DNA of 64,000 nucleotides from Rhodocyclaceae bacterium. Its GTDB lineage: Bacteria; Pseudomonadota; Gammaproteobacteria; Burkholderiales; Rhodocyclaceae. This document shows positions 1-64,000 of the stretch, in pieces (the stretch's first letter is position 1; every line of letters begins with the position of its first letter). A model generated the notes under the pieces. The model worked only from the letters and a program-made list of their open reading frames with translations, ran no database searches and was not told the origin of the DNA. The position numbers and the translations under genes are program-made. The stretch is taken from assembly GCA_028869135.1 (NCBI GenBank), contig JAGWTC010000014.1, positions 1 to 64,000 of the forward strand. The letters run 5' to 3'.

Positions 1-128
1 GCATTGTTTTCCTCATCGTGCGCCAGATACACAATGGAAAACCCGCCGAGCGAAATCTGCCGCTCGATGCGGTATTGGTCGAGCTGAAAGCCCGGCGGCA
101 AGGGATGGTTTATCTGCGTAATAGCCAT
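1..128 (-). CDS. Serine/threonine protein kinase, N-terminus only (cut by window edge)
   Basis: Reading leftwards from the ATG at 128, an open frame runs off the window after 42 codons. The visible protein has a short leader (MAITQINHPLPPGFQLDQYRIER), shown here in two pieces by its key parts: the leader ends in LDQYRIER and is followed by a glycine-rich loop, ISLGGFSIVYLAHD. That is the ATP-binding start of a Hanks-type (eukaryotic-like) Ser/Thr kinase, in which the loop holds the ATP phosphates. The catalytic loop and everything C-terminal lie outside the window, so activity cannot be judged. The gene is divergent from yicC, with about 190 bases between the starts. In relatives I recall, a PP2C phosphatase gene often lies beyond it, but that cannot be seen here. 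Confidence 0.75.
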   Translation of the reverse strand, partial: MAITQINHPLPPGFQLDQYRIERQISLGGFSIVYLAHDEENN

Positions 129-315
129 GAAAGGATTGTGGGAGGCCGCAAACCATCGCGAGCCGGCGGAGCGCAGCAACCGGAATGTACTCGAGTACAT
201 GAGGATTGCGAGCACCGTTGAGATACGCAATCCCGGCAGCCATACGTCCGCGCAGCAGCTAATGGGGGCCTTCCTTTATACTCGGGGCATTCTCCCACAA
301 GCCGCACGATTTGCC

Positions 316-1182
316 ATGATCCAAAGCATGACCGGCTATGCCGCCGGCACCCGCGACCTGGGCAGCGCCATCCTCAGCATCGAACTGAAGAGCGTCAATT
401 CCCGCTATCTGGACCTGGGCTTCCGCATGAGCGAGGATTTGCGCTCACTCGAAATGCCCATACGCGAACTGTTGTCTGCGCGCATCGCCCGCGGCAAGGT
501 CGAGTGCCGCGCCTACCTCCAGGCCCAGAACTCCGCCCCGCGCGAGGCGGCGCCGAATGCCGCTGTCATCGCCCGCCTGAGCCAGTTGCAGACAGGCGTG
601 CTGGCCGCCGTACCCGGCGCGCAACCCTTGTCCGTGCACGATATTCTGCGCTGGCCCGGCGTGCTGGCCGAAGATACGATTCCGGCCGAGACCCTGCAGC
701 ACGAGAGCCTGGCGCTGATCCGGCAGTTGCTCGACGAATTCGGCGCAACGCGTGAACGCGAAGGCGACAAGCTGGCCGCGGTGCTGCGGGAAATTTCCGC
801 CCGCATGCGCGCTTGGGTCGCCCAGGCCGCGCCCTTGCTGCCGCAGGCGATTGCCGACTATCAGGAACGGCTGTCGGCCAAGCTGCGCGAAGCCGTCGCC
901 AATCTCGACGAAGACCGCATCCGCCAGGAAGTCGGCGTCTTTGCCGCCAAGGTCGATGTGGCCGAGGAGCTGGCGCGCCTCAACACGCATCTCGACGAGC
1001 TTGAACGGGTGCTGAAGAAGGGCGGTGCGGTCGGCAAGCGCCTCGACTTCCTGATGCAGGAACTCAACCGCGAAGCCAATACCCTGGCCTCGAAATCGGT
1101 TTCCACCGAGATCACCGCCATTGCGCTCGACCTCAAGCTCGCCATCGAACAGATGCGCGAGCAGGTGCAGAACCTGGAGTAA
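316..1182 (+). CDS. yicC: YicC family endoribonuclease
   Basis: A 288-residue protein, matching the usual YicC length of about 287. It opens with MIQSMTGYA, the family's characteristic N-terminus, and ends with a helical region containing KSVSTEITAIALDLK and IEQMREQVQNLE, also typical. YicC-type proteins are reported as endoribonucleases involved in RNA turnover in E. coli. The reading frame is open further upstream, but I chose the ATG at 316 because of the conserved N-terminus. A TATACT -10-like box at 277-282 lies upstream. Many betaproteobacteria carry gmk next to yicC; here a membrane protein gene follows instead. Confidence 0.93.
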   Translation: MIQSMTGYAAGTRDLGSAILSIELKSVNSRYLDLGFRMSEDLRSLEMPIRELLSARIARGKVECRAYLQAQNSAPREAAPNAAVIARLSQLQTGVLAAVPGAQPLSVHDILRWPGVLAEDTIPAETLQHESLALIRQLLDEFGATREREGDKLAAVLREISARMRAWVAQAAPLLPQAIADYQERLSAKLREAVANLDEDRIRQEVGVFAAKVDVAEELARLNTHLDELERVLKKGGAVGKRLDFLMQELNREANTLASKSVSTEITAIALDLKLAIEQMREQVQNLE

Positions 1183-1204
1183 GGCCGGCCGGCGTCGCCT
1201 GAAC

Positions 1205-1846
1205 ATGGAAGCCCTGCTTCTCTTCGCAGCGGTTTATCTGCTGCACCTCGTGCCGGTCTTTGCGCCGCCGACCTGGATGGCGATCGCGCTGATCGCGCTC
1301 AACCGGCCCGAGCTGAATCCGATGGGCGTCGCGGTGATTGCCGCCACGGCCGCGACGCTGGGCCGGGTCACGCTGGCTTGCGGTGCCCGCTTCCTGGTGC
1401 GCGAGCGCTGGATGGGCGCGGCAACGCGCGCCAATGTGGATATGCTGGGCCGCATGATCAGCCGCCGCAGCGGCGCCCGTTACGGGCTGCTGCTGTTCTA
1501 TCTGTACAGTCCGGCTTCCAATTTTCTGTTCATCGCGCATGCGCTGATGCGCTTGCCGCTGCTCATGATCGCGCTGCCCTTCCTGTGCGGCCGGCTGGCG
1601 ACTTATACGCTGTGGGGCATGGCGACGCATACGGTGGCTCAGCAGTTCCGCCTCGAAGGCCGCGACTGGGGCAGCTATCTGGGCGGCTACTTCCTCATCA
1701 CCCAGTGCATCCTGCTGATCCTGATGTGGCTGTTCATGCGGCTGGACTGGCGCAGCCTGATCGAGCAGCGCCGCGTGCAACTGCTCGATCGTCTGGAACA
1801 GCGCGAACATGAGGATGAGGGCGGGCAGCCTCCTCGCTCAAGCTGA
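1205..1846 (+). CDS. Integral membrane protein, possibly VTT/DedA-like
   Basis: A 213-residue protein starting 22 bases after yicC and probably cotranscribed with it. It has about four to five hydrophobic segments: residues 2-28, 36-60, 98-120, 122-140 and 155-180. A charged tail of Arg, Glu and Gln follows. The first helix, a short proline-rich turn and the central stretch FYLYSPASNFLFIAHAL recall small VTT/DedA (SNARE-associated) membrane proteins, but the diagnostic motifs are not clear enough to name it. DedA relatives act in lipid scrambling and proton-motive-force homeostasis; whether that applies here is a guess. The gene ends 5 bases before the convergent LprI-MliC gene. Confidence 0.7.
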   Translation: MEALLLFAAVYLLHLVPVFAPPTWMAIALIALNRPELNPMGVAVIAATAATLGRVTLACGARFLVRERWMGAATRANVDMLGRMISRRSGARYGLLLFYLYSPASNFLFIAHALMRLPLLMIALPFLCGRLATYTLWGMATHTVAQQFRLEGRDWGSYLGGYFLITQCILLILMWLFMRLDWRSLIEQRRVQLLDRLEQREHEDEGGQPPRSS

Positions 1847-1851
1847 TAGCT

Positions 1852-2442
1852 TCACGGCTGTTTGCGGCAGGTCTGCTCGGGAGCGCCGTAGCCCCACTGG
1901 ATCAGGGCCTCGCCCTGGTGCTCCCACAGCGTTTCGTTGGGCCCGGCGTAGCGCGTGCCGCTGGCGGACGGCTGCTGGTACATCAGCGACACGCTGTCGC
2001 CGCGCACGGCCACCAGCGTCGCCGGGTCGGTGCCGAAGTAGGCGGCGCCGATCTCGCTCTTGTCGGGGCAGACATAGGTAGCGGTTGCCACGGGCTCGAT
2101 CAGGCGATAACGGGCCTGCAGCTCGGCAATGCGCAGACGATAGCTTTCGCCGACGCAATCGCGGCGCGATTCGCTCTTCCAGCATTCGTTGCGGCTCCTG
2201 ACCCAGCCGCGCTGTCCGGGCTTCAGCACGGACGGGAACTCATCGCTTGCGCGGCGCTCGGCAGCGGCGTAGACCTCGGCCATCTGCCGGTCGAGCGCCG
2301 CCAGGCCGGGATCGTGGCAGATCAGCGTTTCGACGATGCCACGCGCCGCCGTGCAATCGTAAGCCGGCCCTTGTGCCTGCACGGCGCTGCCGATTGCCAG
2401 ACCAAGGCACGGCAGCCAGTTGAAAACGAAACGATAGCGCAT
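1852..2442 (-). CDS. Secreted LprI-MliC fusion, putative lysozyme inhibitor
   Basis: A 196-residue exported protein. Residues 1-24 form a signal peptide (MRYRFVFNWLPCLGL, then AIGSAVQAQ). Residues about 29-105 look like an LprI/DUF1311 domain: CTAARGIVETLICHDPGLAALD, given here by its key elements of paired Cys, LICHDP and LDRQM, then QRGWVRSRNEC. Residues about 115-196 look like MliC/PliC, with YVCPDKSEIGAAYF and a terminal GYGAPEQTCRK. LprI and MliC families both bind c-type lysozyme, so the protein probably shields the cell wall in the periplasm. I chose the ATG at 2442 because GAGG lies 6 bases upstream. In-frame ATGs at 2460 and 2481 are alternatives, and the last overlaps the bioC stop as TGATG. 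It is the last gene of the bioH-bioC run. Confidence 0.8.
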   Translation of the reverse strand: MRYRFVFNWLPCLGLAIGSAVQAQGPAYDCTAARGIVETLICHDPGLAALDRQMAEVYAAAERRASDEFPSVLKPGQRGWVRSRNECWKSESRRDCVGESYRLRIAELQARYRLIEPVATATYVCPDKSEIGAAYFGTDPATLVAVRGDSVSLMYQQPSASGTRYAGPNETLWEHQGEALIQWGYGAPEQTCRKQP

Positions 2443-2480
2443 CGACAGCCTCGCCGACATGACGGAGTCATCATTCTGCA

Positions 2481-3269
2481 TCAGGCGCCGGGCTTGCGCG
2501 CGCGGACGTAGAGCAGTTCGTAGGTGGCCGGCAGGCCGCCGGCCGTGCGCCGCGTCTCGTAATTGCCGAGCATGTCCTGCCAGGCGCGCTTGCCGGTCAA
2601 CCCGCGCGCGCGGCCGGCGGTGGCGTTGTGTGCGCCGATGGCCTTCAACTCCAGCATAAGGCTGCGCACGTCGGGATAGTGCAGCACCTCGTCCTGCCTT
2701 TCGACGCGGACGTCGACAAAGCCGGCCAGCTCGAGCTGCGCCTTCAGCGCCGAGGCCTCGACAAAGCGGCTGACGTGGGTGCGGCCGTCGGCGAAGCTTT
2801 CCCGCAACTCCTGCAGCGTGGCCGGACCGAAAGTGCTGAAGACAAAGCGGCCGCCGCCGCGCAAGCAACGGTGCGCGCCGGCGAAGGCCAGATCGAGGCG
2901 GTTGCACCATTGCAGCATCAGGCTGGACCACAGCATGTCGACGCTGGCGACGGCCAGCGGCAGCGCCTGCATGTCGGCACACAGCAGCGGCGTGCCGGGC
3001 ACGCGATGACGCGTCGCCTGCAACATCGCCGGCGCCAGGTCGAGCGCAAACAGGGCGGCCTGCGGGAAGCGCTGCGCCAGCAGGGCCGTGCCGTAGCCGG
3101 TACCGCTGCCGGCATCGAGCACGACGGCCGGCTCGATATCGATGAGCCGCGCCAGCCGGTCGGCAACGCGGCGCTGCAATGCGGCTGCGCCGTCGTAGCT
3201 GAGTGCGGCGCGATCGAAGGAACGCCGGACATGGCCGCCTTCGAGCGAGGAATGGGAATCGTGGGACAC
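2481..3269 (-). CDS. bioC: Malonyl-[acyl-carrier protein] O-methyltransferase BioC
   Basis: A 262-residue SAM-dependent methyltransferase. Motif I (VLDAGSGTGYG, residues 50-60) forms the SAM-binding loop and is followed by LFALDLAPAML. The N-terminal VRRSFDRAALSYD matches the BioC start pattern of a phenylalanine-asparagine/aspartate pair before AA.YD. BioC methylates the free carboxyl of malonyl-ACP so that fatty-acid synthase can build the pimeloyl chain of biotin. Its neighbour bioH removes the methyl group, which supports the assignment. It lies 36 bases downstream of bioH. No bioA, bioB, bioD or bioF is present in the window. Confidence 0.9.
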   Translation of the reverse strand: MSHDSHSSLEGGHVRRSFDRAALSYDGAAALQRRVADRLARLIDIEPAVVLDAGSGTGYGTALLAQRFPQAALFALDLAPAMLQATRHRVPGTPLLCADMQALPLAVASVDMLWSSLMLQWCNRLDLAFAGAHRCLRGGGRFVFSTFGPATLQELRESFADGRTHVSRFVEASALKAQLELAGFVDVRVERQDEVLHYPDVRSLMLELKAIGAHNATAGRARGLTGKRAWQDMLGNYETRRTAGGLPATYELLYVRARKPGA

Positions 3270-3305
3270 AGTGTGATTACGGGCAATACGACGAGGCTGA
3301 CCTCG

Positions 3306-4049
3306 TCAGACGGTCTCTTCCAGGAATACGGCAGCCATGGCCGCAACTTCGTCCACATGGCTGACCATGGGCGCGTGACCGCAGTGCGGCAGGACATGCA
3401 GGCGCGCGTGCGGCAGGCTTTGAGCCAGCCAGCGTGAAGCGTCGCAAGCCGTAATTGTATCCCCCTCACCGTGGATCAGCAGAACGGGCTGAAGCGGCGG
3501 GTTTTCCACAAGCGCGCGCCGCAGATCGGTCTCGCCGAGGAAACGCAGGCCGGCCAGCAATATGTCAGCGGTCGGGACGGGCTTTTCCGCCAGCAGGGCG
3601 CGCAAGGCCTTGCGTACGCCGCGCACATCCGTCTCGCCTTCGGCCAGCAGGTCGGCGAAACGTTGCAGCGCGCGCTCGGGCGCGGCCGCGACCTGGGCGG
3701 CAAATGCCGTCTGGATGGCCTGCGGAGCCCCGTGAGGCCAGTCGGGACGCTCGCCGAAACAGGGCGTCGTGGAAAAGAGTACAAGCTTCTGCACCTGCTG
3801 CGGATAGCGCTGCGCCCAGCGCAGGGCCAGCATGCCGCCGAGCGACCAGCCGAACACCGCGCATTGCCCAGGCGTAGCGACGGCATAGGCGTCGACGATG
3901 GCATCGAGAGCGAACGGCGCCGGCGCAGCAGCGCCGTGACCGGGCAGTTCGAAATTACGGACGGGGTGCGCCGGAAGGCGGTCCAGCAACTCGCGCCAGA
4001 CGCCGCCGTGCTGGCCCCAGCCGTGGATCAGGGCCAGCGGAAGACTCAT
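3306..4049 (-). CDS. bioH: Pimeloyl-ACP methyl ester carboxylesterase BioH
   Basis: A 247-residue alpha/beta hydrolase of normal BioH length. The oxyanion segment LIHGWGQHGGVW lies at residues 8-18. The nucleophile elbow GWSLGG places Ser69, and the triad is completed by Asp197 (GEGDTIT) and His225 (CGHAPMV). BioH hydrolyses pimeloyl-ACP methyl ester in the cytoplasm and ends the chain-building phase of biotin synthesis. The start is the ATG at 4049; the longer open frame upstream only shadows cca. Upstream is cca (14-base gap) and downstream is bioC, its functional partner. Confidence 0.9.
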   Translation of the reverse strand: MSLPLALIHGWGQHGGVWRELLDRLPAHPVRNFELPGHGAAAPAPFALDAIVDAYAVATPGQCAVFGWSLGGMLALRWAQRYPQQVQKLVLFSTTPCFGERPDWPHGAPQAIQTAFAAQVAAAPERALQRFADLLAEGETDVRGVRKALRALLAEKPVPTADILLAGLRFLGETDLRRALVENPPLQPVLLIHGEGDTITACDASRWLAQSLPHARLHVLPHCGHAPMVSHVDEVAAMAAVFLEETV

Positions 4050-4063
4050 CGCCGCGTCAAAGC

Positions 4064-5278
4064 CTAGCGGCCCAGGGCCTCGGCAACCGCCTTGACGCGC
4101 GCCTCGTGCACGCGCTGCGGAATCTGCGCCGCATCGTCGCAGGACTTGGCGATTGCGCCGGCATCGACGGCGCGCATCGCCGTCAGCGCGGCGAGGAAAC
4201 GCTGCGCCTGCGGATACTCGTCGTCCTCGTGGCCGGTGCGGCCCCGCGCATCGCATTCGCAGGCCAGCAGGGCCTGCAGGAAACGGTCGGGGCGGCGTAT
4301 GCCGTCCGCAGTCTCGATGATCTTGACCATGGTCTCCGGGCGCAGCTCGGCGGCGCGATGGATGTCGCCGTGATAGCGCGCGACCAGCACCGCCAGCTCG
4401 CGACACTCGCTGGGCACGCGCAGGCGCGCGCACAACGGCTCCAGCAGGCGAACGCTGTGCGCTTCATGGCCGCGATGGCTGGGCAGGATGTCGGCCGGCG
4501 TCACGCCTTTGCCGAGATCGTGCGTCATGGCCGCAAAACGTACGGGCAGCGACGCGTCGAGGCGCGCCGCCATGTCCACCACCATTTCATTGTGGATGCC
4601 GGTATCGACTTCGGGATGGTAATCGGCGCGCTGCGGCACGCCGTAGAGCGCATCGACTTCGGGCAGAAGACGTGCCAGGGCGCCGCACTCATGCAGCACC
4701 GCCAGCATGCGCGAGGGGCGATCTTCGAGCAGGCCCTTGGCCAGCTCCAGCCAGACGCGCTCGGATACCAGCGCATCGACCTCGCCGTTGTCGACCATTT
4801 CACGCATCAGGGCCAGCGTCTCCGGCGCCACGCTGAAGTCGCCGAAGCGTGCGGCAAAGCGCGCCACGCGCAGGATGCGCACCGGGTCTTCGGCAAAGGC
4901 CGGAGACACATGGCGCAGCACGCGCGCCTCGATATCGGCGCGGCCCTTGTGTGGATCGATGAGCTCGCCGTCGCGGCTGCGCGCAATCGCATTGATGGTC
5001 AAATCGCGGCGACGCAGATCCTCTTCCAGCGTGACGCCCGGATCGGTATGGAAAACGAAGCCGCCATAGCCCGGCGCGGTCTTGCGCTCGGTGCGGGCCA
5101 GCGCGTATTCCTCGTGGGTTTCCGGGTGCAGGAACACCGGGAAATCGCGGCCCACCGGACGATAGCCCTGGCGCACCATGTCGCCCGGCGTCGCCCCAAC
5201 CACAACCCAGTCCCTGTCCCTGACCGGCAGCCCCATCAGTTCATCGCGGATTGCGCCTCCGACTGCGTAGATTTTCAT
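4064..5278 (-). CDS. cca: Multifunctional CCA tRNA nucleotidyltransferase with HD domain
   Basis: A 404-residue class II CCA-adding enzyme. The nucleotidyltransferase head has VGGAIRDELMG and the metal-binding pair Asp21/Asp23 (VRDRDWVVVG). RRRDLTINAIA (about 90-98) and DPVRILRVARFAARF (131-145) belong to the catalytic core and the ATP/CTP-recognising neck. An HD motif (MTHDLGKG, His253-Asp254) heads the C-terminal phosphohydrolase domain of the gammaproteobacterial/betaproteobacterial type. It builds or repairs the 3' CCA end of tRNAs. It starts the minus-strand run cca-bioH-bioC and lies 30 bases from the NDUFA9-like gene upstream. Confidence 0.95.
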   Translation of the reverse strand: MKIYAVGGAIRDELMGLPVRDRDWVVVGATPGDMVRQGYRPVGRDFPVFLHPETHEEYALARTERKTAPGYGGFVFHTDPGVTLEEDLRRRDLTINAIARSRDGELIDPHKGRADIEARVLRHVSPAFAEDPVRILRVARFAARFGDFSVAPETLALMREMVDNGEVDALVSERVWLELAKGLLEDRPSRMLAVLHECGALARLLPEVDALYGVPQRADYHPEVDTGIHNEMVVDMAARLDASLPVRFAAMTHDLGKGVTPADILPSHRGHEAHSVRLLEPLCARLRVPSECRELAVLVARYHGDIHRAAELRPETMVKIIETADGIRRPDRFLQALLACECDARGRTGHEDDEYPQAQRFLAALTAMRAVDAGAIAKSCDDAAQIPQRVHEARVKAVAEALGR

Positions 5279-5308
5279 CTGTCCTTCTCTTCGGATAATC
5301 GGCTTGCG

Positions 5309-6226
5309 CTAACGCCGGGCAGTTTCGCGGTAGCGATCCAGGGTTGAACTTCTGCTGTGCTTGCCCAGATAGGCAGGCACCACCGCTTCAAGCGATGCGG
5401 CTTGTTGTCCAAAAGGCAGCGAAGGTGCCTCAGCGCACACATTGGCAATCTTCAGGGAGAGCAGATTGTCACGCGTCATCGGACCGCCCACCATCTCCAT
5501 GGCAAAAGCCTGTAACCAGGCCAAGGGCATTGGCAGCCCAATGACTGCGGCACGGCGCCGCGCCGCTGCACCGGCATACTCGACCAGCTCGCGCAACGTA
5601 TAGACACCCGGACCGCCAAGCTCATATGTCCGACCGGCGCTTTCAGGCGCCGGCACGCAGAGCGCCACGGTCCGCGCGACATCCTCGACCCAGACGGGCT
5701 GCATGCGGGCCTCAGGCGCGGCCAGCGGCAGCACCGGAAAGTAACGCTGCAAGGCGGCGAACAGATTCAGGAAGCTGTCGCCGGCGCCAAATACGACCGA
5801 GGGGCGAATAATGGTCACGTTAAGCCCACTCTCTTTGAGCGCCATCTCTCCAGCGGCCTTGGAGCGCTGATAGGCCGACGGCGCATCGGCAGCAGCGCCC
5901 AGGGACGAAACATGGACAATGCGGCGCACGCCGGCAGACTTTGCGGCGGCAGCGATTTTCGCCGGCAGCTCTGCGTGTACGCGTAGGAAATTGCCTCGCA
6001 GAATGCCGGCCATACTGACGACGGCATCCTTGCCTTGCATGAGGGACGCCATTACCTCGGGATCGTTTACATCAGCCTCGACGACATTAGCGGTCGGCAA
6101 AGTGGTCAGGTGCTTGGCGCGTTCGCGCCGACGGGTGGGCAAATCGAGCACATGACCCTGTGCCGCCAGCCTGCGAGCGACCGCACTACCGATAAACCCT
6201 GTGCCACCGATTATCAGTATGTTCAT
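5309..6226 (-). CDS. NAD(P)-dependent epimerase/dehydratase, complex I NDUFA9-like
   Basis: A 305-residue Rossmann protein of the atypical short-chain reductase type. The N-terminus MNILIIGGTGFIGSAVA carries the GxxGxxG dinucleotide fold. VSSLGA and YQRSKAAGE (about 125-136) correspond to the catalytic Ser and YxxxK region. Its mid part, RPSVVFGAGDSFLNLF, matches the NDUFA9/YbjT-like subgroup often annotated as complex I NDUFA9 family. Its substrate is unknown; suggested roles for relatives include sugar-nucleotide or quinone-linked reductions. It lies 10 bases downstream of slt and is likely cotranscribed with it. Confidence 0.85.
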   Translation of the reverse strand: MNILIIGGTGFIGSAVARRLAAQGHVLDLPTRRRERAKHLTTLPTANVVEADVNDPEVMASLMQGKDAVVSMAGILRGNFLRVHAELPAKIAAAAKSAGVRRIVHVSSLGAAADAPSAYQRSKAAGEMALKESGLNVTIIRPSVVFGAGDSFLNLFAALQRYFPVLPLAAPEARMQPVWVEDVARTVALCVPAPESAGRTYELGGPGVYTLRELVEYAGAAARRRAAVIGLPMPLAWLQAFAMEMVGGPMTRDNLLSLKIANVCAEAPSLPFGQQAASLEAVVPAYLGKHSRSSTLDRYRETARR

Positions 6227-6235
6227 GCAAATTCC

Positions 6236-8221
6236 TCAGGGCAGCACATCGGCGCCCGTATCGCCGTTGCCGCGCGGGCGAACGATGCCGAGCTCGCGCT
6301 TCAAGGACTGCGGGCGACCTTCGAAAATGGCATTGTAATAGACGGCGTTGTTCATCACCTTCTTGACGTAGTCGCGCGTCTCGTTGAAGGGAATGCATTC
6401 GGCGTAGATGGCGCCCTCCAGCGGCACGTCGGCGCGCCACTTCTTGGCGCGACCGGGGCCGGCGTTGTAGGCGGCCGAGGCCAGCACCGGATGGTCGTCG
6501 AGCCCGTCCAGCACCAGCTTCATGTAGTTGGTGCCGAGCGTGATGTTGGTATCCATGTCCATCGCGTGCTTGGGATGGTAGCCGGCCAGGCCAATCTTCT
6601 TCGCCACCCAGGCCGCCGTCGCCGGCATGACCTGCATCAACCCCTGCGCGCCGACGGTGGACTTGGCCTGGATCACGAAGCGGCTTTCCTGCCGCATCAG
6701 GCCGTACACCCAGCCCGCGTCGAGGCCCAGCGCATGCGCCTTGGGCTCGACTTTCTCGCGGTAGGGCGCGAGGTAGCGCAGCGAAAAGTCGTGCTGGCTG
6801 ACAGTGCGATCGGCGGTGTTGATGGCGCGGTCCCAGACGTCGTTGCGGCGCGCCACTTCAGCCGCCGCCAGCAACTGGCGGTCGCTCATGCCGCGCAGGC
6901 TCCAGTTCCACTCCCTGACCGCATCCACGCGCGCGTCGATGCGGAACAGCGCGAGGGAGCGGCGCAAGCCGTCGTTGGCCAGGGCTTCGCCGAGCTCCTG
7001 CGCGCTCAGGGCCGGCGCACGCGGCGGCGGCGCCACGGTCTGGCCGAGCTCGTCGGCAGCGAGGCTGCCGTAGAAATTCGCCTGGCCGACGATGCGCTGA
7101 TACTGCGCATGCGCCTCGGCCGTCTTGCCCTGCGCGGCCAAGGCGCGGCCGTTCCAGTAGATCCAGTCGGGCTGCCCGGCCACGGCCGGCGGCATGCGCT
7201 GGACGACACGGCGTACGGTCTTCCAGTCGCCGACGCGCAGCGCCATGCGCACCCACCAGGCGAGCTGCTCGTCGGACAGGGGTCCCGCATCCGCCTGCGC
7301 AAACCACACCAGCGCTTGCGGCATGTGCTTCCTGGCCGCCTGCAGCGCGATCTGGCCCCAGCCGTAGGCGCGTTCGGCCTCGGGCAGCGCCGGCGCAATC
7401 TTGTCGTACTGGTCGGCCGCCGCCTGCGGATCGTTGGCAGCGATGCGAGCGATGGCGTAGATCAGGGTTTCGCGCTGACCGCGGTCGTTGCGGGCTTCGG
7501 CAAGATACTTGTTGGGCAGGCGCGCCAGAAAGCGCATCGGGTTGTCGGTGACGGCGTCGAGCGCACGCGCGTCCGGCGCCTGTGCATCCGGCAGGTAGCG
7601 CGCCGCCAGCAGGGCCTGCTGCGGTTTTTTCGCTTCGAGCAGGCGGCGTATGCGCTCCCAGATGTCGTCCGCATTGAGCTTCCTGGCCGCGACCAGCGCA
7701 TCGACGACCGGACGGCAGGCCTCGGGCAGATCGGCGGCGGCGGACCACACCGGGCGGGCGTCGTCGAGCACGGCGCGCTGCGCCTCGCCGTCGCCGCTCT
7801 GCAGGCGCGCCTGCAGGCTGTAACACTGGGCTTCGAGGTCCGGTTGCAGCAACAGCGGGTACTCGCGCAGCACCACATCCCACTGGCCGCGCTTGCCGGA
7901 AGCCTTGATCCAGTCGCTGCGCAGGCGTTCGGCCGCCAGGCTGCCGGATTGCAAGGAGAGAAAACGGGCCACGCCGGACGGGTCGTCGTCGATCTGCATG
8001 CGCAACTGGTAATACTCGGCCCAGATGCGCAACTCGTGGCCCTGAAGATTGTCCAGGGCCCTGGCCAGCTTGGCGCGATCCCCTTTCGCAAAGGCATCGC
8101 GGGCCTGCAGGAAGGCGTCGTCGCCGGGAGCGGCGGCGGCGGGGCCGATCAGAAGCCCCAGCAGGAGGGCGCGGGCCCCCCGGAAAAGGCGGGTACGGCT
8201 GAATGTGCTTCGAAAATCCAT
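6236..8221 (-). CDS. slt: Soluble lytic murein transglycosylase
   Basis: A 661-residue periplasmic enzyme. Residues about 1-31 form a signal peptide (GARALLLGLLIGPAAAAPG). A long alpha-superhelical region rich in Ala and Arg fills the middle. The C-terminal SLT domain starts near 500: the catalytic glutamate is Glu512 in MRQESRF, followed by GAQGLMQVMPATA and AAYNAGPGR, the standard GLMQ and YN signatures. It cleaves the MurNAc-GlcNAc bond of peptidoglycan and leaves 1,6-anhydroMurNAc. An AmpG-like muropeptide permease gene lies at 54,142 in this window. The gene is divergent from the GADEF-EAL gene. Confidence 0.93.
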   Translation of the reverse strand: MDFRSTFSRTRLFRGARALLLGLLIGPAAAAPGDDAFLQARDAFAKGDRAKLARALDNLQGHELRIWAEYYQLRMQIDDDPSGVARFLSLQSGSLAAERLRSDWIKASGKRGQWDVVLREYPLLLQPDLEAQCYSLQARLQSGDGEAQRAVLDDARPVWSAAADLPEACRPVVDALVAARKLNADDIWERIRRLLEAKKPQQALLAARYLPDAQAPDARALDAVTDNPMRFLARLPNKYLAEARNDRGQRETLIYAIARIAANDPQAAADQYDKIAPALPEAERAYGWGQIALQAARKHMPQALVWFAQADAGPLSDEQLAWWVRMALRVGDWKTVRRVVQRMPPAVAGQPDWIYWNGRALAAQGKTAEAHAQYQRIVGQANFYGSLAADELGQTVAPPPRAPALSAQELGEALANDGLRRSLALFRIDARVDAVREWNWSLRGMSDRQLLAAAEVARRNDVWDRAINTADRTVSQHDFSLRYLAPYREKVEPKAHALGLDAGWVYGLMRQESRFVIQAKSTVGAQGLMQVMPATAAWVAKKIGLAGYHPKHAMDMDTNITLGTNYMKLVLDGLDDHPVLASAAYNAGPGRAKKWRADVPLEGAIYAECIPFNETRDYVKKVMNNAVYYNAIFEGRPQSLKRELGIVRPRGNGDTGADVLP

Positions 8222-8332
8222 TGCCGCAGGTTAGCACAGCAGGCTACGTCCGCCGCAGTGAACATGATGGGTAAAACCCACCTGAACGAATTTGAAGCCA
8301 TGGAGGATTTTCCTTGCGATCCGCGCACCCTT

Positions 8333-8338
8333 TATACT
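8333..8338 (+). promoter_or_regulatory. Possible -10 box before the GADEF-EAL gene
   Basis: TATACT lies 32 bases before the chosen start and matches the sigma-70 -10 consensus at five of six positions. No good -35 hexamer sits 16-18 bases upstream, so this is only a candidate. The leader between it and the start carries an AGAGG ribosome-binding site 8 bases before the ATG. Confidence 0.3.
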
Positions 8339-8370
8339 GGGCCATACCCCAACGCAACAGAGGCCACCCC

Positions 8371-10308
8371 ATGCCGCGAAGCACCCTGCTTCCCGCACTC
8401 AGAATTGCGCTCATCTACCTAGTGATCGCCGGCCTCTGGATTGTCCTTTCCGATCAGGTCATGGACGTGCTGATTCACGACCATGCCAGCTATGTGCTGA
8501 TGCAGACCTGGAAAGGCTGGATCTTCGTCGCCGTGACGGCGGTCATGCTGTACTCGCTGGTGCGCTCGGCCATGCGCAGGCTGCGTGCCGAAATGCTGGA
8601 ACAGCAGCAGCTCGCCACCGAGCTGGCCACCAGCCGCTCCATCCAGGCGCGCACGCTGGAAGCGCTGGATGACGTGGTATGGATGCGGGATCTGCGCAGC
8701 GGCAACTACCTCTTCATCAGCCGCGCGGTCGAGCAGGTGTACGGCGTATCGGCGCAGACCTTCCTGAACAACGGCCAGTACTGGATCGATTGCGTCGTCG
8801 CCGAGGACCGGGAGATCGCCACAGGCAAGCAGGCCGAGCTGAAGGCGCGAGGCCGGGTCGAGGTCGAGTACCGCATCGCGCGCCCCGGCGGCGACGTGTG
8901 CTGGCTGCGCGACCGTACCCGCGTGCTGGCCGGCGACGACGGCGAACCAGCCTGGCTGATCGGTATCGCGACGGATATCAGCCTGCAGCGCCAGCATGCC
9001 GAGCGCATCCATCACCTGTCCAACTACGATACGCTGACCGGCCTGCCCAATCGGGCGATGCTGGACGGCGTGCTGCATGCGGCGCTGGACGTGGCGCGGC
9101 GCGACGGCAGACATGCCGCCGTCCTGTATCTCGACCTGGCGCGCCTCAAGGACATCAACGACACTTTCGGCCACGCCATCGGCGACGATGTGCTGCGCAG
9201 CTTTTCCGAGCGCCTGCGCAACTGCCTGGAGTCCGACGACACGGTCGCCCGTCTCGGCGCCGACGAGTTCGCCGCCGTGCTGCCCCGGCTCACCGATGCA
9301 GCCCAGGCCGGCGTCGTCGCGCAGCGCATGCTGGCGGCACTGGCCGCGCCGGTTTCGCTCGACGCGGGCGAGGTGCGCATTGGCGCCAGCATTGGCATCA
9401 GCGTTTTCCCGGACGACGGGGAGGCGCCGGAAGCCCTGTTGCAGCACGCCAGCCTGGCCTTGCAGGATGCGAAGTCCAAGGGCCGAAGCCAGATGAGCTT
9501 CTATCAGCCGTCGATGAATGCGGCCGTCAGTGAACGCGTCGCCCTGATGGGCGAGCTGCACCATGCGCTCGAACGCGGCGAACTCGAACTGCACTATCAG
9601 CCGCAGGTGGAACTGGCCAGCGGGCACATCGTCGGCATGGAAGCGCTGATGCGCTGGCGCCACCCGAAGCGCGGGCTGGTGTCTCCGGCCCAGTTCATTC
9701 CGCTGGCCGAGGAAAGCGGGCTGATCCTGACCATGGGCGTGTGGGCGCTGGAAGAAGCCTGCCGCCAGAATCGCGCCTGGCAGGATGCGGGGCTGCGGCC
9801 GCTGGTGATGGCGGTCAATGTGTCGGCCCGGCAGTTCAACGTCGGCCTGCACGACATCGCGGCCAGGGCACTGGCCGCCGCACAGCTCGCCCCCGCCTGG
9901 CTGGAGCTGGAAGTCACCGAAAGCGTCATCATGGAAGGCGCCGAAAACGTGCTGAAGGTTGTGGACCGCCTGCGCGGCCTCGGCGTGCAGCTCTCGATCG
10001 ACGACTTCGGCACCGGTTACTCCTCGCTGTCCTACCTGACGCGTTTCGCGGTCAACAAGCTGAAGATAGACCAGGCTTTCGTGCGCGGCGCCCTGCAGAA
10101 CGAGCGCGACGCCGCGATTGTGGGCATCATCGTGCAGATGGCCAAGACCCTGCAGTTGCGCGTCGTGGCCGAAGGCGTGGAGACCGAAGCGCAGGCCGAC
10201 ATGCTGAGGCAACACGGCTGCGACGACGCCCAGGGCTATTTCTACGCGCGGCCGCAGCCGGCCGCCGACATCACGGCGCTGCTGCAACGCGCGCAGACGG
10301 CAGCCTGA
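8371..10308 (+). CDS. PAS-GGDEF-EAL membrane protein with degenerate GADEF site
   Basis: A 645-residue signalling protein. Two transmembrane helices lie at about 9-28 and 48-67, followed by a PAS domain (about 92-208). The GGDEF-type domain (215-375) has GADEF at 296-300 instead of GGDEF, and LDLARLK where LDLDRFK is expected, so cyclase activity is doubtful. The EAL domain (390-640) keeps EALMRW (424-429), NVSARQF, LEVTES, DDFGTGYSSL, KIDQAF, AEGVET and QGYFYARP, all catalytic or metal-binding elements, so it is probably an active c-di-GMP phosphodiesterase. The start is the ATG at 8371 with AGAGG upstream; the open frame extends to a TTG at 8314. Confidence 0.88.
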   Translation: MPRSTLLPALRIALIYLVIAGLWIVLSDQVMDVLIHDHASYVLMQTWKGWIFVAVTAVMLYSLVRSAMRRLRAEMLEQQQLATELATSRSIQARTLEALDDVVWMRDLRSGNYLFISRAVEQVYGVSAQTFLNNGQYWIDCVVAEDREIATGKQAELKARGRVEVEYRIARPGGDVCWLRDRTRVLAGDDGEPAWLIGIATDISLQRQHAERIHHLSNYDTLTGLPNRAMLDGVLHAALDVARRDGRHAAVLYLDLARLKDINDTFGHAIGDDVLRSFSERLRNCLESDDTVARLGADEFAAVLPRLTDAAQAGVVAQRMLAALAAPVSLDAGEVRIGASIGISVFPDDGEAPEALLQHASLALQDAKSKGRSQMSFYQPSMNAAVSERVALMGELHHALERGELELHYQPQVELASGHIVGMEALMRWRHPKRGLVSPAQFIPLAEESGLILTMGVWALEEACRQNRAWQDAGLRPLVMAVNVSARQFNVGLHDIAARALAAAQLAPAWLELEVTESVIMEGAENVLKVVDRLRGLGVQLSIDDFGTGYSSLSYLTRFAVNKLKIDQAFVRGALQNERDAAIVGIIVQMAKTLQLRVVAEGVETEAQADMLRQHGCDDAQGYFYARPQPAADITALLQRAQTAA

Positions 10309-10384
10309 GCGCCTTTCATCGTCGGCCGCACAAAGCGCGCGATTTCGCTTAGTCTGCGCTCCTTGGTCATTTCACGCCGTACCC

Positions 10385-10969
10385 ATGCATACCAGCCTCG
10401 GCCCGGAGGAAATTCTGGCCTTTCGAACGGCGCTGCGCCGCCAGTGCCTGCAAGCCCGCGAAGCGCTCGGCGCCGCCGAGCATGCGCTGCTGTCGGCGCG
10501 CATCGAGCGCAATCTGAAAGCGGAGCTGCAGATGCACGCGCCCGGCCGCATCGGCTTCTGCTGGCCTTTTCGCGCCGAGTTCGACGCCAGGCCGCTGGTC
10601 CGCGCGCTGCTTGCCGAGGGCTGGACGGCCTGCCTGCCGGTGGTCGGCGACGAAGTCGGCCCCATGCGCTTTCGCGACTGGACACCGGCAACGCGGATGC
10701 AGGCGGACCGCCACGGCATACAGACGCCCCTCGCCGGCGAGGAAGTCGTGCCCGACCTGCTGCTGCTGCCCTTCAATGCGATTGACGCCTGCGGTTATCG
10801 TCTCGGCTACGGCGCCGGCTATTTCGACCGCACCCTCGCCACCATGCACCCGCGGCCGCGGGTGATCGGCGTCGGCTTCAACCTCGGCACGGTCGCCAGC
10901 GTGTGCCCGCAGCCCCATGACATTCCAGTCGATTGCCGGGTCACGGAAACCGGCATCGTGCACTTCTGA
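10385..10969 (+). CDS. 5-formyltetrahydrofolate cyclo-ligase
   Basis: A 194-residue protein of the YgfA/MTHFS family, which converts 5-formyl-THF to 5,10-methenyl-THF with ATP and so recovers folate. The N-terminal R-ALRRQCLQARE helix binds ATP phosphates, and the family signature GYRLGYGAGYFDRTLA is clear near residues 138-153. DLLLLPFNAID precedes it, also typical. The gene usually found beside zapA and 6S RNA is isolated here: the preceding EAL gene ends 76 bases upstream and the next gene is convergent. I saw no 6S RNA structure upstream, but I cannot exclude one elsewhere. Confidence 0.92.
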   Translation: MHTSLGPEEILAFRTALRRQCLQAREALGAAEHALLSARIERNLKAELQMHAPGRIGFCWPFRAEFDARPLVRALLAEGWTACLPVVGDEVGPMRFRDWTPATRMQADRHGIQTPLAGEEVVPDLLLLPFNAIDACGYRLGYGAGYFDRTLATMHPRPRVIGVGFNLGTVASVCPQPHDIPVDCRVTETGIVHF

Positions 10970-10993
10970 AGCCGGCGTTAAACCGCCGCCCGC

Positions 10994-12931
10994 CTAGGCA
11001 TCGCGACGCGCCCGCATGCGGCGCTTGGCCTCGTACATCGCATGGTCGGCCTTACCGAGCAGCATGGCAGCAGTAGTGCCGTCGGCGGGGTAGAAGCTCG
11101 CGCCAATGCTGGCGCCGACATCGACCGAGACTGCCCCCTCGGTGGCGGTGCACGGAAATTGCGCGGCGATGCTGTCGATCACGCGCTGCGCCTCGGCCGG
11201 CGTACCGGCATTTTCCAGCAGCACCACGAACTCGTCGCCGCCGAGGCGCGCCAGCGTATCCTCATTGCGCAGGCAACTCGATAAACGACGCGCCACTTCG
11301 CGCAGCAGCTCATCGCCGCGCGCGTGTCCGAAGTGATCGTTGACCGCCTTGAAGCGGTCTAGATCGATGAACAACACCGCAAACTGGCGGCCGGCGCGTT
11401 GCGCAATCTGGATGCTGTGCTCTATCCTGGCATGCAGCAAGCGGCTGTTGGCAAGGCCGGTCAGCGTATCGTGATGCGCAAAGTATTCCATGCGCTGCTC
11501 CGACTCCTTGAGCTGGGTGATGTCGGAGAACAGGCAGATGTATTGCGTGACGGCGCCCTTCTTGTTGCACAGGGCGTTGATGCTCAGCCACTCGACGAAG
11601 AGCTCGCCGTTCTTGCGGCGACACCAGACCTCGCCCTGCCAGGAACGGTCCTTGATCGCCTGCGCCCAGAGCGTCTGGTAGAAGTCGGTCGGGTGTTTGC
11701 CTTCCTGCAGGAAGAAGGGCGTGCGGCCGACGGTCTCGCTGGCACTGTAGCCGGTGATGCGCGTAAACGCGGCGTTCACCAGCTGCACGCGCATCGACGC
11801 ATCGGTGATCATCACCCCCTGCGCCGTATGCTCGACCACCTGCGCCGCCAGCGCCTCCTGCGCCAGCATATCGCGCCGCCCGAGCAGCCCCACCGTCGCC
11901 TCGCGCCAGAGCGCGGGCAGTTGCAGCAGGCTGCGGCCAAGCCGATACAGGAGATTGCGGTCGGCCTCGGGCGGCGCGTGATATTCGTCGAGCGGCAACA
12001 AGGTCACCGCTTTCCAGAAGTACTGTTTGCTCGTATGCACGTTCTGGCTGGGCGAGAACAGACGCATATTGCCGGAGCTCGTCTTCTGCCCCTCGAGCAG
12101 CGGATAGATCGTTTCGAACGACCATAATCCTTCCTCGGTGAGGAACTGGCCGGCGCCCTGGGCCAGGATGCGCGCCCAGACCGTCGGCTTTCGCGCCGCC
12201 AGGGTGAGGTCGGAACGGCCAAGCATGAAGCCCCACGTGTCTTCCCCGTTGGTGTGGTAAAGCCAGTAACCGTCGGAGTTCAGCAACCACAGGCGCGGGT
12301 AGCGGTCCGGCAGCGCCTGGGCGATGCGCGCAAACATGCTGCTGCCGGAATAGTTGAGCATCAGAATGCCGTGGCGCTGCCCTTTGCCGTCGAACACCGG
12401 CGTACCGAAGCGTATGGTCGGCTTGTACGGCTGCTCGATGTGCTCGCCTTCGACATTGAGGTCGAACGGCGACATGTAGATCTCCATCGGCTGCAGCCTC
12501 AGCGTGTCCTGAAAGAAATAGCGGAGGCTGCGATCCTGCAGCAGAGCGGGTGGAGCGGCCATGGGCTCCGATGACGCATAGTTGATGCGTATCCGCTCGC
12601 GACCGCTTTCGTCTATCCAGCGGATCTTGTCGTAGATGCCCTTGCTGCGCGAGAACTCGATCCACTCCTGCGTCAGCGCCGCCTCCGCTTCGTTCGTCGG
12701 CTCATTGACGAGGCGTTCAAGCAGGCGTTCGCGCACGAGATACAACAGGTCGCGTTGTATCGTCTGCAGCTTCTGATTGAGGAGGGTTTTCAGCGACACC
12801 AGCGCCGCGCGTTCGCCGGCTGCGTGTCGCGCATGCGCGAGTGCGACATCGGTAGCATAGGCCATGCAGGCGATCGCGCCCACGGTCAGGAGCAACAGCG
12901 CGAGGATGAGAACCCAAATCAGGAACTGCAT
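10994..12931 (-). CDS. Membrane PAS-GGDEF diguanylate cyclase with Cache-like sensor
   Basis: A 645-residue sensor. One N-terminal transmembrane helix (about 3-25) is followed by a periplasmic region of about 300 residues with Cache-like features (IRWIDESGRERIRINY, then FGTPVFDGKGQRHGIL). No clear second helix is seen before the PAS domain at about 365-480 (ITDASMRVQLVNAAFTRITGYSA), which may make the topology unusual. The GGDEF domain has FIDLDRFKAVNDHFGHARGD by its key DLDRFK and GGDEF at 564-568 intact, so it is probably an active c-di-GMP synthase. Convergent with the cyclo-ligase gene; 25 bases separate them. Confidence 0.88.
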   Translation of the reverse strand: MQFLIWVLILALLLLTVGAIACMAYATDVALAHARHAAGERAALVSLKTLLNQKLQTIQRDLLYLVRERLLERLVNEPTNEAEAALTQEWIEFSRSKGIYDKIRWIDESGRERIRINYASSEPMAAPPALLQDRSLRYFFQDTLRLQPMEIYMSPFDLNVEGEHIEQPYKPTIRFGTPVFDGKGQRHGILMLNYSGSSMFARIAQALPDRYPRLWLLNSDGYWLYHTNGEDTWGFMLGRSDLTLAARKPTVWARILAQGAGQFLTEEGLWSFETIYPLLEGQKTSSGNMRLFSPSQNVHTSKQYFWKAVTLLPLDEYHAPPEADRNLLYRLGRSLLQLPALWREATVGLLGRRDMLAQEALAAQVVEHTAQGVMITDASMRVQLVNAAFTRITGYSASETVGRTPFFLQEGKHPTDFYQTLWAQAIKDRSWQGEVWCRRKNGELFVEWLSINALCNKKGAVTQYICLFSDITQLKESEQRMEYFAHHDTLTGLANSRLLHARIEHSIQIAQRAGRQFAVLFIDLDRFKAVNDHFGHARGDELLREVARRLSSCLRNEDTLARLGGDEFVVLLENAGTPAEAQRVIDSIAAQFPCTATEGAVSVDVGASIGASFYPADGTTAAMLLGKADHAMYEAKRRMRARRDA

Positions 12932-13018
12932 GCGTGCTCCCTTCCCGACGAACTGCGGCGGCGTGCCTTCTACATGCTAGACCGCCGCCTATGCCATGTA
13001 AATATGCCGGCCGATATG

Positions 13019-14164
13019 CTAGCTGGTGCTACCGAGCAAGCTTGCGAGGGCCTTACGCAAGGTCGCGCGTCGGCAGCCGAAATTGAGGCGTACGAAATCG
13101 CCGCACGCGGCCGAAAAGTCCCGGCCCGACGACAAGGCCACACCCGAGGCCGTGCACCAGGCTTCGGGGTCGGCAAAGCCGCGCTGGCGGCAAAGCTCTC
13201 CCGCATCGATCCAGGCCAGGTAGGTCGCTTCAACTGGATGCATGCGCAGCCCCGACGTGGCGGCTACAGCATCTTCGACAAGCCGTGCGTTGCCGCGCAG
13301 ATAATCGAGCAAGGCAGCCAGCCAGTCGTCGCAGTCCTCCAGTGCGGCAATCGTCGCCGCCATGCCTATGACGTTGAGATGCGGCACGATGCCGGCCATC
13401 GCCTCGCGAAAGCGGCTGCGCAGCGCGGCATTCGGAATCACCGCCCAGGCGGCGCCGAGGCCGGGAATATTGTAGGTCTTGGAAGGCGCCATCAGAGTCA
13501 CGCTGCGCTCGGCGGCATCCGTCCCGAGCATTGCAAACGGCTTGTGCCGATACCGCGTATCGAGGATAAGGTCGCAATGGATTTCGTCGGAGCAGACGAT
13601 CAGGTCGTACTTCTGCGCGAGACGCGCGATCTCGTTCAGCTCCTCGTCGCGCCAGGCGCGACCGACGGGGTTGTGCGGATGGCAGAGCAGCCAGAGCTTG
13701 CTGGCGCTCACCGAGAGCGCCCGGTCTGCCGCCTCGAAGTCCCAGCGCCAGCCCTGCTCAGTGTCGAGCAGCGCCGTCGTCGTCAAGGCGCGCTTTTCGT
13801 TTTTCGGCGCGCTCATGAAAGGCGGATAAACCGGCGTGGCGGTGAATACGCCGCCCTCCACCGCCTTGCAGACGACATTAAGCGCCGACACCAGGCCCGG
13901 CAACCAGACCAGCCATTCGGCCTCGATATCCCAGCCATAGCGACGGTGTACATAATTCACCACCGCGGCATTGAGCGCCTCGGTTTCAATGCCGTAGCCG
14001 AAGACCCCGTGATCGAGTCGTCGCTGCAAGGCCGCGATTACCGGCGGCGGCGCGGCAAAGTCCATGTCCGCCACCCACAGCGGCAGCACGTCGGCGCCAT
14101 AGCGGCCCCACTTCATCGAATCGGTGCCGCGTCGCTCGATCGGCGTGTCGAAATCAAAAACCAT
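13019..14164 (-). CDS. MalY/PatB-type PLP aminotransferase, putative cystathionine beta-lyase
   Basis: A 381-residue fold-type I PLP enzyme from the ATG at 14164. I prefer this start to the one at 14185 because AAGGAG lies 9 bases upstream. The N-terminus MVFDFDTPIERRGTDSMKW is typical of PatB/MalY, shown by its key FDTPIERR. The PLP lysine is Lys229 in MAPSKTYNIPG; CHPHNPVGR and CSDEIHCDL hold the PLP phosphate and ring. Relatives cleave cystathionine to homocysteine, pyruvate and ammonia, and E. coli MalY also modulates the maltose regulon; methionine supply fits metH elsewhere in the window. Exact substrate is uncertain. Confidence 0.87.
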   Translation of the reverse strand: MVFDFDTPIERRGTDSMKWGRYGADVLPLWVADMDFAAPPPVIAALQRRLDHGVFGYGIETEALNAAVVNYVHRRYGWDIEAEWLVWLPGLVSALNVVCKAVEGGVFTATPVYPPFMSAPKNEKRALTTTALLDTEQGWRWDFEAADRALSVSASKLWLLCHPHNPVGRAWRDEELNEIARLAQKYDLIVCSDEIHCDLILDTRYRHKPFAMLGTDAAERSVTLMAPSKTYNIPGLGAAWAVIPNAALRSRFREAMAGIVPHLNVIGMAATIAALEDCDDWLAALLDYLRGNARLVEDAVAATSGLRMHPVEATYLAWIDAGELCRQRGFADPEAWCTASGVALSSGRDFSAACGDFVRLNFGCRRATLRKALASLLGSTS

Positions 14165-14334
14165 TCGCCTGCGCTCCTTGTTCATTGCATCGCTCGCTGC
14201 CCACCCTTGCGTGTCTCATCGCGTGCTTTTGCAACAAGACGACGCGAATCTCCCGCAATCGGAAAAAACGAAATTTTCAGCGGCGGCAGGGAGTACTAAT
14301 ATACAAGGCAGCTCACACGAAATGACATTTCAAT

Positions 14335-16470
14335 ATGCCGACTCCTTCCATGCTGGATTTCAAGCGGCTTTTCGAGTCCGTGCCCGATCTGTACATGGTG
14401 CTGGCACCGACGCCCGGCTTCGAGATCGTCGCCGTCAGCGACGCCTACCTGAACGCCACTTTGACGCGACGCAGCGAAGTGGTCGATCGCAGCCTATTCG
14501 ACGTCTTTCCCGACAACCCGGACGATACTGGCGCAGACGGCGTACATAATCTGCGCCTGTCGCTGGAGCAGGTGCTGCGCGATCGCGCGCCCAACACCAT
14601 GGCGGTCCAGAAGTACGACATCCGGGCCGCCGACGGCACGTTCGAGGTCAGGTACTGGAGCCCGGTCAACTATCCCGTCTTCGACACCGAAGGAAATATC
14701 AGCTGCATTATTCATCGTGCCGAAGACGTCACCGACTTCGTCAAACTGAAGCGCTCGCAGGAATTTCTGGCCACGCAGGCCGAGAACATGGAAAGCGAAA
14801 TCTATCTGCGCGCCCAGGAAGTGCAAAAGGCCAATCAGCAACTCGCGGAAACGCTGGCAACATTGCGCGCCCGCAACGAGGAAATGGTCCGCAAGAACGT
14901 GGAGCTGGAGCTGGCGAGCAAGGCGAAATCAGAGTTCCTCGCCAATATGTCGCACGAGCTGCGCACGCCGCTGAACTCCATCATCGGCTTTTCGGACGTC
15001 CTCAAGGCCGGCCTCGGCGGCACGCTGAGCCAGAAGCAATCCGACTATCTGGGCCATATCTCGAACAGCGGCCAGCATCTGCTCGCGCTCATCAACGACA
15101 TTCTCGATCTGTCCAAGGTCGAGGCCGGCAAGATGGAACTGAGCCTTTCCGAAAGCGACCTCGGCGCGCTGCTCGGCTCAAGTCTCGCCATACTCAAGGA
15201 ACGCGCCATGCTGCGCGGGGTAAAGCTGGCGCTCGACGTTGCGGGCGACATCAACAAGATTCACCTCGACGAGCGCAAGTTCAAGCAGATCGTCTACAAC
15301 CTGCTCTCCAACGCAATCAAGTTTTCCGAGCCCGAAACCCAGGTCGGCATCTCGGCCCGTCGGGTACCGCGTTCGGAAGTCGGCCGCATCGATACGCGGC
15401 ATGCGCATCGCACGCTGCCCATTGCAGCGGGCGACTTCGCCGAGTTCATCGAGATCCGGATTACCGACCAGGGCATGGGCATCTCGCAGGAAGGGCTGGA
15501 TCGCCTGTTTCAACCTTTCACTCAGATCGACACCGGTCTGGCGCGCCAGTTCGAGGGCACGGGCCTCGGTCTCGTCATGGTCATGCGCCTCGTCGAGCTG
15601 CACGGCGGCGGCGTGGGCGTCAGCAGCGAGGAAGGCGCCGGCAGTTGCTTCACCGTCTGGCTGCCCTTGCGCGCAGCGCATTTGCCGGTGCCCGAAGCGG
15701 CGGCGCCCGCTCCGGCAGTCGCCGCATCGCCCGGTGCGAGTGTGGCGCTGATCATCGAAGACGACGACAAGGCCGCCGAGATCGTCGCCTTGCAGTTGGC
15801 CGAGGTCGGTTTGCAGACGGAACGGGTAAGCAATGCAGAAGAAGGGCTGGCGCTGGCGCGGCAAAAGCAATATGCGCTGGTGGCGCTCGACATCCTACTG
15901 CCGGGCATGGACGGCTGGGAATTCCTGGCCCGGCTCAAGGATTACCCGGAGACGGCGACGCTGCCCGTCATCATCATCTCCATCGTCGCCGACCACAACC
16001 GGGGCGTCTCCCTCGGCGCCTCGGCAATACTGCAAAAACCCGTTTCGGCGCAGGCGTTGCATGCAGCGCTGTCAAACCTCGGGGTCGGCAAAAACCGGGC
16101 GGCGAATGTGCTGGTCGTGGACGACGACCCGCAATCGGTGGAAATCATCGCCGGCCATCTAAAGGTGGCGGGATGCAGCACGCTGCGCGCTTATGGCGGC
16201 AAGGAGGGCGTGGCGGCGGCCATGGCGCAGCAGCCGGAGCTGATCATTCTGGATCTCACGATGCCCGGCATGTCCGGCTTCGAGGTGGTCGAAGCCTTGA
16301 AGAGCGATGAGCGAACGGCGCGCATTCCCATTCTGATCGTGACAGGAAAGCAGGTCAGCCGGGCCGAACGCGAAACGCTCAACGGCCGCGTCATGGAAAT
16401 CGTCGAGAAGTCCGACTTCAATCACGGCCGCTTCATCAGCGAAGTGCGCCGTGTTCTGGGTACGCCCTGA
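14335..16470 (+). CDS. Soluble hybrid histidine kinase with PAS and two receiver domains
   Basis: A 711-residue protein without transmembrane helices. A PAS domain (about 8-135) is followed by a coiled coil (140-200), HisKA with the phospho-acceptor His207 (MSHELRTPLNS), and HATPase_c with the N box (NLLSNAIKF, Asn326), DQGMGIS and GTGLGL (about 408-413). Two receiver domains follow: REC1 at about 470-585 with Asp519 (ALDILLPGMDG) and QKP lysine, and REC2 at about 592-711 with Asp640 (LDLTMPGMSG). Phosphate may pass to these or to the lone receiver 12 bases downstream. The sensed signal is unknown; its PAS core lacks a visible cofactor motif. Start could be Met1 or Met6. Confidence 0.9.
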   Translation: MPTPSMLDFKRLFESVPDLYMVLAPTPGFEIVAVSDAYLNATLTRRSEVVDRSLFDVFPDNPDDTGADGVHNLRLSLEQVLRDRAPNTMAVQKYDIRAADGTFEVRYWSPVNYPVFDTEGNISCIIHRAEDVTDFVKLKRSQEFLATQAENMESEIYLRAQEVQKANQQLAETLATLRARNEEMVRKNVELELASKAKSEFLANMSHELRTPLNSIIGFSDVLKAGLGGTLSQKQSDYLGHISNSGQHLLALINDILDLSKVEAGKMELSLSESDLGALLGSSLAILKERAMLRGVKLALDVAGDINKIHLDERKFKQIVYNLLSNAIKFSEPETQVGISARRVPRSEVGRIDTRHAHRTLPIAAGDFAEFIEIRITDQGMGISQEGLDRLFQPFTQIDTGLARQFEGTGLGLVMVMRLVELHGGGVGVSSEEGAGSCFTVWLPLRAAHLPVPEAAAPAPAVAASPGASVALIIEDDDKAAEIVALQLAEVGLQTERVSNAEEGLALARQKQYALVALDILLPGMDGWEFLARLKDYPETATLPVIIISIVADHNRGVSLGASAILQKPVSAQALHAALSNLGVGKNRAANVLVVDDDPQSVEIIAGHLKVAGCSTLRAYGGKEGVAAAMAQQPELIILDLTMPGMSGFEVVEALKSDERTARIPILIVTGKQVSRAERETLNGRVMEIVEKSDFNHGRFISEVRRVLGTP

Positions 16471-16482
16471 CCGGAGAACACC

Positions 16483-16845
16483 ATGGCGAACGTACTGGTC
16501 GTCGAAGACAATGACTCCAACCTGACCCTGGTTACGGTGATACTCGAATCCCTCGGCCACGCGGTGCTCGCCGCGCGCGACGCGGCGGAAGGCATTCGGA
16601 TGGCCCAGCACCAGTCGCCGGACCTGGTGTTGATGGATATCCAGCTCCCCGGCATGGACGGACTGGAGGCGACACGGCGGTTGAAGGAAAACCCGGCCAC
16701 GCGGCACATCAAGGTGGCGGCCCTGACCGCCTTCGCCATGAAGGGCGACGAAGAGCGCATCCGCGCCGCCGGCTGCGACGACTACATCGCCAAGCCGATC
16801 CGGCACGCCGAATTCGTGACCAAGATCTCGCAGCTGCTCGCCTGA
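16483..16845 (+). CDS. Single-domain CheY/DivK-like response regulator
   Basis: A 120-residue stand-alone receiver. The acidic pocket is VVEDND (Glu8, Asp9), the phosphorylation site Asp52 (LMDIQLPGMDG), and the switch residues are Thr82 (LTAFAM) and Lys104 (IAKPIR). No output domain is present, so it acts by protein contact, as CheY or DivK do. It starts 12 bases after the hybrid kinase with AGAAC between, so the two form an operon and the kinase is its likely phosphodonor. Confidence 0.93.
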   Translation: MANVLVVEDNDSNLTLVTVILESLGHAVLAARDAAEGIRMAQHQSPDLVLMDIQLPGMDGLEATRRLKENPATRHIKVAALTAFAMKGDEERIRAAGCDDYIAKPIRHAEFVTKISQLLA

Positions 16846-16946
16846 CGAGCATTCCATCTTTTACGCCAGCTTCGGCGAAGCGGGCCGAAGCCGGCGCGAT
16901 TCAACTCCGCCAATGTGCTGGCCACACTGGATGAAGCGGCCGTTTG

Positions 16947-16974
16947 TTGACATCTCGAACCTGGCTGCTAAGGT
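16947..16974 (+). promoter_or_regulatory. Predicted sigma-70 promoter before the glycine-zipper protein
   Basis: A perfect -35 TTGACA (16947-16952) is followed after 16 bases by TAAGGT (16969-16974), a moderate -10. The chosen start codon lies 29 bases downstream. It was read by eye; the -10 keeps four of six consensus bases. Confidence 0.45.
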
Positions 16975-17003
16975 GGATTACCTCTCTACTCCGAAGGTCG
17001 GCC

Positions 17004-17534
17004 ATGGACGATAAGGAAGCCTATCAGCGCTATCCGTTTGAGGGTAACTTCGACCGGACCTTCGACCTCAGAGGACGCAAGGTCATTTCCTCCGGCCGGG
17101 TTCCGGATCATACGACCACCACGCGCCGCAAGACGCACTATTCATACGACGTCGGGACGGACACCACGAGCGAATCGCGGCAAGCCGCGCAGTTGGATGT
17201 ACCTGCGCGGATCAGAAACACGTGGGCAACAGGATCGGGCCAAAGCGGCAGTTGGGAAATCGACAACCCGGCGCCTCAACGCAAAGGCGGCTCATGGGCC
17301 ACTTGGGGAGCGGTAATGGGCTGCACCATCGGTGCAGCCGTGGGCAACGCCTTCGGTGAACGCTTCGCCACCACAGTGCTAGGGCCGACTGCAGGCAAGG
17401 CCGTCAACCAGCTGAGCAGTTTCGTGACGGGCGCTGCCGGCGCAGCGCTGGGATACGGCGTCGGGCGCGTCATCGACCACTTCACCGCGCCGAAGTACGA
17501 CGCAGGCCATGCCCGAGCCAGGGCAATCGGCTGA
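17004..17534 (+). CDS. Hypothetical protein with glycine-zipper segments
   Basis: A 176-residue protein I cannot name. The N-terminal half is polar (Arg, Thr, Ser, Asp rich, with TTTTRRKTHYSYDVG). The C-terminal half has small-residue helices, GAVMGCTIGAAVGNAFG (about 107-123) and TGAAGAALGYGVGRV (about 143-157), resembling glycine-zipper segments that pack in or on membranes. No signal peptide is visible. The start at 17004 has GAAGG 7 bases upstream and follows a predicted promoter. The next gene is convergent. Function unknown. Confidence 0.6.
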   Translation: MDDKEAYQRYPFEGNFDRTFDLRGRKVISSGRVPDHTTTTRRKTHYSYDVGTDTTSESRQAAQLDVPARIRNTWATGSGQSGSWEIDNPAPQRKGGSWATWGAVMGCTIGAAVGNAFGERFATTVLGPTAGKAVNQLSSFVTGAAGAALGYGVGRVIDHFTAPKYDAGHARARAIG

Positions 17535-17656
17535 ACGGCGTGCCGACGTACGATATGCACCGGCGCAATGAAAAAGCGGAAGCCGCGGCGGTTCGCCAAA
17601 GCCCCTATTCGCTTCACACAACCACGATCTATCAAAAGTAGGCATCGGCACGCCGG

Positions 17657-18307
17657 TCAACCGGCGCGGGCCTGATGGTCGCCGCGACTGGGGCGACCTG
17701 CGATAGACACGACGCCCGCTCGGGGCTCGTCACGATGCGCGCGGACTTCCCGGCCGGTAGTTCTACGCACGAAATCGCGAAAGAAAACCAGACCTTCGAT
17801 CCAGGGACCGAAGCCCGCCGCCGTATTCACGTGTCCCGCATGACCGATCGGGAAGATTTCTGCGCCCCAGCGCTCGGCCATCCATAGCGCCTTGTTTTCC
17901 GACAGCCACGGGTCGTTGCTGCTCACCACCAGTGCGGTGGGCACTGGCAAGGGCTGAAGCGGCAGGCGCTGGTCGAGCCCGAAACGTTCCGGATCGGCGG
18001 CCGCCACCAGGAAGGCGCCGGCGATGTTGTGCTTCTTCCGGTTCGCCAGCTGGCTGATGGCATTGACGGCCGTCAGGCAGCCGAAGCTGTGCGCCACCAG
18101 CCAGACCGGTCGCGCTTGCCTGTCCACTTCGCCGAGCAGGCGATCCGTCCAGGCGTCCAGATCGGGAACGCTCCACTCATCCTGCTCGACACGCTGCGCG
18201 TCCGGCACTACAGCCTGCCACCAGCTCTGCCAGTGGGCGCATCCGCTGCCGTGCAGGCCCGGAACGATCAGGGTGGGGACGTTCCGGTGGATCTCGATCA
18301 TGGACAT
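17657..18307 (-). CDS. RBBP9/YdeN-type serine hydrolase
   Basis: A 216-residue alpha/beta hydrolase of the RBBP9/YdeN/DUF676-like small serine hydrolase family. The start motif LIVPGLHGSGCAHWQSWW, summarised as PGLHGSG...HWQ, is typical. The nucleophile is the Ser in VAHSFGCLTA, the acid is Asp in SSNDPWLSE, and the base is His in GHAGHVNTAAG. Physiological substrate is unknown in bacteria. The start is the ATG at 18307 with GGAG 7 bases upstream. It is divergent from the GntR gene; the shared 219-base region carries the sequence motifs listed separately. Confidence 0.85.
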   Translation of the reverse strand: MSMIEIHRNVPTLIVPGLHGSGCAHWQSWWQAVVPDAQRVEQDEWSVPDLDAWTDRLLGEVDRQARPVWLVAHSFGCLTAVNAISQLANRKKHNIAGAFLVAAADPERFGLDQRLPLQPLPVPTALVVSSNDPWLSENKALWMAERWGAEIFPIGHAGHVNTAAGFGPWIEGLVFFRDFVRRTTGREVRAHRDEPRAGVVSIAGRPSRGDHQARAG

Positions 18308-18414
18308 GGGGATTCTCCGCTCGATGTACTGATCGCAATCTACGCCGCGTCCCCGGCAAAGAGAACGATGAAATTTGCATGTGCATATGGCGGCGCCTGG
18401 CTTATGCAAAAACA

Positions 18415-18426
18415 CGATTTGCATAT
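18415..18426. promoter_or_regulatory. Shared 12-mer in the regulator/AprA-like operon upstream region
   Basis: CGATTTGCATAT lies in the gap between the serine hydrolase and the GntR gene. The identical 12-mer occurs at 38911-38922 between the sulfate-binding protein and trxC genes. Around both copies are further TGCATATG- and TTATGCA-like pieces (TTTGCATGTGCATATGG at 18373-18389, CTTATGCA at 18401-18408). It may bind a shared regulator of sulfur genes, possibly CysB, but no known consensus was matched. Confidence 0.35.
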
Positions 18427-18485
18427 TTCCGGGACGGGCAATTTCTTATCAGATAGAAATCGTTCACAGGGCGGAAGGGCATCTC

Positions 18486-18526
18486 TAGTCTTGCTCCACA
18501 CGTTGTCATAACGAGTTAGACCAGAG
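18486..18526 (+). promoter_or_regulatory. Possible GntR operator pair before its own gene
   Basis: GTTAGAC (18515-18521) fits the GT-N3-AC core of GntR-family operators. CTAGTCTTGCTC (18485-18496) and GAGTTAGACCAG (18513-18524) form an imperfect inverted repeat with 9 of 12 pairs. The site abuts the regulator's start codon, where binding would block transcription of the whole operon. It is inferred from pattern only. Confidence 0.35.
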
Positions 18527-19318
18527 ATGCCCCTGACAGAAAACCGCCCGCCGAATGTGCTTACGCCGCTGAACGACGCATCGTCGCACGACGCACCGCT
18601 GCATCGACGGATACGCGAGCAACTGCGCGCACGCATCCTCGACGGCAGCTACGCGACCGACAGCCGCATGCCTTCCGAGGCCGAGCTCGGCGCGATCTTC
18701 GGCGTCAGCCGCATCACCGTGCGTCAGGCGCTCGGCGATCTGCAGAAGGAAGGGCTGATCCACCGCATCCACGGCAAGGGCACCTTCGCCGCCAAACCCA
18801 AGGCCTTCCAGAACGTTACGCATCTGCAGGGTTTCGCCGAGGCCATGGGCGCGATGGGCTATGAAATCGTCAACGATCTGCGCCGCTTCCGCTTCACGCC
18901 TGCCGAAGACGCCGTAGCGTTGAAGCTCGGCATTTCGGCAGGCGACACGGTGGTCGAAATCCACCGTGTGCGCTTTCTCAATCGCCAGCCGGTCTCGCTG
19001 GAAATCACCTGGCTGCCGGAGCACATCGGCCGCCGGCTTGAGCATGCGGACCTCGTGAGGCGCGACATCTTCCTGATCCTCGAGAACGACGGCGCCGTTC
19101 CGCTCGGCCATGCCGACCTCAGCATCGAGTCCATCCTCGCCGACGAAGAGCTGGTCGAAGCGCTGCAAACCGAAGAAGGCGCGCCGGTGCTGCGCATCGA
19201 GCGCCTGACGCACGATCGCGACGGGCGGCCTCTCGACTACGAGCATCTCTACTTCCGCGGCGACGCCTTCCAGTATCGATTCCGCATTGATCGCGAACAC
19301 CACAAGGGACAAGCATGA
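18527..19318 (+). CDS. GntR/HutC-family transcriptional regulator
   Basis: A 263-residue regulator. A winged helix-turn-helix lies at about residues 25-92 (PSEAELGAIFGVSRITVRQALG is the core; R-GKGTFAAKP forms the wing). A UTRA effector-binding domain follows at about 105-250. HutC-type members are usually repressors released by a small ligand related to the pathway they control. The stop overlaps the AprA-like start by 4 bases (ATGA), so it is the first gene of the operon and its level is coupled to that of the enzyme. No strong ribosome-binding site precedes it. The ligand is unknown, likely the imported compound or a product. Confidence 0.92.
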   Translation: MPLTENRPPNVLTPLNDASSHDAPLHRRIREQLRARILDGSYATDSRMPSEAELGAIFGVSRITVRQALGDLQKEGLIHRIHGKGTFAAKPKAFQNVTHLQGFAEAMGAMGYEIVNDLRRFRFTPAEDAVALKLGISAGDTVVEIHRVRFLNRQPVSLEITWLPEHIGRRLEHADLVRRDIFLILENDGAVPLGHADLSIESILADEELVEALQTEEGAPVLRIERLTHDRDGRPLDYEHLYFRGDAFQYRFRIDREHHKGQA

Positions 19319-21066
19319 GTACGCCACAAACCCATATCCTCGAATACGACATCGTTGTCGTCGGCGGCGGCACCGCCGGCCCGATGGCCGCCGTCAAGGC
19401 GAAGGAAGCCAACCCCAATCTCAAGGTGCTGCTGCTGGAGAAGGCCAACGTCAAACGCAGCGGCGCCATTTCCATGGGCATGGACGGCTTGAACAACGCC
19501 GTCGTGCCGGGCTTCGCCACGCCCGAGCAGTACACCAAGGAAATCACCATTGCCAACGACGGCATCGTCGACCAGTCGACGGTCTACGCCTACGCGCAGC
19601 ACAGCTACGCCACGATAGAGGAGCTCGACCGCTGGGGCGTGAAGTTCGAAAAGGACCTGACCGGCGACTACGCCATGAAGAAGGTCCATCACATGGGCAC
19701 GTATGTGCTGCCCATGCCCGAAGGCCATAATGTCAAGAAGGTGCTCTACCGCCAGCTCAAGCGTGCACGCGTCGCCATCACCAATCGCGTCGTCGCCACG
19801 CGCCTGCTGACCGACGAGAATGGCGCGATCGCCGGCGTGCTCGGCTTCGATTGCCGTACGGCCGACTTCTACGTCATCCGCGCCAAGGCGGTGATTCTGT
19901 CCACCGGCGCCGCCGGCCGTCTCGGCCTGCCCGCTTCCGGCTACCTGATGGGCACCTACGAGAATCCGACCAATGCCGGCGACGGCTACTCGATGGCTTT
20001 CCACGCCGGCGCCGCGCTGCGCAATCTCGAGTGCTACCAGATCAACCCGCTGATCAAGGACTACAACGGCCCGGCCTGCGCCTACGTCACCGGCCCGCTC
20101 GGCGGCTTCACCGCCAACAACAAGGGCGAGCGCTTCATCGAGTGCGACTACTGGAGCGGCCAGATGATGTGGGAGTTCTATCAGGAGCTGCAGAGCGGCA
20201 ACGGCCCGGTGTTCCTGAAACTCGATCACCTCGCCGAGGAAACGATCCAGACCATCGAGACCATCCTGCACGGCAACGAGCGCCCCAGCCGCGGCCAGTT
20301 CCATGCACGGCGCGGCACCGACTATCGCACGCAGATGATCGAGATGCATATCTCCGAGATCGGCTTCTGCTCTGGACACAGCGCTTCCGGCGTCTATGTG
20401 AACAGCAAGGCCGAGACCAGCGTGCCCGGCCTCTATGCCGCCGGCGACATGGCCGCCGTGCCACACAACTACATGCTGGGCGCCTTCACCTACGGCTGGT
20501 TCGCCGGACGCAACGCCGCCGAGTATGTCAGCGGCCGCGAACTTCCGGCAGCCGATGCGGCGCAGGTGGAGAAGGAGCGCACGCGCATCTTTGCGCCGCT
20601 GCTGCGCGACAACGGCCTGCCGCCGGCCCAGGTCGAGTACAAGCTGCGTCGCTTCGTGAACGACTACCTGCAGCCGCCCAAGGTCACGCGCCGCTACGAG
20701 ATTGCGCTCAACCGCTTCGCCGAAATCGCCGAGGACATCGAGCAGCTGCACGCGCGTAACCCGCACGAGCTGATGCGCGCCGCCGAGGTGGGCTTCATCC
20801 ACGACTGCGCCGAGATGGCGGCCCGCGCTTCGCTGTTTCGCACCGAGAGCCGTTGGGGTCTCTATCACTATCGCGTCGATCATCCGCAGCGCAACGACGC
20901 CGAATGGTTCGTCCACACCGAGCTCTACAAGAACGACAAGGGCGAGATTGCGCACCGCAAGAAGGAAATCGAGCCCTACTCGATCGCCATCGATACCGAA
21001 GAAGGCCAGGCCTACAACCGCCTGCGCATCAAGAAGGACGAAGCGCCCGAGCCGCAGGCCGCATAA
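19315..21066 (+). CDS. AprA-like FAD flavoprotein (adenylylsulfate reductase alpha homologue)
   Basis: A 583-residue flavoprotein of the fumarate reductase/AprA fold. The FAD-binding GGGTAGP lies at 17-23 and EKANVKRSGAISMG at 42-55, very like AprA (EKAxVxRSGA). The C-terminal part, HELMRAAEV (484-492), FRTESRWGLYHYR (508-520) and NDAEW (527-531), is also AprA-type rather than Sdh/Frd-type. In the segment aligned with the AprA substrate arginines (residues 239-253, ECYQINPLIKDYNGP) both arginines that I recall are absent, so the substrate may not be APS. It is shorter than typical AprA. Partner: the 4Fe-4S protein 12 bases downstream. It probably acts in the cytoplasm on a sulfur compound brought in by the adjacent importer. 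Simple annotation as fumarate reductase would be misleading. Confidence 0.85.
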   Translation: MSTPQTHILEYDIVVVGGGTAGPMAAVKAKEANPNLKVLLLEKANVKRSGAISMGMDGLNNAVVPGFATPEQYTKEITIANDGIVDQSTVYAYAQHSYATIEELDRWGVKFEKDLTGDYAMKKVHHMGTYVLPMPEGHNVKKVLYRQLKRARVAITNRVVATRLLTDENGAIAGVLGFDCRTADFYVIRAKAVILSTGAAGRLGLPASGYLMGTYENPTNAGDGYSMAFHAGAALRNLECYQINPLIKDYNGPACAYVTGPLGGFTANNKGERFIECDYWSGQMMWEFYQELQSGNGPVFLKLDHLAEETIQTIETILHGNERPSRGQFHARRGTDYRTQMIEMHISEIGFCSGHSASGVYVNSKAETSVPGLYAAGDMAAVPHNYMLGAFTYGWFAGRNAAEYVSGRELPAADAAQVEKERTRIFAPLLRDNGLPPAQVEYKLRRFVNDYLQPPKVTRRYEIALNRFAEIAEDIEQLHARNPHELMRAAEVGFIHDCAEMAARASLFRTESRWGLYHYRVDHPQRNDAEWFVHTELYKNDKGEIAHRKKEIEPYSIAIDTEEGQAYNRLRIKKDEAPEPQAA

Positions 21067-21078
21067 GGAGAAAAGAAG

Positions 21079-21324
21079 ATGCCATTCATACCCACGGAAA
21101 TCGCCTTGCGCAGCAGCGCGCCCGTCACCATCGATCACGACAAGTGCATCGGCGACAAGGGCTGCACCGTCTGCGTGGACGTCTGCCCGCTCGACCTGCT
21201 CGCCATCGACAAGAGCACCGGCAAGGCCTACATGCAGTTCGACGAGTGCTGGTACTGCCTGCCCTGTCAGCACGACTGCCCGACCGGGGCGCTCAAGGTC
21301 GACATCCCTTACCTGCTGCGCTGA
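21079..21324 (+). CDS. AprB-like ferredoxin with two 4Fe-4S clusters
   Basis: An 81-residue protein with eight cysteines in two cluster motifs: CIGDKGCTVCVDVCP (CX5CX2CX3CP) and CWYCLPCQHDCP (CX2CX2CX3CP). The second motif, then TGALKVD, matches the AprB pattern CWxCxxCxxxCPxGA. Typical AprB is about 150 residues with a C-terminal tail that wraps AprA; here that tail is missing. It is expected to pass electrons to or from the FAD of the preceding flavoprotein. It has GGAGAAAAGAAG just before its ATG and belongs to the same operon. Confidence 0.9.
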   Translation: MPFIPTEIALRSSAPVTIDHDKCIGDKGCTVCVDVCPLDLLAIDKSTGKAYMQFDECWYCLPCQHDCPTGALKVDIPYLLR

Positions 21325-21351
21325 TTCAAGAAAACCACCCAAGGAGAGAAC

Positions 21352-22779
21352 ATGCAATATCCGAAACTGTTAGGCGGACTTCTGCTCGCCTTCGCTACGC
21401 TGGCCGGCAATAACGCCTGGGCCGAGACCATCCGCGTTGCCATCGGCACACAGGACACCACGATCAATTGCGCCGCCGGCGGCCTGATCGTGCGCGAACT
21501 CAAGCTGCTCGACAAGTACCTGCCGCGCGACGGCAAGTACAAGGACGTGAACTACGAAATCGTCTGGAAGGACTTCACCTCGGGCGCGCCGCTGACCAAT
21601 GAAATGGTCGCCGGCAAGCTGGACATCGGCAATATGGCCGACTTTCCCGGCGCCAATAACGGCGTGGCCCACCTGAAGGCCGGCAAGAAGAGCGTCTTCA
21701 TCAGCGTGCTGTCGGGCAGCACCATAGGCAGCGGCAACGGCATCGTGGTGCCGCTCGACTCGAAGATCCAGACCATCGAGGATCTGCGCGGCAAGAACGT
21801 TTCCGTGCCGTTCGCCTCGACCTCGCACGGCATGCTGTTGCGCGTGCTCAAGGATCACAACATCGATCCGGACAAGGACCTCAAGCTGACCACCCAGTCG
21901 CCGGAAGTCGCCGGCTCGGCGCTCAAAGCCGGCAAGATCGACGCCCACGCCGACTTCGTGCCCTTCGCCGAACTGTTCCCCTTCCGCGGCATCGCCAAGA
22001 AGATCTACGACGGCGCCCAGGCCAACGTGCCGACCTATCACGGCGCGCTCGTGAACGTCGATTATGCGAACAAGTATCCGGAGATCGTCGTCGCCTATCT
22101 GCGCGCCGTGATCGAAGCCAATCGTCTCTTCGACGAAGATCCGGAAAAGTACAGCGAGCTGATCGCCAAGGCTTCCGGCGTCGATGCAGAAGTGAACTAC
22201 TTCTTCCACGGTCCGCTCGGTCTGCAGACGCGCGACCTGTCATGGAAGCCGGAATACCGCGAAGCCTTGCGCACCGCGATCAAGACCCTGGTGCTGCTGA
22301 AGCGTACCGACACCTATCTCGACCCGGAAACCTTCATCGACGACCGCTATATCCGCGAAGCCTTCAAGGAGTCCGGTCTCGACTACGAGAAGCAGCTGAG
22401 GAATTACGCCAAGCTGCCGCTCAATGTGAAGGACGCCCGTAGCGGCGCCGTCATCGCGGAGCCGAAGCTGGCCGCACAGCTCTGGGTCGCCGGAGAAGCG
22501 AAGGTGCGCGCCTATGCCACGCCGGAATCCGCCTTCGCCGACCAGGCGGCGCTGGAGAAGGACGGCAGGAAGATCCGCGTCGGCTACGTTCACGATCGCA
22601 ACTCGGGCTTGAAGCTCTTTTCCAACCAGGCCTTTTACGTGAAGAACGCCAAGGGTCAGATCGCCGCTTTCCTCGACAGGCGCTCGGCTGATGCATGGGC
22701 CAAGGCCAAGGGCGGCAGCGTTGTCGATTACGCAGCGCTGACCGGCGCCAAGCCGGCCAAGCTGGCCGCCGCGAACTGA
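21352..22779 (+). CDS. SsuA-like ABC substrate-binding protein with NosL-like C-terminal extension
   Basis: A 475-residue periplasmic protein. Residues 1-24 form a signal peptide (LLLAFATLAGNNAWA). Residues about 25-390 resemble the nitrate/sulfonate/taurine binding family, with VAIGTQDTTINCAAGG and the typical DLRGKNVSVPFASTSHG. SsuA-type proteins are about 320 residues; this one carries about 80 extra residues at 400-475. QAFYVKNAKGQIAAF and SADAWAKAKGGSVVDYAAL recall the NosL fold, whose founding members bind Cu(I) during nitrous oxide reductase assembly. Its ligand is probably an organic or inorganic sulfur oxyanion. The gene follows the ferredoxin by 27 bases and starts after AAGGAGAGAAC. 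Confidence 0.85.
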   Translation: MQYPKLLGGLLLAFATLAGNNAWAETIRVAIGTQDTTINCAAGGLIVRELKLLDKYLPRDGKYKDVNYEIVWKDFTSGAPLTNEMVAGKLDIGNMADFPGANNGVAHLKAGKKSVFISVLSGSTIGSGNGIVVPLDSKIQTIEDLRGKNVSVPFASTSHGMLLRVLKDHNIDPDKDLKLTTQSPEVAGSALKAGKIDAHADFVPFAELFPFRGIAKKIYDGAQANVPTYHGALVNVDYANKYPEIVVAYLRAVIEANRLFDEDPEKYSELIAKASGVDAEVNYFFHGPLGLQTRDLSWKPEYREALRTAIKTLVLLKRTDTYLDPETFIDDRYIREAFKESGLDYEKQLRNYAKLPLNVKDARSGAVIAEPKLAAQLWVAGEAKVRAYATPESAFADQAALEKDGRKIRVGYVHDRNSGLKLFSNQAFYVKNAKGQIAAFLDRRSADAWAKAKGGSVVDYAALTGAKPAKLAAAN

Positions 22780-22835
22780 GGCGGGCGAGATAAACAAGCC
22801 GGTCCGCGAGCGCGGGCCGGCGTCAAGGAGTCATC

Positions 22836-23723
22836 ATGAGCAATCAAGCCGTCGCAAGCCGGGGGAACGTCGAGCCCGGCGCAGCCCAAGCCCCTGCCTT
22901 GCGATCCAGGCCGGCCGCACCGGCCTCTTCCCGTTTCGCCGTCGGCGGCGGTCGCCATGCCGCCATCAAGCTGGCGTCGGTGGCGGCCTTTATCGCACTG
23001 TGGCAATGGCTGTCCTCGAACCATGTCGATCTGAAGATCATCACCTTCGCCAATATCCCGGCGCCGAGCGACGTGGCGCCGGCATTCCTCAATCTGTTGG
23101 AGTCGCCCAAGCTCGCCGCCCATATCGGCAACAGCCTTTGGCGCGTCTTCGCCGGTTTCATCGCCGCGGCCGCGCTGGGCATAGGCCTCGGCCTTATCGT
23201 CGGCCGCTCGCGCTGGGTCGCCGACATCCTGATGCCGCCGCTTGAAATACTGCGCCCGATTCCCGGCGTCGCCTGGATCCCGGTGGCCATCCTGGCCTTT
23301 CCCTCGTCCGAAGCCTCGATGATCTTCATCACCTTCATGGGCGCATTGTTCCCGGTGCTGCTCAACACCATCCACGGCGTCGAAAGCGTGGACCCGCGAC
23401 TGATCGCCACCGCGCGCAGCCTCGGCGCCAAGCCGCTCTCGATTTTCCTGGAAGTCATCCTGCCCAGCGCCACGCCCAGCATCACCACGGGGCTGGCCAT
23501 CGGCATGGGCACGGCGTGGTTCTGCCTCGTCACGGCCGAAATGATCTCGGGCGAATTCGGCATCGGCTACTTCACCTGGGAATCGTACAGCCTGCAGAAC
23601 TATGCGGACATTCTGGTCGGCATGGTCTTCATCGGCGCATTCGGCATGCTCTCCAGCGTCTTCATCAAGCAGGCCGGCCGCGCGCTGACGCCGTGGCTGG
23701 CGACGCAGGAAAAGCAGCACTAG
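22836..23723 (+). CDS. SsuC/TauC-type ABC transporter permease
   Basis: A 295-residue inner-membrane permease with about six helices after a polar Pro/Ala-rich N-terminus of about 45 residues. It carries the conserved cytoplasmic EAA-like loop (SLGAKPLSIFLEVILPSATPSI), where the ATPase docks; by its key part, GAKPLSIFLEVILP. The family moves nitrate, sulfonates, taurine or bicarbonate. It lies between the binding protein and the ATPase and ends 8 bases before the latter, so it is part of the same importer. The N-terminal extension is unexplained. Confidence 0.92.
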   Translation: MSNQAVASRGNVEPGAAQAPALRSRPAAPASSRFAVGGGRHAAIKLASVAAFIALWQWLSSNHVDLKIITFANIPAPSDVAPAFLNLLESPKLAAHIGNSLWRVFAGFIAAAALGIGLGLIVGRSRWVADILMPPLEILRPIPGVAWIPVAILAFPSSEASMIFITFMGALFPVLLNTIHGVESVDPRLIATARSLGAKPLSIFLEVILPSATPSITTGLAIGMGTAWFCLVTAEMISGEFGIGYFTWESYSLQNYADILVGMVFIGAFGMLSSVFIKQAGRALTPWLATQEKQH

Positions 23724-23731
23724 GAGACGAA

Positions 23732-24622
23732 ATGAACGCAATCAATGAAGCGATTTCTCCGGACGCCGGCGTCGCCGTCGGCAATATCGAAATCAACGGC
23801 GTCGGCATCGAGCTCGGCCGGGGGGCGGACCGCTTCGAGGCGGTCCGCAATCTCGATCTCGACATTCCGGCCGGCCAGTTCGTCTGCCTGCTCGGCCCTT
23901 CGGGCTGCGGCAAATCGACGCTGCTGGGCGCCATTGCCGGCCACATTCGGGCCACACATGGCGCGGTGCGTCTCGACGGCGAGCGCATCAACGGACCGCA
24001 TCCGGATCGCGGCCTCGTCTTCCAGCACCACACGCTGTTTCCGTGGAAGAAGGTCATCGACAACGTGGCCTTCGGGCTCAAGATGAAGGGCGTGGCCAAG
24101 GCCGAGCGCAACAAGCGCGCGCTGGAACTCATCAAGCTGGTCGGTCTCGGCGGCTTCGAAAACCGATACCCGGCGCAACTTTCCGGCGGCATGCAGCAGC
24201 GCGTCGAAATCGCTCGCGTGCTGATCAACCATCCGCGCGTACTGTTGATGGACGAGCCTTTCGGCGCGCTCGACGCGCTGACGCGCAACATGATGCAGGA
24301 GTTGCTGCTCGAGGTCTGGGAGAAAATCAGGACCACGGTCGTCTTCGTCACCCACGACATCGACGAGGCGCTCTTCCTCGCCGACCGCGTCATTGTGATG
24401 ACGCACCGTCCGGGCCGGCTGCTTGCCGACATCCCGATCGGGTTCCCGCGCCCGCGCAATCGCGATCTGCTGACCGCGCCCGAGTTCGTCGCCATCAAGC
24501 GTCAGTGCCTGCATCTGCTGCACGGCGAACACGAGCAGTTCAAACAGGCCGATCCGCTCCAGCGACTGTCGCCGCTGGGCCCCAGCCTGATCACCGAAAC
24601 ACAAGTCCATCTGAGCGAATAA
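23732..24622 (+). CDS. SsuB/TauB-type ABC transporter ATP-binding protein
   Basis: A 296-residue ATPase. Walker A is GPSGCGKST (55-63), the signature is LSGGMQQR, Walker B is [12 protein letters not shown], and the H loop is FVTHDIDEAL. These drive import through the adjacent permease. The chosen start at 23732 follows AGGAGACGAA; the open frame extends upstream into the permease gene. The C-terminus of about 40 residues past the ATPase core is ordinary for the nitrate/sulfonate/taurine class. The HEAT-repeat gene follows after 4 bases. Confidence 0.93.
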   Translation: MNAINEAISPDAGVAVGNIEINGVGIELGRGADRFEAVRNLDLDIPAGQFVCLLGPSGCGKSTLLGAIAGHIRATHGAVRLDGERINGPHPDRGLVFQHHTLFPWKKVIDNVAFGLKMKGVAKAERNKRALELIKLVGLGGFENRYPAQLSGGMQQRVEIARVLINHPRVLLMDEPFGALDALTRNMMQELLLEVWEKIRTTVVFVTHDIDEALFLADRVIVMTHRPGRLLADIPIGFPRPRNRDLLTAPEFVAIKRQCLHLLHGEHEQFKQADPLQRLSPLGPSLITETQVHLSE

Positions 24623-24626
24623 CACG

Positions 24627-25601
24627 ATGAGCCAAGCCCTCCCGGATATTTTCGAAACCCCGGAACTCACGCCCTTCCTGCTGCGCCTGCAGGAAGCCGA
24701 TGCCGCCGTGCGCCGCATCGCCGTGCTCGATCTCGCCGACCTCGAAGACGAGGAAGCGCTGCCGGTATTGATAGATGCGCTGCTTCACGATCACGACGAA
24801 AGCGTGCGTCTGGAATCCGCGCGCGTGCTGGCGTCCTGGGAAACCCCCGAGGTCGTCACCGCCCTGCTCGACGGCCTCACCGACGCCGATTCCGCCGTTG
24901 CCGAAGCTGCGGCACAGAGCTTGTCGGAACTCAAGGATGTGGCGCTGGCGCCGCTTCTGGTCGAACGCACCCGCCACGCCTCCGCCTTCGTGCGCGCCGC
25001 CGTGCTGCGCGGCCTGCGCGAACTGCGCTACCCGCAGGCCTATGCGCCGGCGGTCAAGGCGCTCGACGACGCAGACGCCGATGTGCGCCGCGAAGCGGTC
25101 ACCGTAATCGGCTGGTTGAAGCAAAGCGACGCGCTGACCGACCTCGCACGCCTGGCGGCCGGCGATCCGGCGGTTGAAGTCCGCCGCGCCGCCACCGGCG
25201 CGCTAGGCCTGGCGTCTGACACCAAGGTGCTGCCGTCGCTCTACGCGGCGCTCGACGACAAGGAATGGCAGGTGCGCGAAGAGGCGGCGATCACGCTGGG
25301 CAAGCTGAAGCTGCCCGAGTCGGAAGCCGCATTGACGCAGGCGCTGAACGACGAATACTGGCAGGTGAAGCTGCAGGCCGTTCGCGCGTTGGGCCGTTTG
25401 CGTGCGCGCCGCGTGACCCCGCAGTTCGGCGAGCTGTTTCATCACCCGGTCAGCAATCTGCGCAAGGAAGTCGCGCTGGCGCTCGGCGAAATCGGCGACG
25501 CGGCGGCGCTACCGCTGCTTGAAGCCGCCGCCAACGACGCCGATCCCGACGTACGCAAATCGGTGCGCATTGCGCTGGCGCAGATCCGCGCCGCCGCCTG
25601 A
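24627..25601 (+). CDS. HEAT-repeat protein of the AprBA-like operon
   Basis: A 324-residue all-helical protein made of about nine repeats of roughly 31 residues, each with the pattern DxxxxVRxxAxxALGxL (for example DPAVEVRRAATGALG and DDKEWQVREEAAITLGKL by its key part). Such HEAT/PBS-lyase-like repeats act as scaffolds or in cofactor attachment. No catalytic motif is visible. Its gene starts 4 bases after the ATPase stop, so it is expressed with the transporter and enzyme; a role in assembling the flavoprotein-ferredoxin complex is inferred. The convergent pyrF ends 11 bases away. Confidence 0.85.
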   Translation: MSQALPDIFETPELTPFLLRLQEADAAVRRIAVLDLADLEDEEALPVLIDALLHDHDESVRLESARVLASWETPEVVTALLDGLTDADSAVAEAAAQSLSELKDVALAPLLVERTRHASAFVRAAVLRGLRELRYPQAYAPAVKALDDADADVRREAVTVIGWLKQSDALTDLARLAAGDPAVEVRRAATGALGLASDTKVLPSLYAALDDKEWQVREEAAITLGKLKLPESEAALTQALNDEYWQVKLQAVRALGRLRARRVTPQFGELFHHPVSNLRKEVALALGEIGDAAALPLLEAAANDADPDVRKSVRIALAQIRAAA

Positions 25602-25612
25602 AGGCGGAAAGA

Positions 25613-26434
25613 TCAGGCGGCCTTGCGGAAGCAGTTGATCTGTTCGCGCAGCTTCAGCGTCTCGGCGCGGGCGGCGTCGGCAAAGTCGGCGCCGCTGCTG
25701 GCGTAGAGAATGGCGCGCGACGAGCTGATCACCAAGCCCGTGCCGTCCGTCGTTTGGCCGGCCTTGAGCAAGGCTTCCACGTCGCCGCCCTGGGCGCCGA
25801 CACCCGGCACCAGCAGCGGCATGTCGCCGACGATGGAACGAATGCGGCTCATCTGTTCGGGCCAGGTGGCGCCGACCACGAGCATGCAGTTGCGATTGCC
25901 GTTCCACTTCTCGGCGATCATGCGCGCCACGTGTTCGAACAGGGGCGCGCCGTCCACCATCATGTCCTGCAGGTCGCCGGCGCCGCTGTTCGAGGTGCGG
26001 CAGAGCAGGATCACGCCCTTGTCGGCATAGCGAAGGAAAGGCTCGGCCGAGTCGTGGCCCATGTAGGGGTTGATCGTCACCGCGTCGGCGCCGTAGCGCA
26101 CGAAGGCTTCGGCGGCGTAGCGTTCGGCGGTGCTGCCGATGTCGCCGCGCTTGGAATCGAGGATGACGGGAATGTGCGGATAGTTGGCTTTGAGATAGTC
26201 CAGCGTCTGCTGCAGCTGGTCTTCGGCCGACTCGGACGCGAAGTAGGCGATCTGCGGCTTGTAGGCGCAGACCAGATCGTGGGTCGCGTCGATGATGGCC
26301 TTGTTGAAGGCGAAGATCGAGGACGCCTTCTTTTCCAGCGGCGAGGGGAACCGGGCCAGGTCGGGATCGAGACCGACGCAGACCAGCGAGTTATTCTGCT
26401 TCCAGGCGGCCTTGAGTTTTTCGATGAAGCGCAT
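25613..26434 (-). CDS. pyrF: Orotidine 5'-phosphate decarboxylase
   Basis: A 273-residue type 2 OMP decarboxylase, the final step of UMP synthesis. The catalytic signature [10 protein letters not shown] (about residues 97-106) has the Lys-Asp network, preceded by [13 protein letters not shown] and followed by NPYMGHDS and GATWPEQM, as in the longer bacterial PyrF class. The start at 26434 ([11 protein letters not shown]) is the usual N-terminus; the open frame extends further. It is isolated from the pyrB-pyrX pair at 46-48 kb, as is common in proteobacteria. Confidence 0.95.
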
Positions 26435-26520
26435 GATGGGTACGGTGGCGGGCAGGGCCAGTCGCCCCGCAAAGACGCAATTATCCCTTATTTGCCGGCG
26501 CCGCCCGGCGCCCCGCCTGC

Positions 26521-27771
26521 CTACAGGTGATGCATGCGATCCCTGTGCAGCAGCGCCGGGAACATCTTCATCCACAGGCCGGCGACCGCAATCGCGCCGA
26601 CACCGCCGACCACAATGGCCGGCACCGTGCCGAGCAGCGCCGCGACGATGCCGGTTTCAAGCTGGCCGACCTGGCTGGAGATATTGATGAAGGTGAAGCT
26701 GACCGCGCCGACGCGGCCGCGCATTTCGTTCGGCGTCTCAAGCTGCGCCAGCGAACCGCGCACCACCACGCTGATATTGTCCGATGCACCGAGCGCCACC
26801 AATGCGACGAATGACAGCCAGAACGAATGCGACAGGCCGAAGACGATGACCGAGAGGCCGTAAATAAACACCGAGACGAACAGCTTCCTGCCGACCCGCG
26901 TCTGCAGCGGCCAACGCGTCAGGCTCACCGCCATCATCAGCGCGCCCAGCGCCGAAGCCGAACGCAGCACGCCGAGGCCCCAGGCATCGACCTGCAGAAT
27001 GTCCTTGGCCACCACCGGCAGCAGCGCCCATACGCCGCCGAGCAAGGTGGCGGCCATGTCCAGCGTCATGGCGCCGAGCAGGACCGGGTTCTTCCGCACA
27101 TAGGCGAAACCGGCGAAGAGATTGCGCAGAATGGCCCGCGCATCGGTGGCGGCGCTGTGTTGGCCGCCGCGCGCCGGCGCATGCGTGGGCTTGGGGATCG
27201 CCAGCAGGATGACTGACAGCAAGTAAAGCCCGGCCACCGCAGCATACGCCGCCTCCGGCGCAATCATGCACAGCAGGCCGCCGACGGCCGGGCCGATGAT
27301 GGAGCCCAGCTCCTGCATCGAACTCGCCGCCGCAATCGCCCGCGGCAGTTGATGCGTCGGCACCAGCGACGGCAGGATGGCCTGCTGCGCCGGTCCCTCG
27401 AAGGCGCGGGTGATCGAGTAGAGGAACACGAAGGCAAAGATCAGCTCGCGGCCGATCGCGCCGCTGTGGCTGGTGGCTGCCAGCGCGGCGATGGAGATCG
27501 CGGACAGCAGCTGCACGCAACGCAGCACCCTGATACGGTCGTAATGATCGACGACGTGACCGACCACCAGCAGCATGGCCATTGTCGGCAGGAACTGGAA
27601 CAGTCCGATCAGGCCGAGATCGAGCGCGCTGCCGGTCAGTTCGTACAGGTGCCAGCCGACCGAGACCAGGAAGACATGGAAAGCCTGGGTGGCGGAAAAA
27701 CGCGCACCGAGATAGGCATACAGGCTGCGTCTGTCGAGCGGCAGGTCGGCGGAATCGGGAACGGCGGTCAT
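26521..27771 (-). CDS. MFS transporter, EntS/YfiS-like exporter
   Basis: A 416-residue major facilitator with about 11-12 helices. The loop between helices 2 and 3 has [16 protein letters not shown], the family's G-x3-D-R-x2-RR form, and [32 protein letters not shown] by its key LPRA...[10 protein letters not shown] places it in the EntS/TIGR00900-type group used for siderophores, drugs or other metabolites. The start is the ATG at 27771 ([11 protein letters not shown]). No siderophore genes are nearby, so the substrate is unknown. It is divergent from the degenerate EAL gene with 488 bases between starts. Confidence 0.88.
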
Positions 27772-28259
27772 GCAATCTGAGAATGGGCGAGCAGGGGCGT
27801 AAGGGTACCCGTTGTCGGCGGCCCCAGCCAGCATTGTCGCACCGCATCAATGTCGGACCGTCGGGATGCCCGAACCCGGGCGCCGCAAAATTATCTTCCG
27901 CAAATAGAAAGCCGGCGCCGCCGTCATTAATGCGCTGCATGTTGCGTCAGGCCGGGAATGCGCTGCCGGAAAGAGCGCTAGACGCTGGCATCGCGGACGG
28001 TCCTGCCGCCGTGATTTTCCCCGATCCGGCCAACCCGGAGCGTGCCCGACTTGCAGTTTTCGCATGCTGAACTTCCATGCAAGGCATTGCATGGAAGCTG
28101 CAAGAAAATTCGCTTTTCTATTCGTACCCAGCGTATATGCTTAGACGGTGAGTCGTTGATAAGCATGTCCAAACAAGATCGTTCGCATGCAGCGCCGATG
28201 ACGCTATTTTCGGGCATACGAACAACATATTCCCGCCGCAAGGCGGAAAGGAGCAGCGC
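27772..28259. other. 488-base gap between MFS and degenerate EAL genes
   Basis: No credible gene was found here. It carries a perfect 11-base inverted repeat (28072-28097, listed separately), nested near another pair CTTGCAG (28050-28056) and CTGCAAG (28096-28102). From about 28100 the base composition is AT-richer than the coding neighbours, as expected for promoters. A strong AAAGGAG ribosome-binding site closes the region before the ATG at 28260. Confidence 0.5.
28072..28097. promoter_or_regulatory. Perfect inverted repeat before the degenerate EAL gene
   Basis: CTTCCATGCAA and TTGCATGGAAG form an 11-base perfect inverted repeat with a GGCA loop. No T-run follows, so it is a poor terminator candidate. 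It lies about 160 bases before the EAL-like start, where it could be an operator or an RNA hairpin in a long leader. Confidence 0.45.
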
Positions 28260-29087
28260 ATGCCACTGACCGATCTCGTCCGTTATCTCAACGCTCGCGA
28301 CCGCGACCAACGTCCCTACCTGCGGCTCGACGACCCGTTCAACGCCACGCCGACCGGCGCCGTGGCGCACTATGCGCGCATCACGCTGGACTCGCGGTAT
28401 GCGCCCATCTACGTCGGCGCATCGGGCTCGCTGCATGGGCACACCGCCACCCTCGCGGCGCAGGGAGAGCTCAACGACCTGCCGCTGCACCCCGACGCGG
28501 TGTTCGCCATCCCCAGCAACAATGCCGAGTTCGTGCATCTAGACCGGCTCGTGCGCACGCTGCATGCCCTGAACTACCTGCTGCATTCGGATCAGCAGCA
28601 TCTCTACGTGAAGATCCATCTGCGCCACATCGAGATCGTCCCGAACGGCCACGGCATCGTCTTCGAAAATGCGTTGCGCGCGTGCGGCCTCTCGCCGCAG
28701 AACATCACGCTGGAAATCAATATCGACGCAGAGGACGTCAATGTAGCGCTGCGCGCCGCGCTCGACGCCTATCGCCAGCGCGGCTACCAGATCGCCCTGG
28801 CGGCGCACGGCAACGACTGGAACAACGCCCACTGGCTGCTTTCGCTGCAGCCTGATGTGATCCGTCTCGACCATGCGCTACTGAAAAGTCCGGAACAGCT
28901 CAATCTGCTGGCATTGCGCCTCGCCGATTACGGCATTCGCAGCCTGATCGATGTCGAGAACGCGAGCCAGGCCAGGCGTGCCGTCGCTGCCGGGGTCGAG
29001 CTGGTCCAGCATCCCGTTGCCGATGCCGCTCGCAGCGACCGCGCCCCGGCCCGACGGAGCGCAAGCGATGCGGCACACGCGCTCTGA
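28260..29087 (+). CDS. Degenerate EAL-domain protein, probably c-di-GMP effector or scaffold
   Basis: A 275-residue cytoplasmic protein whose second half follows the EAL fold: ENALRACGLSPQNITLEINID, then YQIALAAHGNDWNNAHWLLSLQPDVIRLDHALLK by its key parts ITLEIN, AAHGND and VIRLDHALL. The residues needed for catalysis are lost: no EAL motif is seen, DDFG is replaced by AAHG, and the KID lysine is Arg (IRLDH). Such proteins usually bind c-di-GMP or a partner rather than cleave it. About 90 N-terminal residues are unassigned. The ATG at 28260 has AAAGGAG 6 bases upstream. Confidence 0.75.
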   Translation: MPLTDLVRYLNARDRDQRPYLRLDDPFNATPTGAVAHYARITLDSRYAPIYVGASGSLHGHTATLAAQGELNDLPLHPDAVFAIPSNNAEFVHLDRLVRTLHALNYLLHSDQQHLYVKIHLRHIEIVPNGHGIVFENALRACGLSPQNITLEINIDAEDVNVALRAALDAYRQRGYQIALAAHGNDWNNAHWLLSLQPDVIRLDHALLKSPEQLNLLALRLADYGIRSLIDVENASQARRAVAAGVELVQHPVADAARSDRAPARRSASDAAHAL

Positions 29088-29103
29088 TCTCGGCCCGCCC
29101 GAC

Positions 29104-29134
29104 GACAAGGCCCGCAGATGCGGGCCTTGTCTTT
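29104..29134. terminator. Terminator hairpin between convergent EAL-like and sugE genes
   Basis: GACAAGGCCCGCA and TGCGGGCCTTGTC make a perfect 13-base stem with a GA loop, followed by a short T-run (TTTC). It lies just downstream of the EAL-like stop and within 40 bases of the convergent sugE stop, so it can serve the plus-strand gene and perhaps both. Confidence 0.7.
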
Positions 29135-29170
29135 CATGCCTTGCTGGATGAGTGCGGCGGGCTGCCTATC

Positions 29171-29485
29171 TCACGCCGACAGCTTGAGCCCGATTACGCC
29201 GAGCAGGATCAGGGCAACGCTGATGAGGCGCGGCAGACTGGCCGATTCGCCGAACAGGAAGATACCGAAGATCACGGTGCCGGCAGCGCCTATACCCACC
29301 CACACGGCGTAGGCGGTGCCGACCGGCAGGCTCTTCATGGCCAGGCCGAGCAGGCCCACGCTCATCAGCATGGCGGCGGCGGTGAACACGCTCGGCCACA
29401 GACGCGTGAAGCCGTCGGTGTATTTGAGGCCGATGGCCCAGCCGACTTCGAGCAGGCCGGCGAGAACGAGAACAAACCACTGCAT
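29171..29485 (-). CDS. sugE: Guanidinium exporter Gdx (SugE-type SMR protein)
   Basis: A 104-residue small multidrug resistance protein with four helices. The first helix has [17 protein letters not shown]; Glu13 is the conserved proton/substrate residue. [19 protein letters not shown] and LFGESAS are typical. SMR proteins of the SugE/Gdx class export guanidinium in exchange for protons, and a guanidine-II riboswitch (29497-29547) directly precedes this gene, which strongly supports that role rather than quaternary-ammonium export. It forms antiparallel dimers in the inner membrane. The ATG at 29485 has GGAG 7 bases upstream. Confidence 0.95.
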
Positions 29486-29496
29486 GACATTTCTCC

Positions 29497-29547
29497 ACAG
29501 GGTCGTCCCTGACACAAAAACCAAGGCGCGGGGTCGTCCCCGCGCCG
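29497..29547 (-). promoter_or_regulatory. Guanidine-II riboswitch (mini-ykkC) upstream of sugE
   Basis: On the minus strand two hairpins each carry an ACGA tetraloop. The first is GGCGCGGGG-ACGA-CCCCGCGCC (29546 to 29525, 9 perfect pairs); the second is CAGGG-ACGA-CCCTG (29511 to 29498, 5 pairs). They are 13 bases apart. This is the mini-ykkC arrangement, in which two GC-rich stem-loops with ACGR loops bind guanidinium. The second stem abuts the GGAG ribosome-binding site of sugE, so guanidine binding probably frees translation. Confidence 0.85.
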
Positions 29548-29864
29548 CGTGCGCTACTGCCGAGGTTCGGACCCAGGCCCGCCGCAATGGTTCATCCAAA
29601 ACGGCAAAAGCGTCCGGAAGCGCAATTCGGAAGGCAGGCATTTATTACACACGCCGTCCCGCCGTTGCGCAATTTTAGCCGCCGAGGTCTTGCGGGGCAA
29701 TCGTTTAAGCCGGAGCGGGCGCCGACATACATGCGACAAGCCATTCATTTCAAAAACATTTATTCGGCAGAGGTGGTCGCCCATAACAAGTCTGCAATAC
29801 AGCCTGCCTAGATTGGGCAGCGGGTAACCGCCCTTCTCACACTCAACCATCCAGGGAGTCACGC
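29548..29864. other. 317-base gap between sugE riboswitch and PEP-CTERM gene
   Basis: Apart from the predicted sugE promoter I see no gene in this gap. The right half is AT-richer (for example CATTCATTTCAAAAACATTTATTCGG near 29740-29765, summarised as a long A/T stretch) and probably carries the promoter of the PEP-CTERM gene. CCAGGGAGTCACGC lies just before its ATG and includes GGGAG as the ribosome-binding site. Confidence 0.4.
29644..29672 (-). promoter_or_regulatory. Predicted promoter for the sugE leader
   Basis: TTGCGC (29672-29667) and TGTAAT (29649-29644) on the minus strand are separated by 17 bases. Transcription would begin near 29637 and give a leader of about 150 bases that contains the riboswitch. 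Confidence 0.4.
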
Positions 29865-30539
29865 ATGTCTCGTTCACCGCTCAAGCTGCAGGCGCTCGCC
29901 GCCTGCGTACTGCTCGCCTTTGCAAGCGGCGCTTCCGCCGCCCTCTACACCAACGTGCCGAACGGCGCGAATACCGGTTTGCCGTTTGCATCCTTCGGCA
30001 ATGCCGCCAATCCGTCCGGCGACTCGCCCAAGGTCGGCGAAGTCTTTTCGCTCGTATCCGATTCGCTGCTGTCGTCTTTCAGCTTCTACGCACTGGGCAA
30101 CACCCTGGCGTCGTTCCAGTTGAACGTGGCGCAATGGAATCCGAACAACACGGCCGGGGCAACGCTGTTCACGTCCGGTTCGGCCACCAATCTGTATGAC
30201 GCCGCCGGCGGCGTCACCACCCTCCTGTTCAACAAGCTTGGCCTGAATCTCGACGGCGGCGCCAAGTACATTGCCTACCTGAGCAGCAACGACCCGAATG
30301 TCACCGGCATTCAACTGTCGCGCACGCAGACCTTCCAGGACGCCTCCGGCTTCGGTGTCGGCAATGCCTACTACAGCACCATCCCCGGCCAAGGCTGGCA
30401 ATTCCCGTTCAACGGCTTCCTGAGCCTGCAATACACGGCGGTCACTACCGCCGTCCCCGAGCCCGCCAGCGCCGCGCTGTTTATCGCAGGGCTCGGTCTC
30501 ATCGGCACGCTCTCGCGCCGTCGCAACAATCTGGTCTGA
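29865..30539 (+). CDS. PEP-CTERM sorting domain protein
   Basis: A 224-residue exported protein. Residues 1-26 form a signal peptide (LQALAACVLLAFASGASA). The body is rich in Asn, Gly, Ser and Thr and low in Cys, typical of surface or biofilm-matrix proteins. The C-terminus from 197 has VPEPAS, a hydrophobic helix (AALFIAGLGLIGTL) and an Arg-rich tail (SRRRNN): the PEP-CTERM tripartite signal cleaved by exosortase EpsH/XrtA. No exosortase lies in the window. The function of the body is unknown. A strong terminator follows at 30559, so the gene is monocistronic. Confidence 0.9.
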   Translation: MSRSPLKLQALAACVLLAFASGASAALYTNVPNGANTGLPFASFGNAANPSGDSPKVGEVFSLVSDSLLSSFSFYALGNTLASFQLNVAQWNPNNTAGATLFTSGSATNLYDAAGGVTTLLFNKLGLNLDGGAKYIAYLSSNDPNVTGIQLSRTQTFQDASGFGVGNAYYSTIPGQGWQFPFNGFLSLQYTAVTTAVPEPASAALFIAGLGLIGTLSRRRNNLV

Positions 30540-30558
30540 GCAACACCGCATGCAAGGG

Positions 30559-30587
30559 CGGCCCGGCGATCCGGGCCGTTTTCTTTT
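30559..30587 (+). terminator. Rho-independent terminator after the PEP-CTERM gene
   Basis: CGGCCCGG and CCGGGCCG form a perfect 8-base stem with a CGAT loop, immediately followed by TTTTCTTTT. The hairpin starts 19 bases after the stop codon. Confidence 0.9.
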
Positions 30588-30679
30588 GCACCGCGCGTAA
30601 CTGTTTCAATTCGACCTCAGACCGAACCGCGCCGCGACATCCGGGTCATATCCGTGACGCTTTGCAGAAGGAGAACGAC

Positions 30680-31108
30680 GTGGAAACCATGGAGATTCAT
30701 CGCGGCCGTTTGCTCGACCACATTCAGCTGGTGGTCAAGGATCTGGCGGCCGCGCGGACTTTCTATACGGCCGTGCTGGCGACGCTGAAAATTCCCATCG
30801 GCGGCGAAGGCGACCGCTTCTTCTGGGCCGACGAACTGTGCGTGTCGTCGGCGGACAGCCCCGCCGCCATCGGCACGCTGACGGGCCGCAACCACATCGC
30901 CTTCCAGGCGCAGGATCGGGCGATGATCAATGCTTTCTATCAGGCGGCGCTCGCCAACGGCGGCCAGGACAACGGCGCGCCCGGCGAACGCCCCTATCAT
31001 CCCGGCTACTACGCTGCTTTCGTCACGGACCCGGACGGCAACAATATCGAGGCGGTCTATCATGGAGCGGCGAAACGCAGCGCGCCATCGGTACACATCA
31101 CCTTCTAA
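30680..31108 (+). CDS. VOC/glyoxalase-superfamily protein
   Basis: A 142-residue protein of the vicinal oxygen chelate fold. His in LDHIQLVVKDLAAARTFY and Glu in DPDGNNIEAVYHG are the usual metal-binding positions, with NHIAFQAQDRAMINAFY giving the second half. No unique substrate motif is visible; relatives include dioxygenases, lyases and resistance proteins. I chose the GTG at 30680 because AAGGAG lies 6 bases upstream; the ATG at 30689 is possible. NDH-2 follows after 53 bases. Confidence 0.82.
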   Translation: METMEIHRGRLLDHIQLVVKDLAAARTFYTAVLATLKIPIGGEGDRFFWADELCVSSADSPAAIGTLTGRNHIAFQAQDRAMINAFYQAALANGGQDNGAPGERPYHPGYYAAFVTDPDGNNIEAVYHGAAKRSAPSVHITF

Positions 31109-31161
31109 TCGGCAGGCTGCCCGTTTGCTTGATGCGCGTTCTTCACGAAGGAGGGATAGCG

Positions 31162-32460
31162 ATGGTGGATGCCCGACAGCATGTAGTGATCATAGGCGGC
31201 GGCTTCGGCGGGCTCGAGGCGGCCAAAGCGCTGGACGGGCCCGACGTCGACATCACGCTGATCGATCGCGTCAATCATCATCTGTTCCAGCCCCTGCTCT
31301 ACCAGGTCGCCACCGCCGGCCTGTCCTCGCCGGCCATCTCGGCGCCGATACGCCACATCCTGCGCAACCAGAAGAACGTCACCGTCATTCTCGGCGACGT
31401 CACCGGCATCGACGTGGAACGCCGCACTGTCAGCGTCGGCCACGATGCCGCGCACGGCAAGTACGGCTACGACGCGCTGATCGTCGCCACCGGCGCCGGC
31501 CACAGCTACTTCGGCCATGACGAGTGGGCGCCCGTGGCGCCGGGCTTGAAGACGTTGGAGGACGCACTGGAGATTCGCCGTCGCGTGCTGACCGCCTTCG
31601 AATACGCCGAACGCGAACCGCAGCGCGCCAAGCGCGAAGCCTGGCTCAGCTTCGTGGTCGTGGGCGGCGGTCCCACCGGCGTGGAGATGGCCGGCACGCT
31701 CGCCGAGATCGGTTATCACACGCTGCGCAGCGAATTCCGCAATCTCAATCTCGACCGCGTGCGCGTGATCCTGCTCGAAGGCTCGGACCGCATTCTCGCC
31801 GCCTACTCGCCCGAGCTTTCCGACAAGGCGAAAAGGCAGCTCGAAAAGCTCGGCGTCGTCGTGCGCACCCAGAGCCAGGTCAGCCACATCGACGCGGAAG
31901 GCGTCACCGTCGGCAAGGACGGCGAACGTATCTGCGCCAGGACGGTGATCTGGGGCGCCGGCGTGGCGGCTTCACCCTTGGGCAAACAACTCGGCGTGCC
32001 GCTCGACAAGGCAGGCCGCGTCATCGTCGGTCGCGACCTGTCGATTCCCGACCACCCCGAGGTCTATGTCATCGGCGACCTCGCGTCCTATACCGGTCCC
32101 GACGGCAAGCACGTGCCCGGCGTCAGTCCCGCCGCCAAGCAGATGGGCCGCTGCGCCGCCGGCAACGTCCTGCTGCACATGCACGGCAAGCCGACGCGCA
32201 CGTTCCGCTACAAGGACTACGGTTCGCTCGCCACCATAGGCCGCAACTCCGCCATCGCCCAGCTCGGCAAGTTCGAATTCTCGGGCTTCCCCGCCTGGCT
32301 GTTCTGGCTCTTCGTCCACGTCTACTTCCTGATCGGTTTCAGGAACCGCCTCGTCGTCCTCGGCGACTGGGCCGCCGCCTACTGGACGTACGAACGGCAT
32401 GCGCGGATCATTATCGGCAACGAGGAAATCCCACAACAGGATTTGCGTTGTCGAATGTGA
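31162..32460 (+). CDS. ndh: Type II NADH:quinone oxidoreductase
   Basis: A 432-residue single-subunit NADH dehydrogenase. FAD binds at VVIIGGGFGGLEAAK (about 8-21) and NADH at FVVVGGGPTGVEMAG (about 165-178); both are GxGxxG folds. DRVNHHLFQPLLYQVATAGLSS by its key NHHLFQPLLYQVA is diagnostic of NDH-2, and VYVIGDLA closes the FAD site. The C-terminal FWLFVHVYFLIGFRNR region anchors it to the inner membrane. It passes electrons from NADH to quinone without pumping protons. It starts after AAGGAGGG 6 bases upstream. Confidence 0.93.
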   Translation: MVDARQHVVIIGGGFGGLEAAKALDGPDVDITLIDRVNHHLFQPLLYQVATAGLSSPAISAPIRHILRNQKNVTVILGDVTGIDVERRTVSVGHDAAHGKYGYDALIVATGAGHSYFGHDEWAPVAPGLKTLEDALEIRRRVLTAFEYAEREPQRAKREAWLSFVVVGGGPTGVEMAGTLAEIGYHTLRSEFRNLNLDRVRVILLEGSDRILAAYSPELSDKAKRQLEKLGVVVRTQSQVSHIDAEGVTVGKDGERICARTVIWGAGVAASPLGKQLGVPLDKAGRVIVGRDLSIPDHPEVYVIGDLASYTGPDGKHVPGVSPAAKQMGRCAAGNVLLHMHGKPTRTFRYKDYGSLATIGRNSAIAQLGKFEFSGFPAWLFWLFVHVYFLIGFRNRLVVLGDWAAAYWTYERHARIIIGNEEIPQQDLRCRM

Positions 32461-32528
32461 AAAGCTCCTAACAACGCTTTTGGTCTCATGTAGCGACATG
32501 GGATCGAGCACCCAATGCGGAGCTTCTG

Positions 32529-32627
32529 ATGCAACTACAGCTGCGCATTACCCCGGAATTTATTAGTGCGCTTGCCGCACTATTTGAGTCAGCTGTTCGC
32601 TTTCTCGCCCTGATGCTCGTGATTTAG
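32529..32627 (+). CDS. Possible 32-residue small protein
   Basis: A small open frame in the gap between ndh and cysB. The protein reads MQLQLRITPEFISALAALF, then ESAVRFLALMLVI by its second half. GGAG lies 6 bases before the ATG, and the second half is hydrophobic. No family was recognised, and 33 codons can occur by chance, so this is only a candidate. It might also be a remnant of an older gene. Confidence 0.25.
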   Translation: MQLQLRITPEFISALAALFESAVRFLALMLVI

Positions 32628-32713
32628 CGAAAGAAAGGGCAGCGCTTTCAGCACGTGAGCGACGAGGAAGCCTTACTTAGCGGTCTGTGGCAATGTATCA
32701 GACGCCCAGGAAA

Positions 32714-33637
32714 TTAGGCACTTTCCGCGGCTGCCCTCAACGCACCCTCATCAATCTCCGGCGCCAGCATCAGCACGAACTGATGCGCGTACTCGCGCAG
32801 GAAAGTGCCGCGGTGCACGGCCAGATAGGTCGTGTTCTTTTCGAACAGGTGGTCGGCGTTCAATAGCTTCAGGCCCGTGTCCTTGGCCGGGTTGAAGGCC
32901 ATGGAGGCGATGATGCCTATCCCTAAGCCGACTTCGACGTAGGTCTTGATCACGTCGGCGTCAATGGCCGACAAAACGAAGTCGGGATTAAGGTCGGCCT
33001 TCTGGAAGGCGCGGTCGACCTGGGCGCGGCCAGTGTAGCCCTCGTTGTACGAGATGATCGGATACTCGGCGACGGCTTCGAGCGTCAGGCCCTTGAGCTG
33101 GGTCAGCGGGTGGTCGTGCGGCACGATGATGCCGTGGTGCCACGTGTACGAAGGAAAGGCGGCCAGCGCCGGTGCGACATGCAGGCCTTCAGTGGCGATG
33201 CCGATGTCGGCGGTGCCCTGCATCAGCATTTCGGTAATCTCGGCCGGGCCGCCCTGGTGCAGCGTGAGATGCACCTTGGGATAGCGCTCCTTGAACTGCT
33301 TGATAACCTCGGGCAGCGCGTAGCGCGCTTGCGTATGCGTGGTGGCGATGGTCAGGTTGCCCTGCTCGCGGCTGGCGTACTGGTCGGCAATGTTCTTGAG
33401 GTTTTGCGTGTCGCGCAGAATGCGCTCGACCACCGGCACCAGCTCCTTGCCCGGCGGCGTCAGGCCCAGCAGGCGCTTGCCGCGGCGCACGAAAAGCTCG
33501 ACGCCGATTTCTTCCTCAAGGTCCTTGATGTGCTTGCTGACGCCGGGCTGCGAAGTGAACAGCGCATTGGCGACTTCGGTCAGGTTGAAATCCTGACGGA
33601 CGGCCTCGCGGACGATGCGCAGTTGCTGGAAGTTCAT
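32714..33637 (-). CDS. cysB: CysB-type LysR transcriptional regulator
   Basis: A 307-residue LysR regulator. The HTH ([24 protein letters not shown] by its key [19 protein letters not shown]) is the CysB form. The effector domain has [11 protein letters not shown] (about 99-109), the CysB-like site for N-acetylserine, sulfate or thiosulfate. CysB activates cysteine biosynthesis and sulfate uptake when sulfur is short. The gene overlaps the cysA stop by 4 bases and is last in the operon, so it is coexpressed with the sulfate transporter; Cbl is a close paralogue but the context favours CysB. Confidence 0.93.
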
Positions 33638-34740
33638 ACCGAGACCCGGTTGGCCAGATAGTCGATCTTGGGAAACAGGCGCACGTTCTTCGTGCGCACG
33701 ACGACTTCCTCGCCGTCCTTGAGATTGAGCTCGTCGTACTGCTCGCGCGTGAGTTCCGCTTCGATCGGCGTCGTCGGATTGGCTGGGTTTTCGAGTTCGA
33801 CGCGGATCAGCGTGCCGATGGTGAGAACGCGCAGCACCTTGCTGGGAATGCCTTCTTCGGCATGACCGTTGGGGCGGACGATCTCAAGATCGTGCGGACG
33901 CGCGTAGGCGACCGCGGCGCCGTCCTCACCAACCTCGGCCTTGAGCGTGCATTCGTCGAGCGGCAGCGTGTGTTCGCCGACGGCAAGGCCGCCGTCGCTG
34001 ATGCGGCCGTGGAAGATGTTGGCGGATCCCAGAAAGCCGTACACGAACTGCGTGGCCGGACGGGTGTACACCTCGTTCGGTGTGCCGATCTGCTCGATAT
34101 GACCCTTGTTCATGAGCACCACGCGGTCGGCGACTTCGAGCGCCTCTTCCTGATCGTGCGTAACGAAGATGGAGGTGATGTGCAGTTCGTCGTGCAGGCG
34201 GCGCAGCCAGCGGCGCAGTTCCTTGCGCACCTTGGCGTCGAGCGCGCCGAAGGGTTCATCGAGCAGCAGCACCTTGGGTTCGACCGCCAGTGCGCGCGCC
34301 AGGGCGATGCGCTGACGCTGGCCGCCGGAGAGTTGCGAGGGGTAGCGGTCGGCCAGCCAGTCGAGCTGGACGAGATTCAAGAGCTCATGCACCTTGCGCT
34401 CGATCTCGGCGTTGCTCGGACGCTCCTTGCGCTTTTTCACGCGCAGGCCGAAGGCGACGTTCTCGAACACGGTCATGTGACGGAACAGCGCATAGTGCTG
34501 AAACACGAAGCCGACCTGGCGCTGGCGCACGTCGCGGCGGGAGGCGTCCTCGCCGTCGAACAGCACCTTGCCCTGATCGGGATGTTCAAGGCCGGCGATG
34601 ACGCGCAGCAGCGTGGTCTTGCCGCAGCCCGAGGGGCCGAGCAGCGCGACGAGTTCGCCTTGCGGGAAGTCGAGCGAAATATTGTCGAGCGCGGTGAAGG
34701 CGCCGAATTTCTTGCCGATGTTCTGTACCGAGATGCTCAT
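33634..34740 (-). CDS. cysA: Sulfate/thiosulfate ABC importer ATPase CysA
   Basis: A 368-residue ATPase. Walker A is GPSGCGKTT (35-43), the signature LSGGQRQR, Walker [16 protein letters not shown] and the H loop [13 protein letters not shown]-terminal TOBE-like regulatory region (from about 245) is normal for CysA. It powers sulfate and thiosulfate uptake through CysT-CysW. I chose the ATG at 34740 ([13 protein letters not shown]). The start of cysB overlaps its stop, giving tight coupling. Confidence 0.95.
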
Positions 34741-34783
34741 GATCTTCTTTCCGATTCCGGCCTCGGCGTGAGGCCGTGCAAAA

Positions 34784-35689
34784 TTATTTCTGTACGTTTT
34801 CCGTGGCTGCGTCTGCATCGATGACGCGCGCGCTGCGCCATTCGACAACGCTCTTCAGCACCAGCGTCACCAGCGCCAGCAGCGCCAGCAGCGAGGCGGT
34901 GGCGAAGGCGGCGGTGAAGTTGTACTCGTTGTAGACGATCTCGACGTGCAGCGGCAGCGTGTTGGTGAGGCCGCGAATGTGGCCCGAGACCACCGAGACG
35001 GCGCCGAACTCGCCCATGGCGCGGGCGTTGCAGAGAATCACGCCGTAGAGCAGGCCCCACTTGATGTTGGGCAGCGTCACGTTCCAGAAGATCTGGAAGC
35101 CGTTGGCGCCGAGCACGCGGGCGGCCTCTTCCTCCTCGCTGCCTTGCGCTTCCATCAGCGGGATCAGCTCGCGCGCGACGAAGGGGAAGGTAACGAAGAT
35201 CGTGGCCAGCACGATGCCGGGCACGGCGAAGATGATCTTGATGTCGTTGTCCTGCAGATAAGTGCCGAACCAGCCTTGCGCGCCGAAGATCAGCACGTAG
35301 ATGAGGCCGGCGATGACCGGCGACACCGAGAACGGCAGGTCGATCAGCGTGATCAGGAACTGCTTGCCGCGGAACTGGAATTTGGCGATGGCCCAGGCGG
35401 CGGCCACGCCGAAGACGAGATTGAGCGGCACGGCGATGGCGGCGGTCAGCAGCGTGAGCTTGATCGCCGAGACGGCGTCGGGTTCGATCAGCGCGGCCCA
35501 GTAGACGTCGAAGCCCTTCTTGAGCGCCTCGTAGAACACCGAGATCAGCGGCACGAACAGGAAGAGGCCGAGGAAGAGCAGCGCAATGCCGATCAGGATG
35601 GCGCGGACGATGAAGGGCTCGGTCGTCGCCGACGGCGCGCGCGCGCCGGGTGCGGAATGCGCGGTCAATGTGGAAGTGGCGCCTGACAT
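34784..35689 (-). CDS. cysW: Sulfate ABC transporter permease CysW
   Basis: A 301-residue inner-membrane permease with six predicted helices. The EAA-type docking loop is [26 protein letters not shown] by its key AARVLGANG...TLPNIK. It pairs with CysT to form the sulfate channel. The N-terminus has about 25 polar residues rich in Ala and Ser. Its start (35689) lies just beyond the cysT stop (35691), so they nearly overlap and are translated together. Confidence 0.95.
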
Positions 35690-35690
35690 G

Positions 35691-36527
35691 TCATGCCTCC
35701 TTGCGCTTCTTGGTCCAGCCCTGCAGCAGATTGATGATCAGCAGCAGGACGAAGGAGACGACCAGCATGGACACGGCGATGGCGGTGGCGCCAACGTAGT
35801 CGTACTGTTCGAGCTTGGTGATGATGAGCAGCGGCGTGATCTCGGACACCATGGGCACGTTGCCGGCGATGAAGATGACCGAACCGTATTCGCCGACGGC
35901 GCGGGCAAAGGCCAGCGCAAAGCCGGTGATCAACGCCGGGCCGACGGCCGGCAGGATCACGCGCAGGAAGGTCTGCAGACGATCGGCGCCGAGACTGGCG
36001 GCGGCTTCTTCGAGCTCGGTTTCGAGATCCTCGAGCACGGGCTGCACGGTGCGCACGACGAAAGGCAGGCCGATGAAGGTCAGCGCCACCAGGATGCCCA
36101 GCGGCGTGAAGGCGATCCGGATGCCGTAGGGTTCGAAGAACTGGCCGATCCAGCCGTTGCCGGCGTAGAGCGAGGTCAGCGCAATGCCGGCCACGGCGGT
36201 CGGTAATGCAAAGGGCAGATCGACGAGCGCATCGATGAAGCGACGCCCCCAGAATTCATAGCGCACCAGCACCCAGGCGACGAGGAGGCCGAACACGGCG
36301 TTGATCGCGCCGGCCAGCAGCGAGGTGCCGAAGCTAAGTTTGTACGAAGCAATCACGCGCGGCGTGGTGACGGTCGCCCAGAAGGCTTCCCAGCCCATGC
36401 TGTGGGTCTTGAGGAAAGCCGCTGACAGCGGGATCAGGACCACCAGGCAGAGATACAGCAGCGTGTATCCCAGCGAGATGTTGAAGCCCGGCAGCACGTT
36501 GTGCTTGCGAAAGAAGGCAGTGCTCAT
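35691..36527 (-). CDS. cysT: Sulfate ABC transporter permease CysT (CysU)
   Basis: A 278-residue permease with six helices. [22 protein letters not shown] by its key [13 protein letters not shown] is the diagnostic CysT start, and [27 protein letters not shown] by its key AAASLGAD...ILPAVGPAL is the docking loop. It forms the membrane channel with CysW. I chose the ATG at 36527 ([14 protein letters not shown]); the open frame upstream reads through an intergenic repeat. The repeat separates it from the first sulfate-binding protein gene by 120 bases. Confidence 0.95.
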
Positions 36528-36547
36528 AATTGGTCTTTGGTTGAAAC

Positions 36548-36645
36548 TCCCACCCCCTCGCGGGGGAGGGCTGGCGAGAGGGGGAAGGCCCGGGCCCACC
36601 ACTCTCTCCCCCGGCCCCTCTCCCATCAAGGGAGAGGGGAGCCAT
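36548..36645. repeat. C/G-rich intergenic repeat between sbp and cysT
   Basis: The sequence consists of alternating C- and G-rich blocks: ACCCCCTCGCGGGGGAGGG (36552-36570), GCGAGAGGGGGAAGG, CTCTCTCCCCCGGCCCCTCTCCC by its key CCCCTCTCCC, then ATCAAGGGAGAGGGG. The last part (CCCCTCTCCC-ATCA-AGGGAGAGGGG) can fold as a hairpin. A similar C/G-rich palindrome lies at 46323-46369. It is noncoding and may tune expression of cysT relative to the binding proteins upstream. Confidence 0.6.
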
Positions 36646-36647
36646 GC

Positions 36648-37658
36648 TTACTTGCCGGTCGTATAGATCTGATCAAAGATGCCGCCGTCGGAGAAGTGCG
36701 TCTTCTGCGCCTTGGCCCAGCTGCCGAAAACCTCGTCCAGCGTGAAGGTCGCGATCTTCGGATACATGATGGCGTAGCGCTTGGCGATGGTCTCGTTGCG
36801 GACGCGGAAGTAGTTCTTGGCGCCGACGGACTGGCCTTCTTCCGAATACAGGTAGTTCAGGTATTCGGTGGCGATCTTGCGCGTACCGCGCTTGTCCACA
36901 ACCTTGTCGACGACGGCGATGGGCGGCTCGGCGAGGATGGTAATGCTCGGATAGACGACGTCGAACTTGTCGGTACCGTGTTCCAGGGTCAGCAGCTTCA
37001 CTTCGTTCTCGAAGGTGACGAGCACGTCGCCGATATTGCGCTGGGTGAAGGTCACGCTGGCGGCGCGGCCGCCGCTGTCCAGCACCGGCACGTTCTTGAA
37101 CAGCTTGGTCACGTAGTCGCGCGCCTGGGCTTCGGTGCCGCCCTTCTTGATGACGCTGCCCCAGCCGGCCAGATAGCTGTAGCGGCCATTGCCGGTCAGC
37201 TTGGGATTCGGGATCACGACCTGGACGCCCGGCTTCACGAGATCGTCCCAGTCCTTGATGTGCTTGGGGTTGCCCTTGCGGACCAGGAAGACCTGCACCG
37301 TGGTGAAGGGCGCGGCGCCGTTAGGAAACTTCTTGCGCCAGTCGGGCGTAACCACGCCCTTCTCGGCGAGCAGGTCGATGTCGGTGGCCTGGTTCATGGT
37401 CACCACGTCGGCTTCGAGGCCGGCCGCCACGGACAGGGCCTGCTTGCTGGAGCCGCCGTGCGACTGGTTGATATTGACGGTTTCGCCGGTCTTGGCTTTC
37501 CAGTACTTTGCAAAGACGGGGTTGTAGTCCTTGTACAGCTCGCGCGCCACGTCGTAGGAGACGTTCAGCAGCGTCGTATCGGCATGCGCCGACAGCGCCA
37601 CCAGGGCCGTTGCGGCCACACCGCCGCGCAGCAAATTCTTGAGGGACAAAAGGTTCAC
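36648..37658 (-). CDS. Periplasmic sulfate-binding protein (second of a tandem pair)
   Basis: A 336-residue Sbp/CysP-type protein. Residues 1-26 form a signal peptide (GGVAATALVALSAHA). The family motifs [26 protein letters not shown] and PNPKLTGNGRYSYLAGWG are present; the SHGGS region binds the sulfate oxyanion by main-chain hydrogen bonds. It delivers sulfate, or perhaps thiosulfate, to CysTWA. It and the gene at 37798 are about half identical by eye and adjacent, a duplication that may give different affinity or ligand. Its promoter (TATACT, TTATAAG) is listed separately. Confidence 0.93.
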   Translation of the reverse strand: MNLLSLKNLLRGGVAATALVALSAHADTTLLNVSYDVARELYKDYNPVFAKYWKAKTGETVNINQSHGGSSKQALSVAAGLEADVVTMNQATDIDLLAEKGVVTPDWRKKFPNGAAPFTTVQVFLVRKGNPKHIKDWDDLVKPGVQVVIPNPKLTGNGRYSYLAGWGSVIKKGGTEAQARDYVTKLFKNVPVLDSGGRAASVTFTQRNIGDVLVTFENEVKLLTLEHGTDKFDVVYPSITILAEPPIAVVDKVVDKRGTRKIATEYLNYLYSEEGQSVGAKNYFRVRNETIAKRYAIMYPKIATFTLDEVFGSWAKAQKTHFSDGGIFDQIYTTGK

Positions 37659-37697
37659 GACGCCATCCTTTCAGTGTTTTGATATAAGAGAAAGGCC

Positions 37698-37719
37698 AGT
37701 ATAGGGAGTCTTCTTATAA
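37698..37719 (-). promoter_or_regulatory. Predicted promoter of the second sulfate-binding gene
   Basis: On the minus strand a -10 TATACT (37703-37698) is preceded, after 9 bases, by TTATAAG (37719-37713). There is no good -35, which suits an activator-dependent promoter. The promoter region of the first sulfate-binding gene has the same TTATAAG 10 bases before TACACT, so the motif may be a CysB-related element. Confidence 0.45.
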
Positions 37720-37759
37720 AGAAAAAATACGTTTTTCGAATTTAGTTATATCAAAACGG

Positions 37760-37784
37760 AAAAAGCCGGCGTAGCGCCGGCTTT
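37760..37784 (-). terminator. Terminator between the two sulfate-binding genes
   Basis: On the minus strand AAAGCCGGCG-CTA-CGCCGGCTTT gives a 10-base stem with a three-base loop and continues into a T-run. It lies just after the stop of the gene at 37798, so the two binding-protein genes have separate transcripts, at least in part. Confidence 0.85.
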
Positions 37785-37797
37785 CCGGGATGCGGGA

Positions 37798-38820
37798 TCA
37801 CTTGCCCGGCGCATAGATCTGGTCGAAGACGCCGCCATCGTTGAAGTGGGTCTTCTGGGCCCTCTGCCAGCCGCCGAAGACCTCATCGATGGTGAACAGC
37901 TTGACCGGCGCGAACAGGTTCTTTTCACGTGTGGCGAGGAATTTGTCCTTCTCGGCCAGCGCCGGACGCTGATAGTGCTTGAAGGCGACTTCCTGACCTT
38001 CGGCGCTGAACAGGAAGTCCAGATAGGCCTGCGCGATCTTGCGCGTGCCCTTCTTGTCGACGACCTTGTCGACAATCGCAACCGGTGGTTCGGCGAGGAT
38101 GGAAACCGACGGCGTCACGATGTCGAACTTGTCCGGACCGAGTTCCTTGACCGCCAGATAGGCTTCGTTTTCCCAGGCCAGCAGCACGTCGCCCTGACCG
38201 CGCTCGACGAAGGTGGTGGTGGAACCGCGCGCGCCGGTGTCGAGGATGGGCACGTTCTTGAACAGCTTGCCGACGAAGTCCTTGGCCTGCGCTTCGGTGC
38301 CGCCCTTCTTCAACACATAGCCCCATGCGGCCAGGTAGTTCCAGCGGGCGCCGCCGGAGGTCTTGGGGTTCGGGGTGATGACGGAGATGCCCGGCTTGAT
38401 CAGGTCATCCCAGTCCTTGATGCCCTTGGGATTGCCCTTGCGCACCAGGAACACGATGGTCGAGTCATACGGCGAGGCGTTGTACGGAAACTTCTTCTGG
38501 TAGTCCTTGGCGACAAGGCCCTTGTCGACCAGCACGTCGATGTCGTAACCGAGCGCCAGCGTCACCACGTCGGCCTCGAGGCCGTCGAGCACGGCGCGCG
38601 CCTGCTTGCCGGAGCCGCCGTGCGACTGGCGTATGGTCAGCTTGTCGCCGGGATTCCTGGCTTCCCAGTGCTTGATGAAGCGGGCGTTGACGTCCTGATA
38701 GAGCTCGCGCGTCGGATCGTAGGAGACATTAAGCAGGGTGTAGTCGGTGGCCAGCGCATTGCCGGCGACAATGCTGAATGCCGCGGTGGTGATCAGCGAA
38801 GAGAGAAGCTTGCGAGCCAT
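37798..38820 (-). CDS. Periplasmic sulfate-binding protein (first of a tandem pair)
   Basis: A 340-residue Sbp/CysP-type protein. The signal peptide is residues 1-25 ([16 protein letters not shown]). It has [27 protein letters not shown] and [18 protein letters not shown], matching the second copy. It binds sulfate or thiosulfate in the periplasm for the CysTWA importer. I chose the ATG at 38820 because GGAG lies 8 bases upstream; an upstream GTG at 38829 is in frame. A terminator follows, and the promoter with TTATAAG precedes it. Confidence 0.93.
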
Positions 38821-38853
38821 TTGGAACACTCCGTTTTTGAATAAGGTGAGCGG

Positions 38854-38877
38854 AGTGTATGGACTGCGACTTATAAG
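38854..38877 (-). promoter_or_regulatory. Predicted promoter of the first sulfate-binding gene
   Basis: On the minus strand TACACT (38859-38854) is a weak -10, preceded after 10 bases by CTTATAAG (38877-38870), a palindrome. This arrangement repeats that of the next gene's promoter. The similarity suggests a common activator, most likely CysB. Confidence 0.4.
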
Positions 38878-38897
38878 CAGAACGACGCAATTTTCAG

Positions 38898-38935
38898 ATG
38901 CATATGCATTCGATTTGCATATGCTTATGCATGGG
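38898..38935. promoter_or_regulatory. TGCATATGCA-rich cluster between sbp and trxC
   Basis: The region has GATGCATATGCATTC, a 12-base palindrome ATGCATATGCAT (about 38898-38909), then CGATTTGCATAT (38911-38922) and GCTTATGCATGG. The 12-mer CGATTTGCATAT is identical to the one at 18415-18426 upstream of the AprA-like operon. It sits between the divergent sulfate-binding and trxC genes, so it could control both. Confidence 0.45.
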
Positions 38936-39035
38936 TCGGGTAAGCAGGTTCAGGCTTGCCGGCTCGACTGCGGCCGGCCTTGCAGCGCGTTCAGTCGGCC
39001 CCATATGCAATTTGAGCCTACCTCTGGAGCATCTC

Positions 39036-39473
39036 ATGGAAATCCGCTGTCCTCACTGCGCCCAGCGCAACCGTATCGACCCACAGCGACTTGGCGCCAA
39101 CGCTGTATGCGGCAAATGCCGCTCGCCCTTATTGACGGCGCCACTCGACATCGACGGGCATGATCTCGAAGAGCTGATCGACAGCAGCGCCTTGCCCTTG
39201 CTCGTCGATTTCTGGGCGCCCTGGTGCGCGCCCTGTCGCGGCTTTGCGCCGACCTTCAAGGCCGCCGCGGCCAAGTTCGGTGGTCGGCTCGTATTCGCCA
39301 AGCTCGACACCGAAGCACACCCAGCCGCCGGACAGGCGTTCAATATCCGCTCGATTCCAACCCTGGCGGTATTCCATCGCGGCCAGGAGCTCGGCCGCGT
39401 TAGCGGCGCCTTGCCGATGCCCGCACTGGAGAAAATGATTCAGGACATCCTCGCCCAGCAGCCCGGCGCGTGA
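39036..39473 (+). CDS. trxC: Thioredoxin 2 (TrxC) with zinc ribbon
   Basis: A 145-residue protein. The N-terminal zinc ribbon has CPHC (5-8) and CGKC (25-28). The thioredoxin fold has WAPWCAPCR with redox Cys64 and Cys67; the usual Gly of WCGPC is Ala. RSIPTLAVFHRG holds the cis-proline. TrxC reduces disulfides in the cytoplasm and is often part of the oxidative-stress or sulfur response. GGAG lies 6 bases before the ATG at 39036. Divergence from the sulfate-binding gene may link it to sulfur assimilation. Confidence 0.92.
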   Translation: MEIRCPHCAQRNRIDPQRLGANAVCGKCRSPLLTAPLDIDGHDLEELIDSSALPLLVDFWAPWCAPCRGFAPTFKAAAAKFGGRLVFAKLDTEAHPAAGQAFNIRSIPTLAVFHRGQELGRVSGALPMPALEKMIQDILAQQPGA

Positions 39474-39607
39474 AATTTTTCACATCCGCGGGTGTGGCAA
39501 GCTCGCGGACATAAAGCGCCTCGTTGCGAACAGAAAAATTTCTGACTTGAAGCTGTAACGCGGCCCCATTAGTCTGGAAGTAACAAGCGACTTATGGGAG
39601 AGAAAAA

Positions 39608-39871
39608 ATGAAAAAGGCATCCGCACTGGGTTTTTCGGCCATCCTGCTGGCCGCAATCGGCTACGGTGCTGCGCTGCATGCGCGCGACAGCCAGGCGACT
39701 GCACTGGTCGAGCGGGCACCGATGACCGTTTCGCATAGCGCCGAGGCCGAGGATCTCGATCTGGTCGGCGTCATTGGCGACACCATGGTGGACGGCTGCA
39801 CCTCGAACGACGCACGTTGCAGCAAGGCCTGGAAAGATCTGGGCGAGCTGGCCGGCAAGGACCGTCTCTGA
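39608..39871 (+). CDS. Small secreted or membrane-anchored hypothetical protein
   Basis: An 87-residue protein I do not recognise. Residues 1-25 form a hydrophobic signal or anchor (ALGFSAILLAAIGYGAALHA). The rest is acidic with two cysteines in CTSNDARC, which could form a disulfide in the periplasm. GGGAGAG lies 5 bases before the ATG. A short hairpin (39877-39900) follows the stop. No neighbour suggests a function. Confidence 0.6.
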   Translation: MKKASALGFSAILLAAIGYGAALHARDSQATALVERAPMTVSHSAEAEDLDLVGVIGDTMVDGCTSNDARCSKAWKDLGELAGKDRL

Positions 39872-39876
39872 TCTAA

Positions 39877-39900
39877 GCCGCGCCGCCCCTCTTGCGCGGC
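39877..39900. terminator. Possible hairpin between the small protein and ilvA
   Basis: GCCGCGC (39877-39883) and GCGCGGC (39894-39900) form a 7-base stem with a 10-base loop. No T-run follows, so it is a weak terminator at best. It lies between two convergent genes. Confidence 0.3.
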
Positions 39901-39910
39901 CAATCCAGGC

Positions 39911-41470
39911 TTAGCCGAGAAACAGCTTGTAGACCGGGTTGTCGCTTTCGTCCTGATAGTCGTAGCCCAGGGTCTTGAGGAAGACGTTGAAGGCCTTCTT
40001 GTCCTTGGGCGGAACCTGCATGCCGATCAGCACGCGCCCGTAGTCGGCGCCGTGATTGCGGTAGTGGAACAGCGAAATGTTCCAGTCGCCGCGCACACGC
40101 TGCATGTGGTCGAAGAAATTCATCAACGCGCCGGGACGCTCCGGGAATTCGAAGCGATAGAGAATCTCGTGCTGCGCCGCAGAGCGCGGATGGCCGCCGA
40201 CGAGGTGGCGCACATGCAGCTTGGCGGTTTCGTTGTCGGTGAGGTCCAGTGTGGCGAGGTCGTGCTTTTCGAGCGAAGCGATCAGTTTGGTCACTTCATC
40301 GCGGCTGCCGATCTGCACGCCAACGAAGATGTGCGCGGTCTGCGGATCGGCGTAGCGATAATTGAATTCGGTGATGGAGCGCTTGCCGAGCAGCGAACAG
40401 AATTTCTTGAAGCTGCCCGGTTTCTCGGGAATCGTCACCGCCAGAATGGCCTCGCGCCGCTCGCCGACTTCGGCGCGCTCGGCGACGAAGCGCAGGCGGT
40501 CGAAGTTCATGTTGGCGCCGGAAGCGGTGACCACCAACGTCTTGCCCTTGACGCCGTGCTTCTCGACCCAGGCCTTGGCGCCGGCCAGCGCCAGCGCGCC
40601 GGAGGGCTCGAGAATCGAACGCGTGTCCTCGAACACGTCCTTGATCGCGGCGCAGATCGCGTCGGTGTCGACGCTGATCATTTCATCCACGTATTGCTGG
40701 CAAAGACGGAAGGTCTCCTGGCCGACCAGCTTGACTGCAGTGCCGTCGGCAAAGAGGCCGACGCTATCGAGCTTGACGCGCTTCCCCGCGGCCAGCGAGC
40801 GGGTCAGAGCGTCGGCATCGAAGGTCTCGACGCCGATGATCTTCGTTTCCGGACGCAGGCGCTTGATATAGGCGGCCACGCCGGAGATCAGCCCGCCGCC
40901 GCCGACGCAGCAGAACACGGCGTCGATGGGATCGGGATGCTGGCGCAGGATTTCCATGCCGATGGTGCCCTGGCCGGCAATGACTTCGGGATCGTCGAAG
41001 GGATGGACGAAGGTCAGGCCCTGCTGCTTCTCCAGCTCCAGCGCATGCGCATAGGCTTCATCGAAGGAGTCGCCGTGCAGCACCACTTCGCCGCCGCGCG
41101 CCTTGACCGCGTTGATCTTGATCTGCGGTGTCACCGAAGGCATAACGATGACGGCACGGCAACCCAGGTGCTTGGCCGACAAGGCCACGCCTTGAGCGTG
41201 GTTGCCGGCCGATGCACAGATGACGCCGCGCTTCCTTTGCTCCGGCGTGAGGCTGGCGATCTTGTTGTAGGCGCCGCGGATCTTGAAGCTGAACACCGGC
41301 TGCATATCCTCGCGCTTGAGGAAGATGCGGTTACCGCTGCGCTGCGAAATGCCGGGCGCAAAATCCAGAGGCGTTTCGACGGCCACGTCATAGACGCGGG
41401 CATTGAGGATTTTCTCCAGATAGTCGACTGCTTTGGCGGCTTTTTTACGCGGGGACTTTGCGACAGGCAT
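39911..41470 (-). CDS. ilvA: Biosynthetic threonine dehydratase
   Basis: A 519-residue enzyme making 2-oxobutanoate from threonine, the first step of isoleucine synthesis. PLP binds Lys63 (FSFKIRGA), and SAGNHAQGVA and VGGGGLISG are the cofactor motifs. Two ACT-like regulatory domains at about 335-510 (PEKPGSFKKFC, FPERPGALMNFF) bind isoleucine and valine for feedback control. Length matches the long allosteric form. It is convergent with the small protein gene and divergent from the CorC-like gene. Confidence 0.95.
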   Translation of the reverse strand: MPVAKSPRKKAAKAVDYLEKILNARVYDVAVETPLDFAPGISQRSGNRIFLKREDMQPVFSFKIRGAYNKIASLTPEQRKRGVICASAGNHAQGVALSAKHLGCRAVIVMPSVTPQIKINAVKARGGEVVLHGDSFDEAYAHALELEKQQGLTFVHPFDDPEVIAGQGTIGMEILRQHPDPIDAVFCCVGGGGLISGVAAYIKRLRPETKIIGVETFDADALTRSLAAGKRVKLDSVGLFADGTAVKLVGQETFRLCQQYVDEMISVDTDAICAAIKDVFEDTRSILEPSGALALAGAKAWVEKHGVKGKTLVVTASGANMNFDRLRFVAERAEVGERREAILAVTIPEKPGSFKKFCSLLGKRSITEFNYRYADPQTAHIFVGVQIGSRDEVTKLIASLEKHDLATLDLTDNETAKLHVRHLVGGHPRSAAQHEILYRFEFPERPGALMNFFDHMQRVRGDWNISLFHYRNHGADYGRVLIGMQVPPKDKKAFNVFLKTLGYDYQDESDNPVYKLFLG

Positions 41471-41629
41471 GGCGGGAACGGGAAATGCGTGAGACGGGAG
41501 ACTGAATTTAGCATGCCGGCCTGCCCCGGCAGCAGGCTTTTTCGGGCGATAAAACGGTTCAGGCTAGAATTCCGCCTCTTCCTCACATGAAAGGAGCGGA
41601 ACGGCCCCGGCTTTCGGCGCTGTTTCCCT

Positions 41630-42946
41630 ATGGGTAGTAGCCTGTTCCCGCTGTTGCTGGCGCTGTTTCTGGTTTTCCTCAACGGCTTTTTCGTGGCCGC
41701 CGAGTTCAGCCTGGTCAAATTGCGCCAGACCCGCGTCAAGGCCATCGCCAAGAAATATGGATGGCAAGGTGAGGTGCTGGCGCGCGTCCATGGTCAGCTC
41801 GACGCCTATCTTTCGGCCTGCCAGCTCGGCATTACCCTCGCTTCGCTGGGTCTGGGCTGGATCGGTGAACCGGCTTTCGCCACCCTGCTCGAACCGTTGT
41901 TTTCCCTGGCGGGCGTTACCTCGCCCGATCTGGTGCACGGCATTTCCTTTTTGCTGGCGTTTTCGATCATCTCTTTCCTGCACATCGTGGTCGGCGAGCT
42001 CGCGCCCAAGTCGCTGGCCATCCGCCGTGCCGAGTCGATCGCGCTGCTGACGGCCGTGCCGCTGTATGGTTTCTACTGGCTGATGTATCCGGCGATCTGG
42101 CTGCTCAACCAGAGCGCCAATCTGGTACTGCGCGTGTTCAGGCTAGACGCCGATCACAGCCACGACAGTCACTACACGACGGCCGAACTCAAGCTCATCA
42201 TGCGCAATCGTCATGCGCCCGAGGAGTTCACCAAGGATGAATGGCAACGTCTCGCCTACTCGGTCGATTTCGGCAATATCGACGTCGCAGACCTGATGCA
42301 GCCGTTCCGCGAAGCGGTCACGCTGTCGGCCGGGCACAGCGTCGCCGACGGCCTCGAATACATCGCGCGTCATCGCTACAGTCGCTACCCTTACATGCAC
42401 GAAGACGGCACCGTCGCCGGCCTCGTCTATCTCAAGGACATCTTCCTCGCCCAGCAAACCGGCAAGGGCAATATCGATTTCGAGGTGCTCAAGCGACCCC
42501 TGCAGCTGATACCGCCCGACATGCCGGCGATGGAGCTGTTCCGCCGCTTCCGCAACGGTTTGCCGCACTTCGCCATCATCGGCCATGCGGGCCAGCCGCC
42601 TGTCGGCTTCATCACGCTCGACAATATTCTGGGCGCCCTGGTCGGCGACATTCGCGACGAGTTTCACCAGAGCAGCCGCGGCTGGACGCGACTCGATGAC
42701 GGCAGCCTGCTCGGCAAGGGCAGCCTGCCCATCGTCACGCTGGAGCAAGCCTTGGGCATCGACGTAACGGAAACCGAAGAGGTTGATTCGGTCGGTGGCC
42801 TGATCATGTGGAAGCTCGGCAATCTGCCGCATGAGGGCGAGTCGGTCGGCTTCGCTCACTTCGATGCGGTGGTGAAGCGCATGGACGGGCCGCGCATCCA
42901 GCTGGTTCGCATCATTCCCCATCGCGTCGTCGGCGCTGCGCAATGA
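41630..42946 (+). CDS. CorC/HlyC-type CNNM-CBS transporter
   Basis: A 438-residue membrane protein. A CNNM/DUF21 domain with about four helices (residues 1-170; LNGFFVAAEFSLVKLR is typical) is followed by a CBS pair (about 205-340; HRYSRYPYMHEDGTVAGLVYLKD) and a CorC_HlyC transporter-associated domain (350-435). Relatives take part in magnesium or sodium/magnesium exchange and sometimes cobalt resistance; calling them haemolysins is historical. It overlaps the YqaA-like gene by 4 bases (ATGA). Confidence 0.9.
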   Translation: MGSSLFPLLLALFLVFLNGFFVAAEFSLVKLRQTRVKAIAKKYGWQGEVLARVHGQLDAYLSACQLGITLASLGLGWIGEPAFATLLEPLFSLAGVTSPDLVHGISFLLAFSIISFLHIVVGELAPKSLAIRRAESIALLTAVPLYGFYWLMYPAIWLLNQSANLVLRVFRLDADHSHDSHYTTAELKLIMRNRHAPEEFTKDEWQRLAYSVDFGNIDVADLMQPFREAVTLSAGHSVADGLEYIARHRYSRYPYMHEDGTVAGLVYLKDIFLAQQTGKGNIDFEVLKRPLQLIPPDMPAMELFRRFRNGLPHFAIIGHAGQPPVGFITLDNILGALVGDIRDEFHQSSRGWTRLDDGSLLGKGSLPIVTLEQALGIDVTETEEVDSVGGLIMWKLGNLPHEGESVGFAHFDAVVKRMDGPRIQLVRIIPHRVVGAAQ

Positions 42947-43362
42947 CGCTGGCGGCCGCGCTCTGCGGTCTCTTCATCGCCAGCTTTCTGGCGGCAACCT
43001 TGCTGCCCGGGGGTTCCGAAGCGGCGTTCCTGGCCGTGCTCGCGGCGTGGCCGGAGTCGCTGCCGATGGCCTTGCTGCTCGCCACCCTCGGCAATACGCT
43101 GGGCGGCATGAGCAGCTATGCGCTGGCGCGTCTGCTGCCGGAGAGGACCCTTGCAAAACTTGACCAGAAGCATCTGCACATGGCGCAGCGCTGGGGCGCG
43201 CCTATTCTGTTCTTCGCCTGGCTGCCGCTGATCGGCGATCTGCTCTGCGTCGCCGCCGGCTGGCTGCGCCTGCCGCTGCTGCCGTGCGTGCTGTGGATGG
43301 CGCTGGGCAAGGGCCTGCGCTACGCCTTCATAGCGGCTGGATGGCGCTGGCTGGCTGGCTGA
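42943..43362 (+). CDS. YqaA-family (VTT/DedA-like) membrane protein
   Basis: A 139-residue protein with about three to four helices. LPGGSEAAFLA and LATLGNTLGGMSSYALARLLP match the YqaA type of VTT domain, which lacks the full DedA length. Its biochemical role is unproven. The start overlaps the CorC-like stop (ATGA), so translation is coupled. Its last 35 bases overlap the end of the convergent GGDEF-EAL gene (43328-43362), so both strands code there. Confidence 0.85.
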   Translation: MTLAAALCGLFIASFLAATLLPGGSEAAFLAVLAAWPESLPMALLLATLGNTLGGMSSYALARLLPERTLAKLDQKHLHMAQRWGAPILFFAWLPLIGDLLCVAAGWLRLPLLPCVLWMALGKGLRYAFIAAGWRWLAG

Positions 43363-45436
43363 ACCATTCGTAATCGGCGCCGCGCCCGAGGATTTCGCGC
43401 GCCTCGGCCGGATTGAGCGGCAGCGAGAAATAGAAACCCTGCGCGATGTCGCAGCCGCGCGCGCCGAGGAAGGCCACCTGCTCTTCGGTTTCCACGCCTT
43501 CGGCCACGACCTCGATGCCGAGGCCGCGAGCCAGCGCAATGGTGCCGCTGACGATGGCCGCGTCGTCGGCACTGAGGGCGATATCGTGCACGAAGGAACG
43601 GTCGATCTTGAGCTGGCTGATGGGGAAGCGCTTGAGGTAGGGCAGCGAGGAAAAACCGGTGCCGAAATCGTCGACCGAGATGCGCACGCCCAGACCATGG
43701 ACGCCGCGCAGCAGGCTGGCGACATGATCGACATTGTTCATCGTCGTTGCCTCGGTCAGCTCGATCTTCAGCAGTGCGGGGCTGACGCCGGCGTTGCGCA
43801 CGGCATCGGCAATCACCCGCGTGATGCGATCGTCCAGGCACTGCCGCGCGGACACATTGATGGCGACGGGCACGACCGGAAGCCCGGCCTCGCTCCAGAG
43901 CTTCAGCTGCTGCGCGGCGCGGTGTATGGTCCAGACACCAATGTCGATGATGAGTCCGATTTCCTCCGCCACCGGGATGAAGTGATCGGGCGGCACCAGG
44001 CCGCGCCCCGGCCGCGACCAGCGCAACAGCGCCTCCATGCCGACCAGATGGCCCGTGGCGAGCGAGATCTGCGGCTGGAAGTACAGATCGAATTCGTTCT
44101 TCTGCAAGGCCTGGCGCAAGGCGCTTTCCAGATCGATGGCATCGCTGCGGCTCATGGCATGGCTGTAGAAGCGGCAGCCGCCGTCGCTGCATATCTTGCT
44201 GCGCGCCATCGCGGTGTCCGCCATGGCCAGCAGCTCCTCGACATTGATGCTGTCGGCCGGCGCCAGGCTGATGCCGATGCTGCAGTTGATTCGCAGGCTG
44301 ACGCCGTTGATGTTCATCGGCGCGCTGATGGCCGTCGTGATCAACTGCGCGATTTCGGCCGCCGCTTCGCGGCCGGAGATGTCGTCGAGCAGCACCACAT
44401 ATTCGTCGCCGCCCCAGCGTGCGACGCGCGCGACCTTGCCGACCACTGTCTGCAGGCGGTGCGCGGTCTCGATCAGGATCGCGTCGCCGATGTAGTGGCC
44501 GAAACTGTCGTTGATGCGGTTGAAGTGATCGATGTCGACGAACAGCAGCGCCGCGACCTCGCCGCCCTGCATGGCGCGGCTGACCGCATCGGCGATGTGG
44601 CGCGTCAGCAGGGCGCGATTGGGCAGGCCGGTCAGGGCGTCGTGATGCACCTCGTGATACAGCTTGTCGTGCGCCGCTACGCTCTCGCTGATATCGCTGA
44701 GCACCAGCACGACTTCATCGACGCAGCCTTCGCTGCCGAAAATCGGCCCGGCGGTCGCGCGCATCTGGTGGCTGCCCACTGCCAGCGGTTGCGGCAGGCG
44801 CACGGTACTACCTTCCGCCACGCACTGCAGCACCATTTCCTCAAGCTGCCGCATCAACTTTCCCGGCAAGCCCAGCGCCACGCCGGCATGCTGGCCGAGG
44901 CGGCCGTGATTCGCACCCACCAGCGCCATGCCGACCGGGTTCGCGCTGGACAGCAGGCATTCGGGCGACACGTTCATCACCGCGTCTGCAATCGCATTCA
45001 GCGTCGTCGCGGCGCGATGCTGGGCGCGCAGCAGCTTGCGCTGCGCCTCGCGCAACTGGCGCGCAAAGTGCAAGCTGCTGCCGATCCAGATGCCGACCAT
45101 GGCCGCGAACGGCGCATAACGAACGCCAACAAACAGAAGGGCGACGCAAAGCAGCGGGGGCAGCAGCAGACAAACCACGCACATCAGGAAGCTCGTTCCC
45201 GCACCCTGGCGGCGGCACAGCGGCGACGGCAGGCAGAGGAAGGCCAGACTCAGCGGCAGCGCAAGCAGAACGGGCAAGGCTTCGTCCATCGCCACGGCGG
45301 GACCGGCGATGGCCTGCTGAAAAGCAAGGGCAAGCTGCTGCAAGGCATAGGGTTGCGTCAGCTCGAACAGCGCCGTGCAGACGGCGGCAACGAGCCAGGG
45401 CCAATATTCGCGCAGCAGGAAACGCAGTTGCAGCAT
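43328..45436 (-). CDS. Membrane PAS-GGDEF-EAL protein with GGDEY site
   Basis: A 702-residue signalling protein. About four N-terminal helices (11-30, 53-72, 84-106, 108-122) are followed by a PAS-like region (about 135-255). The GGDEF-type domain (260-425) has DIDHFNRIND and GGDEY at 342-346, where Tyr replaces the final Phe. The EAL domain (435-690) retains EALLRW (468-473), NVSARQ, ELTEAT, DDFGTGFSSL, KIDRSF, AEGVET and QGFYFSLP. It may make and break c-di-GMP, with the EAL half looking fully competent. A TATAAT -10 lies upstream. Confidence 0.9.
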   Translation of the reverse strand: MLQLRFLLREYWPWLVAAVCTALFELTQPYALQQLALAFQQAIAGPAVAMDEALPVLLALPLSLAFLCLPSPLCRRQGAGTSFLMCVVCLLLPPLLCVALLFVGVRYAPFAAMVGIWIGSSLHFARQLREAQRKLLRAQHRAATTLNAIADAVMNVSPECLLSSANPVGMALVGANHGRLGQHAGVALGLPGKLMRQLEEMVLQCVAEGSTVRLPQPLAVGSHQMRATAGPIFGSEGCVDEVVLVLSDISESVAAHDKLYHEVHHDALTGLPNRALLTRHIADAVSRAMQGGEVAALLFVDIDHFNRINDSFGHYIGDAILIETAHRLQTVVGKVARVARWGGDEYVVLLDDISGREAAAEIAQLITTAISAPMNINGVSLRINCSIGISLAPADSINVEELLAMADTAMARSKICSDGGCRFYSHAMSRSDAIDLESALRQALQKNEFDLYFQPQISLATGHLVGMEALLRWSRPGRGLVPPDHFIPVAEEIGLIIDIGVWTIHRAAQQLKLWSEAGLPVVPVAINVSARQCLDDRITRVIADAVRNAGVSPALLKIELTEATTMNNVDHVASLLRGVHGLGVRISVDDFGTGFSSLPYLKRFPISQLKIDRSFVHDIALSADDAAIVSGTIALARGLGIEVVAEGVETEEQVAFLGARGCDIAQGFYFSLPLNPAEAREILGRGADYEWFSQPASAIQPL

Positions 45437-45497
45437 TCTCCCGTCGCCCCCTCGCGTAGAAGATACAGATGGATGATTATTTTATCTTATTGTTTTA

Positions 45498-45524
45498 ATT
45501 ATACTAATCTAAAACTGCTTGCAA
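45498..45524 (-). promoter_or_regulatory. Predicted promoter of the GGDEF-EAL gene
   Basis: On the minus strand a perfect TATAAT (45503-45498) lies 15 bases from TTGCAA (45524-45519). The spacing is short, but the surrounding 50 bases are notably AT-rich in a GC-rich genome, supporting a promoter. Confidence 0.5.
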
Positions 45525-45576
45525 CAGGCTGACATTGCAGCAGCGGCAAGTGGCTTTGCAAGTGCGTCGGCGCGTA

Positions 45577-45604
45577 TTGCGCAAACGCGCCAAGCTTCTA
45601 TGAT
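45577..45604 (+). promoter_or_regulatory. Predicted promoter of the mgtC-like gene
   Basis: TTGCGC (45577-45582) and TATGAT (45599-45604) are separated by 16 bases, 27 bases before the ATG at 45631. GAGGGGCC provides a ribosome-binding site. The site is divergent from the promoter at 45498. Confidence 0.5.
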
Positions 45605-45630
45605 GTTGGCATTCACTTCGAGGGGCCAGC

Positions 45631-46323
45631 ATGAATCCTGAGTCGCAAGCCATTCTCCTTCACCTGCTCGCGGCCGTGGGTGCCGGCGGCATCATCGGTA
45701 TCGAGCGCAGCTATCACGCCCGCCCCGCCGGCTTCCGCACGCACACCCTGGTCTGCCTCGCTTCCAGTCTGCTGATGCTGGTGACGCTGTATCAGTCGCA
45801 GTGGTTGCCCGGCAGCGCCGCCGAGGCCTTTCGTACCGATCCGACGCGCATGGCGCAAGGCATCATGACCGGCATCGGCTTCCTTGGCGCCGGCGTGATC
45901 TTCAAGGAAGGCCTGAGCGTACGCGGGCTGACGACCGCCGCCTCGATCTGGATGACGGCCGCAATCGGCGTGTTGATCGGCATCGGCTTCTACTATCCGG
46001 CCGCGCTGGCCACGGCGCTGACGCTCATCGTGCTTTCGGTATTCCGCTGGATAGAAGGCAAGATTCCCACGCATGTCTATGCGCAGCATCACCTGAGCTT
46101 CGATCGTCAGTACGTCATTCCCGAGGACGATCTGCGCATCCTGCTGCGCGAGCATGGCTTCAATATCGCCAACCTCAGCTATCGAACCACCGACGACGGA
46201 CAGCGCTTTGAATATCGCATGGTGATCCGCACCTCGGATATACGCAATATTTCGCGTCTGTCCATCAGCCTGCGCCAGATGCCGCAGGTGAAAGCCTTCC
46301 GCATCTCGCCGACGGGGGATTAA
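45631..46323 (+). CDS. MgtC/SapB family membrane protein
   Basis: A 230-residue membrane protein. Five or so helices cover residues 10-145; GAGGIIGIERSYHARPAGFRTHTLVCLAS by its key GIIGIER...AGFRTHTLV and GIGFLGAGVIF are the MgtC signatures, including the conserved Asp/Arg/Cys-type pattern. A C-terminal soluble part (about 150-230) resembles an ACT-like domain. MgtC proteins help growth at low magnesium and modulate the ATP synthase in Salmonella. It ends with a palindrome shared with the convergent pyrX. Confidence 0.9.
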   Translation: MNPESQAILLHLLAAVGAGGIIGIERSYHARPAGFRTHTLVCLASSLLMLVTLYQSQWLPGSAAEAFRTDPTRMAQGIMTGIGFLGAGVIFKEGLSVRGLTTAASIWMTAAIGVLIGIGFYYPAALATALTLIVLSVFRWIEGKIPTHVYAQHHLSFDRQYVIPEDDLRILLREHGFNIANLSYRTTDDGQRFEYRMVIRTSDIRNISRLSISLRQMPQVKAFRISPTGD

Positions 46324-46369
46324 GCCCTCTCCCCGGCCCCCTTCCTCGGGAAGGGGGCCGGGGAGGGCT
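46323..46369. repeat. C/G-rich palindrome between mgtC-like and pyrX, possible bidirectional terminator
   Basis: AGCCCTCTCCCCGGCCCCC... and ...GGGGGCCGGGGAGGGCT make an inverted repeat of about 21 pairs with a two-base bulge around a TCGG loop. There is no real T-run, so termination is uncertain. It resembles the repeat at 36548-36645 in base pattern and position between genes. Confidence 0.6.
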
Positions 46370-46377
46370 GTTCTACC

Positions 46378-47661
46378 TCAGGCGAACAAGCCGTCGTAGA
46401 TCAGCTTGCCGTCGAGCAAGGTCGCCTTGACGCGACCCGGCAGCGAGTAGCCGAGGAAGGGCGTGTTCTTGCCCTGACTCTTCAGCCCGCTGCGGCTGAT
46501 CAGCACTTCGGCCTGCGGATCGAAGATGCAGACGTCGGCAGCCGCGCCGACCGCCAGCGTGCCGGCCTTGAGGCCGAGGATGCGGGCCGGATCGGTGGTG
46601 ATGCGCGCCAGCGCCGTGGACAAGGGCACCTTCATTTCCGCCGCCCATTTGAGCGTCAGCGGCAGCAGCAGTTCGAGGCCGGTGGCGCCGGCTTCGGCCT
46701 CGCCGAAGGGCACTTGCTTGCCGTCGTCGTCGACCGGCGTATGGTCGGAGCACAGCGCGTCGATGCTGCCGTCGGCCAAGCCCTGGCGCAGCGCATCGCG
46801 ATCGCGCTGACTGCGCAGCGGCGGGTCGAGGCGCGCATGCGAATTGAAGAAGCCGATGTCGTTTTCGCAGAGATGCAGGTGATGTGCGGAAACGTCGCAC
46901 GTCACCTTGATGCCCTGCTCGCGGCCGATGCGGATCATGTCCAGGCCCGCCGCCGATGAGACGCGGGTGATGTGCAGACGCACGCCGGTCTCCTGCGCCA
47001 GCAGCAGCAGCGTGCCGAGCGCGACGGTTTCGGCGGCCACCGGAATGCCGGCAAGGCCGAGGCGGGCCGCGACTTCGCCGTCATGGGCGACGCCGTTTCG
47101 CGCCAGATAGGGATCCAGCGCCTGCAGCCACACCGGGTAGTCGAAAGTCGCCGCATACTGCATGGCGCGCATCAGCACCTGCGTATCGACGATGGCCGTC
47201 GTCGCCTGGCCGAAGGCCACACAGCCGGCATCGGAAAGCTCGGACATCTCGGTCAAATGCCGGCCCTTGAGCCCGGTCGTCAAGGCGCCGATCGGATAGA
47301 CGTTGGCGAATTCGGGCAGGCGCGCGCGGTGCTTCAACATCTCGACCAGACCGGGCTCGTCGAGCACCGGATCGGTATCGGGCGGACAGGCCAGGCTGGT
47401 CACGCCGCCAGCCGCGGCCGCGGCCATTTCCGACTCCAGCGTCGCCTTGTATTCAAAGCCGGGTTCGCGCAGGCGCGCGGCCAGATCGACGAAGCCCGGC
47501 GCGACCACGCAGCCGCGCGCATCGATGGTGGCGCTGGCTTCGAAGTCCTGCGGCGCATTGCCAATGCCGACGATGCGCCCGTCGGCGATATACACGTCGG
47601 TCTGCTGGTCCAGTCCGCTGGCCGGATCGATGACGCGGCCGTTGCTGATCTTCAATTTCAT
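46378..47661 (-). CDS. Dihydroorotase-like pseudo-enzyme PyrX (PyrC')
   Basis: A 427-residue amidohydrolase-fold protein next to pyrB. Active dihydroorotases have DxHxH (often DMHVHLREPG) that binds two zinc ions; here the segment reads [11 protein letters not shown] (58-68), with both histidines lost. [11 protein letters not shown] also differs from the active TDHAPH pattern. It is therefore probably the noncatalytic PyrC'/PyrX that stabilises aspartate transcarbamoylase as a dodecamer, as in Pseudomonas. Its start overlaps the pyrB stop by 4 bases, supporting the complex. A true pyrC must lie elsewhere. Confidence 0.88.
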
Positions 47662-48647
47662 GCTGCCACCCCTTTACCGCTACCGGCCAACATATCCATT
47701 ACCGCCATGCGCACCGCGATGCCGAAGGTGACCTGCGGCAGGATCACCGCCTGGCTGCTGTCGGCCACGGCCGAATCGATCTCGACGCCGCGGTTCATCG
47801 GACCCGGATGCATGACGATGGCGTCGGGCTTGGCCAGCGCAAGCTTGTCCGGCGACAGGCCGAAGGCCTTGAAGTATTCCTGGCTGCTCGGCAGCAAGGC
47901 GCCTTCCATGCGCTCATTCTGCAAGCGCAGCATCATCACCACGTCTACGCCGCGCAGGCCTTCCTTGATGTCGTGGAAAACGCGCACGCCCATGCGCTCG
48001 ATCCCGGTCGGCAGCAGCGTCTTCGGCGCGATCACGCGGATCTCGGGCACGCCCAGCGTGGCCAGCGCGTGGATCTGCGAACGCGCCACGCGCGAGTGCA
48101 GCACGTCGCCGACGATGGCCACCGTCAGCTGCGTGAAGTCCTTCTTGTAGTGCCGGATCGTGTACATGTCGAGCAGGCCCTGCGTGGGATGCGCATGGCG
48201 TCCGTCGCCGGCGTTGACGACGTGGATGTGATCCTTGCCGGTCGCGTCGAGATGCTGCGCGATCAGGTAGGGTGCGCCCGAAGTGGCGTGGCGCACGACG
48301 AACATGTCGGCCTGCATGGCGGCCAGGTTGTCGACCGTGTCGAGCAGGGTCTCGCCCTTGGAGGTCGAGGAGGTGCTGACGTTGAGATTGATCACGTCGG
48401 CCGAAAGGCGCTTGGCGGCGATCTCGAAGGTCGTGCGCGTGCGCGTGGAGTTCTCGAAGAAGAGATTGAACACGCTCTTGCCGCGCAGATTGGCGACCTT
48501 CTTGACTTCGCGCTCGGCGACCTCGGTGAAGGGTGTGGCGGCGTCGAGGATGTCGAGAATGATGTTGCGCGGCAGGCCTTCGATGGTCAGCAGATGCTGC
48601 AGACTACCGTCCTTGTTGAGTTGCGGATTGCGCGACATGAAGGTCAT
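47658..48647 (-). CDS. pyrB: Aspartate carbamoyltransferase catalytic subunit
   Basis: A 329-residue transcarbamoylase. [12 protein letters not shown] (about 65-75) binds carbamoyl phosphate, [12 protein letters not shown] is typical, and [11 protein letters not shown] closes the aspartate site. It joins carbamoyl phosphate and aspartate in pyrimidine synthesis. The N-terminal 15 or so residues ([14 protein letters not shown]) extend beyond the E. coli protein and fit the PyrB type that binds nucleotides in its own N-terminus, as in Pseudomonas. It sits 18 bases after ruvX; no pyrR lies between, unlike in Pseudomonas. Confidence 0.95.
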
Positions 48648-48665
48648 CGTTGTGTCATCCGATGG

Positions 48666-49136
48666 TTATTGCGATGGTTGTTGGTGCGGCGGGTAGATTT
48701 CATGCTGGGAGCCCTGGAAGAAGCTTTCCAGGATCAGGCGCGCGGCCTCGGCATCGACGACGGCTTTGCGCTCCTGCCAGCTCATGCCGCGGCCCGCGAG
48801 TTCCTCTTCCGCCACGACCGAGCTGAAGCGCTCGTCGACGAGGGCCACGGGCAGCTTGAAACGGCCGAAGAGCTGGTTGGCGAAACGGCGGCAACGCGCA
48901 CTCATTTCATGTTCGGTGCCGTCGACGTTCATCGGCAGGCCGACCACGAGCAGATCGGGGTGCCATTCTTCGATGAGCTTCTGGATCGCGGCAAAGCGAT
49001 GGGCGTTTTCGAGATAGGTCAGCGTCGAGATCGGGCGCGCCGTGCCGAGCATTTCCTGGCCCACCGCAACGCCGATGCGCTTGATGCCGAAATCGAAGCC
49101 CAGTACGAGACGGTTGCCGGCCGCGCCCTCAGGCAT
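48666..49136 (-). CDS. ruvX: Holliday junction resolvase-like RuvX (YqgF)
   Basis: A 156-residue RNase H-fold protein. [14 protein letters not shown] (about 14-27) carries the first catalytic Asp, [13 protein letters not shown] the family middle motif, and [13 protein letters not shown] the next acidic residue. The protein takes part in pre-16S rRNA 5' processing in E. coli and is also named as a putative resolvase. The ATG at 49136 is in frame and overlaps the yqgE stop by 8 bases. The yqgE-ruvX-pyrB order is common in proteobacteria. Confidence 0.93.
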
Positions 49137-49689
49137 GACCGGCCACATCCGACAGATTGGTGGGATCGACGCCGAGCATGTGCATGGCTGCGGCCAGCCG
49201 CTCTTCCGGCGGCATTTCGAAAATAACGTGCGGATCGGCCGCCACGGTCAGCCAGGCGTTCTGGGACAACTCCCATTCGAGCTGACCGGCGGTCCAGCCG
49301 GCGTAGCCCAGCGTGATCAGGACGTCCTTGGGTTCGCCTTGCTCGCTCATGGATTGCAGGATATCGCGCGAGCTGGTCAGCCCCATGTCCTGATTCACGG
49401 CCAGCGTCGCCTGCCAGTCGCCGAGCGGGCGGTGCAGAACAAAACCGCGCTCGGGTTGCACCGGGCCGCCGTAGTAGACCGGCTGGCGGCCGAGATCAGG
49501 CGAATGCAGCTCCAGGCCCACGCGCTCGAACAGATCGACCAGGGTCATGTCGGTCGGGCGATTGATGATGATGCCGAGCGCCCCCTGCTCGTTGTGCTCG
49601 CAGACGTAAGTCAGCGTTTTGGAAAAATTGGGGTCGGCCATGGCGGGCATGGCGATGAGGAACTGATGGGTGAGATTGACGTCGTCCAT
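49129..49689 (-). CDS. yqgE: YqgE/AlgH family protein (UPF0301)
   Basis: A 186-residue protein starting [22 protein letters not shown], seen by its key [19 protein letters not shown] and [16 protein letters not shown] are the diagnostic motifs. The fold is known but the biochemical function is not settled; relatives are called transcriptional regulator AlgH without firm evidence. It is the first gene of the yqgE-ruvX-pyrB-pyrX run. Confidence 0.92.
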
Positions 49690-49732
49690 TTCGCCTCGGC
49701 ATTTTACAGAAAGATTGCCATGACATAGAGCC

Positions 49733-50302
49733 CTAAAAGAGTTCTATGTCATTCGAGGCGCGCCCCTTGCGGTCCGCCACAAAGGCCTGCAGCGCTTCCT
49801 GCACCGGCACGCCAGACAGCACCGCCTCGAACATGGCGACCTCTTCACGCGTCGAATAGCGCGAGCGGATCGCCTGCTGCAGCACTTTCCATTCCTCGGG
49901 GTTGAACAGCCGGCTGCGATCGGAAATGAGCGCGGACAGCTTGCCCAGCGCAAGGCTCACATGATCGAGGCGCTGCGAGAGCTTGTCGTAGAACTGGAAA
50001 GCGACGATGGACTGGGTCACGACCGCATTCACTTCACCGGTCGAGCCGAGCAGCTCCTGCTTGAGCGCTGCGTTTCCGGGCGTATCCGGCAGGGCGTCGA
50101 GCGAGGACTGGATGCGCGTCAGCAAGGAGGCCAGCGAAGTGAATCCGCTGGTCAGGACGTTCACCGGCGCGTTGCTTTCATGCATGGCGGCGGCAATCTG
50201 GCCGGCCGCCAGCTCTATCATCAACACCGTCTCGCGTACCTGACTCCAGTCCAGATCCGGCGCATGCACCCGAGTACCACGCGTGTTCTGTTCTTCTGCC
50301 AT
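49733..50302 (-). CDS. Hypothetical helical protein with CheZ-like DxxxQ motif
   Basis: A 189-residue, apparently all-helical protein without signal peptide or transmembrane segment. [15 protein letters not shown] (about 101-115) has Asp106 and Gln110 in DxxxQ spacing, the same as Asp143/Gln147 of CheZ, the CheY-phosphate phosphatase. The C-terminus ends NDIELF, an acidic-plus-Phe tail similar in type to that by which CheZ binds CheY. No CheZ was proven, and the general similarity is short. It lies 30 bases downstream of metH. A phosphatase for a receiver domain is a hypothesis. Confidence 0.6.
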
Positions 50303-50332
50303 GGCTTCCCCTTTTTTTGTATGCCTATTCTG

Positions 50333-54007
<3,675 letters not shown>

Positions 54008-54141
54008 GAGATGGTGTCTCGAATTCTTGTTCGGGTAGCCTTGCATTCTACCAAACCGGCCGCCAAAACCCTGATGGAGCGGCACTTTCCGCCCGATGCT
54101 TGGCGCTTGCCGGGCGCGCCCGCCGCCTATACTGCCTGACC

Positions 54142-55479
54142 ATGTCCGACACGCCCTCCCGCACGCTCCTTCTGCCGCCCTGGCTGGCCGCCCTGCTGAC
54201 CCGCCGCATGCTGATCTGTGTGGTCACCGGCTTCGCTTCCGGACTGCCGCTCTACCTGCTCCTCAACCTTGTGCCGGCGTGGCTGCGCACCGAAGGCATC
54301 AATCTCAAGACCATCGGCCTGTTTGCCCTGATCCAGTTTCCCTACACCTGGAAATTCCTCTGGGCCCCCGTGCTCGACCGCTTTGCGCCGCTGCCGCTGG
54401 GACGTCGGCGCGGCTGGATGCTGCTGACGCAGCTCGGGCTGATCGCGCTGATCGCGCTGATCGGCCAGACTTCGCCGCAGGGGCTGGTGGCGCCGGTGGA
54501 TTTCGCCTCGGCGATGGCGCTGCTGCTGCATCCCGTGACCCTGGCCGTCAGCGCCGTCGCCCTGCTCTCGGCCACGCAGGACATCGCGCTTGACGCCTTC
54601 CGTCGCGAAATTCTGGCGGACGAAGAGCTGGGGCTCGGCAACTCGGTGCACGTCAATGCCTACCGCATCGCCGGCCTGGTGCCCGGATCGTTGTCGCTGA
54701 TCCTTGCCGACAGCCTGAGCTGGGATTGGGTCTTCGCGATTACCGCCCTCTTCATGCTGCCCGGCGTCATCATGTCGGCCCTCGTCAAGGAGCCGGCCAT
54801 CGCCGGCAATGCGCCCAAGACCCTGCGCGCTGCCGTGGTGGAGCCCTTCAATGAATTCATCCATCGCGCCGGATGGTCGTCCGCCTTGCTGGTGCTGGCT
54901 TTCATCTTCCTCTACAAGCTCGGCGATTCGATGTGTACGGCCCTGGCAACGCCCTTCTATCTGGACATGGGCTACGCCAAGTCGCAGATCGGCATCGTCG
55001 CCAAGAACGCCGGGCTGTGGCCGGCCGTCATCGGCGGCCTGCTCGGCGGGCTGTGGATGGTCAGGATAGGCATCAACCGCGCGCTATGGCTGTTCGGCGT
55101 GGTGCAGCTCGTTTCCATCTTCGGCTTCGCCTGGCTGGCCTGGCTGGGCCCGCAGGCGGAAATCGGCGCGCCGCAGCTGACCGCGCTAGCGCTGGTGATC
55201 GGCTTTGAAGCGCTGGGCGTCGGCCTCGGCGCCGCCGCCTTCGTGGCTTATATCGCGAAAAACACGCACCCGCTGTACACGGCCACGCAATTCGCGCTTT
55301 TCACCAGTCTCGCCGCGGTCCCCCGTACCGTGGTCAATGCAAGCACCGGCTGGCTGGTCGAGCGACTCGGCTGGTTCGACTTCTTTCTGCTCTGTGCGCT
55401 GCTCGGCGTGCCGGGCATGCTGCTGCTGTTCAAGGTGGCACCGTGGAGCGCGAGCCGGGACAAGACAGTCAAGGCATAG
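54142..55479 (+). CDS. AmpG-like MFS muropeptide permease
   Basis: A 445-residue protein with about 12-14 helices. [50 protein letters not shown], seen by its key GFASGLPLY, and [12 protein letters not shown] match the AmpG start closely, and [11 protein letters not shown] is the next conserved loop. AmpG imports GlcNAc-anhydroMurNAc peptides released by lytic transglycosylases such as Slt at 6236. It is divergent from metH with 134 bases between starts. The start at 54142 is chosen over the upstream frame. Confidence 0.88.
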
Positions 55480-55590
55480 CTGCACGCCAGCTTCGGCCCG
55501 GTGCGGCATGCACCCGCCTTCAAGGCGGTGGTGAAAAAACATCAGTAGCCCACGCTGGGTCAAATGGGCCAATGCAAAAGGGAACCCAAA

Positions 55591-55641
55591 GGCGCAGACT
55601 GTGTCTGTCAGATAAGCGCCGCGTATGCCTGCGTATCAGGC
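55591..55641 (+). other. Structured leader before the small protein at 55716
   Basis: Two short stem-loops occur close together: CAGAC-TGT-GTCTG (55595-55607), enclosed by GGCGC (55591-55595) and GCGCC (55616-55620), and GCCTG-CGTAT-CAGGC (55627-55641). They lie 75-125 bases before the ATG at 55716. I recognise no known riboswitch, and random stems of this size are possible. Confidence 0.3.
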
Positions 55642-55715
55642 AAATCGATTCAACCTTTTCGGTTCTGCGGCGTTAAGACAGGTGTACCGCCACGCAACGC
55701 TGAAAGGGGAACATC

Positions 55716-55937
55716 ATGAACTACTCGCAAGAAGAACTCGACCGCCTCCGTCTGGAACAGGAATTCGGCGCCCACACCCGCGAGGTTCTGAATGCCGGCG
55801 CCATGCCCCACGTTACGCCGTACGCGCTGCAGTTGCGCCTGCAGGAAGCCGTACCGAGCAAGCCTCAGGGCTGGCGGCCGGAATATGGCGATCCCGAGAA
55901 GTATCTGCAGTCGCTCTATCGCTGCCAGCAGCAGTGA
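55716..55937 (+). CDS. Small hypothetical protein
   Basis: A 73-residue hydrophilic protein with no signal peptide, starting MNYSQEELDRLRLEQEFG. It has GWRPEYGDPEKYLQSLYRCQQQ at the end, seen by its key GWRPEYG. AAAGGGGAAC gives a good ribosome-binding site 6 bases before the ATG. I cannot name a family. A perfect hairpin follows the stop. Confidence 0.55.
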   Translation: MNYSQEELDRLRLEQEFGAHTREVLNAGAMPHVTPYALQLRLQEAVPSKPQGWRPEYGDPEKYLQSLYRCQQQ

Positions 55938-55947
55938 GCCGGGTAGA

Positions 55948-55971
55948 GACAAGGTGCCTCGGCACCTTGTC
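55948..55971. terminator. Hairpin between the small protein and yggT
   Basis: GACAAGGTGCC and GGCACCTTGTC are perfectly complementary over 11 bases with a TC loop. There is no T-run on either side, so it may act as a weak bidirectional terminator between the convergent genes. Confidence 0.5.
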
Positions 55972-55986
55972 GGTCCGCCTATCGAC

Positions 55987-56565
55987 TCAGCCGTGCGCGA
56001 AGAAGGAATAGCGCAGGCCCGATAACAGCCCAAGCAATAGCTGCAGCACGATGATCAGCGCAATCGGCGAAAGATCGACGCCGCCAACGAGCGGGATGAA
56101 GCGCTGAAACGGCGCCAGAAAGGGCCGCGCCAGCGCGTTCAGCACCGGCGCCAGCGGCGCGTAGGGATTCACCCACGACATGATGGCGGTGAGAATCACG
56201 ATGCCGAAAACCAGATAGAGGAAGAGGCGTGCCGTCTCGATCAGCGCCGCGAGCGCCACGGTGCCGATCACGCCCGGCGTGACCAGCGCGTCGAGACCGC
56301 CAATCGGCGACGCGGCAAAGACCACCATGTAATAGACGTACTGGACGATCCAGGCCAGCACAAGGCTGGAAAGATCCACGCCCCACAAACCCGGAATCAC
56401 GCGCCGCAAGGGCAAAACCGCCCAGTCGCTGGCGGCGATGACGAACTGCCCGATGGGGTTGCGAAAGGGCGCCCGCGCCCACTGCATCAGGAAACGCAGC
56501 AGAAAAATTCCGCCGAGCAGCTGTGCCGCCGTTTGCAGAATGAAGAACAGGCTCTGAGCAAGCAT
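55987..56565 (-). CDS. YggT family membrane protein
   Basis: A 192-residue protein with two repeated YggT units of two helices each, about residues 1-90 and 105-190. Each unit holds the pattern RF...NP...RP.R.IP (RNPIGQFV, LRRVIPGLWGVDLS in the first; NPYAPLAPVLNALARPFLAPFQRFIP in the second, by its key NPYAPL...FQRFIP). The role is not firmly known; links to cell division, osmotic stress and membrane proteins are reported for relatives. It is 2 bases from proC, and the operon is yggS-proC-yggT. Confidence 0.92.
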   Translation of the reverse strand: MLAQSLFFILQTAAQLLGGIFLLRFLMQWARAPFRNPIGQFVIAASDWAVLPLRRVIPGLWGVDLSSLVLAWIVQYVYYMVVFAASPIGGLDALVTPGVIGTVALAALIETARLFLYLVFGIVILTAIMSWVNPYAPLAPVLNALARPFLAPFQRFIPLVGGVDLSPIALIIVLQLLLGLLSGLRYSFFAHG

Positions 56566-56567
56566 GT

Positions 56568-57380
56568 TCAGTCCTGCCCGAGCTGTTCGCCGAGTTCGCG
56601 GCCGCGCGCCGCGGCAGCCTTGGCGGCGCGCGAAATGGCGGCGCGCACGGCGTCGTTTTCCAGCGAACGCAGCGCCGCCTCGGTGGTGCCGCCCTTGGAG
56701 GTCACGCGTTCGCGCAGGACGGCCGGCGCGTCGTTGCTGCGTGCCGCCAGGCGCGCCGCGCCCAGCGTGGTTTCCAGCGCCAGCTTGCGCGCCGACGGCA
56801 GGTCAAAACCCAGCTCCAGCGCAGCGGACTCAAGCGCCTCGATGAAATAGAAGACATAGGCCGGGCCACTGCCGGAAATGGCGGTGACGGCATCGACCTG
56901 CGCCTCGTCCTCGACCCAGATCGTCGAACCGACCGCGGTCAGTATCGTATCCGCCAATTGACGCTGCTCGGCATCGACGCCGGGCGCCGCATACAGGCCG
57001 GTAATGCCGGCGCCGATCAGGGCCGGCGTATTCGGCATGGTGCGGACGATGCGCTGATGCCCGCCCAGCCAGCGCGCGATGTCGGCGACGCGCAGGCCGG
57101 CGGCAATGCTCACGACGAGCTGGGCCTCCAGCTTGCCAATCAGCGGCGCCACCGCCTCGCGCATCTGTTGCGGCTTGACTGCCAGCGCCAGCACTTCGCA
57201 ATTCAGGCTGGCGGCGTCGAAGCTATCGGTGCAACGCACACCGAAGCGCTCGGTCAGGGCGTCGCGCACTTCGCCGTTGCGCTCGACGACCTGCATGCCC
57301 GCGGCGGAAAATCCCTTTTCGCGCAGACCGCCGATCAATGCGGAGGCCATGTTGCCGCCGCCGAGGAATGTGATTCTCAT
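56568..57380 (-). CDS. proC: Pyrroline-5-carboxylate reductase
   Basis: A 270-residue proline-biosynthetic enzyme. MRITFLGGGNMASALIGG holds the NAD(P) loop; VRTMPNTPALIGAGITGLYA and ISGSGPAYVFYFIEALESAA by its key SGSGPAYVF are diagnostic, and TSKGGTTEAAL closes the substrate site. It reduces pyrroline-5-carboxylate to proline. The ATG at 57380 is preferred; the upstream TTG at 57392 is unlikely. It lies between yggS and yggT. Confidence 0.95.
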   Translation of the reverse strand: MRITFLGGGNMASALIGGLREKGFSAAGMQVVERNGEVRDALTERFGVRCTDSFDAASLNCEVLALAVKPQQMREAVAPLIGKLEAQLVVSIAAGLRVADIARWLGGHQRIVRTMPNTPALIGAGITGLYAAPGVDAEQRQLADTILTAVGSTIWVEDEAQVDAVTAISGSGPAYVFYFIEALESAALELGFDLPSARKLALETTLGAARLAARSNDAPAVLRERVTSKGGTTEAALRSLENDAVRAAISRAAKAAAARGRELGEQLGQD

Positions 57381-57404
57381 ATGTGCAGTCAAAGGTTACG
57401 AGTT

Positions 57405-57447
57405 GAGAGTCGAGAGAAAACCCGATCAGGATTCTACTCTCGACTCT
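57405..57447. repeat. Inverted repeat between yggS and proC
   Basis: AGAGTCGAGAG (57406-57416) pairs with CTCTCGACTCT (57437-57447) around a 20-base loop. A third related piece, AGCTCTCGACGCTCGG, follows at 57450. It lies between two genes read leftwards and might attenuate transcription into proC. Confidence 0.5.
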
Positions 57448-58145
57448 TAGCTCTCGACGCTCGGCTGCCTCACGCCAAAAATCGCCGTGCCGATGCGCAC
57501 CAGGGTCGCCCCCGCCGCAATCGCGCTTTCGAGGTCATGCGACATGCCCATGGACAGAGTGTCCAGCGGCAGGCCCGCGGCCTTCAGTTGTTGATAAAGT
57601 TCACGCAGCTGGCCGAACTGTTTCGCCAGCAAGTCCGCATCGTCGGTCGGCTCGGGTACCGCCATCAGGCCCCGCAGCCGCAATCGCGGCAAGTCCGCGA
57701 CGGCATGCGCCAGCGCCGCCGCCGCTTCCGGCGCGACGCCGCTCTTGCTGGCCTCGCCGCTGACATTGACCTGGACGCAGACCTGCAGCGGCGGCAGATG
57801 TTCCGGCCGCTGCGCCGACAGGCGCTCGGCGATCCTGAGCCGGTCTATCGTGTGCACCCAGTCGAAGCGCTCCGCCACCTGGCGCGTCTTGTTGCTCTGC
57901 AAGGGGCCGATAAAGTGCCATTCGAGGTCGGCACCGGCAAGCGCGGCGATCTTCTCCACGCCTTCCTGCACATAGTTTTCGCCGAAGGCGCGCTGTCCGC
58001 AGGCGGCCGCCTCGCAGACAGCGGCGGCCGGCCAGGTCTTGGATACGGCGAGCAGCGCCACGTCCTGTGGCGCCCTACCGACAGCCTTGCAGGCTGCGGC
58101 AATACGGGCATGTACGGCTTGCAGGTTGGCGGAAATAGTTGTCAT
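57447..58145 (-). CDS. PLP homeostasis protein YggS (PLPBP)
   Basis: A 232-residue PLP-binding protein. Lys36 in LLAVSKTWPA forms the Schiff base, FGENYVQEGVEK is characteristic, and MSMGMSHDLESAIAAGATLVRIGTAIFG by its key GMSHDLESAI...RIGTAIFG is the family C-terminal motif. It is thought to buffer or deliver PLP and to affect amino-acid pools. The start is the ATG at 58145; it is divergent from pilT, a very common arrangement in proteobacteria. Confidence 0.94.
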   Translation of the reverse strand: MTTISANLQAVHARIAAACKAVGRAPQDVALLAVSKTWPAAAVCEAAACGQRAFGENYVQEGVEKIAALAGADLEWHFIGPLQSNKTRQVAERFDWVHTIDRLRIAERLSAQRPEHLPPLQVCVQVNVSGEASKSGVAPEAAAALAHAVADLPRLRLRGLMAVPEPTDDADLLAKQFGQLRELYQQLKAAGLPLDTLSMGMSHDLESAIAAGATLVRIGTAIFGVRQPSVES

Positions 58146-58150
58146 ATAAT
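58145..58150 (+). promoter_or_regulatory. Possible -10 box of pilT
   Basis: A perfect TATAAT overlaps the yggS start codon and lies 88 bases before the pilT ATG. The -35 region is not clear (TTGCAG at 58119 is 20 bases away). It is a candidate only. Confidence 0.3.
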
Positions 58151-58237
58151 GCCTCGGCAGTATATCAGCCGACACCGCCGATCAACGCGCTGTCAGCTTG
58201 CGTTTCCGCCCCTCGCACTTCCCTTTCTGGAACCTCG

Positions 58238-59281
58238 ATGGACATTACCGAACTGCTTGCCTTCGTCGTCAAGAACAAGGCCTCAGACCTGCACCTTTCC
58301 GCCGGTCTGCCTCCGATGATCCGCGTCCATGGCGACGTGCGCCGCATCAATCTGCCGCCGCTGGAGCACAAGGACGTGCATGCCATGGTGTACGACATCA
58401 TGAACGACGGTCAGCGCAAGGTGTATGAAGAGCATCTGGAGTGCGACTTTTCCTTCGCCGTGCCCAATCTGGCGCGCTTCCGCGTCAATGCCTTCGTGCA
58501 GCAACGCGGCGCCGGCGCAGTGTTCCGGACCATTCCGTCCAAGGTGCTGTCGCTGGAGCAGTTGAACGCACCCAAGATCTTCGGCGAGATCGCGCGGACG
58601 CCGCGCGGCATCGTGCTCGTCACCGGCCCGACCGGCTCGGGCAAGTCCACCACGCTGGCGGCCATGGTCGACGACATCAACGAGAACGAATACGGTCACA
58701 TCCTCACCGTCGAGGACCCGATCGAATTCGTGCACGAATCCAAGAAGTGCCTGATCAACCAGCGCGAAGTCGGCCCGCACACCCTGTCCTTCTCCAATGC
58801 CCTGCGCTCGGCGTTGCGCGAGGACCCGGACGTGATCCTGGTCGGCGAAATGCGCGACCTCGAAACCATACGCCTGGCGCTGACCGCCGCCGAAACCGGC
58901 CACCTCGTGTTCGGCACGCTGCACACCAGCTCTGCCGCCAAGACGATAGATCGTGTCGTCGACGTGTTCCCGGCGGCCGAAAAGGAAATGGTGCGCGCCA
59001 TGCTGTCCGAGTCGCTGCGCGCAGTCATCTCGCAGACGCTGCTGAAGACCAAGGACGGCGCCGGGCGCGTGGCCGCGCACGAGATCATGATAGGCACGCC
59101 GGCTATTCGCAATCTGATCCGCGAAAACAAGATCGCCCAGATGTACTCGGCGATCCAGACCGGCCAGCAGTTCGGCATGCAGACGCTGGACCAGAATCTG
59201 CAGGATCTGGTCCGCCGCAATATTGTCTCGGCCGCCGACGCCAAGACCAAGGCCGCCAACAAGGATGCGTTCGGCATTTAG
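58238..59281 (+). CDS. pilT: Type IV pilus retraction ATPase PilT
   Basis: A 347-residue hexameric ATPase. Walker A is GPTGSGKST (130-138), the Asp box VEDPIEFVHE, Walker B ILVGEMRDLETI and the His box ETGHLVFGTLHTSSA. A PAS-like N-domain (1-100) starts with LLAFVVKNKASDLHLSAG. AIRNLIRENK (about 285-295) near the C-terminus is the AIRNLIRE motif needed for retraction. It disassembles pilin for twitching motility. It precedes pilU, its partner motor. Confidence 0.96.
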   Translation: MDITELLAFVVKNKASDLHLSAGLPPMIRVHGDVRRINLPPLEHKDVHAMVYDIMNDGQRKVYEEHLECDFSFAVPNLARFRVNAFVQQRGAGAVFRTIPSKVLSLEQLNAPKIFGEIARTPRGIVLVTGPTGSGKSTTLAAMVDDINENEYGHILTVEDPIEFVHESKKCLINQREVGPHTLSFSNALRSALREDPDVILVGEMRDLETIRLALTAAETGHLVFGTLHTSSAAKTIDRVVDVFPAAEKEMVRAMLSESLRAVISQTLLKTKDGAGRVAAHEIMIGTPAIRNLIRENKIAQMYSAIQTGQQFGMQTLDQNLQDLVRRNIVSAADAKTKAANKDAFGI

Positions 59282-59396
59282 GCGCCGAACGCATTCTTGT
59301 TCCCGCAATACCCGCCCCTACCCCTCCCTCGCAGGGAGGCTACCGAGATGAGCCGCATAGGCGGCTGAAGATTTTGGGCACGAGTGGAGATCGATG

Positions 59397-60533
59397 ATGG
59401 AAAAAGACGAAGGCCTGAAATTCATGTACCAACTGCTGGCCAATATGGTCAGCAGAAAGGGCTCTGACCTCTTCATCACCTCGGGCTTCCCGCCTGCGAT
59501 CAAGGTCGACGGCAGAATGACACCCGTGACGCAGCAGGTGCTAAGCCAGCAACACACGCTGGAACTGGCCCGCGCCATCATGAACGACAAGCAGGCGGCC
59601 GAATTCGAAGCCAACAAGGAATGCAATTTCGCGATCAATCCGGCCGGCATCGGTCGCTTCCGCGTGAATGCCTTCGTCCAGCAGGGCCGCGTCGGCCTGG
59701 TGCTGCGGACCATCAACACCACCATCCCCGAGCTCGACGAGCTCAAGCTGCCGGCCGTGCTCAAGGACGTGGCCATGACCAAGCGCGGCCTCGTGCTTTT
59801 CGTCGGCGGCACCGGCTCGGGCAAGTCCACCTCGCTGGCGGCAATGATCGGCCACCGCAACCAGAACTCCTACGGTCACATCATCACCATCGAGGACCCG
59901 GTTGAATACGTTCACGAGCACAAGAACTGCATCGTCACGCAGCGCGAGGTTGGCGTCGATACCGACTCCTGGGAAACGGCGCTGAAGAACACGCTGCGCC
60001 AGGCACCGGACGTCATCCTGATCGGCGAAATCCGCGACAAGGAGACAATGGAGCACGCCATCGCCTTCGCCGAGACCGGCCACCTGTGCATGGGCACACT
60101 GCACGCCAACAACTCCAACCAGGCGCTGGACCGCATCATCAACTTCTTCCCCGAAGAGCGCCGTCCGCAACTCCTGATGGATCTGTCGCTGAATCTCAAG
60201 GCCATCGTCTCGCAGCGCCTGATTCCGATACGCGAAGGCAAGGGCCGCACCGCCGCGGTTGAAATCCTGCTCAACTCGCCGCTGATCTCCGACCAGATCG
60301 GCAAGGGCGAGGTGCATGACATCAAGGAAACCATGAAGCGGTCGCGCGAGCTCGGCATGCAGACCTTCGACCAGGCGCTGTTCGACCTCTATGAAAACGA
60401 CCAGATCAGTTACGAGGATGCGCTGCGCTTCGCCGACTCGATGAACGAGGTGCGCCTGATGATCAAGCTGCATGGCAAGGAGGCGCATGGCACCGACATC
60501 AATGCCGGCATTCAGCATCTCGATATCGTCTGA
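59397..60533 (+). CDS. pilU: Type IV pilus retraction ATPase PilU
   Basis: A 378-residue PilT paralogue. Walker A is GGTGSGKST (137-145), the Asp box IEDPVEYVHEH, Walker B LIGEIRDKETM and the His box ETGHLCMGTLHANN. The C-terminus is longer than in PilT and lacks AIRNLIRE, as is normal for PilU, which supports force during retraction with PilT. I prefer the second of two adjacent ATGs (59397) because GGAG is 7 bases away; 59394 is possible. A terminator follows. Confidence 0.94.
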   Translation: MEKDEGLKFMYQLLANMVSRKGSDLFITSGFPPAIKVDGRMTPVTQQVLSQQHTLELARAIMNDKQAAEFEANKECNFAINPAGIGRFRVNAFVQQGRVGLVLRTINTTIPELDELKLPAVLKDVAMTKRGLVLFVGGTGSGKSTSLAAMIGHRNQNSYGHIITIEDPVEYVHEHKNCIVTQREVGVDTDSWETALKNTLRQAPDVILIGEIRDKETMEHAIAFAETGHLCMGTLHANNSNQALDRIINFFPEERRPQLLMDLSLNLKAIVSQRLIPIREGKGRTAAVEILLNSPLISDQIGKGEVHDIKETMKRSRELGMQTFDQALFDLYENDQISYEDALRFADSMNEVRLMIKLHGKEAHGTDINAGIQHLDIV

Positions 60534-60551
60534 CCTCCTTGCTGCACAGAC

Positions 60552-60581
60552 AAAAAAGCCACGGCATGCCGTGGCTTTTTT
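60552..60581. terminator. Bidirectional terminator between pilU and the TerC gene
   Basis: AAGCCACGGCA and TGCCGTGGCTT form a perfect 11-base stem with almost no loop, flanked by A6 and T6 runs. It can terminate both the pilU transcript and the convergent TerC transcript. Confidence 0.9.
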
Positions 60582-60599
60582 GCTTTCCGGGCAAGGCGC

Positions 60600-61364
<765 letters not shown>

Positions 61365-61616
61365 GCAACCAAATCTCCATTCCGTTGAACGTTGAAAATT
61401 CAGCGCACGCTACGCGGGCAGTCCGGTGAAATACGGAGGACGCTGACGACCGGCTTGCATCCACGCGACATGCGCGGGCATAGCTGGAGCATCCTAGGGT
61501 CGGGACATTGTCTTGTCGTGGTATTGGGGAATCGCCACCTTAACAGGCTTTACAGCCCGGGTAAATAAACGCATCGCCGTCCGTATCGATGCGATCGACG
61601 GCGATGCCTGCCGCAA
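61365..61616. other. 252-base gap between TerC and Rnk-like genes
   Basis: I see no gene here. GGAG lies 10 bases before the TerC ATG. Several short palindromic bits occur but none matches the manganese riboswitch or a pH-responsive element I know. Confidence 0.4.
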
Positions 61617-62021
61617 TTACAGGTGAAACTGGCCCGCGGCCTCGGGCTGAAAAGGAATTGCGAGAATCTGCATGTGCCGCTGCACGCCGTTGGGCAGCGT
61701 GAAGGCGATCGATTCGCCCACGCGCATGCCGAGCAGGGCTGCGCCGACACATGAAGTGACCGATAGGCGCTGATGCGCATTGTCGGCGAGCGAAGGATAG
61801 ACCAGGGTCGCCTCACACTCCAATCCGGTGTCGAGATCGCGATAGGCGACGAGGCTGTTCATGGTGACGACGTTGTCGGCAATGACTTCGCCGGGCACGA
61901 TGTCGGCATTGTCGAGAATCGCGCCAATACGCTCGCCTTCGTCGTCGGCAAGCTGGCCGCGGGCATGCAGCATGCGTTCAAGTCGCATGACGTCGAGCTG
62001 GGTCAGGCATGGGTGATGCAT
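61617..62021 (-). CDS. Rnk/GreA-C-terminal domain protein
   Basis: A 134-residue protein of the Rnk type: a short N-terminal coiled coil (RLERMLHARG) and a GreA/GreB-like C-terminal domain (about 48-130; VTMNSLVAYRDLDTG, VGAALLGMRVGESIAFTLPNG). Rnk regulates nucleoside diphosphate kinase and interacts with RNA polymerase in the secondary channel region. It is a stand-alone regulator in the cytoplasm. GGAG lies 8 bases before the ATG at 62021. Confidence 0.85.
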   Translation of the reverse strand: MHHPCLTQLDVMRLERMLHARGQLADDEGERIGAILDNADIVPGEVIADNVVTMNSLVAYRDLDTGLECEATLVYPSLADNAHQRLSVTSCVGAALLGMRVGESIAFTLPNGVQRHMQILAIPFQPEAAGQFHL

Positions 62022-62215
62022 CTTGTTTTCTCCTCTGAAAGTCGATCTGTCCGTCGATACGCGACGGGAACGGAAATCGCCCCGGCAGAGTGCGAATGCG
62101 GCTCTACCGGGCCCCAACGAGGCAGGAAAGATCCTTGGCGCAAACGAAGCGGCCGGCGTGCGACCGGCTTGTGCGCGGAAAAAGAAAACGGGGACGCAGC
62201 ATGATGCGCTGAATC

Positions 62216-63058
62216 TTACGCCATGGCGCGCAAACGCGCCACGCGCTCCTCGGTCGCCGGATGCGTGCTGAAAAGCCCGGCCAGACCGCCGCCGGAGAGC
62301 GGATTCATAATCATCATCTGCGCGGTTTCCGGATGCGCTTCGGCGGTGGCCATGGGAATACCGCGCGCGTAGCTGTGGATTTTCACCAGCGCGTCGGCGA
62401 GCGCGTGCGGATCGCCGCTGATCTCGGCGCCGCCGCGATCAGCATCGAATTCGCGGGCGCGCGAAATCGCCATCTGGATCAGGCTGGCGGCCAGCGGCGC
62501 CAGCAGCGCCACGGCGATGCCGGCGATGGGGTTGGCGGGGCGGCCTTCGGAGTCACGACCACCAAAGAACATGGCGAAGTTTGCCAGCGCGGAAATGGCG
62601 CCGGCCAGCGTCGCCGAGATCGTCGAAATCAGGATGTCGCGGTGACGCACATGCGCCAGCTCATGCGCCATCACGCCGCGCAGTTCGCGTGCCGACAGCA
62701 TCTGCAGAATGCCGGTGGTCGCGGCCACGGCGGCGTTTTCGGGATTGCGGCCAGTGGCAAAGGCGTTCGGTTGGTCTTCGTGAATGATGTAGACCCGGGG
62801 CATGGGCAGGCCGGCGCGGCCGGCCAGCTCCTTGACCATGTTGTAGAGATAAGGCGAAGACGCGGCATCGACTTCCTGCGCGTTGTACATCTTCAGCACC
62901 ATGTCCGCCGAGAACCAATAGGCGAAGAAGTTCATGCCGCCGCCGAACAGAAGGGCGAGCAGCATGCCATTGGTGCCGCCGATGTAGGCGCCGATCAGGC
63001 CGAACAAGGCCATGATGCCTGCCATCAGGATCGAGGTCTTGAGCCAGTTGCCGAGCAT
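62216..63058 (-). CDS. htpX: Membrane zinc metalloprotease HtpX
   Basis: A 280-residue protease. The zinc motif HELAH gives His132, Glu133 and His136, and the third ligand is expected in [12 protein letters not shown]. Hydrophobic helices lie at 7-30 and 32-50 and two more after the zinc site. HtpX degrades damaged membrane proteins together with FtsH. It lies 79 bases downstream of the fmt stop, a common betaproteobacterial order. Confidence 0.95.
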
Positions 63059-63137
63059 GAAAAAGTCTCCGTCAAGGGATCACGAATACTTAGATGGGGA
63101 ATGGCGGCAAAAATTCAATTGCCGCGACAGGAAAAGC

Positions 63138-64000
63138 TCAGCCGAGCCGATCGCCGGCGTTCAAGGCAAAGCCCTGCAGAAACTCTCTTGTCGCAAGCCG
63201 CTTGCTGCCGGGCTTTTGCAGGTTTTGCAGGGCCAGCACCCCTTCGCCGCAAGCCACGGTCAAGTGCGAGCCGTCGGCCGTCAACACCGTGCCCGGAGCG
63301 CCGGCGCCGGCTACGGCATCGGCTCGCCAGACCTTGATCGACACACCGCCGAATTCGGTCGCCGCTCCCGGAAAGGGATCGAAAGCGCGGATGCGGCGCT
63401 CGATCTCGGGCGCCGGCCGCGACCAGTCTATGCGCGCCTCGGCCTTGCTGATCTTGGCGGCGTAAGTCACGCCGGCTTCGGGCTGGGGCTCGGGCTTGAG
63501 TTGGCCATAACGCGCCAGCGCGTCGACGATGAGTCGCGCACCCTGCGCGGCCAGCTTGTCGTGCAGCGTTACCGCCGTGTCATCGGCGGCAATCGTCAGC
63601 GCCTCCTTGAGCAGCATGGCACCGGTATCGAGGCCGGCGTTCATCTGCATGATGGTGACGCCGGTTTCCGCATCGCCGGCTTCGATGGCGCGCTGAATGG
63701 GCGCCGCACCACGCCAGCGCGGCAGCAATGAGGCGTGTATGTTCAGGCAGCCGATGCGCGGCATGTCCAGCACCGCCTGCGGCAGGATGATGCCGTAGGC
63801 GGCGACCACCATGCAGTCGGAGTTGGCGTCGCGAATGGCGTCGTGCGTGGCCGGATCGCGCAGCTTTTCGGGCTGGTAGACCGGAATGCCGTGCTTCAGC
63901 GCCACCTGCTTGACGGCGCTTGCCTGCAACTGCATGCCGCGCCCGGCCGGCCGGTCGGGCTGCGTGAGCACAAGCTTTATATTGTGACCAGCGGCAATCA
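63138..64000 (-). CDS. fmt: Methionyl-tRNA formyltransferase, 3' part (5' end outside window)
   Basis: Read from the right edge, the frame is already open: the last bases encode [21 protein letters not shown], shown by its key [13 protein letters not shown], the usual region near residue 35 of Fmt. The catalytic part has [20 protein letters not shown] (key [12 protein letters not shown]), and the C-terminal domain (from about [18 protein letters not shown]) binds initiator tRNA. It formylates Met-tRNAfMet with 10-formyl-THF. Roughly 30 N-terminal residues are missing; a partner def gene is expected beyond the edge. Confidence 0.95.

Follow-up and report, generated by a model that had tools for sequence, protein, structure and literature searches.

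A SsuA/TauA-type binding protein with a predicted NosL-homologous C-terminal domain in a putative sulfur-scavenging operon of a Rhodocyclaceae bacterium

The window analysed here is the whole stretch of 64,000 nucleotides of the Rhodocyclaceae contig. On its forward strand an open reading frame with its ATG at 21352 and a stop codon ending at 22779 (21352..22779, +) encodes a binding protein of 475 amino acids. Three parts could be distinguished in this protein, namely a signal peptide (about residues 1-24, judged by eye), a SsuA/TauA-type core and a NosL-like C-terminal tail comprising approximately residues 361-465 (22432..22746, +; Pfam match 371-464).

The first gene of the surrounding cluster encodes a GntR/UTRA-type regulator (18527..19318, +; Pfam UTRA 127.1 and GntR 72.3 bits), followed by an FAD-dependent flavoprotein of the APS/PAPS-reductase alpha-subunit branch (PRK08275; 19315..21066, +; NF006131 1102.8 bits, cut-off 587) and an AprB-like 4Fe-4S dicluster ferredoxin of 81 amino acids (21079..21324, +; Pfam Fer4_7 40.1 bits). 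After the binding protein stand an ABC permease of the SsuC/NtrB type (22836..23723, +; Pfam BPD_transp_1 84.2 bits), an ABC ATPase of the SsuB/TauB type, the start of which was chosen by eye (23732..24622, +; Pfam ABC_tran 116.9 bits), and a HEAT-repeat protein (24627..25601, +; Pfam HEAT_2 204.9 bits). The best NCBIfam models were ntrB, SaoP and SsuC for the permease and taurine, SaoA and ntrCD for the ATPase, all of them remaining under their own cut-offs. Upstream in the window, on the reverse strand, there are a Ser_hydrolase gene (PF06821; 17657-18424), with another PF06821 gene lying near the operon in locus L027, and a class I/II aminotransferase (13019-14185) which we take to be PatB/MalY-like.

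When the flavoprotein was ranked against PDB sequences, the alpha subunit of the Methanothermococcus PAPS reductase came first (209.6 bits), then APS reductase (165.5 bits) and succinate dehydrogenase (85.3 bits). The curated APS reductase cut-offs were not reached (294.2 bits vs 557, and 185.5 vs 641.75 for TIGR02061, AprA). The ferredoxin matched AprB chains at 42.2 and 37.8 bits and the beta subunit of MtPAPSR at 29.0 bits, two other ferredoxins scoring higher. To our knowledge no substrate is known for the bacterial PRK08275-type branch of these flavoproteins. MtPAPSR itself is described as converting PAPS to sulfite and PAP (PMC10322725).

Of 199 genomes belonging to the window's family, 30 had a match to the binding protein, which in one case covered residues 11-186 alone. 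In a wider draw of the class a full-length match was present in 4 of 369 genomes, the window's own excepted. Additionally, 45 plasmid records from Pseudomonadota, cyanobacteria and actinobacteria carried a match, and in 41 of them it spans 80% or more of the query. The fusion was detected in Pseudomonadota, in Cyanobacteriota and, with weaker NosL evidence, in Actinomycetota. The loci for comparison were chosen from 20 of the 29 family genomes other than the window's own, 4 of the 5 of the class draw, 12 of the 14 Pseudomonadota genomes with a binding-protein-type match (own again left aside), 13 of the 45 plasmid records and 3 of the 4 loci of another search. The 51 loci of the operon counts exclude the window, and the 51 rows of the tail alignment, of the tree and of the cysteine counts include it. 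Locus L045 was dropped from these rows, as it is seemingly one contig with L001 (both of length 40867, with equal percent identity to the query). L037, the open reading frame of which extends beyond the usual end, was left out of the alignment and the tree; its tail holds both cysteines of the clade discussed below, and the operon counts list it as having none, so that moving it to the cysteine group gives 21 and 30 loci.

The operon proved to be widely kept. Around the 51 related loci tblastn detected the permease and the ATPase in every case, the flavoprotein in 49, the ferredoxin in 46 and the HEAT protein in 45, where some of the absences may reflect the end of the fetched stretch; the regulator was matched in 36, in some at just 25-35% identity. 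In Tsukamurella (L117:10857-13538) the flavoprotein gene has about 890 codons and there is no separate HEAT match, pointing to a fusion of flavoprotein and HEAT protein of the kind seen in PRK13800. In L001, the closest relative of the window, a block (L001:1928-5672) absent from the window places a sulfotransferase, a second ABC gene set and a shorter binding-protein-like reading frame between the flavoprotein and the binding protein. Two cyanobacterial loci contain a second match to the binding-protein core on the opposite strand, with about 34% identity over residues 20-281 (L002:9549-10322 and L003:9413-10198, both reverse). A small DUF971/GBBH-like_N protein is matched near the operon in 28 of the 51 loci (e.g. 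L044:9127-9432).

Genes of sulfur metabolism were also seen beyond the operon. Thirteen named plasmid records were fetched, 11 of which were annotated, and sulfur-type genes stand beside the operon in six of these 11. They are a SsuA-type system with a DmoA-type monooxygenase; TauE/SafE with ThiS; an aliphatic-sulfonate ABC system; 3-mercaptopropionate dioxygenase with a rhodanese-type protein; LLM-type oxidoreductases in Sinorhizobium fredii NXT3, which is the least clear case; and, on a Paraburkholderia plasmid (L123:7923-15127), a transporter of the cysteine-containing clade followed by an arylsulfatase, a formylglycine-generating enzyme and a SulP transporter. No flavoprotein was found within the stretch fetched around the Paraburkholderia locus, and its arylsulfatase neighbourhood may serve as a clue to the substrate. 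The other five annotated records had no recognisable sulfur neighbour outside the operon.

The core of the binding protein is of the SsuA/TauA type. Four SsuA/TauA models, 290-320 positions long, match inside residues 28-332, and the protein is consequently about 155 residues longer than SsuA or TauA. The preliminary description had rightly called it much longer than SsuA, its estimate of 120-150 residues being slightly too low, and the four strings that it had quoted from the tail (VGYVHDRNSG, QAFYV, AAF and ADAWAKAKGGSVVDY) all lie within the extra residues. The curated cut-offs of the specific families were not reached (TIGR01728, SsuA: 115.3 bits over residues 65-332 vs 163.5; TIGR01729, TauA: 91.8 bits vs 304.25), and those of the broader families PF13379 (NMT1_2; 41.9 vs 24.7 bits) and PF09084 (NMT1; 35 vs 20.5 bits) were passed. 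The closest solved relatives of the core are the taurine-binding protein 6ssy (E 3.4e-17) and SsuA 2x26 (E 6.6e-14), with alignments ending at residues 267 and 288 respectively. The tail might in principle have been a continuation of the SsuA lobes. This was rejected, as the SsuA model has reached its end by residue 332 and the core has no match to NosL (hhalign score 13.1, probability 0.16%).

The relationship of the tail with NosL was followed by several methods, and Pfam, hhalign, a PDB profile search and Foldseek agree with the initial proposal of a NosL-like domain on a sulfonate-type binding protein. Of the two results named at the outset as refuting it, lack of a NosL match and a fold running on from the SsuA lobes, neither was obtained. 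Pfam NosL (PF05573) is the sole family matched by the isolated tail (E 5.3e-4), its 20.8 bits, and the 15.4 bits of the whole protein, remaining under the cut-off of 24. Among seven tails of relatives three exceeded the cut-off (26.3, 27.8 and 25.6 bits), three matched under it (20.1, 16.2 and 22.3 bits), and that of the actinobacterium Nonomuraea had no Pfam NosL match; in a scan of 21 family tails NosL appeared at E<=1 in 20. The region is longer than the 22549-22776 first assigned to it, since the Pfam match (371-464) corresponds to 22462-22743 and the profile-profile alignment starts from about residue 361.

For the profile comparison 35 NosL domains were taken from NosL genes in the genome of the window and in related ones. 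Against these, hhalign gave a probability of 97.5% with 21 tails (score 70.2), 96.6% with 14 cysteine-less tails of Pseudomonadota (59.7), 96.9% when two cyanobacterial tails were added to those 14 (62.8) and 96.9% with five cysteine-containing tails (61.5). The top score of column shuffles, 60 for each of three tail alignments, was 19.9, vs 59.7-70.2 for the real ones; identity in these tail-NosL profile alignments is 21-27%. With all 51 tails the score rose to 86.4, and it was 72.1 for the 20 tails with and 78.1 for the 31 tails without cysteines (97.6-98.4%). Actinobacterial tails are weaker in this respect: the two score 52.6 and 32.4 bits with a tail model from which they had been left out, and reach 38% and 58% against NosL singly and 90% together. 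When the tail profile was searched against all PDB sequences, the top four were NosL (E 0.0012, 0.014, 0.015 and 0.11), followed by a ribosomal protein at E 0.91. The same profile matched 33 of 299 Pseudomonadota genomes, 15 with binding-protein-type hits (own included) at E 3.5e-23 or better and 18 with weaker hits at E 1e-10 to 7e-4. Fifteen of these 18 had loci, and all of them proved to be stand-alone NosL genes (Pfam NosL 132.9-171.5 bits), each with a CXM motif as judged by eye.

Structure prediction points in the same direction. The tail modelled alone (residues 352-468, four-row alignment) had a mean pLDDT of 71 and showed a beta-beta-alpha-beta order twice, in keeping with the two repeats of NosL as described in PMC6530538 and PMC7558416. 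The full-length model, also from a four-row alignment, had a mean pLDDT of 39.6, and the secondary structure of its tail agrees with the tail-alone model. The five best PDB hits of Foldseek were NosL chains, 7og7 being first (E 4.3e-4, probability 1.00; the single hit with E<=0.001) and NosDFYL entries occupying ranks 2-5 (E 0.022-0.083). VIA-align 2 placed the same five chains on top with Z 6.5-5.0 and rmsd 6.3-7.0 A, where unrelated rows follow at Z 4.5 and below, little under NosL, and the NMR structure of NosL (2hpu) had Z 3.8. Sequence and model taken together, the tail is almost certainly homologous to NosL and fused to a sulfonate-type binding protein.

The metal site of NosL was then compared with the tail. 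NosL binds Cu(I), the proposed ligands being the Cys and the Met of a CXM motif, and one further Met is given as absolutely conserved (PMC6530538). Neither Cys nor Met occurs in the tail of the window protein, which has one His, and CXM is absent from all 51 family tails. The lack of CXM is not decisive by itself, because the motif is present in 23 and absent from 12 of the 35 NosL rows; in 10 rows Asp replaces its Cys, including the NosL of the window's own genome (L005, G000:C62:55209-55598, 160.1 bits), the motif of which is CxxDGM and not CXXCXM. This gene lies on another contig, so that one genome contains both the tail domain and a stand-alone NosL. A Met in the second repeat, which we infer to be the other conserved Met of PMC6530538, is found in 34 of the 35 NosL rows; when NosL is aligned with the window's clade, it falls opposite a gap. 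We therefore discarded a NosL-type copper site for the window protein, since every sulfur ligand of the proposed Cu(I) site is missing from it. As far as can be judged from its residues, the protein very probably has no such site, and the metal handling of the NosL kind that had been put forward for it at the outset is not supported. The other early suggestion, a different ligand for the fold, may still hold.

A sister clade of the fusion carries two cysteines in the tail, and these occur as a pair: both are present in 20 of the 51 rows, neither in 31, and a single one in none. The column of Cys1 is that of the CXM cysteine, with Cys in 23 and Asp in 10 of the 35 NosL rows; the column of Cys2 has Cys in 9 of the 35. 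The window protein has Ser364 and Ser393 at these positions. On the tree of the binding-protein core the distribution of the cysteine label requires two changes, which the starred branches impose. Gains and losses of the pair are both possible because this tree is unrooted, and loss of Cys1 would be the simpler story given the homology of the tail with NosL.

Some neighbours differ between the clades. A second ferredoxin, of the FdxA type and 111 amino acids long (Fer4 and DUF3470 in the L039 copy), accompanies mostly the cysteine clade, in 14 of 20 loci vs 3 of 31, or 15 of 21 vs 2 of 30 with L037 moved, figures that do not amount to a test because the sequences are related. It was found in L036-L044, L116, L122, L127, L128, L136 and L140, and also in the cysteine-less L130 and L141. 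A membrane protein adjoins the operon in six cysteine-less loci (L028, L030, L031, L033, L034 and L035); in L031 (1747-2988, reverse strand) it has Fer4_5 domains and is presumably NapH/NosR-like.

A soft-metal, thiol or disulfide site may be what the pair contributes to the tails of the sister clade. The possibility that it is a structural or redox disulfide binding no metal, and that the cysteine-less clades stabilise the domain otherwise, would explain why the cysteines come together or not at all (20, 31 and no mixed case among 51), and it suits the absence from all 51 tails of CXM, whose Met is the proposed second sulfur ligand of copper in NosL (PMC6530538). On the other hand Cys1 sits in the column of the proposed copper ligand of NosL, which is Cys in 23 of 35 rows, and we consider the disulfide explanation rather unlikely, ahead of the other alternatives.

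Selection on the tail was estimated from six pairs, some of which are not independent: dN/dS was 0.06-0.26 in the tail and 0.03-0.13 in the core. The tail exceeded the core in five pairs, the exception being that of the window and L001, with 0.118 for the tail. Trp378 is present in all 51 rows, and Asp415 and Lys421 in 48 each. By this codon comparison the tails without cysteines are under purifying selection in the pairs tested. Retention of a domain devoid of sulfur ligands speaks against metal binding as the function that these tails have in common.

Taken together, the observations are best explained by an organosulfur importer of the SsuABC/TauABC type whose binding protein bears a NosL-homologous tail without copper site, used for docking or gating; for this explanation as a whole we regard the chances as even. 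The 475-residue protein probably catches sulfur compounds for import, and would be the periplasmic component of such an importer. Judged from the neighbouring genes, the operon most likely scavenges an oxidised organosulfur compound, which would be reduced after import by the flavoprotein-ferredoxin pair, probably to sulfite. The tail may act as a protein-protein or gating module, docking the binding protein on the permease or on the substrate cleft. Such a function is proposed because NosL sits in complex with the NosDFY ABC transporter, and because the cysteine-less tails appear to be under purifying selection. Taken by itself this part of the model is tentative, somewhat short of even chances, as it is drawn by analogy. 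In the cysteine clade a soft-metal, thiol or disulfide function might be added to it.

Alternatively, the tail could be a second ligand site which binds the organosulfur compound or a thiol-metal adduct and hands it to the SsuA-type cleft. The conserved Trp378, Asp415 and Lys421 could line a pocket, and the NosL fold does hold a soft ligand according to PMC6530538; against this, no link was found between the three residues and any ligand, and the MerB structure among the Foldseek hits was not significant (rank 8, E 0.74), which leaves a second site unlikely. Less likely still is a switchable second capture site, where the cysteine pair would take soft-metal or thiol adducts and the cysteine-less tails a metal-free compound; if true, it would mean that a copper-chaperone fold has been reused for nutrient uptake.

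Retention of metal binding in the window protein too, with an importer or a cargo that needs copper or another soft metal, is very improbable. True NosL binds Cu(I) (PMC6530538), the sister clade conserves a cysteine pair with one member in the CXM cysteine column, and CXM is missing from 12 of 35 NosL rows as well; the window tail nevertheless has no Cys, no Met and a single His, the second-repeat Met kept in 34 of 35 NosL rows stands opposite a gap, and the cysteine-less tails (31 of 51) were constrained in all three such pairs tested. That the likeness to NosL is due to chance in an unrelated C-terminal extension is hardly credible, despite the 20.8 bits under the cut-off of 24, the 21-27% identity and VIA-align Z values of just 5.0-6.5, since several tests converge on NosL and shuffling failed to reproduce the score.

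The proposed importer with a docking or gating tail can be compared with known systems. Like NosL (PF05573; 7og7, 7znq, 7osf-7osj, 2hpu), the tail would have two beta-beta-alpha-beta repeats with conserved segments in the same order, and Cys1 of the sister clade occupies the CXM cysteine column. Unlike NosL, it has no CXM in any of the 51 tails and, in the window's clade, a gap at the second-repeat Met; it is fused to a binding protein, and the surrounding genes are not nos genes. NosL is lipid-anchored, whereas the signal peptide of the window protein contains no Cys (by eye), and thus there is no lipobox. With SsuA and TauA (TIGR01728, TIGR01729; 2x26, 6ssy) the protein shares the core within residues 28-332 and the transporter type, but it is about 155 residues longer and stays under the curated cut-offs. 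The flavoprotein and the ferredoxin match the alpha and beta subunits of AprAB and MtPAPSR (1jnr, 2fja, 3gyx, 8a8o), yet here they are coupled with an importer and a HEAT protein. In NosDFYL, according to the titles of the PDB entries, NosL also stands alongside an ABC transporter, but as a separate protein, whereas in the present case the domain is inside the binding protein of the importer. NosDFYL is a complex for assembling a copper site and not an importer.

Among the matches listed in the open-access literature, neither a binding protein bearing a NosL domain nor such an operon was described, and the fusion, its multi-phylum operon and the both-or-neither cysteine pair seem to be undescribed so far. 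The NosL match alone is a poor ground for annotating such proteins as copper proteins. The cysteine pair, which a tail has either whole or not at all, offers a clear-cut way to probe the role of the fold in the absence of a copper site. Furthermore, the conserved fusion joins the fold of a copper chaperone to an importer of the sulfur type, and the APS/PAPS-reductase-related flavoprotein in the operon hints at a sulfur-scavenging route.
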